Notes under the pieces: generated by a model
The model's database searches: none
Seen by the model: only the letters and a program-made list of their open reading frames with translations
Told to the model about the DNA's origin: nothing
NCBI GenBank assembly: GCA_019637875.1
Contig: JAHBUW010000003.1
Location: 186,001 to 250,000 of the forward strand
DNA from: Pseudobdellovibrionaceae bacterium
Lineage (GTDB): Bacteria; Bdellovibrionota; Bdellovibrionia; Bdellovibrionales; Bdellovibrionaceae
Length of the DNA: 64,000 nucleotides
Direction: 5' to 3'
Program-made: the position numbers and the translations under genes
Shown here: positions 1 to 64,000 of the stretch, piece after piece
Layout: every line of letters begins with the position of its first letter
How positions within the stretch are numbered: the first letter of the stretch is position 1

Positions 1-450
1 GGTGAAGTAGTAGACGGGAATCCAACCCACCCCGACGTACAAAAGCGCCGCCAGCCATTTCGGCGCGCGAATCCAGAAGATCGTTTGCAGAATCCCCACC
101 AGGATCAGCGCCCAGATCGCGGCCAGGGGCGCATGCCCCATCCCGTTCGGCAGCGCGATCAAAAAGATCGGCGTCATCGTTCCGCCGATCAAAACGAAGA
201 TCGCCGCATGATCGAGTCGGCGCATGACCGCGCGCGCGGCCGGCTTCCAGTTGATTCGATGGTAAAGAGCGCTGACGGTCAGCAGGCAAATCAAAGACAA
301 CGAGTAGATACCGACCGCGAAGATCATCATTCGCGAAGACGCCCGCGTGATGAGCATCAAACAGGCGCCTAAACTGACAAAGGCCGCCGCTTCGTGGAAG
401 CGCCCCCGCAGGAGCGGCTTTACGGACTCAAGAGGACCCATGGTGGACAT
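1..450 (-). CDS. trhA: HlyIII/TrhA (PAQR-like) membrane protein, 3' end cut by window
   Basis: Reading the minus strand from an ATG at 450 gives 150 codons with no stop before the window edge. The protein is strongly hydrophobic. It carries the hallmark block of the haemolysin III / TrhA family: a Ser-x3-His motif (SALYHR) followed by RRLDHAAIFVLIGGTMTP, with the conserved LDH and the glycine/threonine-rich helix. Family members are seven-helix inner-membrane proteins related to PAQR receptors; E. coli TrhA affects membrane energetics and unsaturated-lipid balance. ATGs at 453 and 450 are adjacent; a GGGAGG lies 6 nt before the second, which I prefer. It is divergent from a FabR-like repressor with a palindrome between them. 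The last helices lie outside the window. Family assignment is strong; the exact function in this organism is inferred. Confidence 0.88.
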   Translation of the reverse strand, partial: MSTMGPLESVKPLLRGRFHEAAAFVSLGACLMLITRASSRMMIFAVGIYSLSLICLLTVSALYHRINWKPAARAVMRRLDHAAIFVLIGGTMTPIFLIALPNGMGHAPLAAIWALILVGILQTIFWIRAPKWLAALLYVGVGWIPVYYFT

Positions 451-501
451 CATATACCTCCCGGGCCACGTCACACCACGACGTTGACCCGACACGATAC
501 A

Positions 502-517
502 GTATACACTTGTTTAC
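502..517. promoter_or_regulatory. FabR-like operator palindrome
   Basis: GTATACACTTGTTTAC is an imperfect palindrome: GTATACA and the reverse complement of TGTTTAC agree at 6 of 7 positions around a 2-nt centre. The core TACA-N2-TGT matches the core I remember for E. coli FabR sites. It lies between the divergent trhA-like and fabR-like genes, 51 nt before the latter. Binding is inferred from position and similarity. Confidence 0.6.
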
Positions 518-563
518 CGTTTTTAAAAGCGCCTTTTCGTCGTGATTCGGTTATGAATTCCTG

Positions 564-1184
564 ATGGCCACCAAATCCGAGCAAAGAAACCAGACGCGTC
601 ACCAATTGATCCAGGCCGGACTTCGGCTCAGCGGCGAAAAGGGCTTTGGCGCGCTGAGCCTGCGCGAAGTGGCGGTGGGCGCGGGCATCACCCCCGCCGC
701 GTACTACAAACATTTTCACGACTTAGAGGAGCTGGGACTCGTCCTGCTCGACGAAGTCGGCCTCAGCCTGCGGCGCATGCTGCGTGAAGCTCGCAAACGT
801 GTGGAGCCCGGTCCCGACGCGATCCGCGTCTCGATCGACGCCTTCCTGAAATTCGTGAACGAAAATGGCAACCTCTTCCGCCTACTTTTGGGCGAGCGTC
901 AGGGCGCGACCCCCGCTTTCCGTAAAGCCATCCACACCGAGATGGACCGCTTCGTGGCCGAGCTTGCGGCGGACCTCGAGCGCCTGCAGGGCGCGCTGAA
1001 CCAACCGCTGCGCGACCCCTCGCTGACCGCGGAGGGTATCGTCGCCGTGGTCTTCACCCTTGGCGCGGAAGCCCTCGATCTGCCGAAGCACAAACAGTCG
1101 GGACTCAAAGAAAGAATGACCGAACACGTCCGCACGATTCTTCGCGGCTCGAAAGCCCCGCCGAAAAAGGGGCGCGCCAAGTAA
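564..1184 (+). CDS. fabR: TetR-family repressor, FabR-like
   Basis: The 206-residue protein has an N-terminal TetR helix-turn-helix (about residues 10-55, with SLREVAVGAGITPAAYYKHF as the HTH). It then follows FabR closely: the run HDLEELGLVLLDEVGLSLRR, the segment NGNLFRLLLGERQG, and a C-terminal AEALDL. FabR in E. coli represses unsaturated fatty-acid synthesis genes and responds to the acyl-ACP/acyl-CoA pool. Here it is divergent from a TrhA-like gene with a shared operator candidate, so it probably controls that gene and itself. The ATG overlaps the TGA of a three-codon upstream frame starting at 553, and no good ribosome-binding site is visible, so translation may depend on that minicistron. 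TetR assignment is certain; FabR orthology is likely. Confidence 0.85.
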   Translation: MATKSEQRNQTRHQLIQAGLRLSGEKGFGALSLREVAVGAGITPAAYYKHFHDLEELGLVLLDEVGLSLRRMLREARKRVEPGPDAIRVSIDAFLKFVNENGNLFRLLLGERQGATPAFRKAIHTEMDRFVAELAADLERLQGALNQPLRDPSLTAEGIVAVVFTLGAEALDLPKHKQSGLKERMTEHVRTILRGSKAPPKKGRAK

Positions 1185-1246
1185 TTTTTCCGTGATCGAA
1201 GACCGGCCCTTCCCGTGGGGCGGTCTCTCGGGCAAAAACGCGGAAA

Positions 1247-1729
1247 ATGTTCGCGAAGCTCCTCGTCCTTTTCATTCTCGCTTTCGCTCTTCCCGCTTTC
1301 GCGGAAGAACCCGCGTGCTACCAAAACGAAATCGACCCCGCGACCCGCAAACTTTATCGCGACGAAGCGCCCTACCAGGCCGATCTCGAGGCGTTGCTCG
1401 CGAGCGAACCCACCCGTCCCGGAATGTACACGCTCTACCGCGCTTACAATCTCTCGAAAGCCGAGACGCCGAACGCGAACGCACTTAAAAATGACAAGCG
1501 CGCGCACTGCTACATCGGCTGCCGACTCGCGAACGACATCAGTGTCGAGGCCGCCGAGTACGCGGCCTGGTACAAAGAGCATCGCGACCTCACCGATTGC
1601 CAAAAGGCTTCACGTTTCGAGCCTCAAGACATCCTCGCTACGCAAGTCGGCATCCGCCTGGGCGAACAAAATGTCCCCCACGCCGACAAGGCGTTCTGTC
1701 AGCGGACCTGCCGTCAGAGTGTGCGTTAA
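1247..1729 (+). CDS. Exported cysteine-containing hypothetical protein
   Basis: The 160-residue product begins with a clear Sec signal peptide (MFAKLLVLFILAFALPAFA, cleavage after about residue 19). The mature part has six cysteines, including a HCYIGC motif near residue 90 and a CQRTC motif close to the C-terminus. The even cysteine count and the signal suggest a periplasmic or secreted protein held by disulfides. The central DKRAHCYIGCRLA followed by alpha-helical text recalls small secreted effector-like domains, but I do not recognise a family. It stands alone between the fabR-like gene and endonuclease I. A GC-rich imperfect hairpin precedes it (about 1198-1228) without a T-run. Confidence 0.7.
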   Translation: MFAKLLVLFILAFALPAFAEEPACYQNEIDPATRKLYRDEAPYQADLEALLASEPTRPGMYTLYRAYNLSKAETPNANALKNDKRAHCYIGCRLANDISVEAAEYAAWYKEHRDLTDCQKASRFEPQDILATQVGIRLGEQNVPHADKAFCQRTCRQSVR

Positions 1730-1916
1730 AACCGCGCGGATTCGCCATTTTTCGCCTCAAATTCCCTCAAAGCCCCTGGCATCAACGATAGCGTTAAGCG
1801 TCAATTCGTCGGGTCTTCGTCAGAACTTTGCGTTCGGCGCATGATTGTATTGACCAAATGCATACCAACTATGAAATCTGTCCATGGTTCTTAACACCAT
1901 ACTGCGAGGGGGATTC

Positions 1917-2678
1917 ATGCAGTGGCTGGTTTCGGGCTTCTTGGTTTTTTCGCTGGTTTCGGTCAACGTTCACGCCAAAGGAAAATATGAGCGGAGCGAA
2001 GATCAAGCCTCCATCGGATGGGAAGATTCAGACTCTTCCTTCTCTAACACGGATCTTCGCCGCGAACTCCAATCGCGGGCCGCGAAGAACCAACACTCAC
2101 TCGGCTACAAAGGCGCACGCATCGAACTGATGGGTCGCATTTCGCTGAAGCACGATGCGCGCGGTTACTATATCCGTGACGTCTACTGCGAGAAGAACTT
2201 CAACGGCGCTCCGGGCCGCATTCCCGACGATAAAATCATCAACACCGAACACACTTGGCCGCAAAGCCGCTTCGGCGGTTCGGGTCGCGACATGCAGAAA
2301 TCGGATCTGCACCACTTGTTCCCTTCGGACTCCGAGCTGAACAGCAACCGCGGCAACCATCCTTTCGGCGAAGTGAAAAGCAATTCGCAAACGCTGAAGT
2401 GCACGCAGAGCCGCGCCGGCTCGAACGTGGACGGCGACTTCGTTTTCGAACCGCCGGTTGAGCACCGCGGAAACGTGGCGCGCGCATTGTTCTACTTCGC
2501 GGTTCGCTACGGAATGTCGATCGACGCGACTCAAGAAGCGACTTTGCGTAAATGGCACGTCGCCGACCCGGTCGACGCGGACGAGACGGATCGCAACGAC
2601 GCGATCGAAAAGGTACAAGGGAACCGCAATCCCTTCATCGACCAGCCGGAACTGGTCAATCAGATCTCGAACTTCTAA
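1917..2678 (+). CDS. endA: Endonuclease I (EndA/NucM family), secreted DNase
   Basis: The product is a non-specific, Mg-dependent DNA endonuclease of the EndA/NucM family, exported through Sec (signal peptide about residues 1-20). The His-Me finger core is clear: NTEHTWPQS near residue 110, then DLHHLFPSDSELNSNRGNHP near 130-149, containing the catalytic histidine, the metal-binding asparagine and the LFPSD block. Length (253 aa) is typical. I chose the ATG at 1917 because GAGGGGG ends 4 nt before it and because it begins the signal peptide; an in-frame ATG at 1884 would add 11 residues before the signal. It ends at a strong bidirectional terminator shared with the convergent DUF4360 gene. 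In predatory or DNA-scavenging bacteria such enzymes degrade external DNA. Confidence 0.93.
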   Translation: MQWLVSGFLVFSLVSVNVHAKGKYERSEDQASIGWEDSDSSFSNTDLRRELQSRAAKNQHSLGYKGARIELMGRISLKHDARGYYIRDVYCEKNFNGAPGRIPDDKIINTEHTWPQSRFGGSGRDMQKSDLHHLFPSDSELNSNRGNHPFGEVKSNSQTLKCTQSRAGSNVDGDFVFEPPVEHRGNVARALFYFAVRYGMSIDATQEATLRKWHVADPVDADETDRNDAIEKVQGNRNPFIDQPELVNQISNF

Positions 2679-2687
2679 TTCGAAAAT

Positions 2688-2718
2688 AAAAAAAGGCCGA
2701 GGAAACTCGGCCTTTTTT
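2688..2718. terminator. Bidirectional intrinsic terminator
   Basis: A perfect GGCCGAG / CTCGGCC stem closes a GAAA tetraloop, with seven A on the left (2688-2694) and six T on the right (2713-2718). It can stop transcription from both sides and sits between the convergent endA and DUF4360 genes. Confidence 0.93.
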
Positions 2719-2741
2719 ATTTCTGGATGAGCGCTCCGTTT

Positions 2742-3332
2742 TTACTGACCGCAATCTTCCAACTGCAGAGTCAACGCCGTCCCTTCCAGGGTCGCGCTTC
2801 CGCCCTGAGCGGACGAGCCTTTGTTTCCGAGCAGGCTCACGTTCGCACGCACATTGACGTCCGCACCGCACTCGGTCCGCACGACGTCTTCCACGCGATC
2901 ATAGTAATACTCGACATGCTCATCCGTTTTCGCGCCGATTTTCGAGTCCACTTTCGGCCCCGTCGAACCCGCCGTGAAGACCTCCGCCGCGGCGATCGCC
3001 GAAGCGCCTTCCGCCAGATCCGCCGCACCGAAGACCGCGGGCTCACCGATCACCAGGCGCTTGCCGGCGGGCATCGCCACCGCGAGTGAAATCGCGCACG
3101 CCTTACGGTCGATCCGTTTCGAGCTCACATCCACGTTCATCTCGGGAAGAAAGATCATCACGCGGCCCGAAAAGCTGGATTGGTAGACCTCAAGGGGCCC
3201 GCCACCGGGGCAGCCGTTGCCGCCGCTTTGGATCTGCGAAACGTCGATGATTTCCGCCGCCGTCGCGGCCCAGGCGGGTGCGGACAGGGCCAAAGGAAGC
3301 AGGAGTCCAAGGGTTCTTGCGGCGATCTTCAT
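2742..3332 (-). CDS. DUF4360-family exported protein
   Basis: The 196-residue protein has a signal peptide (MKIAARTLGLLLPLALSAPAWA). The body fits DUF4360: an early GGNGCPGGGP motif, a hydrophobic strand with LPEMNVDV, then SSKRIDRKACAISLAVAMPAGKR with the conserved Arg-Lys-x-Cys and the proline-glycine turn, and two further cysteines. The family is beta-rich, secreted and of unknown function. The start at 3332 is set by GGAGG 5 nt upstream; the frame remains open another 132 nt upstream without a better site. It shares the terminator at 2688-2718 with endA. Confidence 0.82.
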   Translation of the reverse strand: MKIAARTLGLLLPLALSAPAWAATAAEIIDVSQIQSGGNGCPGGGPLEVYQSSFSGRVMIFLPEMNVDVSSKRIDRKACAISLAVAMPAGKRLVIGEPAVFGAADLAEGASAIAAAEVFTAGSTGPKVDSKIGAKTDEHVEYYYDRVEDVVRTECGADVNVRANVSLLGNKGSSAQGGSATLEGTALTLQLEDCGQ

Positions 3333-3486
3333 GTCATCCTCCGTGAGGTGTTGTGGTGCGAGCCCCGGGGACACTTCGTCACCGAAAGCGGGTTCGCGGG
3401 GTGAAATTGCAATGGCCGTGCGCGCGGTTTTGAGAGTCAGGATGACACCGTATCCCCCCGCCAAGAGTTATGTTAAAGACCTGGTC

Positions 3487-4125
3487 ATGACCTGGGACGC
3501 CCCCCGATTCACCTGCGACTACAGCCAACCCGCGAGCTACCGATTCTCGATGGACTCCATCCTGCTCGCGAAGGCCGCCGTGCGGGACTTCGCCGAGCGC
3601 GAGTGGTCCCCCCAAGCGCGGGTACTGGATCTTTGCGCCGGCGCGGGTGTCGTCGGTTTGGAGTTCGCACACCTTGAACCCCGTGCGAAGAATTTCGACT
3701 TCGTCGAGATCCAAACCGACTACCGTCCGTCCTTCGAGGAAAATCTCGTCAAAGCGCATGCCTTGGGACTCACGGCCCGAGGGCATTTCATGAATCATCG
3801 GGAGTTGCGCGCGCCGGAGTTCGCGGCGGCCTACGACTTGGTGCTTTGCAATCCACCTTACTTCGACCCCGGCCGGGGACCGCTACCGCCCGACGCCCTG
3901 AAGGCACGATCGCGGTTTTTCGTGGATGCGAGCTTCCGGGATTTGCTGGAGACGTTGATGTTCGTGATGAAGGCCGGAGCGTTCGCCTACGTCCTCACGC
4001 GGGACCAGAAAGAGCACGGCGACGACCGGACACGGGAACTGACGCGCGCCCTCAGCGGACGCGCGGAGCTGGTCGCGACCGAAGATCTGCGCGGGACTTC
4101 GCTGCAGATCCTTCGGCGCCTCTGA
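3487..4125 (+). CDS. tRNA1(Val) adenine-N6-methyltransferase-like (TrmN6/YfiC-type)
   Basis: This is a class I SAM-dependent methyltransferase. Motif I (VLDLCAGAGVVGLEF) lies at about residues 46-60. An NPPYFDP motif at about 122-128 is the Asn-Pro-Pro-Tyr signature of enzymes that methylate an exocyclic adenine nitrogen. The overall size (212 aa), the N-terminal YRFSMDSILLAK segment and the NPPY position fit TrmN6/YfiC, which modifies A37 of tRNA1(Val), though the substrate is inferred. Start choice is uncertain: the ATG at 3487 begins the conserved region; an ATG at 3442 would add 15 residues. It converges on the bacterioferritin-like gene with 30 nt between stop codons. Confidence 0.75.
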   Translation: MTWDAPRFTCDYSQPASYRFSMDSILLAKAAVRDFAEREWSPQARVLDLCAGAGVVGLEFAHLEPRAKNFDFVEIQTDYRPSFEENLVKAHALGLTARGHFMNHRELRAPEFAAAYDLVLCNPPYFDPGRGPLPPDALKARSRFFVDASFRDLLETLMFVMKAGAFAYVLTRDQKEHGDDRTRELTRALSGRAELVATEDLRGTSLQILRRL

Positions 4126-4155
4126 GAATCACTTCGCCGGACCGGATTCTTCGGC

Positions 4156-4593
4156 CTACTTCGCCGGCCGGAGCATCTTCTCGACTTCGGCGATGTGCAG
4201 CTCTTCTTCCATGATCATTTCGCGCGCGTACTCCTCGAGACCGACGCGTTTGCCTTCCACGAGCTTCAGCAGATCGTAGTAGAGCTCCAGCTGGATCGTT
4301 TCGTGCTCGAGGCTTTCACGCAGGATCGTCTCGACCGAGTGCTTCGAAGTTTCCAGAAGCTTCGCGATTTTCAGCGAGGGATGCGAACCCAAAGTCGTGA
4401 TGTGCTCGCCGACATTTTCGGCATGCACGAGCGACTCGTGAGCCTGGTCACGGAGCCATTTCACGATCGGAATGCGGCCGGGACCGTAAACCATCAGCGA
4501 GTAGTGGGTGTAACGAACGACGCCCGCAAGCTCGTGCTCGAGGATCGCGTTCAAGGCGGCGACGACTTTTTCAGTGTCGATCTTCTCTTTCAT
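4156..4593 (-). CDS. Bacterioferritin-like diiron protein
   Basis: The 145-residue protein is a ferritin-like four-helix bundle. It has an ELAGVVRYTHYS segment near the N-terminus, ESLVHAENVGEH near residue 53, an ESLEHE helix near 95, and EEELHIAEVEKM at the end. These supply the carboxylate and histidine ligands of a diiron centre. It belongs to the short bacterioferritin subgroup that stores or detoxifies iron, and may protect DNA from peroxide. The start at 4593 is supported by GGAGGA 7 nt upstream; an ATG five codons earlier overlaps that site. Haem binding cannot be judged from sequence alone. Confidence 0.85.
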   Translation of the reverse strand: MKEKIDTEKVVAALNAILEHELAGVVRYTHYSLMVYGPGRIPIVKWLRDQAHESLVHAENVGEHITTLGSHPSLKIAKLLETSKHSVETILRESLEHETIQLELYYDLLKLVEGKRVGLEEYAREMIMEEELHIAEVEKMLRPAK

Positions 4594-4684
4594 GGGGGTT
4601 TCCTCCAATCGGGGTTTGAGAGCCCTTTATCAATTGGCTTTCAACACCGATCATGGCTCCCAAACCTGAAAAAGACCAGTCCAA

Positions 4685-5983
4685 TCAGGTGGTTTTGACG
4701 GGAGGGGTCGTCGATTCTTGTCGCCAGTTGCGACTGACAATCAATCTCGCGCCTCGTTTGAAAGTCAGATAACTCCACGCCCATTGGAGCATCACGAGGG
4801 TGCGATTTTTGAACCCGATCAAATAATAAACGTGGATGAAAAGCCAAGCGAGCCAGGCGAAAAGTCCAGACATCCGCAGCTTGCCGAACTCGAGCACGGC
4901 CTTGTTGCGACCGATGGTCGCCATGGAACCTTTGTCGAGGTAGGTGAACTCACGAACCGGCTTCCCCTTCATCTTGCGACGAATCGCGTCCGCGACGTAA
5001 CGCCCCTGCTGCATCGCCACCGGCGCAAGGCCCGGAAGCGTTTTGTTTTCACTCCACGGAATCGCGGCCATGTCGCCGATGACGTAAAGATCCTGAAGGC
5101 CTTCGATCTGACAGAAGCGATTGGCCTGCACGCGGCCCGCGCGGTCGTGTTCCCCCGGAAGAGTTTTGGTGATCTCGGACGCCTCGACGCCCGCCGCCCA
5201 AAAGACCGTGTGGGTCGCGACGAAATCTTTGCCGAGCTCTACGCCCCGCGCGTCCACTTTGGTCACGCGCGTGTTCGTCCACACCTGAACGCCCAAACGT
5301 TCAAGATCGTTCAAGGCTTTCTTCGAGCTTTCCTCCGCGAACGCCGCCAAGACCCGCGGCCCCGCTTCGACCAAAATCACCCGCGCGCGATCCGGCGAAA
5401 TCCGCCGGAAATCCCGGGACAAAGTCACGCGCGACAGCTCGGCGATCGAGCCCGCGAGCTCCACCCCTGTGGGACCGCCGCCGACGATCACGAAGCTCAG
5501 CCAGGCGCGCGCGGCTTCGGGATCTTTCTCTTTCTCGGCCTCTTCGAAAGCGACCAAAACGCGACGACGGATTTCGGTCGCGTGCTCGATCGTTTTCAGC
5601 CCTGGCGCGTGCTCTTCCCACTCGGGATGACCGAAGTAAGAGTGATTCGCGCCGCAGGCCAAAACGAGCTCGTCGTATTCGTACTTTTCGTTCTCGGAGT
5701 AGACGATCTTCGCCACCGGATCCACGCGACGGATTTCATCCATGATGACGGACACGTTCGGATAACCCGTGAAGAGCGAACGAATCGGAAACGCGATGTC
5801 CGCCGGCGAAAGCCCGGCCGTCGCCACTTGGTACAAGAGCGGCTGAAAGAGATGATGGTTTTTGCGATCGATCAGGACGACGTCCACGTCTTTCGCTTGC
5901 GCCAAGGACTTCGCGGCGTTCAGCCCGCCGAATCCCCCTCCGATAATTACAACTTTGCGACGGCCATTTTTCGAGGAAGTCAT
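4685..5983 (-). CDS. ndh: Type II NADH dehydrogenase (NDH-2)
   Basis: This single-subunit, non-proton-pumping NADH:quinone oxidoreductase has two Rossmann domains. The FAD site is VVIIGGGFGGLNAA at about residues 11-24, followed by the diagnostic NHHLFQPLLYQVATAGLSP. The NAD site is VIVGGGPTGVELAG near 165. A second flavin-contact motif, VIGDMAAI, lies near 305. The C-terminus carries a hydrophobic, aromatic stretch (WLAWLFIHVYYLIGF) that anchors such enzymes to the membrane. Length (432 aa) is normal. The ATG at 5983 follows AAGGGTG closely; a GTG one codon earlier is possible. It is divergent from the sugar transferase gene. Confidence 0.93.
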   Translation of the reverse strand: MTSSKNGRRKVVIIGGGFGGLNAAKSLAQAKDVDVVLIDRKNHHLFQPLLYQVATAGLSPADIAFPIRSLFTGYPNVSVIMDEIRRVDPVAKIVYSENEKYEYDELVLACGANHSYFGHPEWEEHAPGLKTIEHATEIRRRVLVAFEEAEKEKDPEAARAWLSFVIVGGGPTGVELAGSIAELSRVTLSRDFRRISPDRARVILVEAGPRVLAAFAEESSKKALNDLERLGVQVWTNTRVTKVDARGVELGKDFVATHTVFWAAGVEASEITKTLPGEHDRAGRVQANRFCQIEGLQDLYVIGDMAAIPWSENKTLPGLAPVAMQQGRYVADAIRRKMKGKPVREFTYLDKGSMATIGRNKAVLEFGKLRMSGLFAWLAWLFIHVYYLIGFKNRTLVMLQWAWSYLTFKRGARLIVSRNWRQESTTPPVKTT

Positions 5984-6076
5984 CACCCTTGGTTATGAAC
6001 CGAGTCCGGGGAAACGGCAAGTGACCCACGCCAAATGAAAACAAAGGGAGCGGGGTTTTTGCCCGGTTTTCACGCT

Positions 6077-6130
6077 CTCCCGTGAATCAAGATCAGTGGT
6101 GCGGCGCCGCCTCACGGGAGTTGACTCCCG
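6077..6130 (+). promoter_or_regulatory. Mutually exclusive hairpins in front of the sugar transferase gene
   Basis: CTCCCGTGA at 6077-6085 can pair with TCACGGGAG at 6112-6120 (9 bp). The right part of that arm, CGGGAG at 6115-6120, can instead pair with CTCCCG at 6125-6130 across a TTGA loop. The two helices compete, as in a leader switch. There is no T-run, so termination is not implied. Confidence 0.35.
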
Positions 6131-6156
6131 CCGCCGTGCCTACCAGATTAGCGCGC

Positions 6157-7593
6157 ATGTTCACGCGCACAAGAACCGCGAAAATCGCTTTACTGGCGGC
6201 CGATCTCGTCGCGTTCACCCTCGCATTCGGGGTCGGCCTCGTGGCGTTGATTCTTTACGCCGACTATCCCACGAACCAAGACTTCGAGCAGTGGTGGTGG
6301 GGAACCGGGCGCATCCACAGCTTCGTCCACTTCGTCTTCGTCGCGATCACGCTCGTGCGTTTCTATACGAAGGGACTTTATTCCCGACGCATTCCGTTCT
6401 GGGATGAGCTGCGCTCCCTTCTTTTGACGCTGGTCTACCTCGCGCTTTTGAACGGCATGGTCGTCCTGATCGCGAAATGGCCGTTCTCTCGCGTCTTATG
6501 GCTGACGAGCTGGCTGGTGGCGTGCGCGCTGATTCCGATCTTCCGTGCTTTCGCGCGGACCTTTTTGCGGCGGGCCGGCTATTGGGCGCGCGAGACCTTC
6601 ATCGTCGGGACCGGCGAAACGGCGCTCTCCGCTTACCTCGCGATCACCAGCGAACCGCAACTGGGTTACCAAGTGCGGGAGTTCATCAAACTCGAAAATA
6701 CGCAGAACGGCGCCGCCCTCCCCCCGAGCATCCCCGTCCAGAAGCTCTCCCACGCGGCGGTCCTCGAACGCCTGCGCGGTTTGAAAGACATCGAAATCAT
6801 CGTGGCCCTTGAAGATCGCGACCTCAACGAAGCGAAGCAACTTATCGAAGAGATGTCGCTCGAGTTCGACGAAATCCACTTCGTTCCCTCGGTGCAGGGA
6901 CTGCCGCTTTTCGGGATGGAGGCGAACCACTTCTTCAGTCACGAAGTGCTGATGCTCCGTTCACGCAACAATCTCCACTTCCGTCCGCGCGTGTGGTTGA
7001 AGCGGGCCTTCGATTTCTCGGCCGCGATCGCCATCACGATTTTGGCTTCGCCGATCCTGCTGTGGATCGCGTTCCGTATCCGCCAAAGCGGGCCGGGCGT
7101 GCTGTTCGCGCATACGCGCATCGGCTGCGACGGCAAACCCTTTCCGTGTTTCAAATTCCGCTCCATGGTCCCGAATGCGCAAGCCGTCCTGGCCGAGCTT
7201 TTGGCCGCCGACCCGCGCGCGAAAGCCGAGTGGGACGCCAGCTTCAAACTCACGAACGATCCGCGCATCACGCCCATCGGCGCGTGGCTGCGCAAGACAA
7301 GCCTCGATGAGCTGCCGCAATTATGGAACGTCATTCGCGGCGACATGAGCCTGGTGGGGCCACGCCCCATCGTGAAAAAAGAAATGGAACGTTACGGGCA
7401 CCGCATCGACTTCTACACGAGCGTGCGCCCCGGCATGACCGGGCTTTGGCAAGTGAGCGGGCGCTCGGATACCGATTACCGCACGCGCGTTCATCTCGAC
7501 ACCTGGTACGTTAAAAACTGGACGCTCTGGTACGACATCGCGATTCTCTTCAAAACGATCCGCGTCGTCTTGGGGCGTAAAGGCGCTTACTAA
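6157..7593 (+). CDS. Polyprenyl-phosphate sugar-1-phosphate transferase (WbaP/WcaJ family)
   Basis: The protein starts glycan assembly by moving a hexose-1-phosphate from a nucleotide sugar to undecaprenyl phosphate at the inner membrane. The N-terminal half has several membrane helices and a CoA-binding-like domain. A further hydrophobic segment (AIAITILASPILLWIAF) precedes the catalytic domain. The signature of this family is near the C-terminus: KFRSM, TSLDELPQLWNVIRGDMSLVG followed by PRPI, and RPGMTGLWQVSGRS. The ATG at 6157 gives 478 residues. A GTG at 6082 would add 25 residues but falls inside a leader hairpin arm, and neither has a clear ribosome-binding site. Capsule or exopolysaccharide is the likely product; the sugar is unknown. 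Confidence 0.9.
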   Translation: MFTRTRTAKIALLAADLVAFTLAFGVGLVALILYADYPTNQDFEQWWWGTGRIHSFVHFVFVAITLVRFYTKGLYSRRIPFWDELRSLLLTLVYLALLNGMVVLIAKWPFSRVLWLTSWLVACALIPIFRAFARTFLRRAGYWARETFIVGTGETALSAYLAITSEPQLGYQVREFIKLENTQNGAALPPSIPVQKLSHAAVLERLRGLKDIEIIVALEDRDLNEAKQLIEEMSLEFDEIHFVPSVQGLPLFGMEANHFFSHEVLMLRSRNNLHFRPRVWLKRAFDFSAAIAITILASPILLWIAFRIRQSGPGVLFAHTRIGCDGKPFPCFKFRSMVPNAQAVLAELLAADPRAKAEWDASFKLTNDPRITPIGAWLRKTSLDELPQLWNVIRGDMSLVGPRPIVKKEMERYGHRIDFYTSVRPGMTGLWQVSGRSDTDYRTRVHLDTWYVKNWTLWYDIAILFKTIRVVLGRKGAY

Positions 7594-7605
7594 GCTCCCG
7601 CTCCA

Positions 7606-7633
7606 TTGACTCTACACACTTCCTTTCTAGAAT
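7606..7633 (+). promoter_or_regulatory. Sigma70-type promoter of the efflux operon
   Basis: TTGACT (7606-7611) and TAGAAT (7628-7633) are separated by 16 nt. The -10 ends only 6 nt before the ATG at 7640, so initiation at the usual distance would fall on or next to the start codon, suggesting a leaderless or nearly leaderless mRNA. Confidence 0.6.
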
Positions 7634-7639
7634 ACCGGG

Positions 7640-8941
7640 ATGCTCCCTGCGGCCGCGTTCGTCCTTCTGCTCAGTCTGCCCGTGTCGGCATTGGCCGCGC
7701 TTCCCGACGCGTTCTCGACGCTCACGCCGATGATCCAACGTCTGTGCGAAAAGTCCCCCGAGGTCGTCGGCGTCAATGAGGGAGTGGGTCTGGCCGAGGA
7801 CTCGGCCCGCGTGAACTCGCGCTACCTGATTCCGAAAGTCAGCTTGGGCGCGAGCTTCGGTCTTGTCCCCTCCACGCCAGGGAACGAAATCGCCTCCGGC
7901 CGGGCGGGTTCGGCCGGCGTTCTGGGCGCCACGGTGGACTGGGGACTGAATCCCCTTTTCGGCCCCGAACTCAACTCGCAGAAATCCAAACTGCTGCTCA
8001 CCCAGGCGCGCATCTCACGCATCCAAGGTCTGCAAACGCAGATCTCGGACTTCTTGGACCAGATCCTCTCGCTCAGCCGACTCGTCGCCCGCGAGAAAGA
8101 TCTGCTCGAAACGCAAAAACGTCTGGAGCGGCAACTGCGAACCGCCCAGTCCAGCGTCCGCCAGGGCATCGCCAAACGCACGGATCTGCAACGCTTCGAA
8201 ACCGAGATTCTACGCTTGCAAGACGCGAAGCTGGGGCTTGAACGCAGCCGTATCGAAGCGACCGAAAGACTCAAAGTGCTGCTGGGCGGAGAGCTCGATC
8301 CGAATTGGAATCTCGCTTGGCAGGGCTTCAACGCGATCCCCGTGCAAAATCCGACCGCGCAGAATCCGACGCCCGAGCTGCAACAAGAAGAACTGCGGTC
8401 ACGCCTCGCCGAGCTGGATCTGGCCATCACGCGCCAGAACACGGGTCTGGTGACCTCACTTCAAGGCCAGTACAGCTACCAAAATTCGACACTCGCGCCG
8501 GGCTGGGACGCGGATTCCCTGCGCGAGCCGTGGGTATCGAACTGGAGCCTCTTTCTGAATTTCCGCTATCCGCTTTGGGACAACGGCGCGGACACCCTCA
8601 CGCGCCGGACCTCGGCCGTCGCGCAAAGGGTCGCGGAAGTCCGGCTGGATCAAGCGCGCCGAAACTTCCAGGCGACGCTCCTTCTCTTCACCGATCAACG
8701 TGCGCGGGTGGAAGAGCGTCGGCGCATCGCGGACCGTCTCTTCGCTTTGGAGCAGCGGACCTTCCAACAGGTCGAACTGGATTACCGCGAAGGACGCACG
8801 GGTTATCTTGAATGGCTGAACGCGAACCAAAGCCTGCAGTCCGCCGTCAGCTCGCAGATCGATTCTTCGGTCGAGTGGGCGCGGCTCTGGATTCTGAGCG
8901 CCACGCTGAAAGGGGAGCTCGCGAATGACTTCTGTAACTAA
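7640..8941 (+). CDS. TolC-family outer-membrane efflux channel
   Basis: The 433-residue protein has a Sec signal peptide (residues 1-19, ending SALA). It then has the long amphipathic helices rich in Gln, Arg, Glu and Leu typical of the TolC/OEP family: two repeats, each a coiled-coil region (for example around residues 110-220 and 340-420) alternating with short beta segments such as GLVTSLQGQYSYQN. It would form the trimeric outer-membrane duct for the adaptor and MacB-type ABC protein encoded next; its gene overlaps the adaptor gene by 17 nt. The start is set by the signal peptide, and no Shine-Dalgarno precedes it. Confidence 0.88.
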   Translation: MLPAAAFVLLLSLPVSALAALPDAFSTLTPMIQRLCEKSPEVVGVNEGVGLAEDSARVNSRYLIPKVSLGASFGLVPSTPGNEIASGRAGSAGVLGATVDWGLNPLFGPELNSQKSKLLLTQARISRIQGLQTQISDFLDQILSLSRLVAREKDLLETQKRLERQLRTAQSSVRQGIAKRTDLQRFETEILRLQDAKLGLERSRIEATERLKVLLGGELDPNWNLAWQGFNAIPVQNPTAQNPTPELQQEELRSRLAELDLAITRQNTGLVTSLQGQYSYQNSTLAPGWDADSLREPWVSNWSLFLNFRYPLWDNGADTLTRRTSAVAQRVAEVRLDQARRNFQATLLLFTDQRARVEERRRIADRLFALEQRTFQQVELDYREGRTGYLEWLNANQSLQSAVSSQIDSSVEWARLWILSATLKGELANDFCN

Positions 8942-9776
8942 AGCGACGTCCATCCTCGCGATCTTGAGCCTCGTGGTCTTCACCGGCTGCGGCGGCGGCA
9001 AAAAGCGGAAGGCCGCGACCGCCACCGCCGAAAAAGGCAACGTCGAGCTGAACGTCACCTTGAGCGGCACCGTGAAGCCCTTCCGCGCGACCGTCATCTC
9101 GGCGCCGTATACGGGATACCTGCGGCGACTTTACGTGAACGTCGGCGACCGCGTGAAGAAGGGCGATCCGCTCGTTTCTTTTTCGCCGAACCTGACCGAT
9201 GACGAACAGCTGTACCCGATCCGCGCGGCCTACCCCGGGCTGATCAGCCAAGTGCACAAGCTGGACGGCGACTACGTCGTGCAAACCGGGACCGACGCGA
9301 AAGTCCTGAAGCTCGAGGATATTTCGAGCTTATACATCGAATCCGAAGTTCCCGAAGCCGACATCGCCAAAATCAAAGCCCAACAGAAAGCGACGATCCG
9401 CGTGAACGCGCTTCCGGATCGGACCTTCACCGGCGACATCGTGCAGATCTTCCTCAGCGCGCGCGATACCGACAACGCCTGGGACCGCAAGGGCGGGACC
9501 TTCCCGATTCGGATCAAGGTGGACGATCCGATTCCCGAGCTCAAAACGGGTCTGTCGGCGATCGTCGAGATCGTTGTCGATTCCCGCAAAGACGTGATCC
9601 GTTTGGCGCAAGAGTACGTGATCCGCGAAAAAGGAAAATCCTACGTCACCATGGCGAAAGGAAATGAACGTCGCGAGGTTGAACTTGGACTGCGCTCCGA
9701 TGCGCACGTGGAAATCACCAAGGGCCTGCAGCCCGGCGAAGAGGTGACCTTCCCGATCTTCGATGCGGAAGAGTAA
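8925..9776 (+). CDS. Periplasmic adaptor lipoprotein (MacA/HlyD type)
   Basis: This membrane-fusion protein links an inner-membrane ABC pump to a TolC channel. A lipobox (VFTGC, Cys22) predicts a lipid anchor instead of a transmembrane helix. The biotinyl-lipoyl half motif GTVKPFRATVISAPYTGY near residues 44-61 and VNVGDRVKKGDPLVSF near 68-83 are characteristic. Beta-barrel and membrane-proximal domains follow, ending with GLQPGEEVTFP. At 283 residues it is shorter than MacA (about 370); the alpha-helical hairpin is essentially missing and the lipoyl halves are nearly adjacent, so contact with TolC may differ. It sits in the middle of a three-gene operon. Confidence 0.87.
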   Translation: MTSVTKATSILAILSLVVFTGCGGGKKRKAATATAEKGNVELNVTLSGTVKPFRATVISAPYTGYLRRLYVNVGDRVKKGDPLVSFSPNLTDDEQLYPIRAAYPGLISQVHKLDGDYVVQTGTDAKVLKLEDISSLYIESEVPEADIAKIKAQQKATIRVNALPDRTFTGDIVQIFLSARDTDNAWDRKGGTFPIRIKVDDPIPELKTGLSAIVEIVVDSRKDVIRLAQEYVIREKGKSYVTMAKGNERREVELGLRSDAHVEITKGLQPGEEVTFPIFDAEE

Positions 9777-9779
9777 CCC

Positions 9780-11825
9780 ATGCTGATCGACGTGCGCGGC
9801 CTTTCCTTGAACTACGATTCCGAAGCCGGACCGGTGAAAATCCTGCGCGGGATCGACTTTCAAGTTCAGCGCGGCGAACAGCTCGCGATCTGCGGCCCCT
9901 CCGGCTCTGGAAAGTCCACGCTGCTTTACATCCTCGGCGGTCTGTTGCGGCCTTCAGGCGGCGAGGTCCGTTTGGAAAACCGCGAGCTCTGGCACCTCAC
10001 CGAACCGGAACGCTGCGCGATTCGGGCGCGCAAGATCGGCTTCGTCTTCCAGCAGTTCCATTTGATTCCGGGCTGGACCGTTCTGCAGAACATCATGTTG
10101 CCCGCCGAGTACAACTCGATCCCCAACGCCGAAAGACGCGCCCGCGAACTGGTCGTGAAGCTGGGTCTCGCCGGTCTTGAGGACCGTAAACCCAATCAGC
10201 TTTCCGGAGGCCAAGCGCAGCGGGTCGCCATCGGGCGCGCGCTTTTCATGGATCCCGAGATCCTGCTGGCCGACGAGCCGACGGGCTCGCTCGACTCGAA
10301 AACCTCGGCGGAGATCTTGAAGCTGTTCGAGCAGATTCACGACGAAGGCAAAACCGTCATCCTGATCACGCACGACGAAAAAGTCGCCGCGCAGTCCAAA
10401 CGCGTGATCCGCGTGGAAGATGGGAAGATCGTTTCGGATCAGGCGAATGCGCGCGTCCGCGAAAACGCCGCGCCGGCCCCAACGCTCCCGCCCCCGCAAG
10501 CGCCCGCGCCCGTTTCGCGTTTGGCGTGGGCGACGGACCTCGTGAAAGATCTTTTCCGCAACTACAGCTGGCAGAAGTCGCTCGAGCTGCTACGCCGCAA
10601 TCCCTCGCGGTCGTTCCTGACTTTGTTCGGGATCGCGGTCGGCGTCGCCGCCGTCGTTTCGATGATCACCATCGGCGGCTTCGCGAAAGACAAAATCCTG
10701 CAAAGCTATTCGACGCTCGGGGTGCGTAACTTCCAGCTCTGGGGTTACCGCAACTGGCAGCTGTCGGCCACGGCGCCGAAGACCGCGGACTTCCGCGCGT
10801 TCAGCATCGAACGCGACATCCAGCCCCTCATGCGGCTTTTCCCCGAGATCGTCGCGTACTCGCCGCTCATCCGTTTCTGGAGCGCCGACGTCTCTTACGG
10901 CGGCAAAACGATGTCCGAGGATACGAACCTGATGGGCGTCGGGGCGGACGGTTTGCGATTGAACGACTTCGAGCTCGCGCAGGGTCGGCCGCTCACCGCG
11001 ATCGACGTCGAGGATCGTCTGCCCGTGTGCTGGCTGGGCGCCTCGCTGGTGGACGAGATGCGAATCCCCGTGCTGGACGGACCGATGATTTTCGTGAAAA
11101 CGCAAAACTTCAACTTCCCCTGCCGGGTCGTCGGCTCGCTCAGCCAGAAGTCCACCGTCGGCGGCGGCGGACGGCGGGGTAAGCCGGGTTTCGAGATCAT
11201 CGCGCCCTTCACGTTTCTGCAAGCCGTGCGCGGCGAAAATCTTTACTCCAACGAAGGGGACATGAACCAAGTCCTCTTCGAGGTCGAGGACGGCACCCTT
11301 CCCGACGCCGTCACCGGACGCATCGAAAAACACTTCGAGCAAAAATACGGAAACGCCGGCAGCTTCCGCTCGGACACGAACTCGAAGATCATCGGCCAGA
11401 TGCAGCGGTTTTTGAACATCTTCAACATCCTGCTGACATCGATCGCCTTCATCACGCTACTCGTCGGCGCGACGGGCGTGACCAACATGATTTTGGTTTC
11501 GATTTCCGAACGTATTCGTGAACTGGGCATCCGCCGCGCGGTCGGGGCCGAGCCCAAACATCTGCGTCGCTTGGTTCTGAGCGAAAGCCTTACGCTCTGC
11601 GGGATCGCGGGCCTCCTCGGGATCGTTTTCGCGCTCGTCTTCGAGCACGGCATGCTTTATCTCGCGTCGAAGATTTTCAAACAGGTCCCCTTCGAATTTC
11701 TGTGGGATCCGCTCGCGATGACGATCAGCCTCGTCTCCATCGTCGGGGTCGGCGTCGGCAGTGGTCTGTACCCGGCCCTGCGCGTGGAACGCCAAGACGT
11801 CGTCAAAGCGCTCCGCACCGACTAG
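9780..11825 (+). CDS. MacB-type ABC transporter, fused ATPase-permease
   Basis: The 681-residue protein joins an ABC ATPase to an FtsX/MacB permease. The nucleotide-binding domain has Walker A GPSGSGKST (39-47), the Q-loop FVFQQFHL (about 90), signature LSGGQAQR (about 140), Walker B ILLADEPTG (about 160) and the H-loop ITHD. A proline-rich linker (about 236-250) leads to a first transmembrane helix near 285, a large periplasmic domain, and three C-terminal helices from about 550. This is the MacB mechanotransmission layout: the pump works on periplasmic substrates (peptides, lipoproteins, macrolides) through adaptor and TolC. It begins 3 nt after the adaptor gene. The substrate is unknown. 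Confidence 0.92.
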   Translation: MLIDVRGLSLNYDSEAGPVKILRGIDFQVQRGEQLAICGPSGSGKSTLLYILGGLLRPSGGEVRLENRELWHLTEPERCAIRARKIGFVFQQFHLIPGWTVLQNIMLPAEYNSIPNAERRARELVVKLGLAGLEDRKPNQLSGGQAQRVAIGRALFMDPEILLADEPTGSLDSKTSAEILKLFEQIHDEGKTVILITHDEKVAAQSKRVIRVEDGKIVSDQANARVRENAAPAPTLPPPQAPAPVSRLAWATDLVKDLFRNYSWQKSLELLRRNPSRSFLTLFGIAVGVAAVVSMITIGGFAKDKILQSYSTLGVRNFQLWGYRNWQLSATAPKTADFRAFSIERDIQPLMRLFPEIVAYSPLIRFWSADVSYGGKTMSEDTNLMGVGADGLRLNDFELAQGRPLTAIDVEDRLPVCWLGASLVDEMRIPVLDGPMIFVKTQNFNFPCRVVGSLSQKSTVGGGGRRGKPGFEIIAPFTFLQAVRGENLYSNEGDMNQVLFEVEDGTLPDAVTGRIEKHFEQKYGNAGSFRSDTNSKIIGQMQRFLNIFNILLTSIAFITLLVGATGVTNMILVSISERIRELGIRRAVGAEPKHLRRLVLSESLTLCGIAGLLGIVFALVFEHGMLYLASKIFKQVPFEFLWDPLAMTISLVSIVGVGVGSGLYPALRVERQDVVKALRTD

Positions 11826-11839
11826 GCGTCCCCCCAACT

Positions 11840-12958
11840 CTAATGTAACCCCAGGTTGAACTCGGGGTTTTGCGAATCCACCTGATTGTAAGTGTCTTCG
11901 GCGCGATGGCCGCGCTCGCGCAAAGGCTTCAATGCCGGGTTCTCGTCGAACTTCTTCGCGCTCGCGCCCCCGGTCTTGCGCTCCTGCGATTCGCCGCGCG
12001 GAAGCAACGTCGCCGCGAACGCCATCAGGGCCTGCACGGTCTCGGGCACCACGGTCGCCAGAAGATTCCGCGCCTTCGCCGGCAAAGAGAGCAAGAGCTC
12101 CGTGCGGCCTTCGACCACGGCATCGAGCATCTTCTTCGCCGCGGCGTCCGCCGACTTCGAAAGCAGCGGCATATTGTCCAGCGCCGCGAACCATTCGAAC
12201 TCCCGCTCGTGATCGCCCTTGAAGACCGCCTGAATGGGCGAGCCCGTCCGCATGACCGTGGGGTAAGCGGTCGTCACGAAAATATTGTCCATCGCGAGCT
12301 CGGCGGCCACGCCTTGCGAAAATCCGGCGAGCGCGAACTTCGAGGTGTCGTACGGCAGCATGTGCGGAACCGCGACCTTCCCGCCCAAAGAGCAGACGTT
12401 CAGAATCCGTCCCTGCCCCCGCGCGCGAAAGTGCGGGAGGACCAGCTGCGTGGCCTCGACCACCGCCAGCACGTGCAGCTTCAGCTGCGCTTCAAAATCC
12501 TCGCGGGTCATCGAACGAAAGGGGCCGACCAGAATCGAGCCCGCGTTGTTGATCAGCAGATCGATGCCCCCCATATTGCCGATCGCGGCGCTGATCGACT
12601 GACGGAGCTGTTCGGGATCCGTGACGTCACAGCGGTCGATGAAGATCTGCGCCTCAGGAAAGTCGCCGAGCAAAATATCCTGGGCGCGACTGAGTTCTTC
12701 CTCGTCCCGCGCGACGAGCGTGACCTGCGCGCCCCTTTGCAGCGCGTTCCATGCGAGCGAAAGCCCCAGTCCCCGCGATCCTCCCGTGATATACACGCGA
12801 CTTCCCAGGTAGTCGAAGCGCCGACGCAACGACGCCAGATACAGCGCGGACGCCCCCGCGGTGAAAACTCCGGTCCACAAAGCGGATCTGCGGCGCGCGG
12901 CGAGTAACGCGAGCGTTCCGGAAATGAAAGCGAGTTCTTTTTGGAGTGCGGGTGTCAT
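11840..12958 (-). CDS. Membrane-associated short-chain dehydrogenase/reductase
   Basis: The protein is an NAD(P)-dependent SDR oxidoreductase. An N-terminal hydrophobic stretch (about residues 10-45) precedes the Rossmann motif TGGSRGLG (58-65). NNAG lies at 137-140 and the catalytic Ser190, Tyr203 and Lys207 are in place (YDTSK). A C-terminal extension of about 110 residues has an amphipathic or hydrophobic segment followed by a charged tail. This classical SDR with membrane anchors resembles enzymes acting on lipids or sterol-like substrates; the substrate is unknown. The start at 12958 has AAGGA 8 nt upstream. The frame is open farther upstream, but that part overlaps the topoisomerase leader and looks non-coding. 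Confidence 0.85.
   Translation of the reverse strand: MTPALQKELAFISGTLALLAARRRSALWTGVFTAGASALYLASLRRRFDYLGSRVYITGGSRGLGLSLAWNALQRGAQVTLVARDEEELSRAQDILLGDFPEAQIFIDRCDVTDPEQLRQSISAAIGNMGGIDLLINNAGSILVGPFRSMTREDFEAQLKLHVLAVVEATQLVLPHFRARGQGRILNVCSLGGKVAVPHMLPYDTSKFALAGFSQGVAAELAMDNIFVTTAYPTVMRTGSPIQAVFKGDHEREFEWFAALDNMPLLSKSADAAAKKMLDAVVEGRTELLLSLPAKARNLLATVVPETVQALMAFAATLLPRGESQERKTGGASAKKFDENPALKPLRERGHRAEDTYNQVDSQNPEFNLGLH
11847..11871 (+). terminator. Possible weak terminator after the efflux operon
   Basis: AACCCC pairs with GGGGTT across an 11-nt loop and is followed by TT. It lies 20 nt after the MacB-type gene but inside the 3' end of the convergent dehydrogenase gene. The short stem and T-run make it weak. 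Confidence 0.35.
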
Positions 12959-13111
12959 GTGATGGTCCTTTCGCATGGTGGATTTTCCCCTCCGTTCACG
13001 GAGCAGGATCAAGGCCACCGCGAGCACGGGGAATTGCCCCTGATTCGCGGGAAATTTGGGAGTCCCCCGGTTTGCAATGGGCCTCCTCTCGGGCGAAGCC
13101 CAGGGGAGATC

Positions 13112-14194
13112 ATGACGACGGCTCACTTCGCGAAATCCAAAGGACTACGTTACGCCAACCCGAACGAGGCCGGTTACCGCCGCCAGCCTCGCGGCGGGGG
13201 ATTCGTTTACCTCGATCCTCGCGGCAAAACGGTGACGAGCGCCCGCCTGAAGGAGCGTTTCCGCAAGCTGGTGATTCCGCCCGCGTGGCGCGAGGTCTGG
13301 ATTTGCCCCCACGCGAACGGTCACCTCCAAGTGACCGGGATCGATGCACGGGGACGCAAACAGTACCGCTATCACGAAGAGTGGACGCGCACCCGCAACG
13401 AAGACAAATTCAAACGCCTGGTCGAATTCGGACGCGTCCTGCCGCGCATCCGCGCCCGCGTCGAGCGCGATCTGCGCAAGCGTAGTCTTTCGCGTGCGCA
13501 GGTCCTCGCCGCCGTGGTCAAAACGATGGAGCAAACCGGACTGCGCGTCGGTAACGACGTCTACACGCGCGAAAACGGCAGCTACGGTTTGACGACCGTT
13601 CGCAATCGCCACGTCGAGATCAAAGGTCCACGCGCCCGTTTTTACTTCAAAGGGAAAAGCGGCGTGCAACGCGACGTCAGCCTGAACGACGCCCGCCTGT
13701 GCCGGATCATCCGCAACTGTCGCGAGCTGCCGGGCGCGGAGCTTTTCGGATACCGCGATGAAAACGGTCGCGCGGTCGACATCGATTCGAAAGACGTGAA
13801 CGACTACCTCAAAGAGATCTCGGGCATGGACATTTCGGCGAAGGATTTTCGCACCTGGGCCGGCACGCTCCGCGCGCTAGAAATTCTGCGGGACTTGCCC
13901 CCGCCCCCGCGAGACACCCAAACCGCGCGGCGCCGCCGGGAAGTCGACGTCATCAAACAAGTGGCCGCGCATCTGGGAAATACGGTTTCGGTTTGCCGCA
14001 AGTACTACGTCGATCCACGCGTTTTCGACGGGGACCGCCGCGGCCTTTTGACCAAGCTGGAAAAAAGAAACGCCCGGGGCCTCCGGGCGTGTGAATCGCA
14101 ACTGATCAAATTGCTCGCGATGCGGATCACCAAGGTGTCGGCTGAATCCCCGGAGGCAAGAAGAACACCCCCGTCTGGTACATCATCGCGATGA
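13112..14194 (+). CDS. DNA topoisomerase IB (bacterial, poxvirus-like)
   Basis: The enzyme relaxes supercoils through a 3'-phosphotyrosyl nick, without metal or ATP. The 360-residue protein has the small-enzyme layout: an N-terminal beta domain (IPPAWREVWICPHANGHLQ, residues 55-73) and a C-terminal catalytic domain. Likely catalytic residues are Arg145 (TGLRVGND), Lys180 or 182 (FKGKSG), Arg247 (DFRTWAGT), His287 (AAHLGN) and nucleophile Tyr299 (RKYYVDP). GGGGAG just upstream supports the ATG at 13112. The last 68 nt overlap the convergent lipoprotein gene, and the coding strand there also hosts that gene's terminator. The C-terminal tail (after about residue 345) is low-complexity and may be a by-product of the overlap. 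Confidence 0.92.
   Translation: MTTAHFAKSKGLRYANPNEAGYRRQPRGGGFVYLDPRGKTVTSARLKERFRKLVIPPAWREVWICPHANGHLQVTGIDARGRKQYRYHEEWTRTRNEDKFKRLVEFGRVLPRIRARVERDLRKRSLSRAQVLAAVVKTMEQTGLRVGNDVYTRENGSYGLTTVRNRHVEIKGPRARFYFKGKSGVQRDVSLNDARLCRIIRNCRELPGAELFGYRDENGRAVDIDSKDVNDYLKEISGMDISAKDFRTWAGTLRALEILRDLPPPPRDTQTARRRREVDVIKQVAAHLGNTVSVCRKYYVDPRVFDGDRRGLLTKLEKRNARGLRACESQLIKLLAMRITKVSAESPEARRTPPSGTSSR
14061..14090 (-). terminator. Minus-strand terminator embedded in the topoisomerase gene
   Basis: On the minus strand ACGCCCGG pairs with CCGGGCGT (8 bp, 5-nt loop) and is followed by TTCTTTTTT. It lies 37 nt past the stop of the minus-strand lipoprotein gene, inside the opposite coding sequence, where the same bases encode a KKRNARGLRA-like stretch. 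Confidence 0.85.
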
Positions 14195-15398
14195 TGCTTT
14201 GGCTGGTCACGCGGAGGTCGCGCCCTTTCGGCGAACCGTTGTCGACGATGATCCGCCCGTCATCCCCACCCGACATATAGGTGTGTCCGGGCGAGATCCC
14301 CGTCGTGTGCATCATGATCGCGCCCGCGGGCGCGCGGTACATCGTATAGTCCCAAGGCACCCAACCGGCGGCGTTCAACGAGCGCGAAAGCTCGACCACC
14401 GCCGCCGTCGAAGTCCAATAGAGTTTATTGCCCTTCGTCGCGTTGAAATCTTCGGTGTGCGAATACCCCGCGCGTTTGTAAGCCTGACGGATCACTTCCG
14501 ACATCGTCTCGGCGCAGGGAACGTTCGCGAAACCGTGACGGGTCGCCGTGCCTTCGACGGCCACGCTCCACGCGCCGATGTTGTTCACGAAGCCCTCTTT
14601 CTCGAATTTGATGGACAAGTTCTTCGCGGTCGCCGAATCGATGATCATCAGCTCCCGCGGGGACGGCGCCTTCCGGTCCCCCGCGCGCTTCAGCTCATTG
14701 TAGATCTTCGTCCACTTCGCCTGATCCGCCGCGCTCAGTGAAGTCATCGCGATGCCCTTGTTCACGCGATCGCCGAAACGCTTTTTCACGCCCGAAACGT
14801 AGCTAAATTTCGGCTTACCGCTCGTTTCGTAGTATTTGGTGAAACCCGCGCCCGGGGTTCCGCCCGCGATGATCGGGAAGGTCTCTTCCGAACGCAGGAT
14901 CTCGCCCGAAATCGAGGCCGAGACGTAAACCCCGCCGCTCGCGGAGTTGATCTCGCTGAGCTTGGCGTCGGGAATGCGCGCCTTGGCGCTCGCCGGGACC
15001 GACAGAACGTGGATGGGGTAAAGAAAGCCCGTGCTCGAACGCTCCACGCCGCCGCCCGAAGTGCGGTAGTCGTAGTTTTGCGAAGAGGTCTCGTCATAAT
15101 AGCGAAGGACCGATCCCGCCGGCAGTTCGATCACGAACTCCAGAACGTTGTTCTTCAACGTGCGGATGTTCATGTCTTCTTTGAGCGTCACGGTTTTCAT
15201 CGTGGGTACGGGTGTCTTCGTCCCGCCGCCGTCGTCCTGCTTGCCGTTGTCGTCGCCCGGCACGCTCGCGATATCGCGCGCATCATCGAATTGCGCTTCG
15301 AATTCGTTCGCGCAGCCCATCAGCCCGAAGATCGCGATCGCCATCATCGCGACCGCCCGCTTTTTCAATCCCTGATTGCGTTTGGTGGTTTTTTCCAT
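14127..15398 (-). CDS. Lipoprotein with NlpC/P60-like C-terminal domain
   Basis: The 423-residue protein has a long n-region, a hydrophobic stretch and a lipobox (LMGC, Cys near 29), so it should be a lipoprotein. A Gly/Asp-rich linker is followed by a beta-rich middle part resembling an SH3-like or targeting domain. The C-terminal 140 residues contain VPCAETMSEVIRQAYKRAGY, then AGAIMMHTTGISPGHTYMSG and IIVDNGSP. The Cys, His and Asn order fits the papain-like NlpC/P60 fold that cleaves peptidoglycan peptides, but the match is partial and no named family is certain. Its start has a strong ribosome-binding site (GGGAGG, 7 nt) trapped in a 9-bp hairpin, and a terminator follows inside the opposite gene. 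Confidence 0.65.
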   Translation of the reverse strand: MEKTTKRNQGLKKRAVAMMAIAIFGLMGCANEFEAQFDDARDIASVPGDDNGKQDDGGGTKTPVPTMKTVTLKEDMNIRTLKNNVLEFVIELPAGSVLRYYDETSSQNYDYRTSGGGVERSSTGFLYPIHVLSVPASAKARIPDAKLSEINSASGGVYVSASISGEILRSEETFPIIAGGTPGAGFTKYYETSGKPKFSYVSGVKKRFGDRVNKGIAMTSLSAADQAKWTKIYNELKRAGDRKAPSPRELMIIDSATAKNLSIKFEKEGFVNNIGAWSVAVEGTATRHGFANVPCAETMSEVIRQAYKRAGYSHTEDFNATKGNKLYWTSTAAVVELSRSLNAAGWVPWDYTMYRAPAGAIMMHTTGISPGHTYMSGGDDGRIIVDNGSPKGRDLRVTSQSIIAMMYQTGVFFLPPGIQPTPW

Positions 15399-15405
15399 CC
15401 CGATT

Positions 15406-15434
15406 CCTCCCGATTCATGGGACTCATCGGGAGG
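15406..15434 (-). promoter_or_regulatory. Shine-Dalgarno-sequestering hairpin
   Basis: On the minus strand CCTCCCGAT (15434-15426) pairs perfectly with ATCGGGAGG (15414-15406) across an 11-nt loop. The second arm contains GGGAGG, the ribosome-binding site of the lipoprotein gene, 7 nt before its ATG. No T-run follows, so this is not a terminator but a translation-blocking hairpin candidate. Confidence 0.6.
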
Positions 15435-15508
15435 AGCTGGACCTTCGTTGAGGGAAAAGGTCGTGAAGTTCCGGGAACAATTTCAAATCGTCAAAGTCGC
15501 CGACGACT

Positions 15509-16531
15509 TCAATCTTCTTTCGTGGCGGCGGCGAAGTGCGCGAAGCGTAAAGTCGCGAATCTCGTCGAAGGCTTGCGCAAACCCAGGGATTCGAACGAAG
15601 TCGCGGAACTCTTGGTCGCCGTGAGCTCGCCGAGAATATGTAACGGTCTGCCGAACTGTTCGACGAATTCCTGCGAGATCGCCGCGATCTCGTCCGCCGG
15701 GACCGCCGCGAGCAGCTCGTAATCCTCACCACCGTAAAGCGCGAAAGCCCGCGCGTCGTTGACGCCGATCATGTCCTCCAAGGTGCGCAGCTCCGCCGCC
15801 AGCGGCACCGCCCGCACGCTGAAGTGAAGTCCCGAGGCCGCGGCCAAACGAGGAACGTCGTGATAAATCCCGTCGGATAAATCCATCATCGCGTGCACGC
15901 GCGAGGCGAGCCACGCCCCTTCGCGGAGTCTCGGTTCGGGACGATGATGACGGCGCAACGATTCGCCGCGCGCTTGCCCCGAAATCCGCAGTCCCTCCCA
16001 TTCACCTTCTTGAACGGACAGACCCATCGCCGAAAGCCCGAGCGCTCCCGTCACGACCAGCACATCGCCGTCGCGCCCCTCGAACCGCCACGGAACCCGG
16101 CCCGCGCGTTCGCCCACCGCCGTGATCGAGAGCGCGATCCGGCCCGGCGAGCCCGTCGTGTCCCCACCTAGAAGCGGGCAGGCGCCGAAGCGCGCGGCCT
16201 CGTCCAGACCCGCGATGAATTCCGCGGCCCAATCGGGATTCAGATCTTTGGGAAGGGACCAGTTCAGAAAAAATCCCGTCGGCGTCGCGCCCTTCGAAGC
16301 CAGATCACTGAGATTCACCGCCAGGGACTTCCACCCCAGATCCCGCGCCGAGATCGCATCCCGGCGAAAATGGATGTCCTCCATCAAGGAGTCCGAGGTC
16401 ACGAGACGTTCCGCGCCCGGGGGACTCGCCGGTAAACGCGCACAATCGTCGCGGAAGTTCAGGCCCAGCGCCGGTTCGGTCAGCACGCGTTTTTTTAAAC
16501 TTTCGATCAAATTTGCCTCAGAGATCGTCAT
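15509..16531 (-). CDS. thiL: Thiamine-monophosphate kinase
   Basis: ThiL phosphorylates thiamine monophosphate to the active diphosphate with ATP. The 340-residue protein fits the PurM/ThiL fold: FRDDCARL (usually GDDAA) near residue 27, SDSLMEDIHF near 46 (metal-binding Asp and His), KSLAVNLSDLASKGATPTG near 68, LLGGDTTGSPG near 120 and MDLSDGIYHD near 215, and GGEDYELL near 265, the last being diagnostic. Deviations from the usual GDDAA in the first motif keep the Asp pair. It is a single gene here with no other thiamine gene nearby and no visible TPP riboswitch. Confidence 0.93.
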   Translation of the reverse strand: MTISEANLIESLKKRVLTEPALGLNFRDDCARLPASPPGAERLVTSDSLMEDIHFRRDAISARDLGWKSLAVNLSDLASKGATPTGFFLNWSLPKDLNPDWAAEFIAGLDEAARFGACPLLGGDTTGSPGRIALSITAVGERAGRVPWRFEGRDGDVLVVTGALGLSAMGLSVQEGEWEGLRISGQARGESLRRHHRPEPRLREGAWLASRVHAMMDLSDGIYHDVPRLAAASGLHFSVRAVPLAAELRTLEDMIGVNDARAFALYGGEDYELLAAVPADEIAAISQEFVEQFGRPLHILGELTATKSSATSFESLGLRKPSTRFATLRFAHFAAATKED

Positions 16532-16760
16532 ACCCCCTCTTAGCCCGGTCGGGTTCCCCGGGCCAGACCTTCGACAGAGGGGTTGCCGCGCGCGGTCAAC
16601 CCGCGAACTGCGGACAACTCACCACGGAGACCTCCATGGCAACGTGACTGAAAACACCCACTCCGCCGGTCTTAGGATGTCACTCGAGAATGACGGCGCG
16701 TGCGTGGACGCGGCCGAAATTTCGGAGCACACTGGGATCTCACACAGTCAGGAGAAGACG

Positions 16761-17876
16761 ATGTCGCAAGTTCCTTTCATCGATCTGAAAACCCAGTACC
16801 AAGCCTTGAAATCGCAAATCGACGAGCGCATTCAAAAAGTTCTCGAACACGGCGCCTACGTGAACGGCCCCGAGATCTTGGAGCTGGAGAAGAAGCTTTG
16901 CGAATTCACCGGCGCGAAATACGCGCTCGCGTGCGCTTCCGGAACGGACGCCCTCGTCGTTCCTTTGATGGCCCTCGGTATCGGCCAAGGCGATGAGGTC
17001 ATCACGACGACCTTCTCGTTCATCGCGACGGCGGAGGCGATCTACCTCGCGGGCGCGACGCCCGTGTACGTGGACATCGATCCCGTCACATACAACATGG
17101 ACATTTCGAAGATCGAAGCGGCGATCACTCCCAAGACGAAGGCCATCATGCCCGTCTCGCTTTACGGCTTGATGCCCGACTTCGCGAAGATCAACGCCAT
17201 CGCGAAAAAACACAATCTGTCGGTCATCGAAGACGCGGCCCAATCCTTCGGCGCGACTCAAGGTGGGAAACGCTCGTGCTCGCTGACGACCGCGGCGGGA
17301 ACTTCGTTCTTCCCGGCCAAACCCCTCGGCTGCTACGGCGACGGCGGCGCGATCTTCACGAACGACGAGAACCTCTACAAAGCGATGAAAGAGATTCGTG
17401 AACATGGCTCGGAAAAACGTTACTACCACACGCGCTTGGGCGTGAACGCGCGTCTGGACACGCTTCAGTGCGCGATCCTGCTCGCGAAGATGGAACGTTA
17501 CGGTTGGGAGATCGAACAACGTAACCGCGTGGCGAATCGTTACGCTCAGGCTTTTGCGCAGGTGAAAGCGGACGGCTTCCAGTACCCCACGGTTCCCGCC
17601 GACAACATGAGCGTCTGGGCGCAGTACACGCTGGCGGTGAAGGACCGCGCGGCCTTCCAAAAGAAGATGACCGAGCTGGGCGTCCCCACGAGCGTGCACT
17701 ACCCGCACATCATGCCCGATCAACCCTGGTACAAGGCGCAGCTGAAGACCTCCGCACCTCAGGATTGGAATAAATCGCGCTGGGCGGCGGAGCACGTCAT
17801 CTCGATTCCGATCTATCCGGATATGGACGAGGCGACTCAGGATCGCGTCATTGACGCGGTGAAGAAGTCCCTCTAA
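16761..17876 (+). CDS. DegT/DnrJ/EryC1 aminotransferase, WbpE/GnnB-like
   Basis: This PLP enzyme adds an amino group to a nucleotide-linked keto sugar. The 371 residues contain GTDAL (PLP phosphate), IEDAAQSFGA (Asp158 for the pyridine nitrogen) and TSFFPAKPLGCYGDGGAIFTND with catalytic Lys187, then the N-terminal-strand motif RLDTLQ. These blocks agree closely with WbpE/WlbC, which act on UDP-2-acetamido-3-oxo-glucuronate, and with related 3-aminotransferases such as GnnB that make 2,3-diaminoglucose for lipid A. AGGAG precedes the ATG by 6-7 nt. kdsA follows after 9 nt, so the two are co-transcribed and an LPS role is likely. The exact sugar is inferred. Confidence 0.88.
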   Translation: MSQVPFIDLKTQYQALKSQIDERIQKVLEHGAYVNGPEILELEKKLCEFTGAKYALACASGTDALVVPLMALGIGQGDEVITTTFSFIATAEAIYLAGATPVYVDIDPVTYNMDISKIEAAITPKTKAIMPVSLYGLMPDFAKINAIAKKHNLSVIEDAAQSFGATQGGKRSCSLTTAAGTSFFPAKPLGCYGDGGAIFTNDENLYKAMKEIREHGSEKRYYHTRLGVNARLDTLQCAILLAKMERYGWEIEQRNRVANRYAQAFAQVKADGFQYPTVPADNMSVWAQYTLAVKDRAAFQKKMTELGVPTSVHYPHIMPDQPWYKAQLKTSAPQDWNKSRWAAEHVISIPIYPDMDEATQDRVIDAVKKSL

Positions 17877-17885
17877 GAGAGGCCC

Positions 17886-18737
17886 ATGCAAAGCGAATTT
17901 CAGCCTCTCAAGAAGACCGTCACCATGACTCACCCCTCGGGCACTTTCACCTGGGGGGATCGCAAAAACTTCGTGCTCTTCGCCGGTCCCGACATCATCG
18001 AGGACGAGGGCATGGTCCTCGAAGTCGGTCGCGAACTTCAGCGCGTGACCAAAGCTTTGGGCATTCCCTGGATTCTGAAATGCTCCTTCGATAAAGCGAA
18101 CCGTCAAAGCGCGGGCAGCTTCCGCGGACCGGGCGCCGATGCCGCGCTCAAGTCCCTGCAAAAGATCAAAAGCACTTTGGGCTGCGCACTGTTGACCGAC
18201 GTTCACGAGACCGAGCAGGTCGCGGGTACCGCCGAAGTCGCCGACGTCATCCAGATTCCCGCCTTCCTGTCGCGCCAGACGGATCTGCTGGTCGCCGCCG
18301 CGAAAACCGGCCGCGTCCTGCACATCAAAAAGGGTCAGTTCCTGGCGCCGTGGGACATGGGCGCGATCGCGAAGAAAGCCGTGAACGCCGGCAACGACAA
18401 GCTGCTGCTTTGCGAACGCGGAACCACTTTCGGTTACAACCGTTTGATCAACGATATGACGGGCCTGGTGGAAATGCGCCGCCTGGGTTTCCCGGTCATC
18501 ATGGACTGCACGCACTCGACCCAACTGCCGGGCGCCACGGGGGAAAGCTCGGGCGGTCGCCGCGAGATGGTGTGGCCACTCGCCCGCGCCGCGATGGCCG
18601 TCGGGGTCGACGGAATCTTCCTCGAAACCCATCCCGATCCGGACTCGGCCCTGTGCGACGGGCCCACGTCACTGAAGCTCTCGAATCTCGAGACCTTCCT
18701 GAAAAGCCTGCAAACGATCTTCAACACCCATCAGTAA
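17886..18737 (+). CDS. kdsA: Kdo-8-phosphate synthase
   Basis: KdsA condenses phosphoenolpyruvate with arabinose 5-phosphate to Kdo 8-phosphate, the first committed step to the LPS inner core. The family blocks are present: KCSFDKANRQSAGSFRGPG (66-83), LLTDVHE, QIPAFLSRQTDLL, MDCTHSTQLPG (His210), LETHPDPDSALCDGP (Glu247, Asp258). The residue that separates metal-dependent (Cys, AGPC) from metal-independent (Asn, GGMN) enzymes is Asp36 here (FAGPDIIED), an unusual variant; the other three metal ligands of the dependent class are kept. It is coupled to the aminotransferase gene upstream and ends in a strong terminator. Confidence 0.95.
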   Translation: MQSEFQPLKKTVTMTHPSGTFTWGDRKNFVLFAGPDIIEDEGMVLEVGRELQRVTKALGIPWILKCSFDKANRQSAGSFRGPGADAALKSLQKIKSTLGCALLTDVHETEQVAGTAEVADVIQIPAFLSRQTDLLVAAAKTGRVLHIKKGQFLAPWDMGAIAKKAVNAGNDKLLLCERGTTFGYNRLINDMTGLVEMRRLGFPVIMDCTHSTQLPGATGESSGGRREMVWPLARAAMAVGVDGIFLETHPDPDSALCDGPTSLKLSNLETFLKSLQTIFNTHQ

Positions 18738-18746
18738 GCGGACAAT

Positions 18747-18777
18747 GAAACCCGGGACCTCCCGGGTTTCTTCATTT
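18747..18777 (+). terminator. Intrinsic terminator after kdsA
   Basis: GAAACCCGGG pairs with CCCGGGTTTC (10 bp) around an ACCT loop and is followed by TTCATTT. It separates the aminotransferase-kdsA unit from the structured element and gdpD-like gene downstream. Confidence 0.85.
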
Positions 18778-18802
18778 AGGGTGTTTCCTCATTTTGGCCA
18801 GG
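18777..18802. repeat. Left terminal inverted repeat of the element
   Basis: This 26-nt arm starts TAGGGTGTTTCC and ends GGCCAGG. It pairs with 19022-19047 at 25 of 26 positions, the exception being G18797 against A19027. Confidence 0.85.
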
Positions 18803-18809
18803 CGCAGAA

Positions 18810-18905
18810 CGTCTCCCGCCGTTCGAAGATCAAGGCGTGACGACGAAGGCTTAGCCGTTGCTACGTCGAGGAGGAGCAACGCGGAGATTCGGACGGCGGG
18901 AGACG
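18810..18905 (+). repeat. Inverted-repeat pair B-B' (first large hairpin)
   Basis: The arm at 18810-18827 (CGTCTCCCGCCGTTCGAA) pairs with 18888-18905 over 18 positions: 17 Watson-Crick pairs and one T18823-G18892, a G-U pair in plus-strand RNA. The 60-nt loop contains arms C and D. Confidence 0.8.
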
Positions 18906-18990
18906 CCCCTTCGGGGTCGAGTCCCTTCACGCCCCCTGACTTCGTTGCTCCTCCTTGAATTGGCAAGGCCAGTCCTTCGTCGTCGCGCCT
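18833..18990 (+). repeat. Inverted-repeat pairs C-C' and D-D' (alternative rod)
   Basis: C (18833-18849) pairs with 18974-18990 over 17 positions with one U-G (T18838-G18985). D (18867-18881) pairs with 18943-18957 over 15 positions with one G-U (G18868-T18956). D nests within C, separated by a 17 x 16 nt internal loop. These helices cross both B-B' and E-E'. Confidence 0.8.
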
Positions 18991-19016
18991 CGCAGGTGTC
19001 GTGAAGGGACTCGATT
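18915..19016 (+). repeat. Inverted-repeat pair E-E' (second large hairpin)
   Basis: The arm at 18915-18931 pairs with 19000-19016: 15 Watson-Crick pairs and two G-U pairs at the base of the stem (plus-strand sense). The loop holds arms D' and C', so loop-loop contact with the first hairpin is possible. Confidence 0.8.
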
Positions 19017-19021
19017 CTGCA

Positions 19022-19047
19022 CCTGGACAAAATGAGGAAACACCCTA
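19022..19047. repeat. Right terminal inverted repeat of the element
   Basis: This arm mirrors 18777-18802 at 25 of 26 positions and ends with the TA that would be the second target copy. The ribosome-binding region of the next gene (GGTGGAG) begins immediately after it. Confidence 0.85.
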
Positions 19048-19057
19048 GGGTGGAGCG

Positions 19058-20011
19058 ATGAAAACGATCATTGGTTTTTTCGTTCTTCTTCTGCTCGCGG
19101 GCTGCACGACGGCTCCGAAATCCCACTTCACCCGCATCGCGCATCGGGGTGCCTCGGGCCATGTGCCCGAACACACGTTGGTGGGCGCGGCCATGGCGCA
19201 CACGTTCGGCGTCGACTACATCGAAGCCGACCTCGTCCTGACGAAAGACGACCGGCTGATCGTGATGCACGATCTTGAACTCGACACGACGACGGACGTG
19301 GCGAAAGTCTTCCCCGGGCGAAAGCGCGCCGACGGCCGTTATTACGCCATCGACTTCACGCTGGACGAGATCAAACGCCTGCGCGCGGTCGAACGCTTCG
19401 ACCCTCAAACCGGGAAGCGTATTTTCCCGGATCGTTTCCCCGACGACGCGCGAGGGTTCTCGGTGCCGAGCTTCGACGAGTTCGTGACGCTCGTGAAGTC
19501 CCTGAACCGCACCCGGGGAATGAAGACGGGCATCTACCCCGAAATCAAAAAACCGGAGTTTCACCAGCGCGAGGGCAAAGACATCACGAAAGCGGTGATC
19601 GAAGCGGTCCGCAAGCACGGTTACGAGGAAAAGCCTTCCGAGATTTACATCCAGTGTTTCGAACCGAGCGCGCTGAAGCGCTTGCGAAACGAATTCCAAA
19701 CGAAGATCCCGCTCGTGCAGCTCTTGGGGGAAAACTCGTGGAAAGAATCCTCGGCCGACTACGACGCGATGAAAACCGATGCGGGACTGAAAGCCATCGC
19801 CGAATACGCCCAGGGCTTCGGTCCGAGTCTGGGAACGCTGCGTACGAATCCCACGCTCTTCCCGCGCGCGAAGGCCGCGGGTCTCGTGGTCCATCCGTTC
19901 ACGCACCGTGCGGACCAACGTCCCTTCGGCTTCACGAACGAGGCCTATCTACGCATGATCCGCGAATCGGGTGCGGACGGTGTCTTTTCGGACTTTGCCG
20001 AGATGTTCTGA
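19058..20011 (+). CDS. glpQ: Glycerophosphodiester phosphodiesterase lipoprotein (GlpQ-like)
   Basis: The enzyme hydrolyses glycerophosphodiesters, such as deacylated phospholipids, to glycerol 3-phosphate and an alcohol. A lipobox (LLAGC, Cys16) follows a short signal peptide, so it is lipid-anchored. The GDPD TIM-barrel begins with RIAHRGASGHVPEHT, containing the catalytic His and Arg and the metal-binding Glu. DYIEADLVLTKDDRLIVMHD supplies the second catalytic His. The long insertion and the size (317 aa) fit the periplasmic GlpQ branch. The ATG is only 10 nt from the end of the inverted-repeat element, so its promoter or leader must lie in that element unless transcription reads through the kdsA terminator. 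Confidence 0.92.
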   Translation: MKTIIGFFVLLLLAGCTTAPKSHFTRIAHRGASGHVPEHTLVGAAMAHTFGVDYIEADLVLTKDDRLIVMHDLELDTTTDVAKVFPGRKRADGRYYAIDFTLDEIKRLRAVERFDPQTGKRIFPDRFPDDARGFSVPSFDEFVTLVKSLNRTRGMKTGIYPEIKKPEFHQREGKDITKAVIEAVRKHGYEEKPSEIYIQCFEPSALKRLRNEFQTKIPLVQLLGENSWKESSADYDAMKTDAGLKAIAEYAQGFGPSLGTLRTNPTLFPRAKAAGLVVHPFTHRADQRPFGFTNEAYLRMIRESGADGVFSDFAEMF

Positions 20012-20024
20012 ATCCACCGCCCCT

Positions 20025-20038
20025 ATGACAGGGATCAT
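20025..20038 (+). promoter_or_regulatory. Crp/Fnr-type box of the pseudoazurin gene
   Basis: ATGACAGGGATCAT fits ATGAY-N4-RTCAT and extends by one pair (T..A). A -10-like GATAGT starts exactly 22 nt after it (20061-20066), placing the box at about -41.5. The pseudoazurin GTG is at 20113. Confidence 0.75.
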
Positions 20039-20112
20039 ACGCCTCTTCCGCGCGCGGGACGATAGTGATTCAGTCACTCATCGCTAGATTTTCCGCCCCT
20101 TAGGAGGTGTCC

Positions 20113-20541
20113 GTGAAACTGTCCGTCTGTTGTCTGCTCTTCCTCGCGCTCCCCGCCATGGCGAAGACCGTCGAAATCAAAATGCTCAACTCGGGGAAGG
20201 CCGGACCGATGGTCTTCGAGCCCGACTACGTGAAACTCGAGGTCGGCGACTCGGTCGTTTTTAAACCCGCGGACCTTTCACACAACTCCGCCTCTTCTTT
20301 GGTGCCGACCGGGGCCAAACCCTGGGTGGGCGTTGCCGACAAGCCACTCACGGTGAAGTTCGACAAGGAAGGCGTTTACATTTACAAATGCGATCCCCAT
20401 CTCGTGATGGCCATGGTCGGCGTTATTCAGGTCGGACGTCCCGTCAACAAAGACGCCGCGATCGCGGAAGAAGCGAAGCTCGCCGCGAGCTTCGTGATGA
20501 ACAAAGACCGCCTCAAAAAGGCGTTGGCCTCGGTCAAGTAA
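20113..20541 (+). CDS. Pseudoazurin-type cupredoxin
   Basis: This small periplasmic blue-copper protein carries electrons, typically to copper nitrite reductase. A signal peptide of 17 residues precedes the cupredoxin domain. Type 1 copper ligands are His57 (LSHNSA), Cys93, His96 and Met101 in KCDPHLVMAM, the pseudoazurin spacing with the C-terminal ligand loop CxxHxxxxM. I chose the GTG at 20113 because AGGAGG ends 5 nt before it; a GTG at 20107 overlaps that site. A Crp/Fnr-type box lies 75 nt upstream. The stop overlaps the convergent decarboxylase gene by 8 nt. NirK encoded 4-6 kb away is the obvious partner. Confidence 0.93.
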   Translation: MKLSVCCLLFLALPAMAKTVEIKMLNSGKAGPMVFEPDYVKLEVGDSVVFKPADLSHNSASSLVPTGAKPWVGVADKPLTVKFDKEGVYIYKCDPHLVMAMVGVIQVGRPVNKDAAIAEEAKLAASFVMNKDRLKKALASVK

Positions 20542-22312
20542 GCGCGTCCGCGCCCCGCCCGGGGCGCAGGAACTCGTCCACTCTCGCCGCGAACTCCGCG
20601 ATCAAATCGGTCCGGAGTTCTTCGCTGGAAAGAAATGGGTTCATCAAACAAAGCCGCACGAGGCGGATCTCGTCGGCGTCGACGTCAAAGCCACGCGCGA
20701 TCAGATCCTGAAAAAGACTTTCCGTGGAAGATTTGCGCGCGATGGTCGTCCGCGAAACCTGAAAAGCGCTTTCACCGAGGGATTCGATCCAGCGGATGAA
20801 ACTCGGCACATCCTGGTTCATCACGCTGAGCCGACGCGCACGCCCCATAGAAAAACAAAGAACATTCAAGTCCAAACCGCCGGGAACGTAGACCCCCGCG
20901 CTCTCGCGCAGAATGCCTTCCAGCCGTCGGCGCGCTTGCGTCGCCCTTTTCAGCACCCGCCCATGTCCTTTTTCGTCGAAACCCATGGTCCTTCCCGCCA
21001 ACCACGTTGCGGCCGCGCCGGTGGCCGAGCGTGAACCCTCAAGGCTGTACACGCCCGGGTCGACGGAATTCTCGAATGCGATGTAGGGCGCGTCGACCGC
21101 CGAGTGCGGATAGTCGCGCGCGTCCAAACACATGAACGCGCCCGAAGCGTAGGGAACATAGCCCAACTTGTGCGGATCCATGGTCAGCGAGTTCGCCCGC
21201 GCGAGCGCGCCCAGCGCGCTTAAAGTGCGCGCGTCGAGCGGATCGCCCGGCCGGGATGTGCGCAGGCTCGCGAAAAATCCGCCGAAGGCCGCGTCCACGT
21301 GCCACCAATGAAAACGCCCCGCCGCGCGCTCGCTCTCGATCTCGTCGGCGATTTCGTCCAGCGCGTCGACGCTACCGAGTTCGGTCGTTCCCGCGACCCC
21401 GACGATCATCGCGACGGGACGCCCTTCGTCCGCGCAGCGTCCGAGCGCGCGCCGGACCGAAGCACCATCCAAACGTCCCTCGCGCCCCAACTCGCATTCG
21501 ATCACGGCCGGCGCCGGAAAGCCCAACAGCGCGGCGCCTTTGCGCCACGAGTAGTGACTGGAAGGTCCCAGGATGATCGCGGGCGCCCGCCAGGTCTCGC
21601 CGTAGATTTCCTCCAACCGATTTTCGGGACGTTCTTCGTTTTGCAACTCGGCCCACCAGCGCGCGAATCCCGACGGGGACAGCCGCCGACCGAGCTCGTC
21701 GAACTTCACCCAGCCCATCTGCGAGGCTTCACGAAGCGCTAGATGCTCGACGCCCTCCCGTCGCGCGTACGCACCCAAAGCTTGCCACAAACGTATGCGG
21801 TGCCGCGCTCGCGCCAGCGCTTCGAAGTTCGCGACCGTCCCGCCGCTCGTGAAGTGACCGACCCCGCGTTCGGGCACGGCCCCCGCCATCCGCAGCAACA
21901 TGGCCACGGCCTCTTTCTCGATTTGCAAACCCACTTTCGACGACTCGGCCGAGATGTTATTCGGATTGTGCAAAAGCGCGATCACGTGACCCATGAGCGC
22001 CGGTAGCGACAGCTCCGAAAACATATGACCGACATAACGAGGCGAGAACTTCGGGATTTCGGCCTCGAAACGCTCGCGCAGCTCATTCGCGCGCTCCGCC
22101 AGATCGTTTTGCCGCTGCAGAAACGCGGGCGCGCGCAAATCGGAAGTCGGGATCGGTGAGCCGTCCTTGCGGAAGGTCGCGCGACGCCAGTCGAACCACG
22201 ACCGCAGAAATCCGTCGATCCGCTCCTGGAACCACTCCCCGTTTTCGGCCCGCGGTCCCAGGAAGTAGGACTTCATCGCGATTTCGTCCGGAGGACATTT
22301 CGTTTCATTCAC
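20534..22312 (-). CDS. PLP-dependent group II decarboxylase
   Basis: The 592-residue protein belongs to fold-type I group II decarboxylases (glutamate, aromatic amino acid, 2,4-diaminobutyrate, tyrosine). FTSGGTVANFEAL, HYSWRKGAALLG, GVAGTTELGSVD, WHVDAAFGG (PLP Asp) and TMDPHKLGYVPYASGAF (Schiff-base Lys) are in order. The substrate is not clear from the sequence. The GTG at 22312 overlaps the nnrS stop by 8 nt, so it is the last gene of the nirK operon; an ATG at 22276 is an alternative start. A decarboxylase in a denitrification operon is unexpected: it may consume protons or make an amine under anoxia, but that is speculation. Confidence 0.85.
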   Translation of the reverse strand: MNETKCPPDEIAMKSYFLGPRAENGEWFQERIDGFLRSWFDWRRATFRKDGSPIPTSDLRAPAFLQRQNDLAERANELRERFEAEIPKFSPRYVGHMFSELSLPALMGHVIALLHNPNNISAESSKVGLQIEKEAVAMLLRMAGAVPERGVGHFTSGGTVANFEALARARHRIRLWQALGAYARREGVEHLALREASQMGWVKFDELGRRLSPSGFARWWAELQNEERPENRLEEIYGETWRAPAIILGPSSHYSWRKGAALLGFPAPAVIECELGREGRLDGASVRRALGRCADEGRPVAMIVGVAGTTELGSVDALDEIADEIESERAAGRFHWWHVDAAFGGFFASLRTSRPGDPLDARTLSALGALARANSLTMDPHKLGYVPYASGAFMCLDARDYPHSAVDAPYIAFENSVDPGVYSLEGSRSATGAAATWLAGRTMGFDEKGHGRVLKRATQARRRLEGILRESAGVYVPGGLDLNVLCFSMGRARRLSVMNQDVPSFIRWIESLGESAFQVSRTTIARKSSTESLFQDLIARGFDVDADEIRLVRLCLMNPFLSSEELRTDLIAEFAARVDEFLRPGRGADALT

Positions 22313-23471
22313 GGAAAACTCCCAGACGGTCTTGGATTTTCCGTCCGACCTTCAACCACCAGACGCCGAGCGCGAACATCCACAAAAACGAGACGCCCGC
22401 GGCGACATCGAATATGCGACCGGGGCTCAACAAGGGCCAAAGTCCGCGGACCAGGGCCGCGATCAAAAAGGTGCCGGCGATCATGCCCAGCGCGCGGGTG
22501 TGCAGCTCGAACTCCAGGGCTTCCCCGCCGTGGGCCAATACGACCCGCACGGCGATCATCAAAGTCATCAAAGAAAATCCGCCGATGTACACGATATGCA
22601 GGAGGTGCAGCTCCCATGCCGGAAAGAACGGCAGGAAAAAATGCGGGACGACCAGCATCACCGCCGCGGCCCGAAGCCCCAAACTCAAAAACCCCGGACG
22701 CGCGCGCGGGGCGAAGACGCGAAAGCCACGGATCAAAACCACGCCCAACACCGCCGCGCGCAGCGCCTGCCCCGCAGGCCGCGAAACAAAATCCTCCAGC
22801 GGAAAGCTGACGTTCAGCGCGAGCAACACCGGTAGCTGATGAATCCAACGGGTTCGTCCCGCTTCGTGCGGCGAGAGCGCCCCCTGCACGCGGCTGAGCA
22901 CGGGCACCAGCCGGCTGCCCAAACCGACGATCAAATTCAAAATGAAAGAGTCATAGGCCAAGTGACGCGCGAAACGCGCCATCTCGGGTGATAAGGCCCC
23001 CGCCCCTGCGAGCATGAGCAGACCGAGCGCGCCCGAAATCAAGCCGACGGGAACGAAAATGAACATCGCGGGCGGAGTCTGCCCCCGATGGCGTAAGCGC
23101 CGCCCCAGAAAGAAAAGCAGGAAAGCGGGAAGCAGCACCGCGACCCCGGCCCCCACCCCGATCCCGAACAGGGCCAAGACCACGAGGTGAGCCAGCAAAA
23201 GACATCCGATCACCGCCACTTCCCAGGGGCGCGCCGCCCAGGTACCGGACATCTTCGGCGCGGCCGTCATCAAAAAACCCGCGACGAACGCGGCTAAAAA
23301 TCCCCAGAACATCAGACGCCCGTGAAAACCGATCGGGTCCGTGAAAAATCCCAGACCCAATCGCAACGAAAGCCACGGTAAAACGCCGATCAAACCCAAA
23401 CCTATCCCGACGGGAAAGAGCAGCCGGTAAGGTTCGGGACGTTCGTTATTTTTTCTCTCCGACACGCCCAT
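22305..23471 (-). CDS. nnrS: NnrS family haem/copper membrane protein
   Basis: NnrS proteins are polytopic inner-membrane haem-copper proteins induced with nitrite and nitric oxide reductases, and they relieve nitric-oxide stress. This 388-residue protein has about twelve hydrophobic helices, the early LFPVGIGLGLIGVLPWL, the conserved FHGRLMFWGFLAAFVAGFL with His near 50, and later HLAYDSFILNLIVGLGSRL and HLLHIVYIGGFSLMT. The start has GGAGG 9 nt upstream and overlaps the SCO gene by 26 nt, while its stop overlaps the decarboxylase start. It lies in the nirK operon, consistent with NO defence. Confidence 0.9.
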   Translation of the reverse strand: MGVSERKNNERPEPYRLLFPVGIGLGLIGVLPWLSLRLGLGFFTDPIGFHGRLMFWGFLAAFVAGFLMTAAPKMSGTWAARPWEVAVIGCLLLAHLVVLALFGIGVGAGVAVLLPAFLLFFLGRRLRHRGQTPPAMFIFVPVGLISGALGLLMLAGAGALSPEMARFARHLAYDSFILNLIVGLGSRLVPVLSRVQGALSPHEAGRTRWIHQLPVLLALNVSFPLEDFVSRPAGQALRAAVLGVVLIRGFRVFAPRARPGFLSLGLRAAAVMLVVPHFFLPFFPAWELHLLHIVYIGGFSLMTLMIAVRVVLAHGGEALEFELHTRALGMIAGTFLIAALVRGLWPLLSPGRIFDVAAGVSFLWMFALGVWWLKVGRKIQDRLGVFRE

Positions 23472-24051
23472 GGGGTTTCGCCTCCTTGAGGGCCGTCGCG
23501 ACCAATGCCTCGTGATCGGCGTTCAAACCGTTGATTTTCTGCGTGAGGCGCCCCCGCGAATCCAAAAGTGCGATCACATTCGAGTGCGAAAAGTGTCCGC
23601 CGCCCTCGGCTTTGTAGTTGATTCCCAAAAGAATCGCGAGTTCGCGGGTCGAAGCCGCGTTGTCCGCGACCAACATCGTCCAAGCCGCGTCCGTGATCTT
23701 GCGCTTCTTCATGAACTCGGTCAGCTTCGCGGGCCGATCGCCATCGGGATCGAAACTCGCGATGACCACGCGGTACTCCGTCCCGCCTTTCTTGCGCAGG
23801 TCGGCTTCAATGTTTTTCAACTTTTCCACGACCAACGGGCAAGTGTACTCGCAACCGGTGTAGGCCATTGTGATCAAGACGGGCCGCCCTTCAAGTTCGC
23901 CCAGTCGCTGACGACGATCATCCTGCCGCGACCACTCCGAAGTGAGTTGGTAAAGCGAGTCGGCGGGCAACTCCGCGCCGCCCAGCGCACGCGGTCCCGA
24001 TGAAAAAACGAGTCCTCCACCTAACGACATCAGCACAATCAACTTTTTCAT
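23446..24051 (-). CDS. SCO1/SenC family copper chaperone
   Basis: This 201-residue thioredoxin-fold protein delivers copper to cuproenzymes such as CuA centres or nitrite reductase. The copper motif is AYTGCEYTCP (Cys67, Cys71), and the third ligand is a histidine in GGHFSHSN (about 153-156). FDPDGDRP is the conserved SFDP block. An N-terminal signal or anchor (residues 1-20) puts it in the periplasm. The ATG overlaps the nirV-like stop by 4 nt. Its place between nirK and nnrS suggests it loads NirK with copper. Confidence 0.92.
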   Translation of the reverse strand: MKKLIVLMSLGGGLVFSSGPRALGGAELPADSLYQLTSEWSRQDDRRQRLGELEGRPVLITMAYTGCEYTCPLVVEKLKNIEADLRKKGGTEYRVVIASFDPDGDRPAKLTEFMKKRKITDAAWTMLVADNAASTRELAILLGINYKAEGGGHFSHSNVIALLDSRGRLTQKINGLNADHEALVATALKEAKPHGRVGEKK

Positions 24052-24836
24052 GGTTTCAACTCCTCAACGCAACGAAACCCCAGATTCCAAATCGCCGAAC
24101 GACCGTTCAGGCTTGAGCGAAACGCGAACCGCATGAAGGCCGCGTAGTTTTCTTTGTCACCGCCGGAAAGCCCGCCCGCGCCGCAGAACATATTTCGGTC
24201 AAAAGACGAGTCTTCGCGGCTTTCCCCGGTTACGAAATTCGAATTGAAATCGTCAACCCATTCCCAGATCCAGCCGTGCAGGTCCGCGATGCCGTAAAAA
24301 TTCTTTCGTCCCGGAGCGGCCCCCAGCCATTCACCCGAACGGGGCTGTGAATACCACTCGAGGATACGCGCCAAAAAACGTGGATCGCCCGAAGCGTCCG
24401 GTCGATCCTCGCTCGCGGCCGCCATGTATTCCCACTCATGCGTTGTGGGCAGTCGTTGCCCCCGGCTTTCGCAGAAGGCCTTCGCCGCGAACCACGGCAC
24501 AAAGCTCACCGGCGCGTCCGGCCGGGCACCCGCTTTCAAAACTTCAGCGTTGAACTGAGACAAATAACTTTCGTCCGCGAACAGCGGCGACACGCGGGCC
24601 TTCTGCCAACGTGGGTGCTTGCGCAGAAACGCGGCGAACTCGGCATTCGTGACCGCGCGGACGTCCGCGCGAAAGGCTTTCACCGGAATACGTTCCGTGA
24701 CGACGCGTCCCCCACTCTCGGAGCGGGATTCGATCCAGAACGGCCGCAGCTGGCCGGCCGGAACCGAAACCTGCGCCGAGGCGAAGGCCCCCGGCGCGAT
24801 GCTCATCAGTAGAAGTGCCAGCGCGACGCGTACCAT
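24048..24836 (-). CDS. nirV: NirV-like formylglycine-generating-enzyme family protein
   Basis: The 262-residue protein has a Sec signal (MVRVALALLLMSIAPGAFA) and an FGE-sulfatase (SUMF1/EgtB-like) domain: VTNAEFAAFL, PVSFVPWFAAKAFCESRGQRLPT followed by THEWEYMA, GIADLHGWIWEWVDDF, and a C-terminal FAFRSSLNGRSAIWNLGFRCV. NirV genes commonly follow nirK in denitrifiers; their role is undefined. GAGG 6 nt upstream fixes the start, 7 nt after the nirK stop. The two cysteines of true formylglycine enzymes are not both in place, so a structural or maturation role is more likely than sulfatase activation. Confidence 0.82.
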   Translation of the reverse strand: MVRVALALLLMSIAPGAFASAQVSVPAGQLRPFWIESRSESGGRVVTERIPVKAFRADVRAVTNAEFAAFLRKHPRWQKARVSPLFADESYLSQFNAEVLKAGARPDAPVSFVPWFAAKAFCESRGQRLPTTHEWEYMAAASEDRPDASGDPRFLARILEWYSQPRSGEWLGAAPGRKNFYGIADLHGWIWEWVDDFNSNFVTGESREDSSFDRNMFCGAGGLSGGDKENYAAFMRFAFRSSLNGRSAIWNLGFRCVEELKP

Positions 24837-24843
24837 GGGGTCC

Positions 24844-26265
24844 TCAATGCGCTTCCATCGACGCGGGGGCTTCACGCTTCACCGCTTTGACGTCCGCCGG
24901 AGTCACGACACGTTTCTTGTTGCCCCAACTGTGGGTCACGAAGGTCAAGACGTTCGCGATGTCCGCGTCGCTCAAGCCCAGCGCGGGCATGACGCTGTTG
25001 TATTTGTTCCCGTTCACCGTGATGGTGCCGGTCAGACCGTTCTTCACCACGCCGATCGAGCGTTTGATATCTTGGTTCAACCAATCGGATTTCGCGAGCG
25101 GCGGAAACGCCGCGGGAATCCCCCGACCGTCCGGTTGGTGACAGGCCGCGCAGCTGTTGTTGTACACGATGCGGCCCATCTTGATTCTTTCTTCCAGGCT
25201 TTGCGCGACCTCCAAAACCGGCTCGGGCGTTTTCTGGATCGCGCTGCCCTCGGGCAGATAGACGCTATCCAAGGTCTTACCCGAATAGATGCCTTTGTCC
25301 TCAGGCCCCTCGGCTTTCAGCAGGCCGAGCGCACCTTTATTGAAGGCACGGAACAACGAGTGATCCACGAGCACGTAAGAGCCGGGAACATCCATTTTGA
25401 ATTCTACGATCGCCGCGCCCCCCGCGGGCACGAGCGTCGTTTGCACGTTCTCTTGGAATTTGGTTCCGCCTTCAATGTAGACGCGATCGAAAATCTCGCC
25501 GATCACGTGGAAGGACGAAACCAAATTCGGCCCACCGTTCCCCACGAACATCCGGACCGTCTCGCCGGTTTTCGCCTGCAGGGCCTTGTCACCCAAAAGC
25601 GAATTCGTCGCGCCGTTGAACACCACGTAGTCGGCTTTCTCTTCGATCGCCTTCTCCATGCTGAAAGGCTGATAGCCTTGCTGGCCGTTTTTCCCTTTGG
25701 TGTAGAAGTCCCCTTGCATCACGTAGAACTCGCGATCCACCTTGGGAAGCCCCGCCTTCGGTTCGACAAGGATCAAGCCGTACATTCCGTTCGCGACGTG
25801 CATCCCCACCGGCGCGGTCGCGCAGTGGTAGACGTAAAGTCCGGGGTTCAAAGCCCGAAACGAAAAGACCGAGGAATGTCCGGGCGCCGTGAACGAGGCC
25901 GCCGCCCCGCCACCGGGACCGGTGACGGCATGTAAATCGATATTGTGGGGCATCTTCGACGTCGGGTGATTCATCAGATGGAACTCGACTTCGTCCCCTT
26001 CGCGAATACGGATGAAACTTCCGGGTACGGTGCCACCGAAGGTCCAGAAGGTGTAGTCGACACCGTCCGCGATCTTCATTTTCTTCTCGAGGACTTCCAG
26101 CTTCACGATCAGCTTGGTGCTGTGTTTTCTCGTGATGGGCGGAGGCACTTCCGGTGGTGACGTCAGCACCGCCGCTTCCTCTCCCCGAATTTGCCCTTGC
26201 GCCAAGGGCAGACCGGATAACACTGCCAGTCCCAAATACAGCCAAAACAAGTTGCGAGTCCTCAT
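24844..26265 (-). CDS. nirK: Copper nitrite reductase fused to cytochrome c
   Basis: NirK reduces nitrite to nitric oxide in the periplasm. Two cupredoxin domains follow a signal peptide. Type 1 copper ligands are His, Cys, His and Met in MPHNI and [16 protein letters not shown] (about residues 107, 148, 156, 161); type 2 ligands are the His in DLHAV, the His before Cys148, and a His in [10 protein letters not shown]. The catalytic Asp (NIDLH) and His (SSFHVIGE) are present. A C-terminal class I cytochrome c domain has CAACH near 372-376 and a distal Met (SVMPAL), letting the enzyme accept electrons internally. Two ATGs (26268, 26265) follow AAGGAG; the second has better spacing. First gene of a five-gene operon with a Crp/Fnr box. 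Confidence 0.96.
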
Positions 26266-26316
26266 CATGTTCTCCTTTGTCACGTCTCAATCTACGGACT
26301 TCCAGGAGAACCCAAT

Positions 26317-26330
26317 ATGATGTCGGTCAT
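26317..26330 (-). promoter_or_regulatory. Crp/Fnr-type box of the nirK operon
   Basis: Read on the minus strand this is ATGACCGACATCAT, fitting ATGAY-N4-RTCAT. The -10-like TAGATT begins 22 nt downstream (26294-26289). Transcription would start near 26282, 15-17 nt before nirK. Confidence 0.75.
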
Positions 26331-26368
26331 GCTCTTCTAATGATTTGGGGCCGGTTCGCGCATTCCGG

Positions 26369-27070
26369 CTAAGATTCCTTGATCAAGGTGGCGATCAGAT
26401 CGGGACGCAGGATCTCGATCTGCCGGTCATTGGTCTGGATCATCCCGCGATGGGACCAGTCGCTCATGATACGTATGACCGACTCCACCGCCACGCCCAA
26501 GGTGTCGGCAATTTCCTGCCGGGTCAGCGGTAAGGGCAAAATCTGCTCTTGATCGTCCCCGCTACCGCGCTCGAGAAGCTGCAAAAGCAACGCGGCCACA
26601 CGCTGCGCGAGCGGGGCCCGCGCCATCGTTTTTTCGTCTTGGATGAGGGTCATTCGCGAATACAAAAAGGAGTTCAATCTTTGCTGCAGGATCAGATTTC
26701 CCGCCCAAGCTCGCGCGAACGTCGAACGGGGCAAGACGTAGACGCGCGACGGACCCATCGCCCGCGCCGTCACGGGATAAACGCTTCCCGCGCGGCCCAT
26801 CACCAAGGCCCCGATGACGTCCCCGGGAGTCGCGAAATACACGATCAAATCGTCCCCGCGCGGAGTCGGACGCAAAAGCTTGTAGGCGCCGTTCAGCACG
26901 ATGGCGAAGCTGTCCGCCTCGTCGCCCGCGCGGTACAGATTCTCGCGATGTTTGTGAAGTGCGACGTGGCCGTTCGCCAGAATCTCGTTCGCCACGCTTC
27001 GCTCAAACCCCTGAAGTAGGGGCAGTTCGGCGATTTCACGATAAAGAATCTCGAGCTGTTCCGGTCCCAT
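26369..27070 (-). CDS. Crp/Fnr-family regulator (DNR/NNR-like), copy 1
   Basis: This 233-residue protein has a cyclic-nucleotide-binding-like beta-roll (about 15-125), a dimer helix and a winged HTH (LTRQEIADTLGVAVESVIRIMSDW, about 175-200). It contains no cysteine, so it cannot bind the Fe-S cluster of Fnr; a haem/NO-sensing DNR-like role fits the neighbourhood better. The recognition helix keeps the Glu and Arg (V-E-S-V-I-R) that read the TGA core in Crp and Fnr; the Fnr serine is Ile here. The ATG at 27070 has AAGG about 6 nt upstream; the frame is open farther up but overlaps the DUF2249 gene. It lies just upstream of nirK. Confidence 0.88.
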   Translation of the reverse strand: MGPEQLEILYREIAELPLLQGFERSVANEILANGHVALHKHRENLYRAGDEADSFAIVLNGAYKLLRPTPRGDDLIVYFATPGDVIGALVMGRAGSVYPVTARAMGPSRVYVLPRSTFARAWAGNLILQQRLNSFLYSRMTLIQDEKTMARAPLAQRVAALLLQLLERGSGDDQEQILPLPLTRQEIADTLGVAVESVIRIMSDWSHRGMIQTNDRQIEILRPDLIATLIKES

Positions 27071-27131
27071 CTGCGCCTTCAAATTTAGAAGCGAGGATGA
27101 CCCCAAGTCAAGGGACGCTCCCCGCCTGAAT

Positions 27132-27413
27132 TCAGTCGTCGCCCCCGCAGATCCCGCAGCAACCTCCCGCGGAGTGTCCACGTGACCCGGTCTTTTCGAT
27201 TTTCACCCGCCAAGTCGTCGGGCCACTTTCCAGATACTGCCAACCCCAGTTCGGCAGTCCGAGTGCCTCGAATTGCCGCTTGAGCGGAACGGGATCGTGG
27301 TCGTTTTTAAGCACAAAAAATTCGCCTTCGCTCAGCCCCTCGAACATCGAGAAGATCAACGCGTGACGGAAACGGGGATCGAACGAACGAACGTCAAAGA
27401 CGGTCTCTGACAT
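27132..27413 (-). CDS. DUF2249 protein with cysteine-rich tail
   Basis: The 93-residue protein starts with the DUF2249 fold: FDVRSFDPRFRHALIFSMFEGLSEGEFFVLKNDHDP and LGLPNWGWQYLESGPTTWRV. It ends in GGCCGICGGDD, three cysteines in a short glycine-rich tail that could bind copper or iron. DUF2249 proteins occur beside hemerythrins, NirK and NO-related regulators. The gene starts 48 nt from a Crp/Fnr-type box that it shares with the divergent regulator gene, and the copy 1 regulator follows after 61 nt. Function unknown; a redox or metal-handling role under nitrogen-oxide stress is an inference from context. Confidence 0.82.
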   Translation of the reverse strand: MSETVFDVRSFDPRFRHALIFSMFEGLSEGEFFVLKNDHDPVPLKRQFEALGLPNWGWQYLESGPTTWRVKIEKTGSRGHSAGGCCGICGGDD

Positions 27414-27460
27414 GAGCCCTCCAGTACCTTTGATCCTAAGGGCGGGTTTGCGGCGCCCCT

Positions 27461-27474
27461 ATGATCCAGATCAT
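27461..27474. promoter_or_regulatory. Shared Crp/Fnr-type box for divergent promoters
   Basis: ATGATCCAGATCAT has perfect 5-bp arms. On the plus side GATCAT (27497-27502) and on the minus side TAGGAT (27438-27433) each start exactly 22 nt from the box. One dimer could activate both the regulator-hemerythrin unit and the DUF2249 unit. Confidence 0.78.
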
Positions 27475-27518
27475 GCGCACCTCGCATTCGGCACCCGATC
27501 ATGGACGCGGGAGGCTCC

Positions 27519-28226
27519 ATGAACGAAACTCTTCTGCCCAGCGGAAGCCTGCAAGGCCTCGAAGTCCTGCATGATCTGCCACCCCTGACGACCCAGCGTC
27601 TGCTCGCGGGCTCACGCCTTCTGCGCCACCGTCACCGCGCCCCCTTGATTCGCGCGGGCGACGACGCCGACCATTTCGCGCTCGTGGTTTCGGGATGCTA
27701 TAAAATGTTGAAGCCTCGCCCGGACGGCGGCGGCACGCTCATCGCCTTCGCCACGAGCGGCGAACCGATCGGTCTGCTGACCATGGCCGAAACGGGACCG
27801 CACGGCTATCCCATCGACGTCGAGTCCTTGGGCATGTCCTCGGCCCTCTGGATTCCGAAACGGACTTACGAAGAGGCTTGGCTGAGAGAACCCCGGGTGG
27901 TCCGCCGCATGCATTTGGCACTGTTGAAACGGTCCCGGGATCTGCACGCGGATCGCGCCAGCCAACACCTTCCGCTTCCGGCACGGATCGGGCTCTTTCT
28001 GCTTCGGCACCTCGAAAGGTCGGGCGTCGATGACCACGGTCTGTTGAAGTTCCCCCTCACCCGTCGAGAGATCGCCGAAGCGGTCGGCGCGCAAACCGAG
28101 TCCGTCGTACGCGTGATGAGCGCCTGGCAAAAATCCGATTGGATCTCGACCTGCGAACGCCATATCGAAATCCGGCATCCCGACCGGATCGCCCACCTGA
28201 TCGAATTGGCCGAGTCACCGTCATGA
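27519..28226 (+). CDS. Crp/Fnr-family regulator, copy 2
   Basis: This 235-residue Crp/Fnr protein has the effector beta-roll (GDDADHFALVVSGCYKML near 50) and a winged HTH (LTRREIAEAVGAQTESVVRVMSAW near 187-210). The recognition helix reads T-E-S-V-V-R, keeping the Glu and Arg for a TGA core, as in copy 1. Only two cysteines are present, too few for an Fnr cluster. GGGAGG 4 nt upstream selects the ATG at 27519 over one at 27501. It overlaps the hemerythrin gene by 4 nt, suggesting the pair senses oxygen or nitric oxide. Its own promoter has a box of the type the regulators would bind. Confidence 0.87.
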   Translation: MNETLLPSGSLQGLEVLHDLPPLTTQRLLAGSRLLRHRHRAPLIRAGDDADHFALVVSGCYKMLKPRPDGGGTLIAFATSGEPIGLLTMAETGPHGYPIDVESLGMSSALWIPKRTYEEAWLREPRVVRRMHLALLKRSRDLHADRASQHLPLPARIGLFLLRHLERSGVDDHGLLKFPLTRREIAEAVGAQTESVVRVMSAWQKSDWISTCERHIEIRHPDRIAHLIELAESPS

Positions 28227-28906
28227 GCGCGGATTCGGATTTTCTCGCCCTTTTGACCGAGGAACATCGCGCCTTCGAAGCCGCCGCGACGGCTTTGTGG
28301 CGACGCGCGAAGGCCTCCGGCCGTGCCGAGGACTTCGAGCCGCTGCGGATTCTTTGCGACGATTTTCTGATCGGTTATCACGACGAACGCGAAGAACGCG
28401 AGATCCACCCACGCCTGCGCGGGCTACCCCGTCTGCGCGAAGGCGGCCCCGCGTGCACACTTCACTTTGATCGCTTCATGAATGCACGCCCCTTGAATCG
28501 CGCCGCGCGCGTTTGCGCACGCCAGGGCGTCGCCTTCCCCGATCCTCTGTGGAGCGTCGATGCGAGCGCCGATATCCAGGCCGGCTCACCGCTCGCGATT
28601 CCCGGCGAAGATCACGAAGCGACCCGCGTTTTGCTTCGCGCGATCGCGTCACAGGACCTCCCCGACAACGCCGAGGGATTTTCCACACGCCTGGCCCTGT
28701 TCGCCGAGCTGATCGAGCTTCGCATCGATCACCACCAACGTGAAGACACCTGCTTCTTTCCGATGTGTCGCTCGCTGGTCGATCCGCAAACTTGGCGTGA
28801 GATCGGCGCGCGCGACGGGGACTGGTGTCCCCCGCGCGATCTTCCGGGCGTCATTCAGGCCATCACGACGCTCGCCTCGGTCGGCTGGACGCGCGTCGCG
28901 GAGTGA
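28223..28906 (+). CDS. Hemerythrin-like (HHE) protein
   Basis: The 227-residue protein looks like a duplicated HHE cation-binding bundle. The first half has EEHRAFE (His15) and YHDEREEREIHPRL (His53, Glu57, His62); the second has GEDHEATRVLL and DHHQREDTCFFPM. The ligand set His-x-His-x-x-x-Glu fits a non-haem diiron site that binds oxygen or nitric oxide. The ATG overlaps the stop of the Crp/Fnr gene (ATGA), so the two are translated together. Its 3' end overlaps the convergent nrdD gene by 52 nt. An NO/O2 scavenging or sensing role is inferred from family and context. Confidence 0.8.
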   Translation: MSADSDFLALLTEEHRAFEAAATALWRRAKASGRAEDFEPLRILCDDFLIGYHDEREEREIHPRLRGLPRLREGGPACTLHFDRFMNARPLNRAARVCARQGVAFPDPLWSVDASADIQAGSPLAIPGEDHEATRVLLRAIASQDLPDNAEGFSTRLALFAELIELRIDHHQREDTCFFPMCRSLVDPQTWREIGARDGDWCPPRDLPGVIQAITTLASVGWTRVAE

Positions 28907-30690
28907 GCCCGCAGCGCGGCTTCATGGTAGTGGCGTCGCGCATGCTCCCGGCGTCGGCCCGCCCCGAACGCGCTGACGCGTTTCAGATAACCGATGACCC
29001 GGGTCGCGTGATCCACGTCCGCCGATCCGCATTTGCCGCAATGATGGCGCGTCCGTTTATCGATGGCGCCGCAGTCGTTACAGATCGTGGTGCGCACGTT
29101 CACGCAGAAGTAGCTGCATCCCGTCCGCGCCGAAAGATCGATCAGCCGGACGTAATTGTCGGCGCTGAGCGCCTCGTCCAGATTCAAATGCAGCGCCGAT
29201 CCGCCGTCCAAGAATCGACCGATTTCGTCTCCGTGGAGCGTGAATTTTTCGACGAAATCGACGTCGTCGTCCTCCACCACGTAGAGGTAAGAGTTGTAGC
29301 AATCACGCGGCACCAGATAACCGTCGCGTCGATCCCACATCGCGTTTTTCACGCCCAAATTTTCGGCGGGCACGAATTCCGTATTGAACATATATCCCGT
29401 CTCGGCCGAGGCGGCCCGGTTCAAGTCGTAAATTCGTCGTAGCAAATCGCCGACGAATTTTTTGTACTCCGGATTGTCACGGGCCTGGATTCCCGAGGCT
29501 TCCGCCGCCTCGACGATGCCGTTCACGCCGATCGTCAGGTACTGCTTCGACAACGAGATCAAGCCCGCGTCGTAAACTCCCAACATGCCCGCCGCCAAGA
29601 ATTCCTCCATCAACTTACGGTAGGCGACCTGATACTTGTGGATCTTGGGGATCTCATCCTCCAAACGCCGTTTGTCTTGCACCAATCGATTCATGTTTAA
29701 AGTGATGACGTTGATGCTGCCGGTGGCGACCCCTCCGGCCCCCAGCGTATAAGAGAAACTGCGATCCGTGATGGCGTTGCGCAAACGGCAGCAGCTGGCC
29801 AGACTGTCCGCGCTGTCGGAAAGGTAGATGAAGAACGAGTTACCGACGGACAGCTCGCGACCGACGAGACCCGCATAGTCACGGTCCGCCGCCTGGCCAT
29901 CTTTCGTCAACATCGCGACCGTCACGACCGGGAAGGTCAATACGGCCCGCGCGCGCTCTTTATTGAACCACTCCAGGAAATGGCGCTGCAAACCATCGAC
30001 GCTCTCCCAGACCGGGCGATCCCCATCCGGGAAAACGAAGTTCTCGAACATGCTCGAAAAATAATGCCGATCGTAAACCGAAATATTCCAGAAAACCGAC
30101 TGGTAGCCGCGCGCGGCCGCCGGTTGATTGATCGAGTACACCACCTGTTGGAAAAACGCGTTCACCTCCGCAGCGTGATCCGGCAGATACCGCTCGCCCC
30201 ACTCCCGACGGGCGAAATGATCGAAATACGTCAGAAACTCCACGGTCGCGACGGCCCCGGCGAACTGGGCGCTGACCGCGAAGACCAAATTGATGAAAGA
30301 ACCGCAGAACGACGACAGATGCCGCGGCGGCCCCGACTCACCGCCGAGCTTGCGCAGCCCATCGAGCAGGAAGGGGTACATCGAAATCGAAACGCAGTAA
30401 GGTTTCAACGACGTCTCGTCGTGAACGTAGATTTCATGCGCCTCGATCTGGCGCACGTATTCACGCGCGAGTTCATCGCCATAAAGCTCGCGGATCTTCG
30501 CGCCAACGATCCGACGATTGATTTGGATGTTGATATCCTTGTTGATCTCGGCCTCTAAGGTCGCGATGTTCTTCACCGTGACGTTGGCGTTCGCGTCGAA
30601 CTTCGACGCGTCGGCCGCGTTCTTCGAAACCAGATAGTCCCGGACGAAACGTTCTTTTTCCTGAATCTGCTCTTCATTAAGCCGGATCAT
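28855..30690 (-). CDS. nrdD: Anaerobic (class III) ribonucleoside-triphosphate reductase
   Basis: NrdD makes deoxyribonucleotides without oxygen using a glycyl radical. The 611-residue protein lacks an N-terminal ATP-cone of the E. coli type and starts directly with the catalytic barrel. SSFCGSFINLVFAVSAQFAG and LASCCRLRN hold barrel cysteines. A zinc-ribbon (CNDCG ... CGKCG) precedes RVIGYL, where Gly567 is the expected radical site. About 44 residues follow it, more than usual, and the last 17 codons overlap the convergent hemerythrin gene. GGAGG precedes the ATG. The gene overlaps nrdG by 14 nt. Confidence 0.95.
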   Translation of the reverse strand: MIRLNEEQIQEKERFVRDYLVSKNAADASKFDANANVTVKNIATLEAEINKDINIQINRRIVGAKIRELYGDELAREYVRQIEAHEIYVHDETSLKPYCVSISMYPFLLDGLRKLGGESGPPRHLSSFCGSFINLVFAVSAQFAGAVATVEFLTYFDHFARREWGERYLPDHAAEVNAFFQQVVYSINQPAAARGYQSVFWNISVYDRHYFSSMFENFVFPDGDRPVWESVDGLQRHFLEWFNKERARAVLTFPVVTVAMLTKDGQAADRDYAGLVGRELSVGNSFFIYLSDSADSLASCCRLRNAITDRSFSYTLGAGGVATGSINVITLNMNRLVQDKRRLEDEIPKIHKYQVAYRKLMEEFLAAGMLGVYDAGLISLSKQYLTIGVNGIVEAAEASGIQARDNPEYKKFVGDLLRRIYDLNRAASAETGYMFNTEFVPAENLGVKNAMWDRRDGYLVPRDCYNSYLYVVEDDDVDFVEKFTLHGDEIGRFLDGGSALHLNLDEALSADNYVRLIDLSARTGCSYFCVNVRTTICNDCGAIDKRTRHHCGKCGSADVDHATRVIGYLKRVSAFGAGRRREHARRHYHEAALRAHSATRVQPTEASVVMA

Positions 30691-31162
30691 GTTTTCCTCC
30701 TTGGAATTCCTCTTGATGAAACCGGAACGTCAGATCGCGTCCCGTCGAAATGTCGTAAAATCTTTGATTCGTGCGTGGCGAGTCCAGCCCGCCGCGATCG
30801 GCGCGGTAAGGCCCCACCTTCAAGTAATCCAGGCGCGCCACCAGCTCTTCCGGCACCTCGGCCCGTTCCAGCCCCGTGTAAAGACAGGTTTTCAATCCGC
30901 GACGATGAGCTTCGTCAAGCCAGGCGGCCAATGCTTCCGGCTCCCACTCACCGCCCAGAAAAAGTACGCAGGTCAGCGCGCCCCGCGACCGGGCCAGCCA
31001 AAAGTCGAAGTCCTCGGCGCAAAGTTCGCGACCCCGTCCCCCATTCCACGCATCCGAGGAATGGCAACCGCGGCACCGCATCGGGCAACCGGTGATCAGC
31101 AAAGCCAAGCTGATCTCGTCCGGAACCTCTTGAAAAACCAAACGCGCGCTCAAGTACCGCAT
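30677..31162 (-). CDS. nrdG: Anaerobic ribonucleotide reductase activating protein
   Basis: NrdG is the radical-SAM activase that installs the glycyl radical on NrdD. The cluster motif is CPMRCRGCHS (Cys26, Cys30, Cys33), followed by FLGGEWEPEAL, the radical-SAM glycine-rich strand. Length (161 aa) is normal. The order nrdG-nrdD, with overlap, is the reverse of E. coli. No Shine-Dalgarno precedes the ATG at 31162. A perfect 14-bp Crp/Fnr-type palindrome lies 83 nt upstream, linking it to the nitrogen-oxide genes. Confidence 0.93.
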   Translation of the reverse strand: MRYLSARLVFQEVPDEISLALLITGCPMRCRGCHSSDAWNGGRGRELCAEDFDFWLARSRGALTCVLFLGGEWEPEALAAWLDEAHRRGLKTCLYTGLERAEVPEELVARLDYLKVGPYRADRGGLDSPRTNQRFYDISTGRDLTFRFHQEEFQGGKHDPA

Positions 31163-31244
31163 GCCCGCATTGCACGGGCACCACTACGGATCGTCAAAGG
31201 AAAGGCCGACGCCACTAGAGCGCGATGATCCTCGTCCTAACAAC

Positions 31245-31258
31245 ATGACCGCGGTCAT
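31245..31258 (-). promoter_or_regulatory. Crp/Fnr-type box upstream of nrdG-nrdD
   Basis: ATGACCGCGGTCAT is a perfect 14-bp palindrome of the ATGAY-N4-RTCAT type. The best -10-like hexamer on the minus strand (TCTAGT, 31219-31214) begins 25 nt downstream, 3 nt off the spacing of the other boxes, so activation here is less certain. Confidence 0.6.
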
Positions 31259-31276
31259 CGAATGGAGTTCGCCAAT

Positions 31277-33397
31277 TTATTTCGTGCGGGGTCGCAAGAG
31301 TCCCTTCAGCAGGACGTAATCTCCGAAGAGCATCAGGATCAGACACAGAATCAAGAGCGCGCCGACTTCACGCACGTTCCCGAAATCCGAAAAAAGCCAA
31401 GGCACGCAAAGCGCCACCGCGACGATCGCCATGACGACGGCGCTGGGACCGATCTCGTCGACCGAGTCCTTCAGCTCGCCCTCGCGCGCGTTGAATAGAT
31501 ACTGAATGGCATTGTCGCCGCTCAACCCCGCCACGGTCGAAAGCAGAATGCAGCTCAGTAGGGAGACCGAAGTCTGCGTGATCACGAAGACGTAAAGCAG
31601 CAGTCCCTGTCCCCACAACACGGAAATCGTGATATGCTGCCAGTGCGCCGCCTGCCCCGTCGCGAACATCAAAAAGTAAATCAGCACCAAGATCGAAACG
31701 ATACTTAAAGCCAGGCTTTCCAAAAGCGTGCGGATGATCAACCGCGAATAATCGCCCAAGGCCACGAGTTCGCCCGTCAGCACGCAGTCACCTTGGCAAA
31801 GCGTTTCGACTTGCACGCGCAACTCGCGAACCGCGTCCATGTCCGAATCAAGAAGGTAAACGAACGCGCGCTCCGGACCGCGACTGGAACGATAACGCCG
31901 TCCCAACTCCGTCCGGGCCAGATCTCCCAATGCGAGCTCACGGATTTCACGGTCCTGAAGCCCGCCCTCGCCCCGACGTTCCAGCCCCAGCAAAAGCGCG
32001 GGGTGTTCGATCCACGTCACGCCCCCAAGCTCACCAACTTGACTCAAGATGGCGTCGCGCCGCTCGTCCGGGAGCGTCCCCTTCCAGGTCAGCTCCACGA
32101 AACTTTCCCACCGCCGCGCCGCACGGATTTCGTTTTTCACCGTCACGACCGGGTGGTCCTTCGGGAAAATCTCGAAGGGACTCGAATTGAAGTTCAGCTC
32201 ACGGAAAAGAAAAGGCGTGAACGCGAGCGGGACGATCAACGCCCATCCCAGTCGCCGCGGCAGCACGATCCGGTCCGCGTAGTGAATCACTCCACGGAAA
32301 AAGGCGGTGGGGCGCAAACCGCCGCTTCGCCAGCGAGGGATCAGGTAGACCACGACGAAGAAAACCAAGAACCACTCGAGCATCACACCGACGCCCGTCC
32401 AAAGGGCGAAGCGGTCAATGGCGGGAACGGTCGTTACGCCCAAACTGCCGAAACCGATCGCCGTCGTCAGGGACGTATAAAACGACGGGATCAAAAGCTC
32501 GCGCGCCGAAGCCTGAAGACTTTGGTTTTTTCGCGCGCTGAAAAAGAAGATAAGGAAGAGGTCCTCAACCGTCGCGATCAAAAGCAGCAAAAAAAGATTC
32601 GACGTCAGAATGTCGAGGGTTTGCCCGAACAGACTCATCAGCCCCAACGTCGCACCGATCCCAAGAAGCATCGCGATCCAGCTCAGAATCGCGGCCCGCC
32701 ACATCCCGAAGAGCGCGAACACCAAAAGCCCCAGACCGATCAGGCCCGCGAAATTCAGCAGGTTGGTGCGTGCGAGTCCTTTCTCGGCGAACGCGTCGAA
32801 GACCGCGTCCCCGGTCCACCGGATCGCGTAGCCCGTGGGCGCCCCGACCCCCGCCATCAGGGCTTCGACCTCGGCCCCCGTCAACTCATCGTTCACTCGA
32901 CAGCTGATCAAGAGTGTTCCGAAATCTCGGCCCCACAACCCGCCCCATGGGGACTGCGCAAAATCGCGCAGATCCGCCGAGGACCAGGCACGATCTGGCG
33001 GTAGCCATGTGGGATAAAGAAGTCGCGAGGTCTCGGCTTCGTAGAAAGGACGTCGCACCGACACCGGCGTCACGCAAGCGTCGTCGCCGAAAACGGCGGG
33101 TACGTTCGTCACGAGCCAGCGCCGCAAAGATTCCGTATCGGGTGCTTGCGCATTCAGAACGCCGACTAGATTTTTCTGACGGGGAAAGATCTCGGTGTGT
33201 TCGTGGTAGGCGCGAATGATCTCGCTCTCGCCGTCAATCAGGTCGCTGACTTGGACATCCGTGCGGAGCCAAAACGCCGGCAACGCGCAAACGATCATCA
33301 GAAGAAACACCCCGTAAACCAAAGCGGGGCGTGCCGTCCACGCTTCGTGGAAGTTCAAAACCGCGGCATGAATGCGTTGAAGCGATTGGAATTTCAA
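31277..33397 (-). CDS. MMPL/RND-family transporter
   Basis: The 706-residue protein has the RND/MMPL plan: a first helix (ALVYGVFLLMIVCALPAFWL), a large periplasmic loop (about 45-205), five or six helices (about 210-390) including a sterol-sensing-like block, a second loop, and a last helix bundle (about 555-700). Such proteins export lipids, glycolipids or hopanoid-like molecules by proton-motive force. It is the last gene of the nine-gene cluster; the TTG at 33397 overlaps the Rieske gene's TGA (TTGA), and I see no ATG that would keep the first helix. The substrate is probably the product of the cluster. Confidence 0.85.
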   Translation of the reverse strand: MKFQSLQRIHAAVLNFHEAWTARPALVYGVFLLMIVCALPAFWLRTDVQVSDLIDGESEIIRAYHEHTEIFPRQKNLVGVLNAQAPDTESLRRWLVTNVPAVFGDDACVTPVSVRRPFYEAETSRLLYPTWLPPDRAWSSADLRDFAQSPWGGLWGRDFGTLLISCRVNDELTGAEVEALMAGVGAPTGYAIRWTGDAVFDAFAEKGLARTNLLNFAGLIGLGLLVFALFGMWRAAILSWIAMLLGIGATLGLMSLFGQTLDILTSNLFLLLLIATVEDLFLIFFFSARKNQSLQASARELLIPSFYTSLTTAIGFGSLGVTTVPAIDRFALWTGVGVMLEWFLVFFVVVYLIPRWRSGGLRPTAFFRGVIHYADRIVLPRRLGWALIVPLAFTPFLFRELNFNSSPFEIFPKDHPVVTVKNEIRAARRWESFVELTWKGTLPDERRDAILSQVGELGGVTWIEHPALLLGLERRGEGGLQDREIRELALGDLARTELGRRYRSSRGPERAFVYLLDSDMDAVRELRVQVETLCQGDCVLTGELVALGDYSRLIIRTLLESLALSIVSILVLIYFLMFATGQAAHWQHITISVLWGQGLLLYVFVITQTSVSLLSCILLSTVAGLSGDNAIQYLFNAREGELKDSVDEIGPSAVVMAIVAVALCVPWLFSDFGNVREVGALLILCLILMLFGDYVLLKGLLRPRTK

Positions 33398-34401
33398 ATC
33401 CGCAACTGGTATTGGCGCTCAAAATCGTCGAGCTTCTGGCCCGCGCGCATTTTCTGAATGGCTTTGTAAACGTAATCTTCCGTCGAGACCCAGGCATCCT
33501 TATCCGGAAAATCGCGCTGGCACTGCTCCTGAACTTCGAGAGTCCGGAAATCCTGTTTGACCAGAAAACCCGTGAACAAGCGGAAGAGGGGTTTCATCAA
33601 ACCGAAATACCATGTTCGTGGCGATTGGAAGACCAGGATGCCCTCGCAACGCCCATCCGGCTTATCCGCGACCGCCAAAGTCACCCGCAGATCGAGGCCC
33701 CGCGAACTCCAGTACTCAAGCACCGCCGCGTCCGGGTCGACGTAACGACCGACGGTCTTTTGACGATCCTTCTCGAGCACCCGGCTAATCAAGCCCGATG
33801 GCTTCGGTTCCCCCGTATAGGTCAACTCGAGAACACGGCTACCGGCATCGAGCTTCGCCGTGACGTCCACCAGGTGACGATCGTGATCGGCGCGCAGAAA
33901 AGGGACATGCACGAAATGCGTATGAAACGGATCCAGCAGGTTTTCCAGCAGCGCGATTTTCCGCGACGACACATTTTCGACGTAACGGAAAGAGTTCCAG
34001 GCCGGGTCTTGAAGATCCCGCAGCCACTGCGGCAGGGGCGGCGTTTCTTTTCCGGGTTCGGGATCAACGACGAACAAAACACCGTCGGCAAGGGCCACCG
34101 GATACCGCTTCAAACAGAAACGCGGTGGCTTTTTCTCCATCAGTCCGGGGCGGTCGCAAAGCTCACCCTGAGCGTCGAATTTCCAACCGTGATAACTGCA
34201 CACCAGCTCACCCGACGAGGTCAAGCGGCCTTCACTGAGGGGATAATTGCGATGGGGACAGCGGTCTTCGAAGACATCGAAGCTCGCGCCACGTGGTACA
34301 ATAACGACGGGCTTACCGTTCAGATAAGACTTCGCCGGTTTGCCTTTCGGCAACCGGCGTGTGTCGATCAAATACTGCCAATGCCCCTTCACTTCACTCA
34401 T
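33394..34401 (-). CDS. Rieske non-haem iron oxygenase
   Basis: The 335-residue protein has an N-terminal Rieske [2Fe-2S] domain with Cys48-x-His50 (DRCPHR) and Cys68-x2-His71 (CSYHGW). A catalytic domain carries the mononuclear iron motif ENLLDPFHTHFVH (Asn154, Asp157, His160, His165). It resembles the oxygenase component of ring-hydroxylating and demethylating enzymes and sterol-like oxygenases. No reductase or ferredoxin gene is next to it. It starts 4 nt after the exported-protein gene and overlaps the transporter gene. Within the cluster it probably hydroxylates or desaturates a lipid intermediate; the substrate is unknown. Confidence 0.88.
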   Translation of the reverse strand: MSEVKGHWQYLIDTRRLPKGKPAKSYLNGKPVVIVPRGASFDVFEDRCPHRNYPLSEGRLTSSGELVCSYHGWKFDAQGELCDRPGLMEKKPPRFCLKRYPVALADGVLFVVDPEPGKETPPLPQWLRDLQDPAWNSFRYVENVSSRKIALLENLLDPFHTHFVHVPFLRADHDRHLVDVTAKLDAGSRVLELTYTGEPKPSGLISRVLEKDRQKTVGRYVDPDAAVLEYWSSRGLDLRVTLAVADKPDGRCEGILVFQSPRTWYFGLMKPLFRLFTGFLVKQDFRTLEVQEQCQRDFPDKDAWVSTEDYVYKAIQKMRAGQKLDDFERQYQLRI

Positions 34402-34405
34402 GAAA

Positions 34406-35851
34406 TTAACGGGCCGCGAATCCGCCGGTCGAGTGGTTCAACACGCGCAAGGTCCGGGCGATATCGGCCTGATTCTGAACGTCCGCGTACTTTTGGTAGA
34501 TGGGAAGATCCCAAGCCTGCGGCAGACCGTGCTGGAAGTTGCGGTAACTGACCTTCGAGGTCGACGCCCCGACGGGAACCGTGGCCTCCAGCGTGCGCCG
34601 AGTTTCGAACTGCGTGGGGAAGAAGGCTTTCAGATCCGCCGGCGGATTCAGGAACAGCTCTTTGAAGTTCAGCTTCGCCGTTTCGCCGGTCACGTTGCTA
34701 CGGATTGGCTGATCGTTCACGATGCGGTTCAAATTCTCGACGTAAAGATCCGACTTCGCCATGTCCATGCGGACAAGCTCTGGCGGCAACGAAAAGTTCT
34801 GTCCCGCCGGACGGTCCTTCAAACGGCGCCAAGCTTCCGTCATCCGTGCGGCGGCCGAGCGGTTGTAAGTGTAAGCTTCCGCCATGGCCTTCTTCCCGAA
34901 GTCCTCGGTCGAGTTCAAAGTCCACAGCCCACGGTTCTGCGGATCGCGCAGAACTTTCGCGAGTTCGATGCCGGTGATGCCGTCGACATCCGACAACAAA
35001 AATCCGTCAAAGCCGTACAAACGACCGACCTGTTTATTGAACTCCAAAATCCCGTTCTGATTGTAAGCGCAGAACACATCGATCTGCGCCAGGTTCAGCT
35101 CGTAGGTTCCGATCAAGAACTGGATTTCTTCGGGACCGAAGGTCAGATCACGGCCCACGCCGTCGGGGAAGGATTTCGGTCCGTAACCCAGTTGCTGATT
35201 CCAGTGAACGCCGGTTCCCGATTTCGCGATCGCTTGCAGCGCGGGCAGCGCGCGGGCGATGCGCGGACGGATGTCCGAGTGCAACCAGGTTTGTACGTCG
35301 AGTTCGGTGCGGAACTGTTTCGCGAGCGCACCGTCCACGCTGTAGGGAGCGGCGAAGTAATCCAGAAATGCCAGCGCGTGGGGCGTGGGATTCAATACGC
35401 TCACCGCGGCGACCGTTTGTTTGACGATGGAAACCGCCGACGACTGCGCCAAACGTGTCAGGTCCGTGCGTTTCTCCAGCAGCGGGCGCAGACGCCAGAA
35501 GGCACCACGCGCACCTTCGATGATGAAAAGGTGCTCGGCCAAAAACTTCGCCGAGTTGTCTTTCAAGTTGGCATAGCCTGCGCGGGTCTCGTCGATGATC
35601 TTTTGCAGATCCGACGCGTTTTTCGTCGCCAGGATTTTCCCCACCACCTCGTTGTATTCGGCCGAAGCGGGCTCACGGGAAGATTTCGTTTTCAGCGACG
35701 GCCAAGCGGCCGCATCGAAGGGGACGTAGTCCACCGGGGACCATGCCGGAACCGGCGAAGCCTTCGGTTTGGGATTCGCGGCGAGCGCGTCTGTTGCCAG
35801 TCCCGAACCCAGTCCCCAGATCAGCATCGTTCCCAAGATCAACTTCATCAT
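34406..35851 (-). CDS. Exported hypothetical protein of the nine-gene cluster
   Basis: The 481-residue protein starts with a Sec signal (MMKLILGTMLIWGLGSGLATDALA). The mature part is mostly alpha-helical, with no motif I recognise; it contains two cysteine-poor halves and a segment FCAYNQNGILEFNKQVGRLYGFDG. GGAGG 7 nt upstream sets the ATG at 35851. It lies in the operon between the GNAT-like gene (58 nt gap) and the Rieske gene (4 nt gap), so it may handle the product in the periplasm. No function can be assigned. Confidence 0.7.
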   Translation of the reverse strand: MMKLILGTMLIWGLGSGLATDALAANPKPKASPVPAWSPVDYVPFDAAAWPSLKTKSSREPASAEYNEVVGKILATKNASDLQKIIDETRAGYANLKDNSAKFLAEHLFIIEGARGAFWRLRPLLEKRTDLTRLAQSSAVSIVKQTVAAVSVLNPTPHALAFLDYFAAPYSVDGALAKQFRTELDVQTWLHSDIRPRIARALPALQAIAKSGTGVHWNQQLGYGPKSFPDGVGRDLTFGPEEIQFLIGTYELNLAQIDVFCAYNQNGILEFNKQVGRLYGFDGFLLSDVDGITGIELAKVLRDPQNRGLWTLNSTEDFGKKAMAEAYTYNRSAAARMTEAWRRLKDRPAGQNFSLPPELVRMDMAKSDLYVENLNRIVNDQPIRSNVTGETAKLNFKELFLNPPADLKAFFPTQFETRRTLEATVPVGASTSKVSYRNFQHGLPQAWDLPIYQKYADVQNQADIARTLRVLNHSTGGFAAR

Positions 35852-35909
35852 GCTCACTCCTCCTTGCGGCAGGCCCTAGGCTCGCACCCGCGTGCCATTG
35901 CCGTCCAGT

Positions 35910-36986
35910 TCACAATTTAAAAAGCTTCAGTAAAGGCAGGGCGATTCCGTAAAGCAGTCCCTGCAGCACGCGGAACCCCAGCCGTCGCCCCCACCCCAAA
36001 TGGCGTACATCAACGGCGCTCCACTCGGTGACCGGGACGCCGCCGCGCAGTCGTTTAAAACCCGACGCGCCCGAACTCAAATTCACGACCAAACCGCGCC
36101 GTGCGGCCTCGCGCAAAGTCAGGGCGATGAGTTGGCGGTAAAGCCCTTCACGCGCCGGACGCCCGGTGTTGTAACCCACGATGGGCGCCGTCAGGATTCC
36201 GTTCAGAATGAAAAACCCCAGGACGCCTTGCAGCTCACCAGCCTCGTCCCGCAAGCCGAAAAAGTCCATGGCGCCCGTATCCCGACACAGTTTCAGATAA
36301 TCCGCGGTGAAGGCCGGGTTGTATTCACTGTATTTGGCGAGATACAGCAGATCGTAAAGTTCCCGCGCGCGCGTGAAATCCCGCTCCGTGAAGTCCGCTC
36401 CGGGAACGATGCGGAGCGGACTCTTTTCAAGAAGTTTTTGGTCCATGCGGTAGTTGTGCCTTGCCGACAACTCCGCCCCGGGCTCGAAGAAATAAACCTG
36501 GCGCGAAGGAATGAAGCTGAATCCCTCGGCCCTCAACGCCGCGATTAAATCCCCGTTGGTTCTTTCATTCAGCGAACGCAAAAGGACGAAGGACTCCGGA
36601 TTTTGCTCGCGTAGTCGGCGGGCCTCGGCGATCAAAGCCGTGGGGGAAACCCGGGGATACAAATTCGTCGAAAGCATCCAGTTGTTCAAAGCCACATGCT
36701 CATTCAGACGCATGGACTTCAACATCCAGGACAGCGGCGCCAAGATACCGAGCAAAAAGTGAAAAGCGCGGGGGACCTTCTGCATTTCCTGCCGCGAATA
36801 AAGAATCAACGCCGCGTAGGGCGACACCACGTAGCTGCTGTCGAGCTCCCCGCGATTGCGGGTCACGGGAAGGCGCAGGCCCTCGACCTCGACCCAATCC
36901 AGATCCGTGCGCACATTGGAAACCCAACGGGGCATGGGCTCCCGGCGCAGCTGTTCGCGAAATTCCGCCGAAGGAAATTCAACCAT
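35910..36986 (-). CDS. GNAT/FemAB-like acyltransferase fold protein
   Basis: The 358-residue protein has an N-terminal part with a short hydrophobic segment (FHFLLGILAPLSWML) and a C-terminal region that looks like the GNAT acetyltransferase fold: FFGLRDEAGELQGVLGFFILNG followed by a loop and REGLYRQLIALTLREAARRGLVVNLSSGA, typical of a CoA-pocket helix and the next strand. The match is by pattern, not a clear family. It overlaps the ATP-grasp gene by 8 nt, so it is part of the cluster and may N- or O-acylate an intermediate. Confidence 0.62.
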   Translation of the reverse strand: MVEFPSAEFREQLRREPMPRWVSNVRTDLDWVEVEGLRLPVTRNRGELDSSYVVSPYAALILYSRQEMQKVPRAFHFLLGILAPLSWMLKSMRLNEHVALNNWMLSTNLYPRVSPTALIAEARRLREQNPESFVLLRSLNERTNGDLIAALRAEGFSFIPSRQVYFFEPGAELSARHNYRMDQKLLEKSPLRIVPGADFTERDFTRARELYDLLYLAKYSEYNPAFTADYLKLCRDTGAMDFFGLRDEAGELQGVLGFFILNGILTAPIVGYNTGRPAREGLYRQLIALTLREAARRGLVVNLSSGASGFKRLRGGVPVTEWSAVDVRHLGWGRRLGFRVLQGLLYGIALPLLKLFKL

Positions 36987-38094
36987 TGTATTCGAAATCC
37001 TCCGAGGAAATCTCGAGCGCCGACCTTCCCGTGCGCAGCGCCTGCCAGACGAAGCCCGCGAAAGAAACGTACTGTCCCCAGTAAGGTCGCGTATCGCCGC
37101 GACGCCAGATCACGTCCTGACCGTGACGGACATCCCTCATGAAACGACGCACTTCCGGAAACACCCAGGGACGCGGGAGCGCGTAAATCCACATCGCGGC
37201 CCCCACCATGCGGGGCGCGGACAAATCACCGAAAATCACATCCGACCGCTCCCCACGGAAGGCCTCGGCCAAGTCCCGCCCGAAGAAATGGACGCCGCTG
37301 GTCGTGCGCGGATTGCATTCCAGCAAGGAGTAACTTCCGTCCGCCGCACGAATCAGGTCGAAGGACACCTGACCGTGAAAGTGCGTCGTCCGCGCGAAGT
37401 CCCGCACCCAGCTCACCAGCCCGGGATCACGTTCGGGTCTCAGGTAAATCCCCGCGCCTTGCCCCGCTCGATACTCCGGTCGGTAAGAGGCGAACGCCGT
37501 CATCCGCCCACGCACGGCGACCGCGTAAACGCAGACCTCGGTTCCATACACGCGACGTTGCGCCAGCCACCCCTCGCCCCGCACGAACTTTCGGAAAGTT
37601 CCACGATCCGGGCTCACTAAAGTTCGGGTCGCGAAACGCGAGAACTCGGGTTTGAAAACGTAGTCCTGCGGATCGCGTTCCGGAGTCAGCCAAGATTCAG
37701 GATCCGTGATCCGTTCCGTCGCGGGCGCTTGGATCGCCCAGTCACGACTCTTCCGCGCAAAATCGAATTTGCTATGAAGTTCGCGCAACGCCTCGGGCGT
37801 GTCGGTGAAAAGATTCGCGACATCCGTGATCCGCGCCAGATGAAAGACCTCTTCGCAGGTCGGGATCACCAAATCGAATTTCTCGCGTGCCGCCAAGTCT
37901 CTGAGCGCCGCCGCGAAATCCTCGAACGCAAAACGCGGCGACGGCAGCTGATGATATTTAAAACTGGCTTTCGAATATTTCGTCAGCGGGGAGGGGATCG
38001 AATCGGCCGTGTGAACTTCCGTATGGGCGTCGTGAAAAATACGCGCCAATTCCAAAGCGGCCGGCGCCCGTGCGCCCGTGATCAGCACCTTCAT
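36979..38094 (-). CDS. ATP-grasp ligase
   Basis: The 371-residue protein has an N-terminal Rossmann-like preATP-grasp domain (MKVLITGARAPAALELARIFHDAHTEV and DLVIPTCEEVFHLA), a central lysine-bearing strand (DYVFKPEFSRFATR) and GEGWLAQRRVYGTEVCVYAVA. It ends with a metal-binding motif FDLIRAADGSYSLLECNPRTTSG (Glu, Asn). This is the carbamoyl-phosphate synthetase-like ATP-grasp family that joins a carboxylate to an amine or thiol via an acyl-phosphate. It overlaps its two neighbours by 4 and 8 nt. In this cluster it could form an amide; the substrates are unknown. Confidence 0.87.
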   Translation of the reverse strand: MKVLITGARAPAALELARIFHDAHTEVHTADSIPSPLTKYSKASFKYHQLPSPRFAFEDFAAALRDLAAREKFDLVIPTCEEVFHLARITDVANLFTDTPEALRELHSKFDFARKSRDWAIQAPATERITDPESWLTPERDPQDYVFKPEFSRFATRTLVSPDRGTFRKFVRGEGWLAQRRVYGTEVCVYAVAVRGRMTAFASYRPEYRAGQGAGIYLRPERDPGLVSWVRDFARTTHFHGQVSFDLIRAADGSYSLLECNPRTTSGVHFFGRDLAEAFRGERSDVIFGDLSAPRMVGAAMWIYALPRPWVFPEVRRFMRDVRHGQDVIWRRGDTRPYWGQYVSFAGFVWQALRTGRSALEISSEDFEYNG

Positions 38095-39374
38095 AAGCTC
38101 GGCCCTAAGGTCGGCCCCACGATCCGGCGGCGCTTGCCGTTCATGACGGGAAACTCCTGCGCGTGGCGGATGTCCGTTTCGATCATCTCGAGTCCCCGCA
38201 GCTGAAAGGCCTGCGCCAAATCCGCACGCAGGCGCGACTGATCATTCGCAGACAGCGCGCGATCCAAAGTCACCCGCAATTGGGCCGGTCCGGTTTGCTC
38301 GACCAGATAGTTCCAATCGAAGTAATCGCCGCGCCCCAACCGATCCCGCAGCAGATCCGGAAAGACCGCCACTTCACCGTTCGGGGATTGAAACCTTAAA
38401 ACCTGATCGGCCCGTCCTTCGACCTTCCGCAATGCCAAGGTCGGCGCCCCGCAAGGGCAAGGATGATCCAGCTCTTCGCAGATGTCGTCCATGCGGTAAC
38501 GGATGATGGCCTGGGTCTCACGTCGTACGTCCGTCACGATGGGATGAAAACGTCCCCCGCCCAGGTCCTCTTTTTCGATCAAGGTATCGGCCTCGTTGAA
38601 ATGCAGATGTCCCGCGCGACAGCCCAGGGCCAAGAAACCTTCGGTCGCTTGATAAATCTCGGTCACGGGAAATCCGAAATAATCGTGCAGCCGCTTCTTC
38701 TCCCGCTCTTCGAGAACGTCCGCGCCCGAAATCACCAGTCGGGGCGAAATCTCGCGCACGGGACGCACGGCCAGATAGGCGCTCAAGAAATGCGGCACTG
38801 AAATCAACACGGTCGGGTGAAACTCGCGCAAGGCGCGGGCCGTTTTTTCGACGTCGTCGTGCAGACTGAAAAACCTGAGCTTCAACCAACCGCGATTCAC
38901 GCCGTTGTATAGCGGACTGTTCGTCCGGAAAACGAAGGCGATACGCTGGGGACGAAAAATCCCCCAGCCCAGGGTTTTCGCCAGGATCGTTCCGCCCCAC
39001 TGCCCGATTTCAAAATCACGAACCACGAAGGCCCAGCGACGCCCCGAAGTCCCGGTGGAAAGACCGATGGTGTGTCCCCGCCACTTCCGACGATCGTCAC
39101 CTTCGGTTTCCGCGCGCAGACCGAAATCCAAAGCCTGCTCCAGACGCAGCTTCGGACGATTCAGATCATGAAAGAAGGCCAGGTAGTCTTTCTTCGCGAT
39201 GACGGGAATGTCTTCCCATCGACGAATCGGCAGACGACGGTAAAAAGCGTAATCATCCAACCGAGCCATCACGCGCGCGCGATTTTCCTCACGCCGGCGG
39301 GACAACTCCTTCTGCGTTCGGGGCAGACCGAACATCTCACGGAAAAATCCGACCAAAAGCCCCCACAAGATCAT
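38091..39374 (-). CDS. PaaK/F390-synthetase-like adenylating enzyme
   Basis: The 427-residue protein fits the phenylacetate-CoA ligase / coenzyme F390 synthetase branch of adenylate-forming enzymes. The AMP loop is GLSTGTSGRR near residue 103. LVISGADVLEEREKKRL and EIYQATEGFLA follow, then IIRYRMDDICEE, with a CPCG cysteine motif (HPCPCGAPTLALRKVEGRADQ) and a C-terminal lid. It should activate a carboxylate as acyl-AMP. It overlaps the MBL and ATP-grasp genes by 4 nt each. Confidence 0.87.
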   Translation of the reverse strand: MILWGLLVGFFREMFGLPRTQKELSRRREENRARVMARLDDYAFYRRLPIRRWEDIPVIAKKDYLAFFHDLNRPKLRLEQALDFGLRAETEGDDRRKWRGHTIGLSTGTSGRRWAFVVRDFEIGQWGGTILAKTLGWGIFRPQRIAFVFRTNSPLYNGVNRGWLKLRFFSLHDDVEKTARALREFHPTVLISVPHFLSAYLAVRPVREISPRLVISGADVLEEREKKRLHDYFGFPVTEIYQATEGFLALGCRAGHLHFNEADTLIEKEDLGGGRFHPIVTDVRRETQAIIRYRMDDICEELDHPCPCGAPTLALRKVEGRADQVLRFQSPNGEVAVFPDLLRDRLGRGDYFDWNYLVEQTGPAQLRVTLDRALSANDQSRLRADLAQAFQLRGLEMIETDIRHAQEFPVMNGKRRRIVGPTLGPSL

Positions 39375-40216
39375 GGCGCGGCCTCGGCTTGGAATTCGCG
39401 GTAGGTTTCAACACAATGGGAGGGCACCAAGCGCAGCTCGGGATTTCGTTTTTCCAGTTCATGCAGCTCACGCAGCACCTGATGATAGGTCCGTCGGTCG
39501 TCCATGATCGCCAGCGCCAAGCCTTGCGGCGGGCGCAGCTCACGCACGGCACGACGGCTCCAAGCGGCGTCGGCGATCAGAAAAATATCCCCGCGCCGTT
39601 CATCTTGCAGCCGAAGGCCCACCTGTCCCGATTTGTGACCGGCCAATTCCACCGCCAGCAAAGCCCCGTCCCCGAACAGATCGTAAGTCGGACGTGTCAG
39701 GCCCGCCGCCTGCGGTCGCGGTGCCGCGACCTCGTCGATCCAGACCACCCGCTCACGGAAATCCTCCGGAAGAAGTCCCGGCAAATAACCGTTCAGCAGA
39801 TTCCGCCAACGCGACTTTCCGTCGACGTTCGCGAAGGCCGATTTCAGCGCGTAGAATTTCGCGCGCGGAAAGTCCCGCAGTCCCGCGACGTGATCACCAT
39901 GAAAGTGCGAAATCACGATGCCCGTGACGTCGTGCGCCGCGACTCCACGGCGCTGAAGCTGCTCCTTCGCCGTTTGGTCCGGTTCCAAATAAGCGGGCAT
40001 CAGGCGCGGATAAAGACCTTCAGGAAACCGCGAGGTCTGCTCCGCGTACAGCGGATGGTATCCCGTATCGTAAAGAAGAACGCCCGCGTCGGGATGTTCG
40101 ATCACGCCGAAAAGCGACGGAAACTGACAGGACTTGAACGAACCGCCCTTGATCGTCACGACCTCGGGGTGTTCGCAGTAACCCGCTTGGCAAAGATCGA
40201 AGGCGATCCGTTTCAT
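39371..40216 (-). CDS. Metallo-beta-lactamase-fold hydrolase
   Basis: The 281-residue protein has the MBL core: LLYDTGYH, then SHFHGDH (His104, His106, Asp108, His109), a downstream VELAGHKSGQVGL His, FLIADAAW with the bridging Asp, and a final VPSHC His. Such enzymes hydrolyse thioesters, lactones, phosphodiesters and AHLs; the spacing resembles the AHL-lactonase/thioesterase-like group. It overlaps both neighbours by 4 nt. In the cluster it could release or hydrolyse an acyl thioester or lactone. Confidence 0.87.
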   Translation of the reverse strand: MKRIAFDLCQAGYCEHPEVVTIKGGSFKSCQFPSLFGVIEHPDAGVLLYDTGYHPLYAEQTSRFPEGLYPRLMPAYLEPDQTAKEQLQRRGVAAHDVTGIVISHFHGDHVAGLRDFPRAKFYALKSAFANVDGKSRWRNLLNGYLPGLLPEDFRERVVWIDEVAAPRPQAAGLTRPTYDLFGDGALLAVELAGHKSGQVGLRLQDERRGDIFLIADAAWSRRAVRELRPPQGLALAIMDDRRTYHQVLRELHELEKRNPELRLVPSHCVETYREFQAEAAP

Positions 40217-41184
40217 CGGAAGTGCGCCCCCGTGCGGAAGATCGCTTCTTTCGTCGAGAGCGCGGGCCGATAGCCCAGATCACGTTTGATCTTCGAGATA
40301 TCGAAGGACTGGCTTTTCGAAATCAAATCCAGAGCGTAACGACTGAGGGGAGGCTCGGTTTCACGCCCCCGCCACACCCACTCGATTCCGTGCGCGACCG
40401 CCCGCAAAACCCCGCCCGGCACGGGCACGAAGCGGACGGGTTGATTGATCGCTTCCGAGACCCACTGAATGAGTTCGCGGATCTCGATGGGTTCATCATT
40501 CGTCAGATTGTAAACCTCGCCGCTGAAACGCGGCAGCGCCTCGAGAGCTTTCAAAACGGCTTCGCAGATGCTTTCCACCGGGGTCACGTCGATGCGCCCG
40601 TGGCCGCCGTTGATCAGCGGGAAGCGACCGCGCTCAAGAAGTGGCTTGATGCGCGGTAAAAGCGTCTGGTCGTAAGGACTCAGAATCGCGCGCGGCCGGA
40701 GCGTCAAAACCGAAAGCCCCCGAGCGTGAAACTCCGCCGCGATTTTTTCCGAGGCCCACTTGGTGGCCGCGTACTGCACGGGATGCGAGGTCGGCACGGG
40801 ACTGTCTTCGGTCAATCCGGTCTTCGAAGTGCCGTCGTAATAGACCGCGGTGGTCGAGATGTGGATGAACTTTTTGGCGCCCGTCTCGAGAGACCAGGTC
40901 ATCAAACGACGGGTCGCTTCTAAATTCGGACCCGTAAAATCAGAAGCGGGCCCCCAGGGACGCGTGAGCGCCGCCGAATGCACGACCGCATCCTGTGCGG
41001 CGACCACATCGCGCAAGTCGTCCCGGCAAAGATCCGCGCTCAGGGCCGTGACGTGGTGGTCCCGCAGAATCTGTAGGCGCGAAGCCTGGCGACCGATCGC
41101 GGTGACTTGGTGTCCCCGCTCTTGCAACCAGATCGAGAGCGGCAGTCCCAAAGAGCCCGTCGCGCCCGTCACCAGGATTTTCAT
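40213..41184 (-). CDS. NAD(P)-dependent epimerase / 3-beta-HSD-like reductase
   Basis: This 323-residue extended SDR has GATGSLG at residues 7-13, the active-site Tyr138-x3-Lys142 (YAATK) and a conserved VYNLTNDEPI block. Its nearest relatives by pattern are 3-beta-hydroxysteroid dehydrogenase and OleD-like 2-acyl-3-ketoacid reductases. Next to a ketoacyl synthase it could reduce the beta-keto product. It shares one base of its start with the synthase stop and overlaps the MBL gene by 4 nt. Confidence 0.87.
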   Translation of the reverse strand: MKILVTGATGSLGLPLSIWLQERGHQVTAIGRQASRLQILRDHHVTALSADLCRDDLRDVVAAQDAVVHSAALTRPWGPASDFTGPNLEATRRLMTWSLETGAKKFIHISTTAVYYDGTSKTGLTEDSPVPTSHPVQYAATKWASEKIAAEFHARGLSVLTLRPRAILSPYDQTLLPRIKPLLERGRFPLINGGHGRIDVTPVESICEAVLKALEALPRFSGEVYNLTNDEPIEIRELIQWVSEAINQPVRFVPVPGGVLRAVAHGIEWVWRGRETEPPLSRYALDLISKSQSFDISKIKRDLGYRPALSTKEAIFRTGAHFR

Positions 41185-42167
41185 CAGTACACCAAGATAC
41201 TGGCGTTAAGGGTCAGCCCCGCGCCCGTTCCCAGAAGCAGGATCTTATCGCCGCGACGGGCGGGCCCCTGCGCATAGGTATGGAGCGCCGTCGGCAAAGA
41301 GGCCGAAACCTGGTTGCCGTGGGTCTGGATGATGTCGATCATGCGACCTTCGGGAAAGCCGAGCTTTTTACTTAAATGTTTGAGGGCGAGCGGGCTGGCC
41401 TGATGGGGAATGACCCAGTCGATTTGCGACATCTTCATTCCCGCCCGGCCGAAAAGCTCATCCAAGAATCCGGGCAGGTATTTCGAAGCGGCCCGGTAGA
41501 CGCCACGCCCTTCCATACGGAAAAGGTAGTCGTCCTCTTGCGGAGGCGGCGTCAGCACATTGTAGCGCGAGCCCCCCGCGCGAATTTCGCACAGATCCGA
41601 GTGCGCGGAAAAGGTCTTCACCAAATTCGCGAGCACCTTCGAGCCCGACTCGGGGTCGTACTCAAGGATGGCCGCGGCGGCGCCGTCACCGATCAGGCTC
41701 GCGACTTCGATCTCTTTGTAGTTGATCCCGTCGGTCGCGATCTCGGAACACACCATCGCGATTCGGCGATATTGACCCGAGGCCATGAATCCTTGCGCGA
41801 TCTGCAGTCCGCTCAGAAAGCTCGTGCAGGTCGCCGAGACGTCGAAGCAAGGAATCCCGGATTCGCCCAGTCCCAGCTTTCGCTGCACGAGCACCGCCGT
41901 GCAAGGAATCGGCTGTTCGGGCATGGAGCTGCCGAATAAAATCAGATCCAGATCCGTCGCCTTCAGGCGCGCCAGATCGAGCGCCATGGTGAGCGCGCGC
42001 GCGCCCATCTCGGAAATCGTTTCGCCCGTATTTTCAAAACGTGAGGCCACGTCGAAGGCGGCGGCGTTCAACGAACGCCCCAACGCCTTTTCACTGCGCG
42101 CTTGGGCTTCGCGCGCGGACAGTTTCCGCTCGGGGAGATAAATTCCGGTGGATTTGATCTTTAACAC
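41184..42167 (-). CDS. 3-Oxoacyl-ACP synthase III-like (FabH/OleA-type thiolase fold)
   Basis: The 327-residue protein has the KAS III triad: Cys114 (FDVSATCTSF), His255 (VIPHQAS) and Asn285 (HGNQVSASLP). LIGDGAAAAILEY and a GAGLTLNASIL C-terminus fit the family. It could condense an acyl-CoA with malonyl-ACP, or two acyl chains like OleA. It is unlikely to be the housekeeping FabH because no fab gene is near and it opens a nine-gene operon of tailoring and export functions. The start codon is GTG at 42167 with no clear Shine-Dalgarno. ugd ends 70 nt upstream on the same strand. Confidence 0.9.
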   Translation of the reverse strand: MLKIKSTGIYLPERKLSAREAQARSEKALGRSLNAAAFDVASRFENTGETISEMGARALTMALDLARLKATDLDLILFGSSMPEQPIPCTAVLVQRKLGLGESGIPCFDVSATCTSFLSGLQIAQGFMASGQYRRIAMVCSEIATDGINYKEIEVASLIGDGAAAAILEYDPESGSKVLANLVKTFSAHSDLCEIRAGGSRYNVLTPPPQEDDYLFRMEGRGVYRAASKYLPGFLDELFGRAGMKMSQIDWVIPHQASPLALKHLSKKLGFPEGRMIDIIQTHGNQVSASLPTALHTYAQGPARRGDKILLLGTGAGLTLNASILVY

Positions 42168-42237
42168 GGCGCCAGTTTAGGAGGTCCCTTCCGCGTATCA
42201 AGCAGAAAGTTCGCGCCCTCACGAACGCAAGGCCAGA

Positions 42238-43568
<1,331 letters not shown>

Positions 43569-43572
<4 letters not shown>

Positions 43573-44723
43573 GCCTCACCTCGAAAATCCAAACTGTTCT
43601 TCATGACCAAATTGCGCCAACCCGCGTACACCACGTCGACCGACAGCCCCGCCATGATCGGCGGATCCCCAGCGGGATATTCAAAACCCAAATTCAAACA
43701 TCCGGCCGCGGGATGGGACGACACCACCGAAATATGCTTGTCACCGACGGGTCCCCAACGGCGCGGATTCGTCGCGCCGTGAAGCCCCAGCACCGGTACG
43801 CCCATGGCGGCGCCCAAATGCAAAATTCCCGTGTTCACGCTGACGAGGGCATCCGCCGCCGCTAAAACCGCCAGCGAGGTATTGAGATTCAAGCCCCCAC
43901 CGTCGTAGACACGCGCGCGCAGCTCCGTCGGCAAAGTTGCCAGGAACTCTTCGATCCGCGGCCGATCGGCTTTCGCGCCCGACAGAACGAACATCCACCG
44001 CGCATCGCGGGCCACGCGCTCCATGAAGCTCCGCCACGAATCGAAAGGCCACTCTTTCATCGCCGACTTGGTTCCGCCCGGCCAGAAGTGCAAGGCCACG
44101 ACGCGCGGAAAGCGGGCGCGCATCTCTGAAAAATCCGCAGGTAACTCTGTCCCGATCCACTGACGCGGATTCTGCGGCGGGGCCCCCGTGCGCACGTCCA
44201 TCGCGCGCAGCAAGTTGCGGTAATTCGCGATTTCGTGAAGCGAGGGATCGTGATCGATGAACTGATCGAAGGCGAAGTGGCGACGCTGGCCCGAGGTGCG
44301 AAATCCGATCACCCAACGGGCTCCCGAAAGCACCGCCCACAGCGCCGAGATCCGCGGCCACGCATCGGCGTCGATCATCCAATCGTAACGCGCGTTTCGC
44401 AGCAAAGAGACCGCGACCCAGGGTCGGCGCAGGGGAAGTTCGACCACTTCGATCCCGGCAAATTCACGGGCGAGTCCCGCATTCGTGGAACCCGCGAACA
44501 AAATAACCCGCGCTTCGGGCCAAGCCGCCTTCAGATCGGAAAGCACTGCCGAGAGTAAAATGGTATCGCCTAAAGCGGCGGCCTTGATCACCCCGATCAC
44601 TCGGGGGGCAGCGGGGCGACGACGTCCGCGCGCGAAGAGCAAACGCCAAAGCGCGACCACGCGAAGAAGCCAGGGGCCTAAGCCTTGATCAAGTGTGCGC
44701 AGTAAGGGATTGCCGCGGTCCAA
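43569..44723 (-). CDS. Family 9 glycosyltransferase (heptosyltransferase-like)
   Basis: The 384-residue protein resembles LPS heptosyltransferases (GT9, GT-B fold): VIKAAALGDTILLSAVLSDLKAAWPEA near residue 45, HFWPGGTKSAMKEWP near 210, and NTGILHLGAAMGVPVLGLHGATNPRRWGP near 310, the sugar-nucleotide-binding region. It would add a sugar to the LPS core or to another envelope glycan. The start codon appears to be TTG at 44723, preceded by a GAGAAG. It overlaps ugd by 4 nt and is divergent from the YbhN-like gene. Confidence 0.87.
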
Positions 44724-44775
44724 ATTCTTCTCTTTCCTTTGACTTCAAAGCCGATTCCAAGCTTCATCTCATTCG

Positions 44776-45774
44776 ATGCCCAGCCTCAAATCCAGCCTGA
44801 TCACCGCGCTTAAACTCGCCTTCAGCTTCGGTCTGATCGCGTGGATGATCATGACTGATAAGCTGCCGCTCGCCGAATTGAAATCCCTTTTTGAGCCCGG
44901 GGTTTTGTTTTTTGGTTTGGCCTCCGTCGCCATGGCGCTCCTGATCGCCGCCGAACGCTGGCGCGCGCTTTTGCTCTCACAAGGCTTTCAAGTCGAACGC
45001 GCCGCCACTTACCGCATGACCCTCGTCGGCACCTTTTTCAGCTACTTCCTGCCCGGAGGCGTGGGCGGCGACGTCGTGAAAGCCTATTATGTCGTCAAAA
45101 ACTTGGGTGAACGCCGCGCCCAAGCCGTGGGCACCGTGGTCTTCGACCGACTCATCGGTCTTTTCACGATGATCCTCTTCGCCCTGATCACGAGTCTCGT
45201 GGAGTATGAGATCTTGCTGCAGCATCCCGCGCTCAAGAGCTTCATCCTTCTTCTCGGAGGGCTCTTCGTCGCCTTCCTCGCCGTCTTCTGGCTCATGTGG
45301 TCACGCCGGACCTCTCAGCTGCGGGACGCCTGGTTGAAACGTCTCGAACGGATCAACTTCGTTCACCAAGCCCTCTTTCGTCTGAACCAATTTCAATTGC
45401 GCAAGATGGCCTTCGTCAGAATTGTGGCCCTCAGTCTGCTCTCGCAGAGCTTCAGCCTGTTGTTTTTTATCACCATCGCTCCCTTTATGGGCGAAAGCGC
45501 GATCCCGCTGAGCGTCTTTCTGTTCTGCGTCCCTTTGGGCTTTATGGCCACCGCCATTCCGATCTCGCCCGGAGGCATCGGCGTGGGGCAGGCGGCGTTC
45601 CTGTTCCTGTTTAACCTGGTCTTAGCGCGCGAAACCCAAATCGGCCCCCTCCTCATCACGGCCTACCAGCTCTTTACGCTGGCCTTCGGCCTGATCGGCG
45701 CGGGCCTCTACGTGATGCAAAAGACCTCGCCTCCCCCCGCCTCGCTCTTCCGCGAGGAGAGCTCCTCTCTTTGA
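44776..45774 (+). CDS. UPF0104/YbhN-like membrane protein
   Basis: The 332-residue protein has eight or so membrane helices and the lysylphosphatidylglycerol-synthetase transmembrane / UPF0104 pattern: FFSYFLPGGVGGDVVKAYYV near residue 92, VFDRLIGLF near 125 and PISPGGIGVGQAAF near 265. Members without a soluble catalytic domain are thought to flip lipids, including in glycan or hopanoid pathways; the role is unproven here. It is divergent from the family 9 glycosyltransferase and ends 85 nt before metF with only a weak stem between. Confidence 0.85.
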   Translation: MPSLKSSLITALKLAFSFGLIAWMIMTDKLPLAELKSLFEPGVLFFGLASVAMALLIAAERWRALLLSQGFQVERAATYRMTLVGTFFSYFLPGGVGGDVVKAYYVVKNLGERRAQAVGTVVFDRLIGLFTMILFALITSLVEYEILLQHPALKSFILLLGGLFVAFLAVFWLMWSRRTSQLRDAWLKRLERINFVHQALFRLNQFQLRKMAFVRIVALSLLSQSFSLLFFITIAPFMGESAIPLSVFLFCVPLGFMATAIPISPGGIGVGQAAFLFLFNLVLARETQIGPLLITAYQLFTLAFGLIGAGLYVMQKTSPPPASLFREESSSL

Positions 45775-45859
45775 GTTTTTACTCGACCTGAAGCCGTTGA
45801 AAACCGCCGCCCGGGCGGAAAGCGTTGCTGCCCTCCGCGAGTTCAGTTAAGTTCACCCG

Positions 45860-46804
45860 ATGCACGTCATTGAACATATCCAGAAGGCGAACTCGCCGAT
45901 CTTTAGTTTTGAAATCGTCCCCCCGCCCCGCGGAACTTCTTTGCGCTCCATCATCGACGTGGTCGAGACCCTGCGGCCGATGAATCCGCCGTGGATCGAC
46001 GTGACCTCGCACTCGTCGCAGTCCTTCTTGCGCGAACGTCCCGATGGCGCCCTTGAGCGCAAGACCTTCCGTAAACGTCCCGGCACGCTCGGAATCTGCG
46101 GCATCATCCAGAACCGTTTCCAGATTGATACCGTCGCGCACGTTTTGTGCCTCGGGTTCACGCGCGAAGAAACCGAAGACGCGCTCATCGAGCTCAACTT
46201 CCTCGGCATCCACAACGTGATCGCGCTGCGCGGGGATCGCCCGAACTTCGACAAGATCATTCCCCGCGACCGCTCGACCAATGCCTACGCCCTGGATCTC
46301 GTTTCGCAGATCGAAGATCTGAAAAAGGGAAAGTACCTGGAAGACCTCGACGCGACCCAACCGCTCGACTACTGCGTCGGCGTCGCGGGCTATCCCGAAA
46401 AACATTTCGAGTGTCCCAGCCTGAAGGTCGACATCCAGAACCTGAAACGTAAAGTCGATGCGGGCGCGCAGTACATCGTGACCCAGATGTTCTTCGACAA
46501 TAAAAAATTCTTCGCCTTCGTGGACCAGTGCCGCGAAGCGGGCATCACGGTACCGATCGTGCCGGGCCTGAAGATCCTGCGTTCGGCCGCGCAGCTGAAA
46601 ACCCTGCCGAAGACCTTCCACATCGATCTGCCGGATGAGCTCGTCGACGAAGTCCTTTCGAACGAGAAGCACGCCGCCGAGATCGGTCAGCGCTGGGCCT
46701 TCAAACAGTCCGAAGAACTGTTGAACGCCGGCATCAAAACTTTGCACTATTACGTCTTGAACGATTCGAACCTGGTCGTGGACCTGGTGAAAAAACTGAA
46801 GTGA
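45860..46804 (+). CDS. metF: 5,10-Methylenetetrahydrofolate reductase
   Basis: MetF uses FAD and NAD(P)H to make 5-methyltetrahydrofolate for methionine synthesis. The 314-residue TIM-barrel has FEIVPPPRG (Glu for catalysis), [20 protein letters not shown] (FAD/folate motif), [12 protein letters not shown] and a C-terminal YVLNDS (the usual HFYTLNRA block). It overlaps metH by a few bases or abuts it, so methyl-folate production and use are coupled. No SAM, SAH or cobalamin riboswitch could be recognised in the 85 nt before it. Confidence 0.94.
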
Positions 46805-46809
46805 GTCCG

Positions 46810-49800
46810 ATGAAGAAATCCGCGCTCCTGCTTGAACTTGAAAGCCGTCTGCAAACCGAGATCCTGTTCCTGGACGGAGCGATGGGCACGATGATCCAGC
46901 GCTACAACCTGACCGAGCAGGACTACCGCGGCGATCGTTATCCGAATTCGAAGATCGACCTTAAAGGCAACGCCGAGACGCTCAACTTCACGCGCCCCGA
47001 GATCATCAAAGAGATCCACACCCAGTATCTCGAGGCCGGCGCGGATATCATCGAGACCAACACCTTCAACGCGAACCGGATTTCGCAAAAAGACTTCGAG
47101 CTCGAAGACGAATCCTTCGCATTCAACCAACAGGCCGCGAAAATCGCCATCGAGGCCGCCAACGCCTTCATGGCGAAAAACCCGAACCGCAAATGTTATG
47201 TCGCGGGCTCCATCGGACCGACGAACCGCACGGCCTCCCTGTCGCCGGACGTGAATCGTCCCGGCTACCGCGCGGTCACCTTCGACGATTTGGTCGCCGC
47301 CTACAAAGAGCAGGTCGAAGGCCTCATCGCCGGTGGCTGCGAGCTCTTCCTGCCGGAAACGGCTTTCGATACGCTCAACATGAAGGCCTGCCTGTTCGCG
47401 ATCCGTCAGGTCGAGATCGAACGCGGCGTGAAGTACCCGGTCATGATCTCGGTCACGATCACGGACGCCTCGGGAAGAACGCTGTCGGGACAGACCGTCG
47501 AAGCCTTCTGGAACTCGGTCCGTCACTTCGAGCCCATGAGCGTGGGACTCAACTGCGCCCTCGGCGCGCGCGAAATGCGCCCGTTCCTGGTCGAGCTCGC
47601 CCGGGTCGCCGACACCTACATCAGCTGCTATCCGAACGCGGGTCTGCCCAATCCCTTGAGCGCGACCGGTTACGACGAAACGCCCGTGATGACCGGCATG
47701 CAGCTGCGCTCGTTCAGCCAAGACAAGCTCGTCAACATCGTGGGCGGCTGCTGCGGCACGACCCCCGACCACATCCGCGAGGTCGTGAAGACCATCCGCG
47801 AAGGCGCGCCCCGCGCGGTGCCCGCGCCCCCGCCCCGCTTGCGGTTGTCGGGTCTGGAGCCTTTGAATCTCTCCAGCAACGTGAACGAGCGCCCGTTCGT
47901 CATGGTCGGCGAACGCACGAACGTCACCGGCTCGCCCCAATTCGCCAAGATGATCCGCGAAAACCGCCTGGGCGACGCGGTCGAAGTCGCGCGCCAACAG
48001 GTCGCCAACGGCGCGAACATCCTGGACGTCAACTTCGACGAGGGGATGCTCGACGGCGCGAAACTCATGACCGAGTTCTTGAATCTGCTCGGCGCCGAAC
48101 CGGACATCACGAAAATCCCGTTCATGATCGACTCTTCCAAATGGGAGATTCTCGAAGCGGGCCTGAAGTGCGTGCAGGGCAAAGCCATCGTGAACTCGAT
48201 CTCGCTGAAAGATGGCGAAGAAGAGTTCCTGAAGAAAGCCCGCACCATTCGTCAGTACGGCGCCGCCACGGTCGTCATGGCCTTTGACGAAAACGGTCAG
48301 GCCGCGACCAAAGAAGAAAAAGTCCGCATCTGCGAACGCGCCTACAAACTGCTACGCGAGAAAATCGACTTCCCGGCCGAAGACATCATCTTCGATCCGA
48401 ACGTATTGACGGTCGCGACGGGCATGGAAGAGCACAACTCTTACGGCAAAGACTTCATCGACGCCGTCAAAGAGATCAAACAGAAATGCCCCGGCGCGCT
48501 CACCTCGGGCGGAATTTCGAATCTCAGCTTCTCGTTCCGCGGCCAAAACAAAGTCCGCGAAGCGATGCACTCCGTTTTCCTGTTCCACGCGATCAAAAAC
48601 GGTCTGGACATGGGGATCGTGAACGCGGGCATGCTCGAAGTTTACGAAGAAATCGATCCCGTCCTTCGCGAAAAAGTCGAAGACGTGATTTTGAACCGCT
48701 CGCCCGAAGCGGCGGAAGCCCTCATCAAACTCGCGGAAAAACTGAAGTCCGAATCCGCCGGCGGCAAAGCGGCGGTCAAATCGGAGGAGTGGCGGAACGC
48801 CGACCTGCAATCGCGCGTGACCCATTCGCTGGTCCACGGCATCGACTCTTACATCGAACGCGACGTCGCCGAGGCGCTGACCAAAATGCCGCGGCCCCTG
48901 GACATCATCGAAGGCCCCCTCATGACCGGCATGAAAGTCGTCGGCGAGCTGTTCGGCGCCGGTAAGATGTTCCTGCCCCAGGTCGTGAAAAGCGCGCGCG
49001 TGATGAAACGTGCGGTGGCTTACCTGGAACCCATGATGGAAGCCGAAAAGGCCAAGTCGACCTCGAAATCCCAAGGCGTGATCGTCATGGCGACGGTCAA
49101 AGGCGATGTCCACGATATCGGTAAAAATATCGTGGGCGTGGTGCTCGCGTGCAACGGCTACCGCGTCGTCGATCTCGGCGTCATGGTCAACGTCGCGCAG
49201 ATCATGAAAGCCATCGAAGTCCACCAAGCCGATATGATCGGCCTCAGCGGTCTGATCACGCCGTCGCTGGATGAGATGGCGTTCAACCTGTCCGAATTCG
49301 AAAAGGCGGGACTGAAGCTTCCCATCCTGATCGGTGGCGCGACGACCTCGAAAGTCCACACCTCGGTCAAACTCGATCCGAAGTATTCATTCCCCGTGGT
49401 GCACGTCCCCGACGCGTCCCAGGTCATCGAGCACTGCCAAAAGCTGCTCCTCTCGACCGAAAAAGAGAAGGTCTACACGGCCTACAAAGACGACGCACGC
49501 CTGATTCGCGAAGCCTTCGAAAAGAAAAAAGCGAACGAAGTGCCGCCGATGTCCATCGAAGAGGCGCGCCAATACAAACTCCAAACCGATTGGGCGAACG
49601 CCGACATCGCGGTTCCGGAACGCCTGGGCGTTTTCGAACTCTACCCCAAGGTCGAAGAGCTCACCGAGTACATCGACTGGAGCCCCTTCTTCTGGACCTG
49701 GGGTCTGAAGGGCGTTTTCCCCGCGATCCTCGAACATCCGAAGTACGGCGAAGAGGCCACCAAACTTTACCGCGACGCCACCGCGATGATCCAAAAGATC

Positions 49801-50436
49801 CGCGAAGGCCTCTGGATGAAACCCCGTTCGCTCGTGGGCCTTTACCCCGCGAACTCCAAAGACGAAGTCATCGAGGTCTACGCCGACGCGCAAAACCGGA
49901 CCCAAGCGCTGGCCAGCTTCCCCATGCTCCGTCAACGTTCGCAGCAGGTCTTCAACGGTAAAACCGCCTATTGCCTCTCGGACTTCATCGCACCGGCGGA
50001 CAGTGGACGCGTCGACTACCTCGGCATGTTCGCCGTCACTTCGGGCGCGGAAATCGAAGCCCGCGCGCGCAAATTCGAAGAAGCGAAGGACGACTACTCG
50101 TCCCTGATGGTCAAAGCCCTCGCCGACCGTTTCGCCGAAGCCAACGCCGAATGGACGCACAAAAAAGTGCGGGATCTGTTCGGTTACGGCATTCACGAGA
50201 ACTTAAAACGCGAAGAGATGATCGCCGAGAAGTACCGGGGCATTCGTCCCGCCCCCGGCTATCCCGCCTGCCCCCGTCACGAAGACAAACGCACCTTCTG
50301 GAGCCTGATGCAGGTGAAAGAACGGGTCGGCATCGACTTGACCGAAAGCATGGCCATGACCCCGGCGAGCTCCGTCTCGGGATTCTATTTCCAGCACCCC
50401 GAGGCGCGCTACTTCACCGTTGGCCCTCAGGAGTAG
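46810..50436 (+). CDS. metH: Cobalamin-dependent methionine synthase
   Basis: MetH moves a methyl group from methyltetrahydrofolate through cobalamin to homocysteine. All four modules are present in about 1,208 residues: homocysteine domain ([15 protein letters not shown]; zinc Cys in GLNCALG and GGCCGTT, about 313-314), pterin domain ([31 protein letters not shown]), cobalamin domain with DVHDIGKNI (His768 is the lower axial ligand), and the SAM reactivation domain ([16 protein letters not shown]). The ATG at 46810 is preferred; a GTG at 46801 would overlap the metF stop by 4 nt. Full length indicates an intact enzyme. Confidence 0.97.
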
Positions 50437-50547
50437 AAGCTCCTCAAGAGTAAAAAATCGGGATGCGTTGACGCCCCTCAAAAGGGTCGCCTTTCGGCTT
50501 CGCATTTGGAACAATGGCTCTATCGAAATTCACGTTCGGGAGAGACC

Positions 50548-51072
50548 ATGACCTTACTGCTCAAGCAGATCTTCGCGTTCTTCAAGCTCCTCAACTCCGA
50601 CACCGGCACGAACCAGCTCGCCGCGGGGTTGGCGATGGGACTCGTCCTCGGCTTCTCGCCGATCCTATCGCTGCAAACCTTGATCGCTTTCGTGATCATC
50701 TTTTTCTTCCGCGTGCAGATCGGGGCGGCCTTCGTTGCGGCCTTCTTCTTCAAATTCACGGCCTTCCTGCTCGACCCGGTTTGCGATCAGCTGGGTCGCG
50801 CGGTCCTCGAGGCCGAGGGCCTGCGCCCCGTCTTCGTCAGCCTGTACAATATGCCGCTCGTGCCGCTGACCCGCTTCAATAACTCGATCGTCATGGGTTC
50901 GGGGGTTATCGCCTTCGTCCTCGCGATTCCGGCGTTCTTCATATTCAAAGCCTTGATCATCAAATACCGCGCGACCGTCGTTGCGCGCTTCCGCGAAACC
51001 AAGATCTGGAAAGCTTGGGCCGGCACCACGCTCTACAAGTGGTACTCGACCTACGACAACCTTTACGGCTGA
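50548..51072 (+). CDS. TIGR03546-family membrane protein (DUF2062-like)
   Basis: The 174-residue protein has three or four membrane helices and the family opening FAFFKLLNSDTGTNQLAAGLAMGLVLGFSPILSLQTLIAFVI. It then has FFFKFTAFLLDPVCDQLG. Members of this family occur beside a TIGR03545 protein, as here (gap 64 nt), so the two probably work together in the envelope. GGGAGAG 3 nt before the ATG supports the start. Function unknown. Confidence 0.82.
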   Translation: MTLLLKQIFAFFKLLNSDTGTNQLAAGLAMGLVLGFSPILSLQTLIAFVIIFFFRVQIGAAFVAAFFFKFTAFLLDPVCDQLGRAVLEAEGLRPVFVSLYNMPLVPLTRFNNSIVMGSGVIAFVLAIPAFFIFKALIIKYRATVVARFRETKIWKAWAGTTLYKWYSTYDNLYG

Positions 51073-51136
51073 TCGAGATTCACGCCGAGACCTCCGCGCG
51101 GGCCCTTCCATTTTTCTATTTTAAGGAATTTTGAAT

Positions 51137-53152
51137 ATGACAACGAAACAAGACACTCCGAAAACTCCGAAGACGCCGAAGAAGAAAGGCCCCATCCGCT
51201 GGGAAGCCATCATCCCCTTCGCGATCGTCGTGGGCCTGACCTGGGCTTACTTCTTCTTCCTGTTCGACTCGCATTTGCGTTGGGCCATGGAAACCGGCGG
51301 CTACCAAGTCCTGGGCGCGGAGGTGAACGTCGGCAAAGTCGAAACCAGCTTCTGGAACGCGTCGCTGCGGATCCAAAACGTGCAGTGCACCGACCCCGAA
51401 AAACCGGCCTTCAACATGATCGAGGTCGGTGACATCCGCTTCGGTATGTTGTGGGACGCACTCCTTCGGGCGAAGGTGGTCGTGAACGAAATGGCCGTGG
51501 AAGGCATCAAGGTGGGAACGCCCCGCCGTCACCCCGGCCGCGTGAAGCCGCCGGAACCGGTGGACCCCAAGGCGCCCGGCGAACCCTCCGCCATGGAGAA
51601 AGAGGCCGACAAACTGAAGAAGCAAGCGATCCAGAAGGCTCAAGAAGAGTATTCGGAAAACGTCCTCGGCGATATCGCGGCCATGCTCTCGGGCACCTCC
51701 AGCCAAGACCAGCTGAAGAACATCGAAGGCACCTTGCTGTCGAAACAGCAGATGGCCGACTTTCAGAAAAACCTCGAGGAAAAGAACAAGGCCTGGCAAG
51801 AGCGTCTGAAGACCCTCCCTAAACCCGCCGAGGTTCAAGCGCTGCAGGACCGCTTGAACAAAGTCAAAACCAGCGACTTCAAAACGCCGCAAGAGCTCGC
51901 GGACAGCGTGAAGCAATTCGAAGAGATCTTCAAAGAGGCCGACGCCAAAGCGAAAAGCGTTCAGTCGGCCAGCAACGACATGAACGGCGACCTGAAGGCC
52001 TTCGAAACCGGCTTGCGCGACATCGAAGCGCAGATCAAAAAGGACGTTTCATCCCTCGAGGCCCGCTTCCGCCTGCCGAAGCTCGACGCGAAAGCGATCT
52101 CGCGCAGTCTGTTCAAACAGTACATGGATCCCTATCTCGCGAAGCTGAACCGCTTCCGCTCGGTGGTGCAGAAGTACGCGCCTCCGAATGTGATGAAAAA
52201 AGGCGAGAAAGAGCCCGAGGTCGCCATGCAACCGCGTCCCCGCACGAAGGGCGTCAGCTACGAGTTCGGCCGCCCCAACTCGTATCCGCTGTTCTGGGCG
52301 AAAAAGATCAGCGTCTCGTCGAAAGCCGGTAGCGAACCCGGTGCGGGCGACATCGCGGGCCTGATCACCGATCTGACGACCCACCAGGTGTTGATCGGCA
52401 AACCCACCGTCGCGAAGTTCACCGGAAACTTTCCCAACGACGGCATTCAAGACATCCTGGCGCAGCTCAGCCTGGACAACACCAAAGAAGCGAGCGTCGT
52501 CGCCTTCGACTTCAATGTCGGCGCCTATCCGATCAACGGCCGCGAGGTCGTGAACTCCCCCGACGTGAAACTCGCCTTCCAGAACGCGGCGGGCTCGATG
52601 AAGTCGCGCGGGACGCTGATCGGTTTGAAGGAACTGACCTTCAAACTGGAAAACAAGATGAACCAGGTGAAGTACGACGTCGCGGCGAAGAATGAAACCG
52701 TGCAAGAGATCCTGATGGGCGTCTTCAACGGCATTCCGACCGTGACCGTCGACGCCGACGTCGCGGGCACGCTTCCCGAAATGGCGGTCGAGGTGCAGTC
52801 GAACCTGGGTTACGAAATCCAGAAGGGTTTCGAAAAGCAGATTCAAGCCAAGATCAACGAAGCCAAAGCCAAGATCCAAGCCTACGTGAACGAACAGATC
52901 GGCGCGGAAAAGGCGAAAATCGACGCCGAGGTCGCGAAGCTGAAGAATCAAGGTGAAGCCGAAGTCAAAAAAGTCCAAACCCAACTTGAAGCGCAGAAAG
53001 CCCAAGCGCAGGCGAAGGTCGACCAAGCCAAGAAGGACTTCGAAAACCAAGCGCAAGCGGCCGCAAAAAAAGAAGAAGAAAAAGCCAAAGCCGGCGTGAA
53101 GAAAGAGGCCGAAAAGGCCGCCGAAGATCTGAAGAAAAAACTGGGCTGGTAG
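51137..53152 (+). CDS. TIGR03545-family inner-membrane anchored protein (AsmA-like)
   Basis: The 671-residue protein has a Lys/Pro/Thr-rich cytoplasmic start, one membrane anchor (IIPFAIVVGLTWAYFFFLF, residues 23-41) and a long periplasmic region: an AsmA-like GAEVNVGKVETSFW segment, coiled-coil (about 150-300), a beta-rich middle and an alanine/lysine-rich coiled-coil tail ending KKLGW. TIGR03545 proteins pair with TIGR03546 and have no known function; AsmA-like architecture suggests lipid transport or outer-membrane homeostasis, by inference. AAGGA 9 nt upstream supports the ATG at 51137. The response-regulator gene starts 5 nt after its stop. Confidence 0.82.
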   Translation: MTTKQDTPKTPKTPKKKGPIRWEAIIPFAIVVGLTWAYFFFLFDSHLRWAMETGGYQVLGAEVNVGKVETSFWNASLRIQNVQCTDPEKPAFNMIEVGDIRFGMLWDALLRAKVVVNEMAVEGIKVGTPRRHPGRVKPPEPVDPKAPGEPSAMEKEADKLKKQAIQKAQEEYSENVLGDIAAMLSGTSSQDQLKNIEGTLLSKQQMADFQKNLEEKNKAWQERLKTLPKPAEVQALQDRLNKVKTSDFKTPQELADSVKQFEEIFKEADAKAKSVQSASNDMNGDLKAFETGLRDIEAQIKKDVSSLEARFRLPKLDAKAISRSLFKQYMDPYLAKLNRFRSVVQKYAPPNVMKKGEKEPEVAMQPRPRTKGVSYEFGRPNSYPLFWAKKISVSSKAGSEPGAGDIAGLITDLTTHQVLIGKPTVAKFTGNFPNDGIQDILAQLSLDNTKEASVVAFDFNVGAYPINGREVVNSPDVKLAFQNAAGSMKSRGTLIGLKELTFKLENKMNQVKYDVAAKNETVQEILMGVFNGIPTVTVDADVAGTLPEMAVEVQSNLGYEIQKGFEKQIQAKINEAKAKIQAYVNEQIGAEKAKIDAEVAKLKNQGEAEVKKVQTQLEAQKAQAQAKVDQAKKDFENQAQAAAKKEEEKAKAGVKKEAEKAAEDLKKKLGW

Positions 53153-53157
53153 GCCTC

Positions 53158-53778
53158 ATGTTGACGGACATCCTGGCCTGCGAAGACCACCCTTTTCTGC
53201 AGATCGGCCTGAAGGCCTCTTTGCTGGCCTCGATACCCGACCTGAAGTCGCTGCGTTTGGCCGGAAACGGCGCGGACGCACTCCGTTTGGCCCGGGAAAA
53301 ACGTCCGGACCTGGTGATCGTGGATCTGGGACTTCCTGATATGTCCGGCCTCGATTTGATTCTACGTTTGAAAGAACTTTGGTCGGGAATTCGCATCCTG
53401 GTCGTCACGAGCTGCGACAATCCTTCGATACTGCGGCAAGCGAGGAAAATCGGGGTCGCCGGCATCCTTCAGAAATCTTCGCCCCCCGAACTCCTCGTTC
53501 ACGCGCTGGAAATCGCGAAACTGAAGGACGGAGTTTTCCTGGATCCCGCCGTCCGGCGCCTCCTGCAAGAGCATGAAGATATCGAATTCACCGCGCGAGA
53601 GTTCGAAATCCTGCAGGAAATCATCCAGGGTCGCTCGAATCAGCAGATCGCGGACAAGCTGCACTGCGCGCTGACGACGGTGCGCTTTCATCGCGCCAAC
53701 ATTCTGCAGAAAGCCAACGTGCGATCAGGCGCGGAACTCGCGGCCTGGTTCACGCGGGGGCAAAGTCAACGTCACTGA
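53158..53778 (+). CDS. NarL/FixJ-family response regulator
   Basis: The 206-residue regulator has a receiver domain with phospho-acceptor Asp56 (VIVDLGLPD), acidic Glu9-Asp10 (CEDHPF), Thr84 and Lys106 (LQKSS), then a LuxR-type HTH (FTAREFEILQEIIQGRSNQQIADKLHCALTTVRFHRANIL, about 144-185). It is likely co-transcribed with the TIGR03546/TIGR03545 pair. Its 3' end overlaps the convergent histidine-kinase gene by 54 nt, a strong hint that the two form one signalling pair. Confidence 0.92.
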   Translation: MLTDILACEDHPFLQIGLKASLLASIPDLKSLRLAGNGADALRLAREKRPDLVIVDLGLPDMSGLDLILRLKELWSGIRILVVTSCDNPSILRQARKIGVAGILQKSSPPELLVHALEIAKLKDGVFLDPAVRRLLQEHEDIEFTAREFEILQEIIQGRSNQQIADKLHCALTTVRFHRANILQKANVRSGAELAAWFTRGQSQRH

Positions 53779-55464
53779 AGTCCCCCGCCCCTCCTCCGAA
53801 GCGAACTCGAGACGTCCATGATGAAGGTCCACGAAACGCCGGGCGATTGAAAGCCCCAAGCCAAATCCGAGGGGCCGCGCGGTGGACCCGTCCAAGAGAC
53901 CCGGCGACGGAGACCTGGCAAACTCGAGTTGTCTCGCGGACATGCCCGAGCCGAAGTCCCGGATGCGCACCTGGAGCGCGGTGATTCCATCAAGGTCCGT
54001 CACCTCTTCCAGGAAGATCTCGACGCTCTGTCCGGATGACGACGCGCGAATCGCGTTGGTCAAAAGGTTCCGCACGACGGACTCGATCATGACGCTGTCA
54101 CCATCGATGATGAGCGGTTGACGGGTCAGCGCGAGGTGAATCCGGACTTCGTGGATGAGCGAAAGACTTTCGAGATTGTTCACCAGCTCCTTGAGAAGAA
54201 CCACCATATCGAAGGAGCGGACGATGGGGCGGAACTGATTTTCCTGCGTACGGACCCAGGGCAGGATATTGGCGACCATGTCTTTCGAGGCGAAAAGCGA
54301 GTCCACGAGGATTCTGGTTTGCGGTTTGAGCTCGGGTCCGGCCTTCCGGTCGAGATGGCTTGAAAGATACGATTGCGCTTGCAGAAACCCCGAAAGATCG
54401 TGGGCGACCATCGAAAGCAGGCGCGCCTTGAATTCAAGGTTTTCGTTCAGGCGGTTCTCGATTTTCTTTTGGACGGTGATATTTCTCAGAAAGATGATCC
54501 GCCCGGAGGGCTCACCCGAAAACGTCGCCAGTACTTCAAGATCCGGGGTAAAGAAAAGTCTTTCGCCGCTTTTGTCCATCGTCTCGATTTCGTCGCGGGC
54601 GAGATCGACTCCGGGAAAGGCCTGGTGAAAAGGACGCCCCAAGGGCTCTTTCAGCGAAAAGAAAGAGACCGCGACCCTGTTCACGGCGCGAATTCGGTCG
54701 TTGGCGTCGACGACGATGACGGGGTCCGGAAATTCGTTGAAGACGCGGCTCATGGCCAGCGGAACGATATCAAGCAGCCCCAACTTCAAGGCGGCGACGA
54801 TGATTCCGATCTGGCTGAATAGGAACGTTCCGCTCGCAAGCAGAAGCCAACGTAGCGGCGACCCCGAAAGAACGCAGTAAATGTCCACGCCCGCGGCAAG
54901 TAGGCTCGAGACGATCAGAAGGACGATCTGCGCGCGGCGGGCACCGCGCTCCTTGAAGAAAAAGAAGATTCCGCAGAGGAGCGAGGCGCCGACCATAAAC
55001 ATCGACCAGGCATAGTGGACGGGAAACCACGCGCCCGTCGAGTACTGAAGAACGGAAAAACCGCTGACGGTGATCGGCTGGAAGTCGCGGATGATGAAGT
55101 CCCGTCCCGCGGGGAATATCGTCAGTAGCACCGTGACGACTCCAGGCGCCACGATCACCCCGGAAAACCAACGGCTTTTCCCCCACTCCCAACACCCATA
55201 GAGGGAAAGAACGAACAAAAACCAGATCGAAGCCAAAGGCCCCAGCCCCAGAAACCTCATGCGTGAGAACAGGATCTGGGTTTCGAAATCGCGGCTGATA
55301 TATGTGCCCAGAGTGCAGAAAGAAATCACGCAGAAGGAAGACACCAAGAGCAGCATCCAACGAACCGGAGTCAGCCCGCGCGACGAAAAAAAATAGTTCA
55401 GAACGACCATCGCCACGATGAAATTGAGGATGTTCAGGAACAAAAGGACGAACGGAAGGGCCAT
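53725..55464 (-). CDS. Sensor histidine kinase with 7TM N-terminus and PAS domain
   Basis: About 579 residues. Seven hydrophobic helices (about 1-225) match the 7TM histidine-kinase sensor region. A PAS domain follows (VFNEFPDPVIVVDANDRIRAVN near 235), then HisKA with phospho-acceptor His in SMVAHDLSGFL (about 354) and an HATPase with NLLTNAIRASS, RDFGSGMSA and GFGLGLSIARRFVDLHHG. GTGs at 55488 and 55470 are alternative starts; the ATG at 55464 begins the first helix. Its last 54 nt overlap the response-regulator gene on the other strand. Signal unknown. Confidence 0.9.
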   Translation of the reverse strand: MALPFVLLFLNILNFIVAMVVLNYFFSSRGLTPVRWMLLLVSSFCVISFCTLGTYISRDFETQILFSRMRFLGLGPLASIWFLFVLSLYGCWEWGKSRWFSGVIVAPGVVTVLLTIFPAGRDFIIRDFQPITVSGFSVLQYSTGAWFPVHYAWSMFMVGASLLCGIFFFFKERGARRAQIVLLIVSSLLAAGVDIYCVLSGSPLRWLLLASGTFLFSQIGIIVAALKLGLLDIVPLAMSRVFNEFPDPVIVVDANDRIRAVNRVAVSFFSLKEPLGRPFHQAFPGVDLARDEIETMDKSGERLFFTPDLEVLATFSGEPSGRIIFLRNITVQKKIENRLNENLEFKARLLSMVAHDLSGFLQAQSYLSSHLDRKAGPELKPQTRILVDSLFASKDMVANILPWVRTQENQFRPIVRSFDMVVLLKELVNNLESLSLIHEVRIHLALTRQPLIIDGDSVMIESVVRNLLTNAIRASSSGQSVEIFLEEVTDLDGITALQVRIRDFGSGMSARQLEFARSPSPGLLDGSTARPLGFGLGLSIARRFVDLHHGRLEFASEEGRGTSVTLTLPPREPGREFRA

Positions 55465-55526
55465 ATGCACCGAGTATGGGGCTCCCACCCTTCGTAAGGC
55501 CAGCGCGGAAACGGATTTTTCCGCGG

Positions 55527-55544
55527 CCCCTACATCCGTAGGGG
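55527..55544. promoter_or_regulatory. Palindrome between divergent kinase and barrel-protein genes
   Basis: CCCCTACATCCGTAGGGG is a perfect 7-bp inverted repeat around ATCC. The CTAC-N4-GTAG core has the form seen in NarL-family operators. It lies 63 nt before the kinase start and 72 nt before the next plus-strand gene. Confidence 0.45.
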
Positions 55545-55615
55545 GCGCCGGAACTCCCGGGATGATTCAATTGGAATCAGGCTCCCTGAAGTGATCTGAG
55601 GAAAGCGGTGAATCC

Positions 55616-56116
55616 ATGTCAATAAAGTCGATGTTGCTCGGCTCCATCCTGTCGGTTCTGATTGGCGTTTCCGCGTCGGGCGCGCCTCCGGCCGGTCAGC
55701 TTCGCTGGTCCGACTTCCAGATTGGCGGCATTTCCACATGGCAAGGATCGGGGCAAAGCGGCGGGGGGGTCGTCCGCATACTTCCGGCCTACGGTCTGAA
55801 CGACGCTTGGATCGTCGGGGCGAGTTTGGACGCCGCCTATCTGAAGCTGGATACCGACGTCGGCTTCGCGGGGATCGGACTCATGGCCTATGTCAGAAAA
55901 GAGATCGCCGATTCCTGGAGCCTTCAACTGAATGCCGGTCTACAGACATGGACCTGCGACGGATGCGGGACCAAGCCCGTGCTCGGCCCCACGCTTTCAC
56001 GCGAAGTTTCTTTCACGCGTTGGCCGTGGGTGCAAAGCCTGTGGCTGGCCTATCTTCCCGTCCTGCATGACGAAACGGCCCATGAGCTTCAGCTGGGGGC
56101 GGGACTTCATTTCTGA
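55616..56116 (+). CDS. Small outer-membrane barrel-like protein
   Basis: The 166-residue protein has a signal peptide (to about residue 23, SGA). The mature part alternates short beta strands rich in Gly, Trp and Tyr: GGISTWQGSGQSGGGVVRILPAYGLND, YLKLDTDVGFAGIGLMAYV, WSLQLNAGLQTW, and ends in LQLGAGLHF with a terminal Phe, as in small eight-strand outer-membrane barrels. Two cysteines (CDGC) may form a disulfide. Its stop shares a base with the next gene's ATG, so the two are co-translated. Function unknown. Confidence 0.7.
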   Translation: MSIKSMLLGSILSVLIGVSASGAPPAGQLRWSDFQIGGISTWQGSGQSGGGVVRILPAYGLNDAWIVGASLDAAYLKLDTDVGFAGIGLMAYVRKEIADSWSLQLNAGLQTWTCDGCGTKPVLGPTLSREVSFTRWPWVQSLWLAYLPVLHDETAHELQLGAGLHF

Positions 56117-57540
56117 TGATGGAAGATGCCGCGTCGATACGGAGGCCGCTGCGCACCGTGGCCTGGCTGACGCACGGCCGGCCGGAGACTCTCGCGCGTT
56201 CCGTGAAGAGCTTCGTCGATGGCTCGGGACCGGCGGCCGCCTCCTATCGCTACATCATTTCTGAATCGGGCCGTGGCGCGGGGATGCATCCCATGGACAT
56301 CCCGTCGAGCCGCGTCCTCCGTATCGACGAGCTCTACCGGGAAAGATGGATCGCCCGACTGGAAGAGTCCTTAAGCGATCTTGGCTATCGTCCGGGGATC
56401 GCGAAGTTCGCACTGAGCTGCGCTCATCCGGAGGGTTCGGAAGGCAGCCACCGGAATGCGATCACCCTGCTTTCGCAAGGCGAGCCCTGCCTGTGCGCGG
56501 ACGACGACGTGATCTTCGACATCAAGTCCCTTCCGGACTCGGCAACGACTGACTCCACGCCCACGGCCTATCCGTTTCACCCGTTCCGAGACTCCGCCCA
56601 ATTGGATGAATTTGAACGGGATGCCGAATCCATCCCGGTTCAGGAATTCATGCGACTCCACGAAACGGCCTTGCAGGTCGCGACATTCTCGTCGCCGGGT
56701 CTCCGCGGCGATTCGGCCTATGGCGGCGCGAGATTCATTTTCACTTTTCCCGATTCCGCGCTCGAAGCTCATTGCCGCCGTGCCAACTTCGTCGCGACGG
56801 CGCTCTCCAGCCGGATCATGTGGCGCCAGGCCGCGCGAAATCATCTCGTGCCTTACGCGGCGATAGCGACATATCTGTTCGGCATGGACGGGCGATTGAA
56901 TCTGGCGCCTTGCTTTCCCTTCCACCGCAATGTCGACGGCGCCTTCATCTACGCGACGAAGGCGTTGAATCCGGAAGCCCGGACGGCTCACTTGCAGACC
57001 AGCGTTCTGCACCGACCGCCCGTCGATCGCGGTCGGTATCCCAGTCTGGAGACGCTGGAGTTCCGCATCAACGATCTGCTGTGGTTGATCTGGAGCGAAT
57101 GGCTGAGGGAGGTTCCGGCCGCGATGTCCTCCGCGGATCGCCACGAACTGGCGTCCCGCCACTTCCGCGAAATCGGCTCGCGGCCCCTGGAGGCCTTCGG
57201 CGAGTTCCTGCGGGGCCTAGCGGTTCGCAGTCTCTTGGAACGCGCGGCCCAGCTTGAAGCCCAGGTCCACCGCCTGCGGGAAAAATCCGGAATCGCGGGC
57301 CTTCCGGCGTGGACGGAGCTCGCGGCGAAAGAAGTCGCCCTGTGCCGCAAGATCGCCCTGGACGCGAACACCGGATCTGAATGGGCGAAGGCGCTACCGC
57401 TGGAAAGCCACGGACCGGATCGACGCGACGACGACCGCTTGCGGATCACCCGAGAATGGATTCTCAGTTACGGCTGGCTGCTCGCGGCCTGGCCCGTGAT
57501 GCGCAAGACGACGCGCGACGAATTTCTGAAAGACTTCTAG
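56116..57540 (+). CDS. Putative GT-A type glycosyltransferase, unknown family
   Basis: The 474-residue protein begins like a family 2 type GT: RTVAWLTHGRPETLARSVKSFVDG, a strand and helix after which YRYIISESG follows, and then RNAITLLSQGEPCLCADDDVIFD, where the DDD near residues 129-131 looks like the metal-binding DXD of GT-A enzymes. Further on, NVDGAFIYATKAL recalls the acceptor-side motif. The C-terminal third is helical with no match I know. It shares one base with the upstream barrel-protein gene, and its stop abuts the stop of the convergent lipoprotein gene with no spacer. The GT call is by pattern. Confidence 0.6.
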   Translation: MMEDAASIRRPLRTVAWLTHGRPETLARSVKSFVDGSGPAAASYRYIISESGRGAGMHPMDIPSSRVLRIDELYRERWIARLEESLSDLGYRPGIAKFALSCAHPEGSEGSHRNAITLLSQGEPCLCADDDVIFDIKSLPDSATTDSTPTAYPFHPFRDSAQLDEFERDAESIPVQEFMRLHETALQVATFSSPGLRGDSAYGGARFIFTFPDSALEAHCRRANFVATALSSRIMWRQAARNHLVPYAAIATYLFGMDGRLNLAPCFPFHRNVDGAFIYATKALNPEARTAHLQTSVLHRPPVDRGRYPSLETLEFRINDLLWLIWSEWLREVPAAMSSADRHELASRHFREIGSRPLEAFGEFLRGLAVRSLLERAAQLEAQVHRLREKSGIAGLPAWTELAAKEVALCRKIALDANTGSEWAKALPLESHGPDRRDDDRLRITREWILSYGWLLAAWPVMRKTTRDEFLKDF

Positions 57541-58152
57541 TCACGAGCCCCCGAAGACACGAATGCTCGCATCGAAGGTCGGATTTGTCGGGTCATTCGT
57601 CTGGATCGAGATGTCGGCGGTTTCAACTCCCCAACTGCCGTTCACGGGAAGCCCGCCCAGTTGACACCACCCTCCGCCGGGGTGCACGAGTTCGACCTGA
57701 AACTCCGTCGAGGCTCCGGCCGCGACCGGCATCGTCGGCGACAGAGTCACGCCGAAACTGTAATCGCCCGCCACTCCGTTCACCGGTCCACCGGTATAGT
57801 CCGACGTTTTGCTCACCGAAACGACCGGCCCCACGCCCTGAAGTACGCCCGGTCCGTTGTTGAGGAGCCTGAAACTGAAACCACCGACGGGTTGCTCCAT
57901 GCAGACTAGATCGTGAGTGCCTGACGGCAAAAGATCCTCCCACGTATTCGGAGGCCAATTTTTTTTGACCTGCAGGACCAACTCCGGCGCGGCTCCACCA
58001 CCCGGAGCACCTGGCCCCTCCGAAGGCTTTGAGGCCGCGGTGGGCAACCCCTTCCCGCAGGAAATCAAGGCCCAGCAGCAGACCGACAGGCCCAGCGAGG
58101 ATTGAAGATTGGCAAGATGTCTGTTGATCGCGGACTGACCGATAAGGCTCAT
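57541..58152 (-). CDS. Lipoprotein with immunoglobulin-like (CARDB/choice-of-anchor type) domain
   Basis: The 203-residue protein has a signal segment ending in LISCGKG, a possible lipobox with Cys near 32. A Gly/Pro-rich linker leads to a beta-sandwich-like region: HDLVCMEQPVGGFSFRLLNNGPGVLQGVGPV, FGVTLSPTMPVAAGASTEFQVELV, and ISIQTNDPTNPTFDASIRVFG. The NNGPG and TNDPTNP phrases are typical of CARDB or ASPM-SPD-2-Hydin domains that often bind at the cell surface. The AAGGGGAAGATC before the ATG at 58152 gives a ribosome-binding site. Its TGA is immediately adjacent to the TAG of the opposing gene. Confidence 0.68.
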   Translation of the reverse strand: MSLIGQSAINRHLANLQSSLGLSVCCWALISCGKGLPTAASKPSEGPGAPGGGAAPELVLQVKKNWPPNTWEDLLPSGTHDLVCMEQPVGGFSFRLLNNGPGVLQGVGPVVSVSKTSDYTGGPVNGVAGDYSFGVTLSPTMPVAAGASTEFQVELVHPGGGWCQLGGLPVNGSWGVETADISIQTNDPTNPTFDASIRVFGGS

Positions 58153-58283
58153 GATCTTCCCCTTTTGCTCGAACTCGATCCAATGCATGCCCTGTCTTCG
58201 ATGATCGGGAAGAAAAAGACTCCTGAACCCGTACATGGGTAGGGGCCAGGCCATTTTTTTTCAGCTCCACACCCCTTGGGCGC

Positions 58284-59810
58284 CTAGCCTTTCAGGAGGC
58301 CGGGTAGGATCGTGGTGCGCGAACGTCTCCAAGCGGTCGGTAAATTCCGCGACCGCGCGTAGTCCGCATAAGGGTCCCAGCCGGGCGAGTCCGAGCCCCA
58401 GCCATTGCCCACCTTCGGATAAGAATAGTCGCTCGCCTCAAGGCCCATGAGCTTCAGGATCGTCACCAGAAGCTGGGAATAGTTGCGTCCGGGATAGATC
58501 AGCTCTTGGCCCGATCCGCTCCCCAGGGGCTGCGCCTCGCGCGCAGAGTAGTCGATGTACTGGCCCGTATTGATCACGCTTCCGCCACCGATCAGCACCA
58601 CGGGCATATCGAAGTAGCTGTGGGTATGCCCGTCGCCCATGGTGTTCCCGTAGAAAATCAGCGTATTGTCGATGTAGCGCTGCCCCGTGGTCCCTTCCTC
58701 GACGTTCAACTGATCGTAGAAGTAGCTCACGCAAGAGGCGAACCAGCGCTGGATTTGCAACATTCCCGCACCGGACATACTTTCGTGAGTCAAACTGTGG
58801 TAGCCGCCGCTCAATCCCAGCTTGTCGTAAACGCGATCGTCGGTCTGGCGATTCAGAGTGAAGGTGAACAGATTCGACATCCCGCACTTGAGCGCGATGG
58901 CCATCACGTCGATGCTCGCCTTGGCCAGGTTGTAATCCGGCGCTTCTTCGTTGAACTTCATGCCGGTCAAACTCGGGCCCGTGCAACTTAACGTCGCCAT
59001 CGAGTCGTGAAGATCGCTGAGCTTCGAAAAGTGTTCGTCCAACTGACGGCGGTCCGCCGCCGACAGACGCGAGTTGCGTTTCAAACGGTCGTAGTCTTCT
59101 TTCACCAGATCCACGACCTTGCGTTTACGCTGACCCGCCTTGGGGTTATCGACGTCACCGAACAGGCTCTTGTGAAGATCCCAAACCCAGGGGTGCACGC
59201 CCCAGCTCGCGACTTCGTTCTTCGCGGAATCGTAGGTATAGCTCAGCGAAGAACCGTAATCGAGCGATGCCGTGACCAGGCGGCGCTTCGGGGCCGTCGG
59301 ATAGATCTTCGCGTGATTCGCCATCATCACGTCGATGGTGGGACCGATCTGACTTTCAAAAACCTCGTAGCCAAGATTACCTCCCAGCATCGCGGTCAAC
59401 TGATGGCCCTGTTTGTTCTCCCATAGTCCGTCGAGCCCGCGCAGGATGTTCATGTCCTCGCGGATTTTTCCCGAGAACGCATTCCGCCCCACGGGCGTGG
59501 CGCCGCTGAAACTGTAAGAGTTCTGAAACACGTTCGAGACCGACCCCGAAATCGAACTCAATGCCGAGCGACGAAAACCTTTGTCCGCCGCATTCACGAT
59601 GGGCATCGAACTCGGAGACATCGTCGGGTACCAATCCGGTGACCAGCGCCCGTTGTCACCGCCGATCGAAACCAATCGCTTCAATTTTCCACTTTGCGTG
59701 GCCGCACGCGACTCCGCCGCGCTCATCAGCGAACCCAACATGGGAAGATACAAAATACTCCCCCCAAGGCCTTGCAGAAAATGACGGCGACTGAAGCGGT
59801 TATACTTCAT
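58284..59810 (-). CDS. DUF1552 protein with Tat signal
   Basis: The 508-residue protein begins YNRFSRRHFLQGLGGS, a twin-arginine signal, so it is exported folded. The rest is DUF1552: a SIGGDNGRWSPDWYP block, ILRGLDGLW, GHQLTAMLGG, LDYGSSLSYTYDS, a coiled linker, and FTFTLNRQTDD followed by YHSLTHES and a C-terminal FYGNTMGDGHTHSYFDMPVVLIGG, as in DUF1501-like sulfatase-type hydrolases. DUF1552 is almost always encoded beside DUF1592 proteins; the function is unknown. The ATG at 59810 overlaps the preceding gene's TGA. Confidence 0.88.
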   Translation of the reverse strand: MKYNRFSRRHFLQGLGGSILYLPMLGSLMSAAESRAATQSGKLKRLVSIGGDNGRWSPDWYPTMSPSSMPIVNAADKGFRRSALSSISGSVSNVFQNSYSFSGATPVGRNAFSGKIREDMNILRGLDGLWENKQGHQLTAMLGGNLGYEVFESQIGPTIDVMMANHAKIYPTAPKRRLVTASLDYGSSLSYTYDSAKNEVASWGVHPWVWDLHKSLFGDVDNPKAGQRKRKVVDLVKEDYDRLKRNSRLSAADRRQLDEHFSKLSDLHDSMATLSCTGPSLTGMKFNEEAPDYNLAKASIDVMAIALKCGMSNLFTFTLNRQTDDRVYDKLGLSGGYHSLTHESMSGAGMLQIQRWFASCVSYFYDQLNVEEGTTGQRYIDNTLIFYGNTMGDGHTHSYFDMPVVLIGGGSVINTGQYIDYSAREAQPLGSGSGQELIYPGRNYSQLLVTILKLMGLEASDYSYPKVGNGWGSDSPGWDPYADYARSRNLPTAWRRSRTTILPGLLKG

Positions 59811-61543
59811 AACTCTCCCGGCAACCGGTACAAGATCTCGCGGCGGGCATAGTAGCTTTTCATCATATCCAGAATGCTCCCGTCGGAACTCGCCAGCACT
59901 TTGGCCATCTCTTCGAACTCGCAACCTTGCGCCGACGTTTTCCCCAGGCCCGAGGTAAACTGATAGTAACGTTTCGCCATACATAGCGGCCCTTGATGAC
60001 CGCTCACGATACGCTCCACCAGATCCTGGCTATCATTGAAATTCACGGGCGCACGATCGACGTAAGCCGAGCCCGAAGTCTGCACCCCGTGGGTGCGGCT
60101 TTGACCTTCACTCGAAACGACCTCCGTCGTCCGTTGGCCCCCAAGTCCCGAGTAAGACTCAAACGCGAATCCCAATGAGTTGATTTGCGAGTGGCATCCC
60201 ATACAGGACGGGGCCCGGGTGATGTCCTCGGTCTGCTTGCGCGTGGAATCCAAAGGACTGAACGATCCCAGATTCGAAAACACGCTGTCCGGTGGCGCCA
60301 TGAGTTCATCGCAAAGCATATCCGAGCGCAGGCGTGCCCCGCGCACGATCGGTCCCGTGCGTCCATCGGCCTTGACCATCAACATCCCCGCCCGGGTCAT
60401 GAGTCCGCGACGCTCGGCGGGTCCCGCGACCGGAGTGCTTGAGCGAGTGACGCCGTAGACTTGAGCGAGTTCCGCCGAGTTCGGCACCAACAGATTCGAA
60501 GTCATCAGATCACGATAACTTCCCGAGGTCCCCCAGGTGATATGGCGAGTGTAGGCGCGAATCTCGGCAATCGCCGAATCGCGCAGCCGATCCGGATTCA
60601 AACCGCTCGTGCCCAACCCCACTTCGGAGACCTTGGGAATCTGCGAGGTTCTGAGCCACTGATCGTAAAAATCGCGCGTCGTTCGCTCCGCCTCGGGCAT
60701 CGCGAAAAGACGCTCGATGATTTGACCGCGACTCTCTTCCTTCACCAATTCGCCGTTCGCGGCCGACGTCAGCAACCAATTCGGAGGCGGCCCGCCGATG
60801 ATCCCGTACGCCAAGCGCGTGGCGATTTCGAAATCGTTCAACGCGTAGACCTGACCGGAGCCGTCGAAGGGGCCCTCGACTTTGTAAAGGAAATCCGGTG
60901 ACTGCATCAGGTACTGAGCGACGAGCGAGATGGCTTCGTATTTGTCGGCGTTCAGCGAGTCCTTGTGAATCGCCAGCAAACGTTCGACTTCGTCCACGGT
61001 TGGCGGACGCCGGTACATCCGGTAAGCCAGCGCGCCGTAACTTTTGCGCAGGCAGACGTCTCCGGGGCGCGCCTCGGTCACGAAACAGTTTCCGCCAAGC
61101 ATCGCCGTCAAGGCGCCGGCGTCCGGAAAATCCTTCAGCTTGGCGGCAAAGGCGTTCGCCACGGTTTCCGAGATCGCCCCGTAGGCTTCCACTTCGTTGA
61201 ACTGCACCGAACGCGAGATGGTCGAATCGAAATCCAATCGCGTGTGCGCCAAGCTCAAACTTTCGCGGGGCAAACTCGCCAACGCGCCTTCGATCACGCT
61301 GGCACTCACGAAGCCGCCATAAAGATCCTTGAGGCTATGCGAGAATTCACGGGCCGTCAGACGCGCGTTCGCTTTGGACGTGAGATTGAGCCCACCCGTG
61401 CAAAGAGCGCCCAGGCTTTGGCTCAGACCGAGACTTTCCGCCGAAGGAACTTGAAAGCTGGGGGAGCAGTTGTTGAAGAGGACGGCGCACGCCACGCACC
61501 CGCTTGCCACAGACAAGAACTTGAAAGACGCGCTCAGCCCCAT
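59807..61543 (-). CDS. DUF1592/DUF1588 lipoprotein with c-type haem-like motif
   Basis: The 578-residue protein has a hydrophobic N-terminus with a possible lipobox (LFNNC, Cys about 26). It carries the DUF1587-1595-1592-1588-1585 order: LTAREFSHSLKDLYG, FAYRM-like ALAYRMYRRPPTVDEVERLL, LAQYLMQSPDFLYKVE followed by NDFEIATRLAYGI, RRGLMTRAGMLMVKADG, and MGCHSQINSLGFAFE. CMGCH (about residue 447) matches the CxxCH haem c motif. With the adjacent DUF1552 protein it forms a common but uncharacterised pair in planctomycetes, myxobacteria and bdellovibrios. Confidence 0.88.
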   Translation of the reverse strand: MGLSASFKFLSVASGCVACAVLFNNCSPSFQVPSAESLGLSQSLGALCTGGLNLTSKANARLTAREFSHSLKDLYGGFVSASVIEGALASLPRESLSLAHTRLDFDSTISRSVQFNEVEAYGAISETVANAFAAKLKDFPDAGALTAMLGGNCFVTEARPGDVCLRKSYGALAYRMYRRPPTVDEVERLLAIHKDSLNADKYEAISLVAQYLMQSPDFLYKVEGPFDGSGQVYALNDFEIATRLAYGIIGGPPPNWLLTSAANGELVKEESRGQIIERLFAMPEAERTTRDFYDQWLRTSQIPKVSEVGLGTSGLNPDRLRDSAIAEIRAYTRHITWGTSGSYRDLMTSNLLVPNSAELAQVYGVTRSSTPVAGPAERRGLMTRAGMLMVKADGRTGPIVRGARLRSDMLCDELMAPPDSVFSNLGSFSPLDSTRKQTEDITRAPSCMGCHSQINSLGFAFESYSGLGGQRTTEVVSSEGQSRTHGVQTSGSAYVDRAPVNFNDSQDLVERIVSGHQGPLCMAKRYYQFTSGLGKTSAQGCEFEEMAKVLASSDGSILDMMKSYYARREILYRLPGEL

Positions 61544-61732
61544 GCAGATATTGTCGACGCCTGCCCAAAAGTTCTCAATGGCAGGAGCCCTCCGAGAGCG
61601 ATCTTGGGACGTTCCCGCGCGAGAGGCGTGAAGCTCGACTGAGAAGGTGTCTCAAAATCAAAGCCTTCCCATCTCAAAACTGGAGGCCCTGGAACTTCCT
61701 ACCCTGCAGAAATTACAGGTTCTCCGCCTCTT

Positions 61733-61761
61733 TTGACATTCTGCGTCATATCGACTAAGAC
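61733..61761 (+). promoter_or_regulatory. Possible promoter of the L,D-transpeptidase gene
   Basis: A consensus TTGACA (61733-61738) is followed after 17 nt by TAAGAC (61756-61761), a poor -10. The gene starts 35 nt later. The rest of the 253-nt gap after the DUF1592 start shows no other structure I can support. Confidence 0.4.
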
Positions 61762-61796
61762 CAGCTTCCGAAATCAAACTCGGGAGAAAAATCACG

Positions 61797-63419
61797 ATGA
61801 AGATCACACTGCCTTCGCAACGGACCCGGATCGCCTTTCTGATGTTGGCCGTCGGAGCTCTCGCGGCCAACGCCGCCAAAGCGCAGACCGCGCCTTCAAG
61901 CATCGCCGCTCCGGTGGCGGGTGAAACCGCGTCGACCGGCGCCGGCATCGTTACGCCGGCCCCGTTGGGTTGGGATGCGATGAACTCGCAAGATCTCGCC
62001 GTGATGGCGGACTTCGTGATTCGCACGAGCGAAGAACACGGCCTGTTCCTGACCGCGAACGAGCAACGTCAGATCGACCAGCTCCGGATGATGAGTCCCG
62101 AGTCGGCGCGCGCGACGCTGATCCCGATGTTCGTGTCGATGGCGCGCCAGCTGAACGGCGGCCGTCTGACGCCCACGGATGTGGGTAACGACATCCGCTT
62201 CAAACGTAAAATGATGAAAGAGGACGAGCTGCAAAAGCACGTCGTCGCCGCGCAAGGTTCGCGCGAAAAGCTGAACGCCGCGATCGCACCGCAAATCATC
62301 GAGTACAAGATGCTCGTGAAAATGATGGCGCGTCTGAAGCAACAGAAAGCGGAGCAAGTCGCCAATCCCCTGCCCGAGATTCCCGCGGTGAAAAAGCCGC
62401 TCAAACTCGGTAGCGTGGACGCGTCGATTCCCGCGATCAAAATGCGCCTGGCGGCCCTCGGTTTCCCCATCTCGTCGATGGACAACAAATTCGATCGCGA
62501 CACCGAGATGGCCGTCGCCGATGTCCAACGTCAGATGAAATTTAAACCCGACCGGGTGATCTCGCCCAAGGGTTCGACGTTGCGTTACCTGTCGACGTCC
62601 GTCGATGCCCGCATTCAGCAGGTACGTGCGGATTTAGAAAAACTCCGTTGGTTGCCGCAAGATCCGGGGCGCAAGTACATCTTCGTCAATCTCGCGTTCT
62701 CGAGCCTGATCTTGATGGACTATAATCAATCAAACCCCGTCGTCATGAACTTCCGCACGATCAACGGACGTGTGGATCGCAAAACGCCATCGATGGCCGA
62801 CAAAATCTTTCAGGTGATTTTGAATCCGTTTTGGACGGTTCCTCCGACCGTCTTCATCAAAGACAAAGTCGAAGCCATTAAACAGCTGAGCTATTGGGAA
62901 ATTGATCACTACTTCGCGCAAAACCATTACACGGTCGTCAGCGAGAACTTCCGGACACAGTACAATCCGTCGTCGATTGATTGGCACAACATCTCGTCGA
63001 GCAAAGTCGGCTTCTACATTCGCCAGTTGCCGAATTACTACAACGCCCTGGGGGTCGTGAAGTTCTCGATGACGAATGGTGAAGCGATCTATCTGCACGA
63101 CACGGGTGAGCGCGGACTGTTCGTCGAAGAAAACCGTCTGCGGAGTTCGGGCTGCGTTCGCGTGGAACAACCCATGGAACTCGCCGAGTATTTGTTGAAA
63201 GGCACGAAATGGGATCGTTGGGCGATTGAAAATCACGTCGCTCGTCCCGGCGATGTTATGAGTAAAGACACGCCGATCGACCTCAAGAACGCGTCGATGA
63301 ACGTTTACATGCTTCCGGTCACCAGCCATTTGGGCTCCGATCAGATCATGCGCTTCAGCGACGATGTCTATGGCCACAATTCATCGATCCGCGTTCTGAC
63401 CTCAAGCGGACTCTATTAA
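61797..63419 (+). CDS. L,D-transpeptidase (YcbB/LdtD-like) with peptidoglycan-binding domain
   Basis: The 540-residue exported enzyme forms 3-3 crosslinks in peptidoglycan. A signal peptide (to about residue 29, AKA) is followed by a helical region, a peptidoglycan-binding domain (IPAIKMRLAALGFP ... FDRDTEMAVADVQRQM, about 217-248) and the YkuD catalytic domain with VNLAFSSLILMDYNQ, LNPFWTVPPTVFIKDK, YLHDTGERGLF and RSSGCVRVEQP. Catalytic Cys is about residue 452, with the HDTG histidine near 435. The order fits the YcbB class with its capping loop. It may also remodel prey or own walls in a predator, but that is inference. Confidence 0.93.
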   Translation: MKITLPSQRTRIAFLMLAVGALAANAAKAQTAPSSIAAPVAGETASTGAGIVTPAPLGWDAMNSQDLAVMADFVIRTSEEHGLFLTANEQRQIDQLRMMSPESARATLIPMFVSMARQLNGGRLTPTDVGNDIRFKRKMMKEDELQKHVVAAQGSREKLNAAIAPQIIEYKMLVKMMARLKQQKAEQVANPLPEIPAVKKPLKLGSVDASIPAIKMRLAALGFPISSMDNKFDRDTEMAVADVQRQMKFKPDRVISPKGSTLRYLSTSVDARIQQVRADLEKLRWLPQDPGRKYIFVNLAFSSLILMDYNQSNPVVMNFRTINGRVDRKTPSMADKIFQVILNPFWTVPPTVFIKDKVEAIKQLSYWEIDHYFAQNHYTVVSENFRTQYNPSSIDWHNISSSKVGFYIRQLPNYYNALGVVKFSMTNGEAIYLHDTGERGLFVEENRLRSSGCVRVEQPMELAEYLLKGTKWDRWAIENHVARPGDVMSKDTPIDLKNASMNVYMLPVTSHLGSDQIMRFSDDVYGHNSSIRVLTSSGLY

Positions 63420-63473
63420 TTCCGATATATATAAATTCCGTCCCGCAAAAGATTGGGCCGGATGATCATGGAG

Positions 63474-63508
63474 AGCCTCGGGCAATCACCCGGGGCTTTC
63501 TGCTTTTT
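63474..63508 (+). terminator. Intrinsic terminator after the L,D-transpeptidase gene
   Basis: AGCCTCGGG pairs with CCCGGGGCT (9 positions, one G-T) around CAATCA and is followed by TTCTGCTTTTT. The remaining sequence to 63623 holds no gene I can support. Confidence 0.75.
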
Positions 63509-63623
63509 GGGGTGCGCCCCGATTTCGGAATCGACGTTCGCGGGGCGCCGACTTCGGAAAATTGGTGAGGCGCGGTCAATCGGCGTCGTCCCCGCCCCAT
63601 CACGGCAAACGTGTTGGCCCCGC

Positions 63624-64000
63624 TTAGCGGGCAAATGCCGACTGATAGTCGATTCGTTCAATCATAACAGTGATGAGCGAAATGGCCGTCAAATCCGACG
63701 AGCTGTAAGCGGCACCACCCCAGCGCCCCTTTACGCAGAACAAAGTGCCGCGACGTGCGCTCATCTGGATCCCTTTTCGGACGAAATTCTCGTAACGAAC
63801 CGGAATTGCCAACAGACCCGCGTAAGCTTCATCCCAGGGTTCGAGTTCGCCGAATCTCACCCGCGATTCCACTTCCAGAATGGCTTCCGGCTGGCCCGAG
63901 AAGACGTCAATCTCACCCGCGCTCCCGTCGATCAATTTTCCACAGTAAGTTGCATCGTGTTCGGCAAAGGCCGCGACCGCCAGGAACACAGTCATTAAAA
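63624..64000 (-). CDS. Small exported hypothetical protein, N-terminus cut by window
   Basis: The readable part is 123 residues from an ATG at 63995, but this gives a hydrophobic core (TVFLAVAAFA) without the positive n-region a signal peptide needs. The frame stays open to the window edge, so the true start is probably outside. The mature region has two cysteines (CGKL and FCVKG), a VFSGQPEAILEVESRVRFGELEPWDEAYAGLL strand-rich middle, and ends YQSAFAR. It resembles small periplasmic binding or inhibitor proteins only in general form; no family is recognised. Confidence 0.6.
   Translation of the reverse strand, partial: LMTVFLAVAAFAEHDATYCGKLIDGSAGEIDVFSGQPEAILEVESRVRFGELEPWDEAYAGLLAIPVRYENFVRKGIQMSARRGTLFCVKGRWGGAAYSSSDLTAISLITVMIERIDYQSAFAR

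Follow-up and report, generated by a model that had tools for sequence, protein, structure and literature searches.

A two-core inverted-repeat element in a Pseudobdellovibrionaceae genome and its apparently unrecorded family of palindromic hairpin elements

Introduction

The window analysed here is a stretch of 64 000 nucleotides from a Pseudobdellovibrionaceae bacterium (contig JAHBUW010000003.1), and within it an intergenic stretch of 271 bp carries five interlocking inverted pairs, A–E. The initial annotation read these pairs as two mutually exclusive folds and proposed 'a bistable RNA, or a DNA fold-back element'. The locus raises the question of which of these it is, whether it has relatives and which of its strands folds. 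The reading that we favour, and hold to be rather probable, is that the locus belongs, as a two-core form, to an undescribed family of hairpin elements that are short, palindromic, non-coding and non-autonomous, insert at TA and act at the DNA level. One odd stretch leads in this way to a family that is widespread and apparently unrecorded; covariation reveals its structure, and its orientation follows replication.

Organization of the element

The element is non-coding and intergenic: of its two plus-strand neighbours, the upstream gene ends at 18737 and the downstream gene starts at 19058. Its parts are given below; the arms were located by inverted-repeat search.

18777–19047, no strand: whole two-core element, 271 bp, with the TA at both ends included (TTAG...CTAG with one flanking base)
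18777–18809, plus: outer arm A, the left terminal inverted repeat, TA-GGGTGTTTCC...
18810–18827, plus: arm B of the plus-strand core hairpin, pairing with 18888–18905
18831–18884, plus: conserved core, CAAGGCG-TGACGACGA-(variable hairpin 18847–18867)-GAGGAGGAG-CAACGCGG, including C and D
18888–18905, plus: arm B′
18906–18916, no strand: mini-hairpin CCCCTTCGGGG between the two halves
18917–18938, minus: arm E of the minus-strand core hairpin, pairing with 18993–19014
18940–18992, minus: second copy of the conserved core, corresponding to D′ and C′ of the initial annotation
18993–19014, minus: arm E′
19015–19047, minus: outer arm A′, the right terminal inverted repeat

The start codon of the downstream gene lies only 11 bp from the right end of the element (window 19015–19058), so that the element constitutes the immediate upstream region of this gene. 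At the place of the mini-hairpin, several relatives have similar small hairpins (GCCCTTCGGG, CCCTGCGGG and AACCCTTCGGG).

All five annotated pairs were recovered in place. Pairs A (18777–18809/19015–19047) and B (18810–18827/18888–18905) each match at 94% and pair E (18917–18938/18993–19014) at 91%, while longer pairs containing C (18833–18856/18967–18990) and D (18858–18881/18943–18966) both match at 83%. Both strands fold far below dinucleotide shuffles, by 12.5 standard deviations in energy for the plus strand and 13.8 for the minus strand, and none of 200 shuffles was as good. The count of 62 Watson–Crick and five G-U pairs made in the initial annotation was not reproduced over the longer arms, although the pairs themselves stand; the full arms also contain C·T, G·A and A·C mismatches in C, D and E. 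Nor do all deviations fall on the G-U side in the plus sense. The full E arm has mismatches at 18932/18999 and 18934/18997 that are C·T on the plus strand and G·A on the minus strand, which fits each half folding on its own strand.

A single core of about 50 nt occurs twice, inverted, and C and D correspond to its left and right halves. Each core lies between private arms (B and E, respectively); the outer inverted repeat, A, has TA on its flanks. C and C′, and D and D′, are complementary because the same core sits twice in inverted orientation. The idea of two mutually exclusive folds is therefore mostly unsupported: its C/C′ and D/D′ pairing is automatic from the inverted duplication, and the single-core relatives, which are far commoner than two-core elements among what was found, have no alternative fold. 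A covariance model of the core recovered the plus core (18822–18893, 70.3 bits, E = 8e-21) and the minus core (18931–19001, 64.7 bits, E = 6e-19), with nothing else notable in the window. In the whole-genome search the element matches itself in the reverse sense, and matches in relatives cover element positions 53–105 in one sense and 164–216 in the other. The computed RNA energy is lower for the full-length hairpin (−166) than for the split form (about −153); the corresponding DNA energies are −91 and −90 for the window copy, and −94 and −84 for the second copy described below. Energy by itself does not decide between the full-length and the split fold.

Copies and relatives

The second full copy, found by the whole-genome search, is also 271 bp long and is 93% identical (G000:C4:24119–24389). 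The two copies show 18 differences, and four arm A pairs are changed on both sides (18791/19033, 18792/19032, 18801/19023 and 18804/19020). As the initial annotation expected, homologous copies compensate their arm changes, both in this genome and in the relatives searched. Within the genome, perfect matches to TAGGGTGTTTCCTC are confined to both ends of each full copy and a 33 bp stretch on contig 20. The latter (G000:C20:15284–15316) is a solitary end resembling arm A, has no partner and is probably a remnant. The genome has 17 core matches. Two more of its elements have two cores (L223 and L224), with the inner part in common and outer arms that are different yet complementary.

The core consensus is GCAAGGCG-CGA/GGA ×3-variable hairpin-GAG/GAC ×3-CAACGCAG. 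With its flanks it reads GCAAGGCG-CGACGACGA-(17–22 nt hairpin)-GAGGAGGAGCAAC-GCAGC, the off-pattern flank positions being 93–97% conserved. An exact-pattern scan gave at least 115 core-bearing stretches across genome contigs of many phyla. Among the matches listed, the record titles name Bdellovibrio, Acidobacteria, Gemmatimonadetes, Myxococcales, Eisenbacteria, Krumholzibacteriia and Binatia as well as Elusimicrobia, Omnitrophica, Nitrospirae, Planctomycetota, Patescibacteria and Burkholderiales; the titles include metagenome assemblies as binned, and at least two of the listed matches (L093 and L123) look like chance. Judged from these records, the core appears to be present in at least ten bacterial phyla. 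It was found in 51 of 291 genomes of the same phylum.

The arms are wholly different in sequence among relatives and keep their complementarity. Single-core elements with well-defined ends are 154–163 bp long and two-core elements about 270 bp. In all 21 two-core elements, which come from several phyla, a plus core is followed by a minus core at a spacing of 105–110 bp; the arms of these 21 are mostly unrelated in sequence and about 85–100% complementary, with a few weaker cases. An equivalent of arm B, different in sequence, is present in nearly all two-core relatives and is weak in L068.

Tandem arrays of the core element were observed in the genome containing L058 (G072, C1:3738534–3739288 and 207194–207762) and in G143 (C1:2255629–2255930; L266), the periods being 171 bp (five times), 249 bp (three times) and about 115 bp (three times). 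A separate single-core class of 235–263 bp occurs in Burkholderiales and other Pseudomonadota (L048, L049, L052, L059, L135 and L155). Its ends are different (AACCTAGAAACCNCAGTTGA), some members have an extra small hairpin such as TCACCCAATGGGTGA and the elements are asymmetric about the core.

No core was found in viral contigs and phages or in E. coli genomes. Plasmids gave two weak matches, of which only one (Novosphingobium) covers the core. Rfam gave no match in the window and only two tRNAs in 18 core-bearing loci, and literature searches by core sequence string and by topic gave no match among open-access papers. The family is apparently unrecorded.

Strand-specific folding

The core helix has the form (N-N′, G·A, A·G)×3, i.e. 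three modules in each of which a base pair is followed by G·A and A·G, with the variable hairpin as a cap. In 55 cores outside the pattern selection, the two inner module pairs are Watson–Crick in 52 and 50 cases, respectively, and G-C and C-G occur in nearly the same numbers; the mean over 2000 shuffles was 26 and the maximum 39. The complement of the core strand would carry C·T at the G·A positions.

The arms show the same strand. Read on the core strand, their mismatches are G·T in 156 cases versus A·C in 66 (p = 1e-9) and G·A in 195 versus C·T in 15 (p = 4e-41), these p-values being too small because the elements are related to one another. The bias persists at 15 nt or more from the core (98:53 for G·T versus A·C and 114:15 for G·A versus C·T), and counted per element G·T exceeds A·C in 55, with the reverse in 10. 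Mismatches that are strand-specific in this way, with G·T above A·C and G·A far above C·T, indicate that one strand folds. In computed DNA folding, 28 of 31 elements had a core strand that was stabler than the complementary one (mean difference 3.7 kcal/mol).

Ends, insertion and decay

The ends read xTA-G...C-TAy, where x and y vary independently, consistent with duplication of the two bases TA within YTAR/CTAG. The terminal inverted repeats and target duplication that characterize a MITE were both found, with TA at each end and differing bases outside it. In the single clear occupied/empty pair, in which the adjoining flank shows only moderate similarity, the element of genome G248 lies directly at a CTAG stop codon and G220 has the stop codon without the element (L288 versus L369).

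Comparison of orthologous sites also shows how copies change. L374 (G248:C1, about 608.9–609.2 kb) has kept both arms and lost exactly the core of 45 nt that is present in L295 (G220), with a TTG microhomology at the junction; the exactness of this loss, the microhomology and the retained arms point to hairpin-driven deletion. At other orthologous sites the arms and inner hairpins are changed on both sides in a compensatory manner. One orthologous element has a hairpin-rich insertion of about 60 bp inside its core (L378 in G220, about 11630–11700, compared with L282 in G248).

In the element's own genome no autonomous element with TAGGGTGTTTCCTC ends was found, although one that acted in trans may since have disappeared, and there are 0 matches to the IS630-type DDE_3 domain (PF13358). 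Neither an autonomous element nor a transposase with CTAGTGTCC ends was found in 20 regions of G064, G060 and G066, the long open reading frames of which look host-like by eye, and in the closed genome G064 the end pattern used detected no transposase with matching ends.

Orientation relative to replication

In one sister genus of the same family, 11 closed genomes contain 85 cores whose strand runs against the fork and 14 whose strand runs along it, with the terminus taken as opposite dnaA and with loci common to several of the 11 genomes not being independent. At scores of 40 or more, the numbers are 62 against and six along. Running against the fork makes the core strand the leading-strand template. 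Several exceptions map to 0.46–0.48 of the circle, close to a terminus whose estimated position is uncertain, and one genome (G151) is reversed (3 to 0). Each of the 11 genomes has 2–18 copies.

Two other causes of this polarity were considered and rejected. Gene orientation was ruled out by the context of 60 cores in four genomes, as the rule holds both in leading-leading (30 of 31) and in lagging-lagging (10 of 10) surroundings; in other phyla the orientation relative to genes is mixed. Base-composition skew usually gives a G excess on the leading strand, and the core strand, although purine-rich, lies opposite to it. Polarity was examined in three genome groups, and in the two outside the sister genus the agreement is weaker, with 29:12 in closed Binatia genomes (p = 0.012) and 38:19 in closed Longimicrobiales genomes after tandem arrays had been collapsed (p = 0.016). 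The origin fitting these orientations best is no more than 0.14 Mb (Binatia) and 0.07 Mb (Longimicrobiales) away from dnaA.

Discussion

Of the two natures proposed in the initial annotation, the DNA fold-back element is supported by homologous copies with co-varying arms, by the TA flanks, by the occupied/empty comparison and by the replication-linked polarity; the bistable RNA mostly is not. We infer the following course. The element would insert at TA, preferably in CTAG, and its movement would probably depend on a DDE transposase acting in trans and reading its ends. The core would act as a folded single strand of DNA, not as RNA. On the lagging-strand template such a hairpin would be easily recognised, deleted or excised, so that most surviving copies would be those whose foldable strand serves as the leading-strand template. 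The observed sign of the polarity would follow if copies having the stabler strand on the lagging template were lost. In the two-core form each strand has one foldable core, and hence no orientation would be preferred.

Several other explanations share part of this evidence. If the core strand were transcribed, its (N-N′, G·A, A·G)×3 helix might bind a protein or regulate neighbouring genes, and the arms would co-vary for RNA folding. The G·U and G·A asymmetry is equally expected from a folded core-strand RNA, the covariation is strong and the hairpin is kept at orthologous loci with compensatory changes. We nevertheless consider a structured RNA unlikely, since the orientation tracks the replication fork and not the neighbouring genes, relative to which it is mixed in other phyla; Rfam has no matching family, and the two-core form would need function from both strands. 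In the sister genus, the 85:14 polarity and the retention of copies at orthologous loci would also suit a polar signal that the host maintains on its chromosome, like KOPS or Chi, and that spread by transposition and was kept for segregation or repair. This is very improbable: a double-strand signal needs no hairpin covariation, there are only 2–18 copies per closed sister-genus genome and none in most genomes of the phylum, and both presence and core differ between close relatives.

Strand-polar hairpins with an orientation linked to replication are likewise what a REP/REPIN-like element would show if a tyrosine transposase (Y1/RAYT, IS200/IS605-like) moved it in single-stranded form. In a set of 60 relatives, all genomes with the core also carry a Y1 gene (Fisher p = 0.012), a link that was dropped when core-rich closed genomes proved to have none: no Y1_Tnp match was found in G064, G072 and G143, which have 41, 72 and nine cores, respectively, or in G066. 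Moreover, 40 Y1 loci examined contained no core, and neither a GTAG nor a CGTC tag stands at the palindrome foot, where the arm ends read TA-G...C-TA. Y1/RAYT-type transposases are known to use the strand opposite to the leading template, whereas the core strand lies on it. We accordingly give this origin as little credence as the polar signal. Slightly less credible still is that these are ordinary MITEs with a passenger core, the arms of which stay palindromic solely because template-switch repair acts on them as the DNA replicates. The TA flanks and arms that diverge fast yet remain complementary would agree with this, but a non-palindromic core should then become a perfect palindrome or drift, and instead no other part is as well conserved across phyla, and the G·A modules of the core covary. 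A DNA hairpin element that inserts at TA thus remains the reading that we prefer.

The preferred reading places the family beside three known systems. TA-targeting bacterial MITEs of the IS630/Tc1-mariner type (e.g. RUP; ISY100, PMC2170065) likewise have inverted ends, TA borders and a CTAG preference, are non-coding and, as here, occur in a second genome copy; a preference of IS630 for TA in CTAG is reported in the title of a reference in PMC2170065. MITEs have common ends, however, whereas elements sharing the present core differ in theirs, and the element's own genome lacks an IS630 transposase (PF13358). REP/REPIN sequences and CGTC-tagged REPs (PMC3733652, PMC3116915) are also short, dispersed intergenic palindromes, often in inverted pairs and in many bacteria. 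REPs are short tagged palindromes with stems conserved within a family, while this family keeps its inner core and varies its arms, and has no GTAG tag and no adjacent Y1 gene; the core sequence is absent from the text of the CGTC-tagged REP paper. The usual MITE and REP pattern is thereby inverted, with the inside conserved and the ends variable.

Integron attC sites resemble the family in being a folded single DNA strand with a conserved structure and a stem sequence that is free to vary. In chromosomal integrons the recombinogenic attC strand is likewise on the leading-strand template, which has been explained by less folding there than on the lagging template (PMC5371416). The likeness in strand-selective folding and leading-template placement is one of behaviour only: the family has no attC boxes by eye and no cassette array, is dispersed between genes and has inverted ends. 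It offers a natural test set for the survival of DNA hairpins on leading versus lagging templates, and it predicts a mobilising or recognising protein common to distant phyla. As a wider and more doubtful possibility, all of these elements may form one ancient strand-polar DNA hairpin family, spanning at least ten phyla and recognised as folded single-stranded DNA at the fork by an enzyme that moves or maintains it. Such an enzyme might recognise the core by its sequence and the arms chiefly by their structure and length, and the family would then be a further folded-strand class beside attC and IS200/REP.
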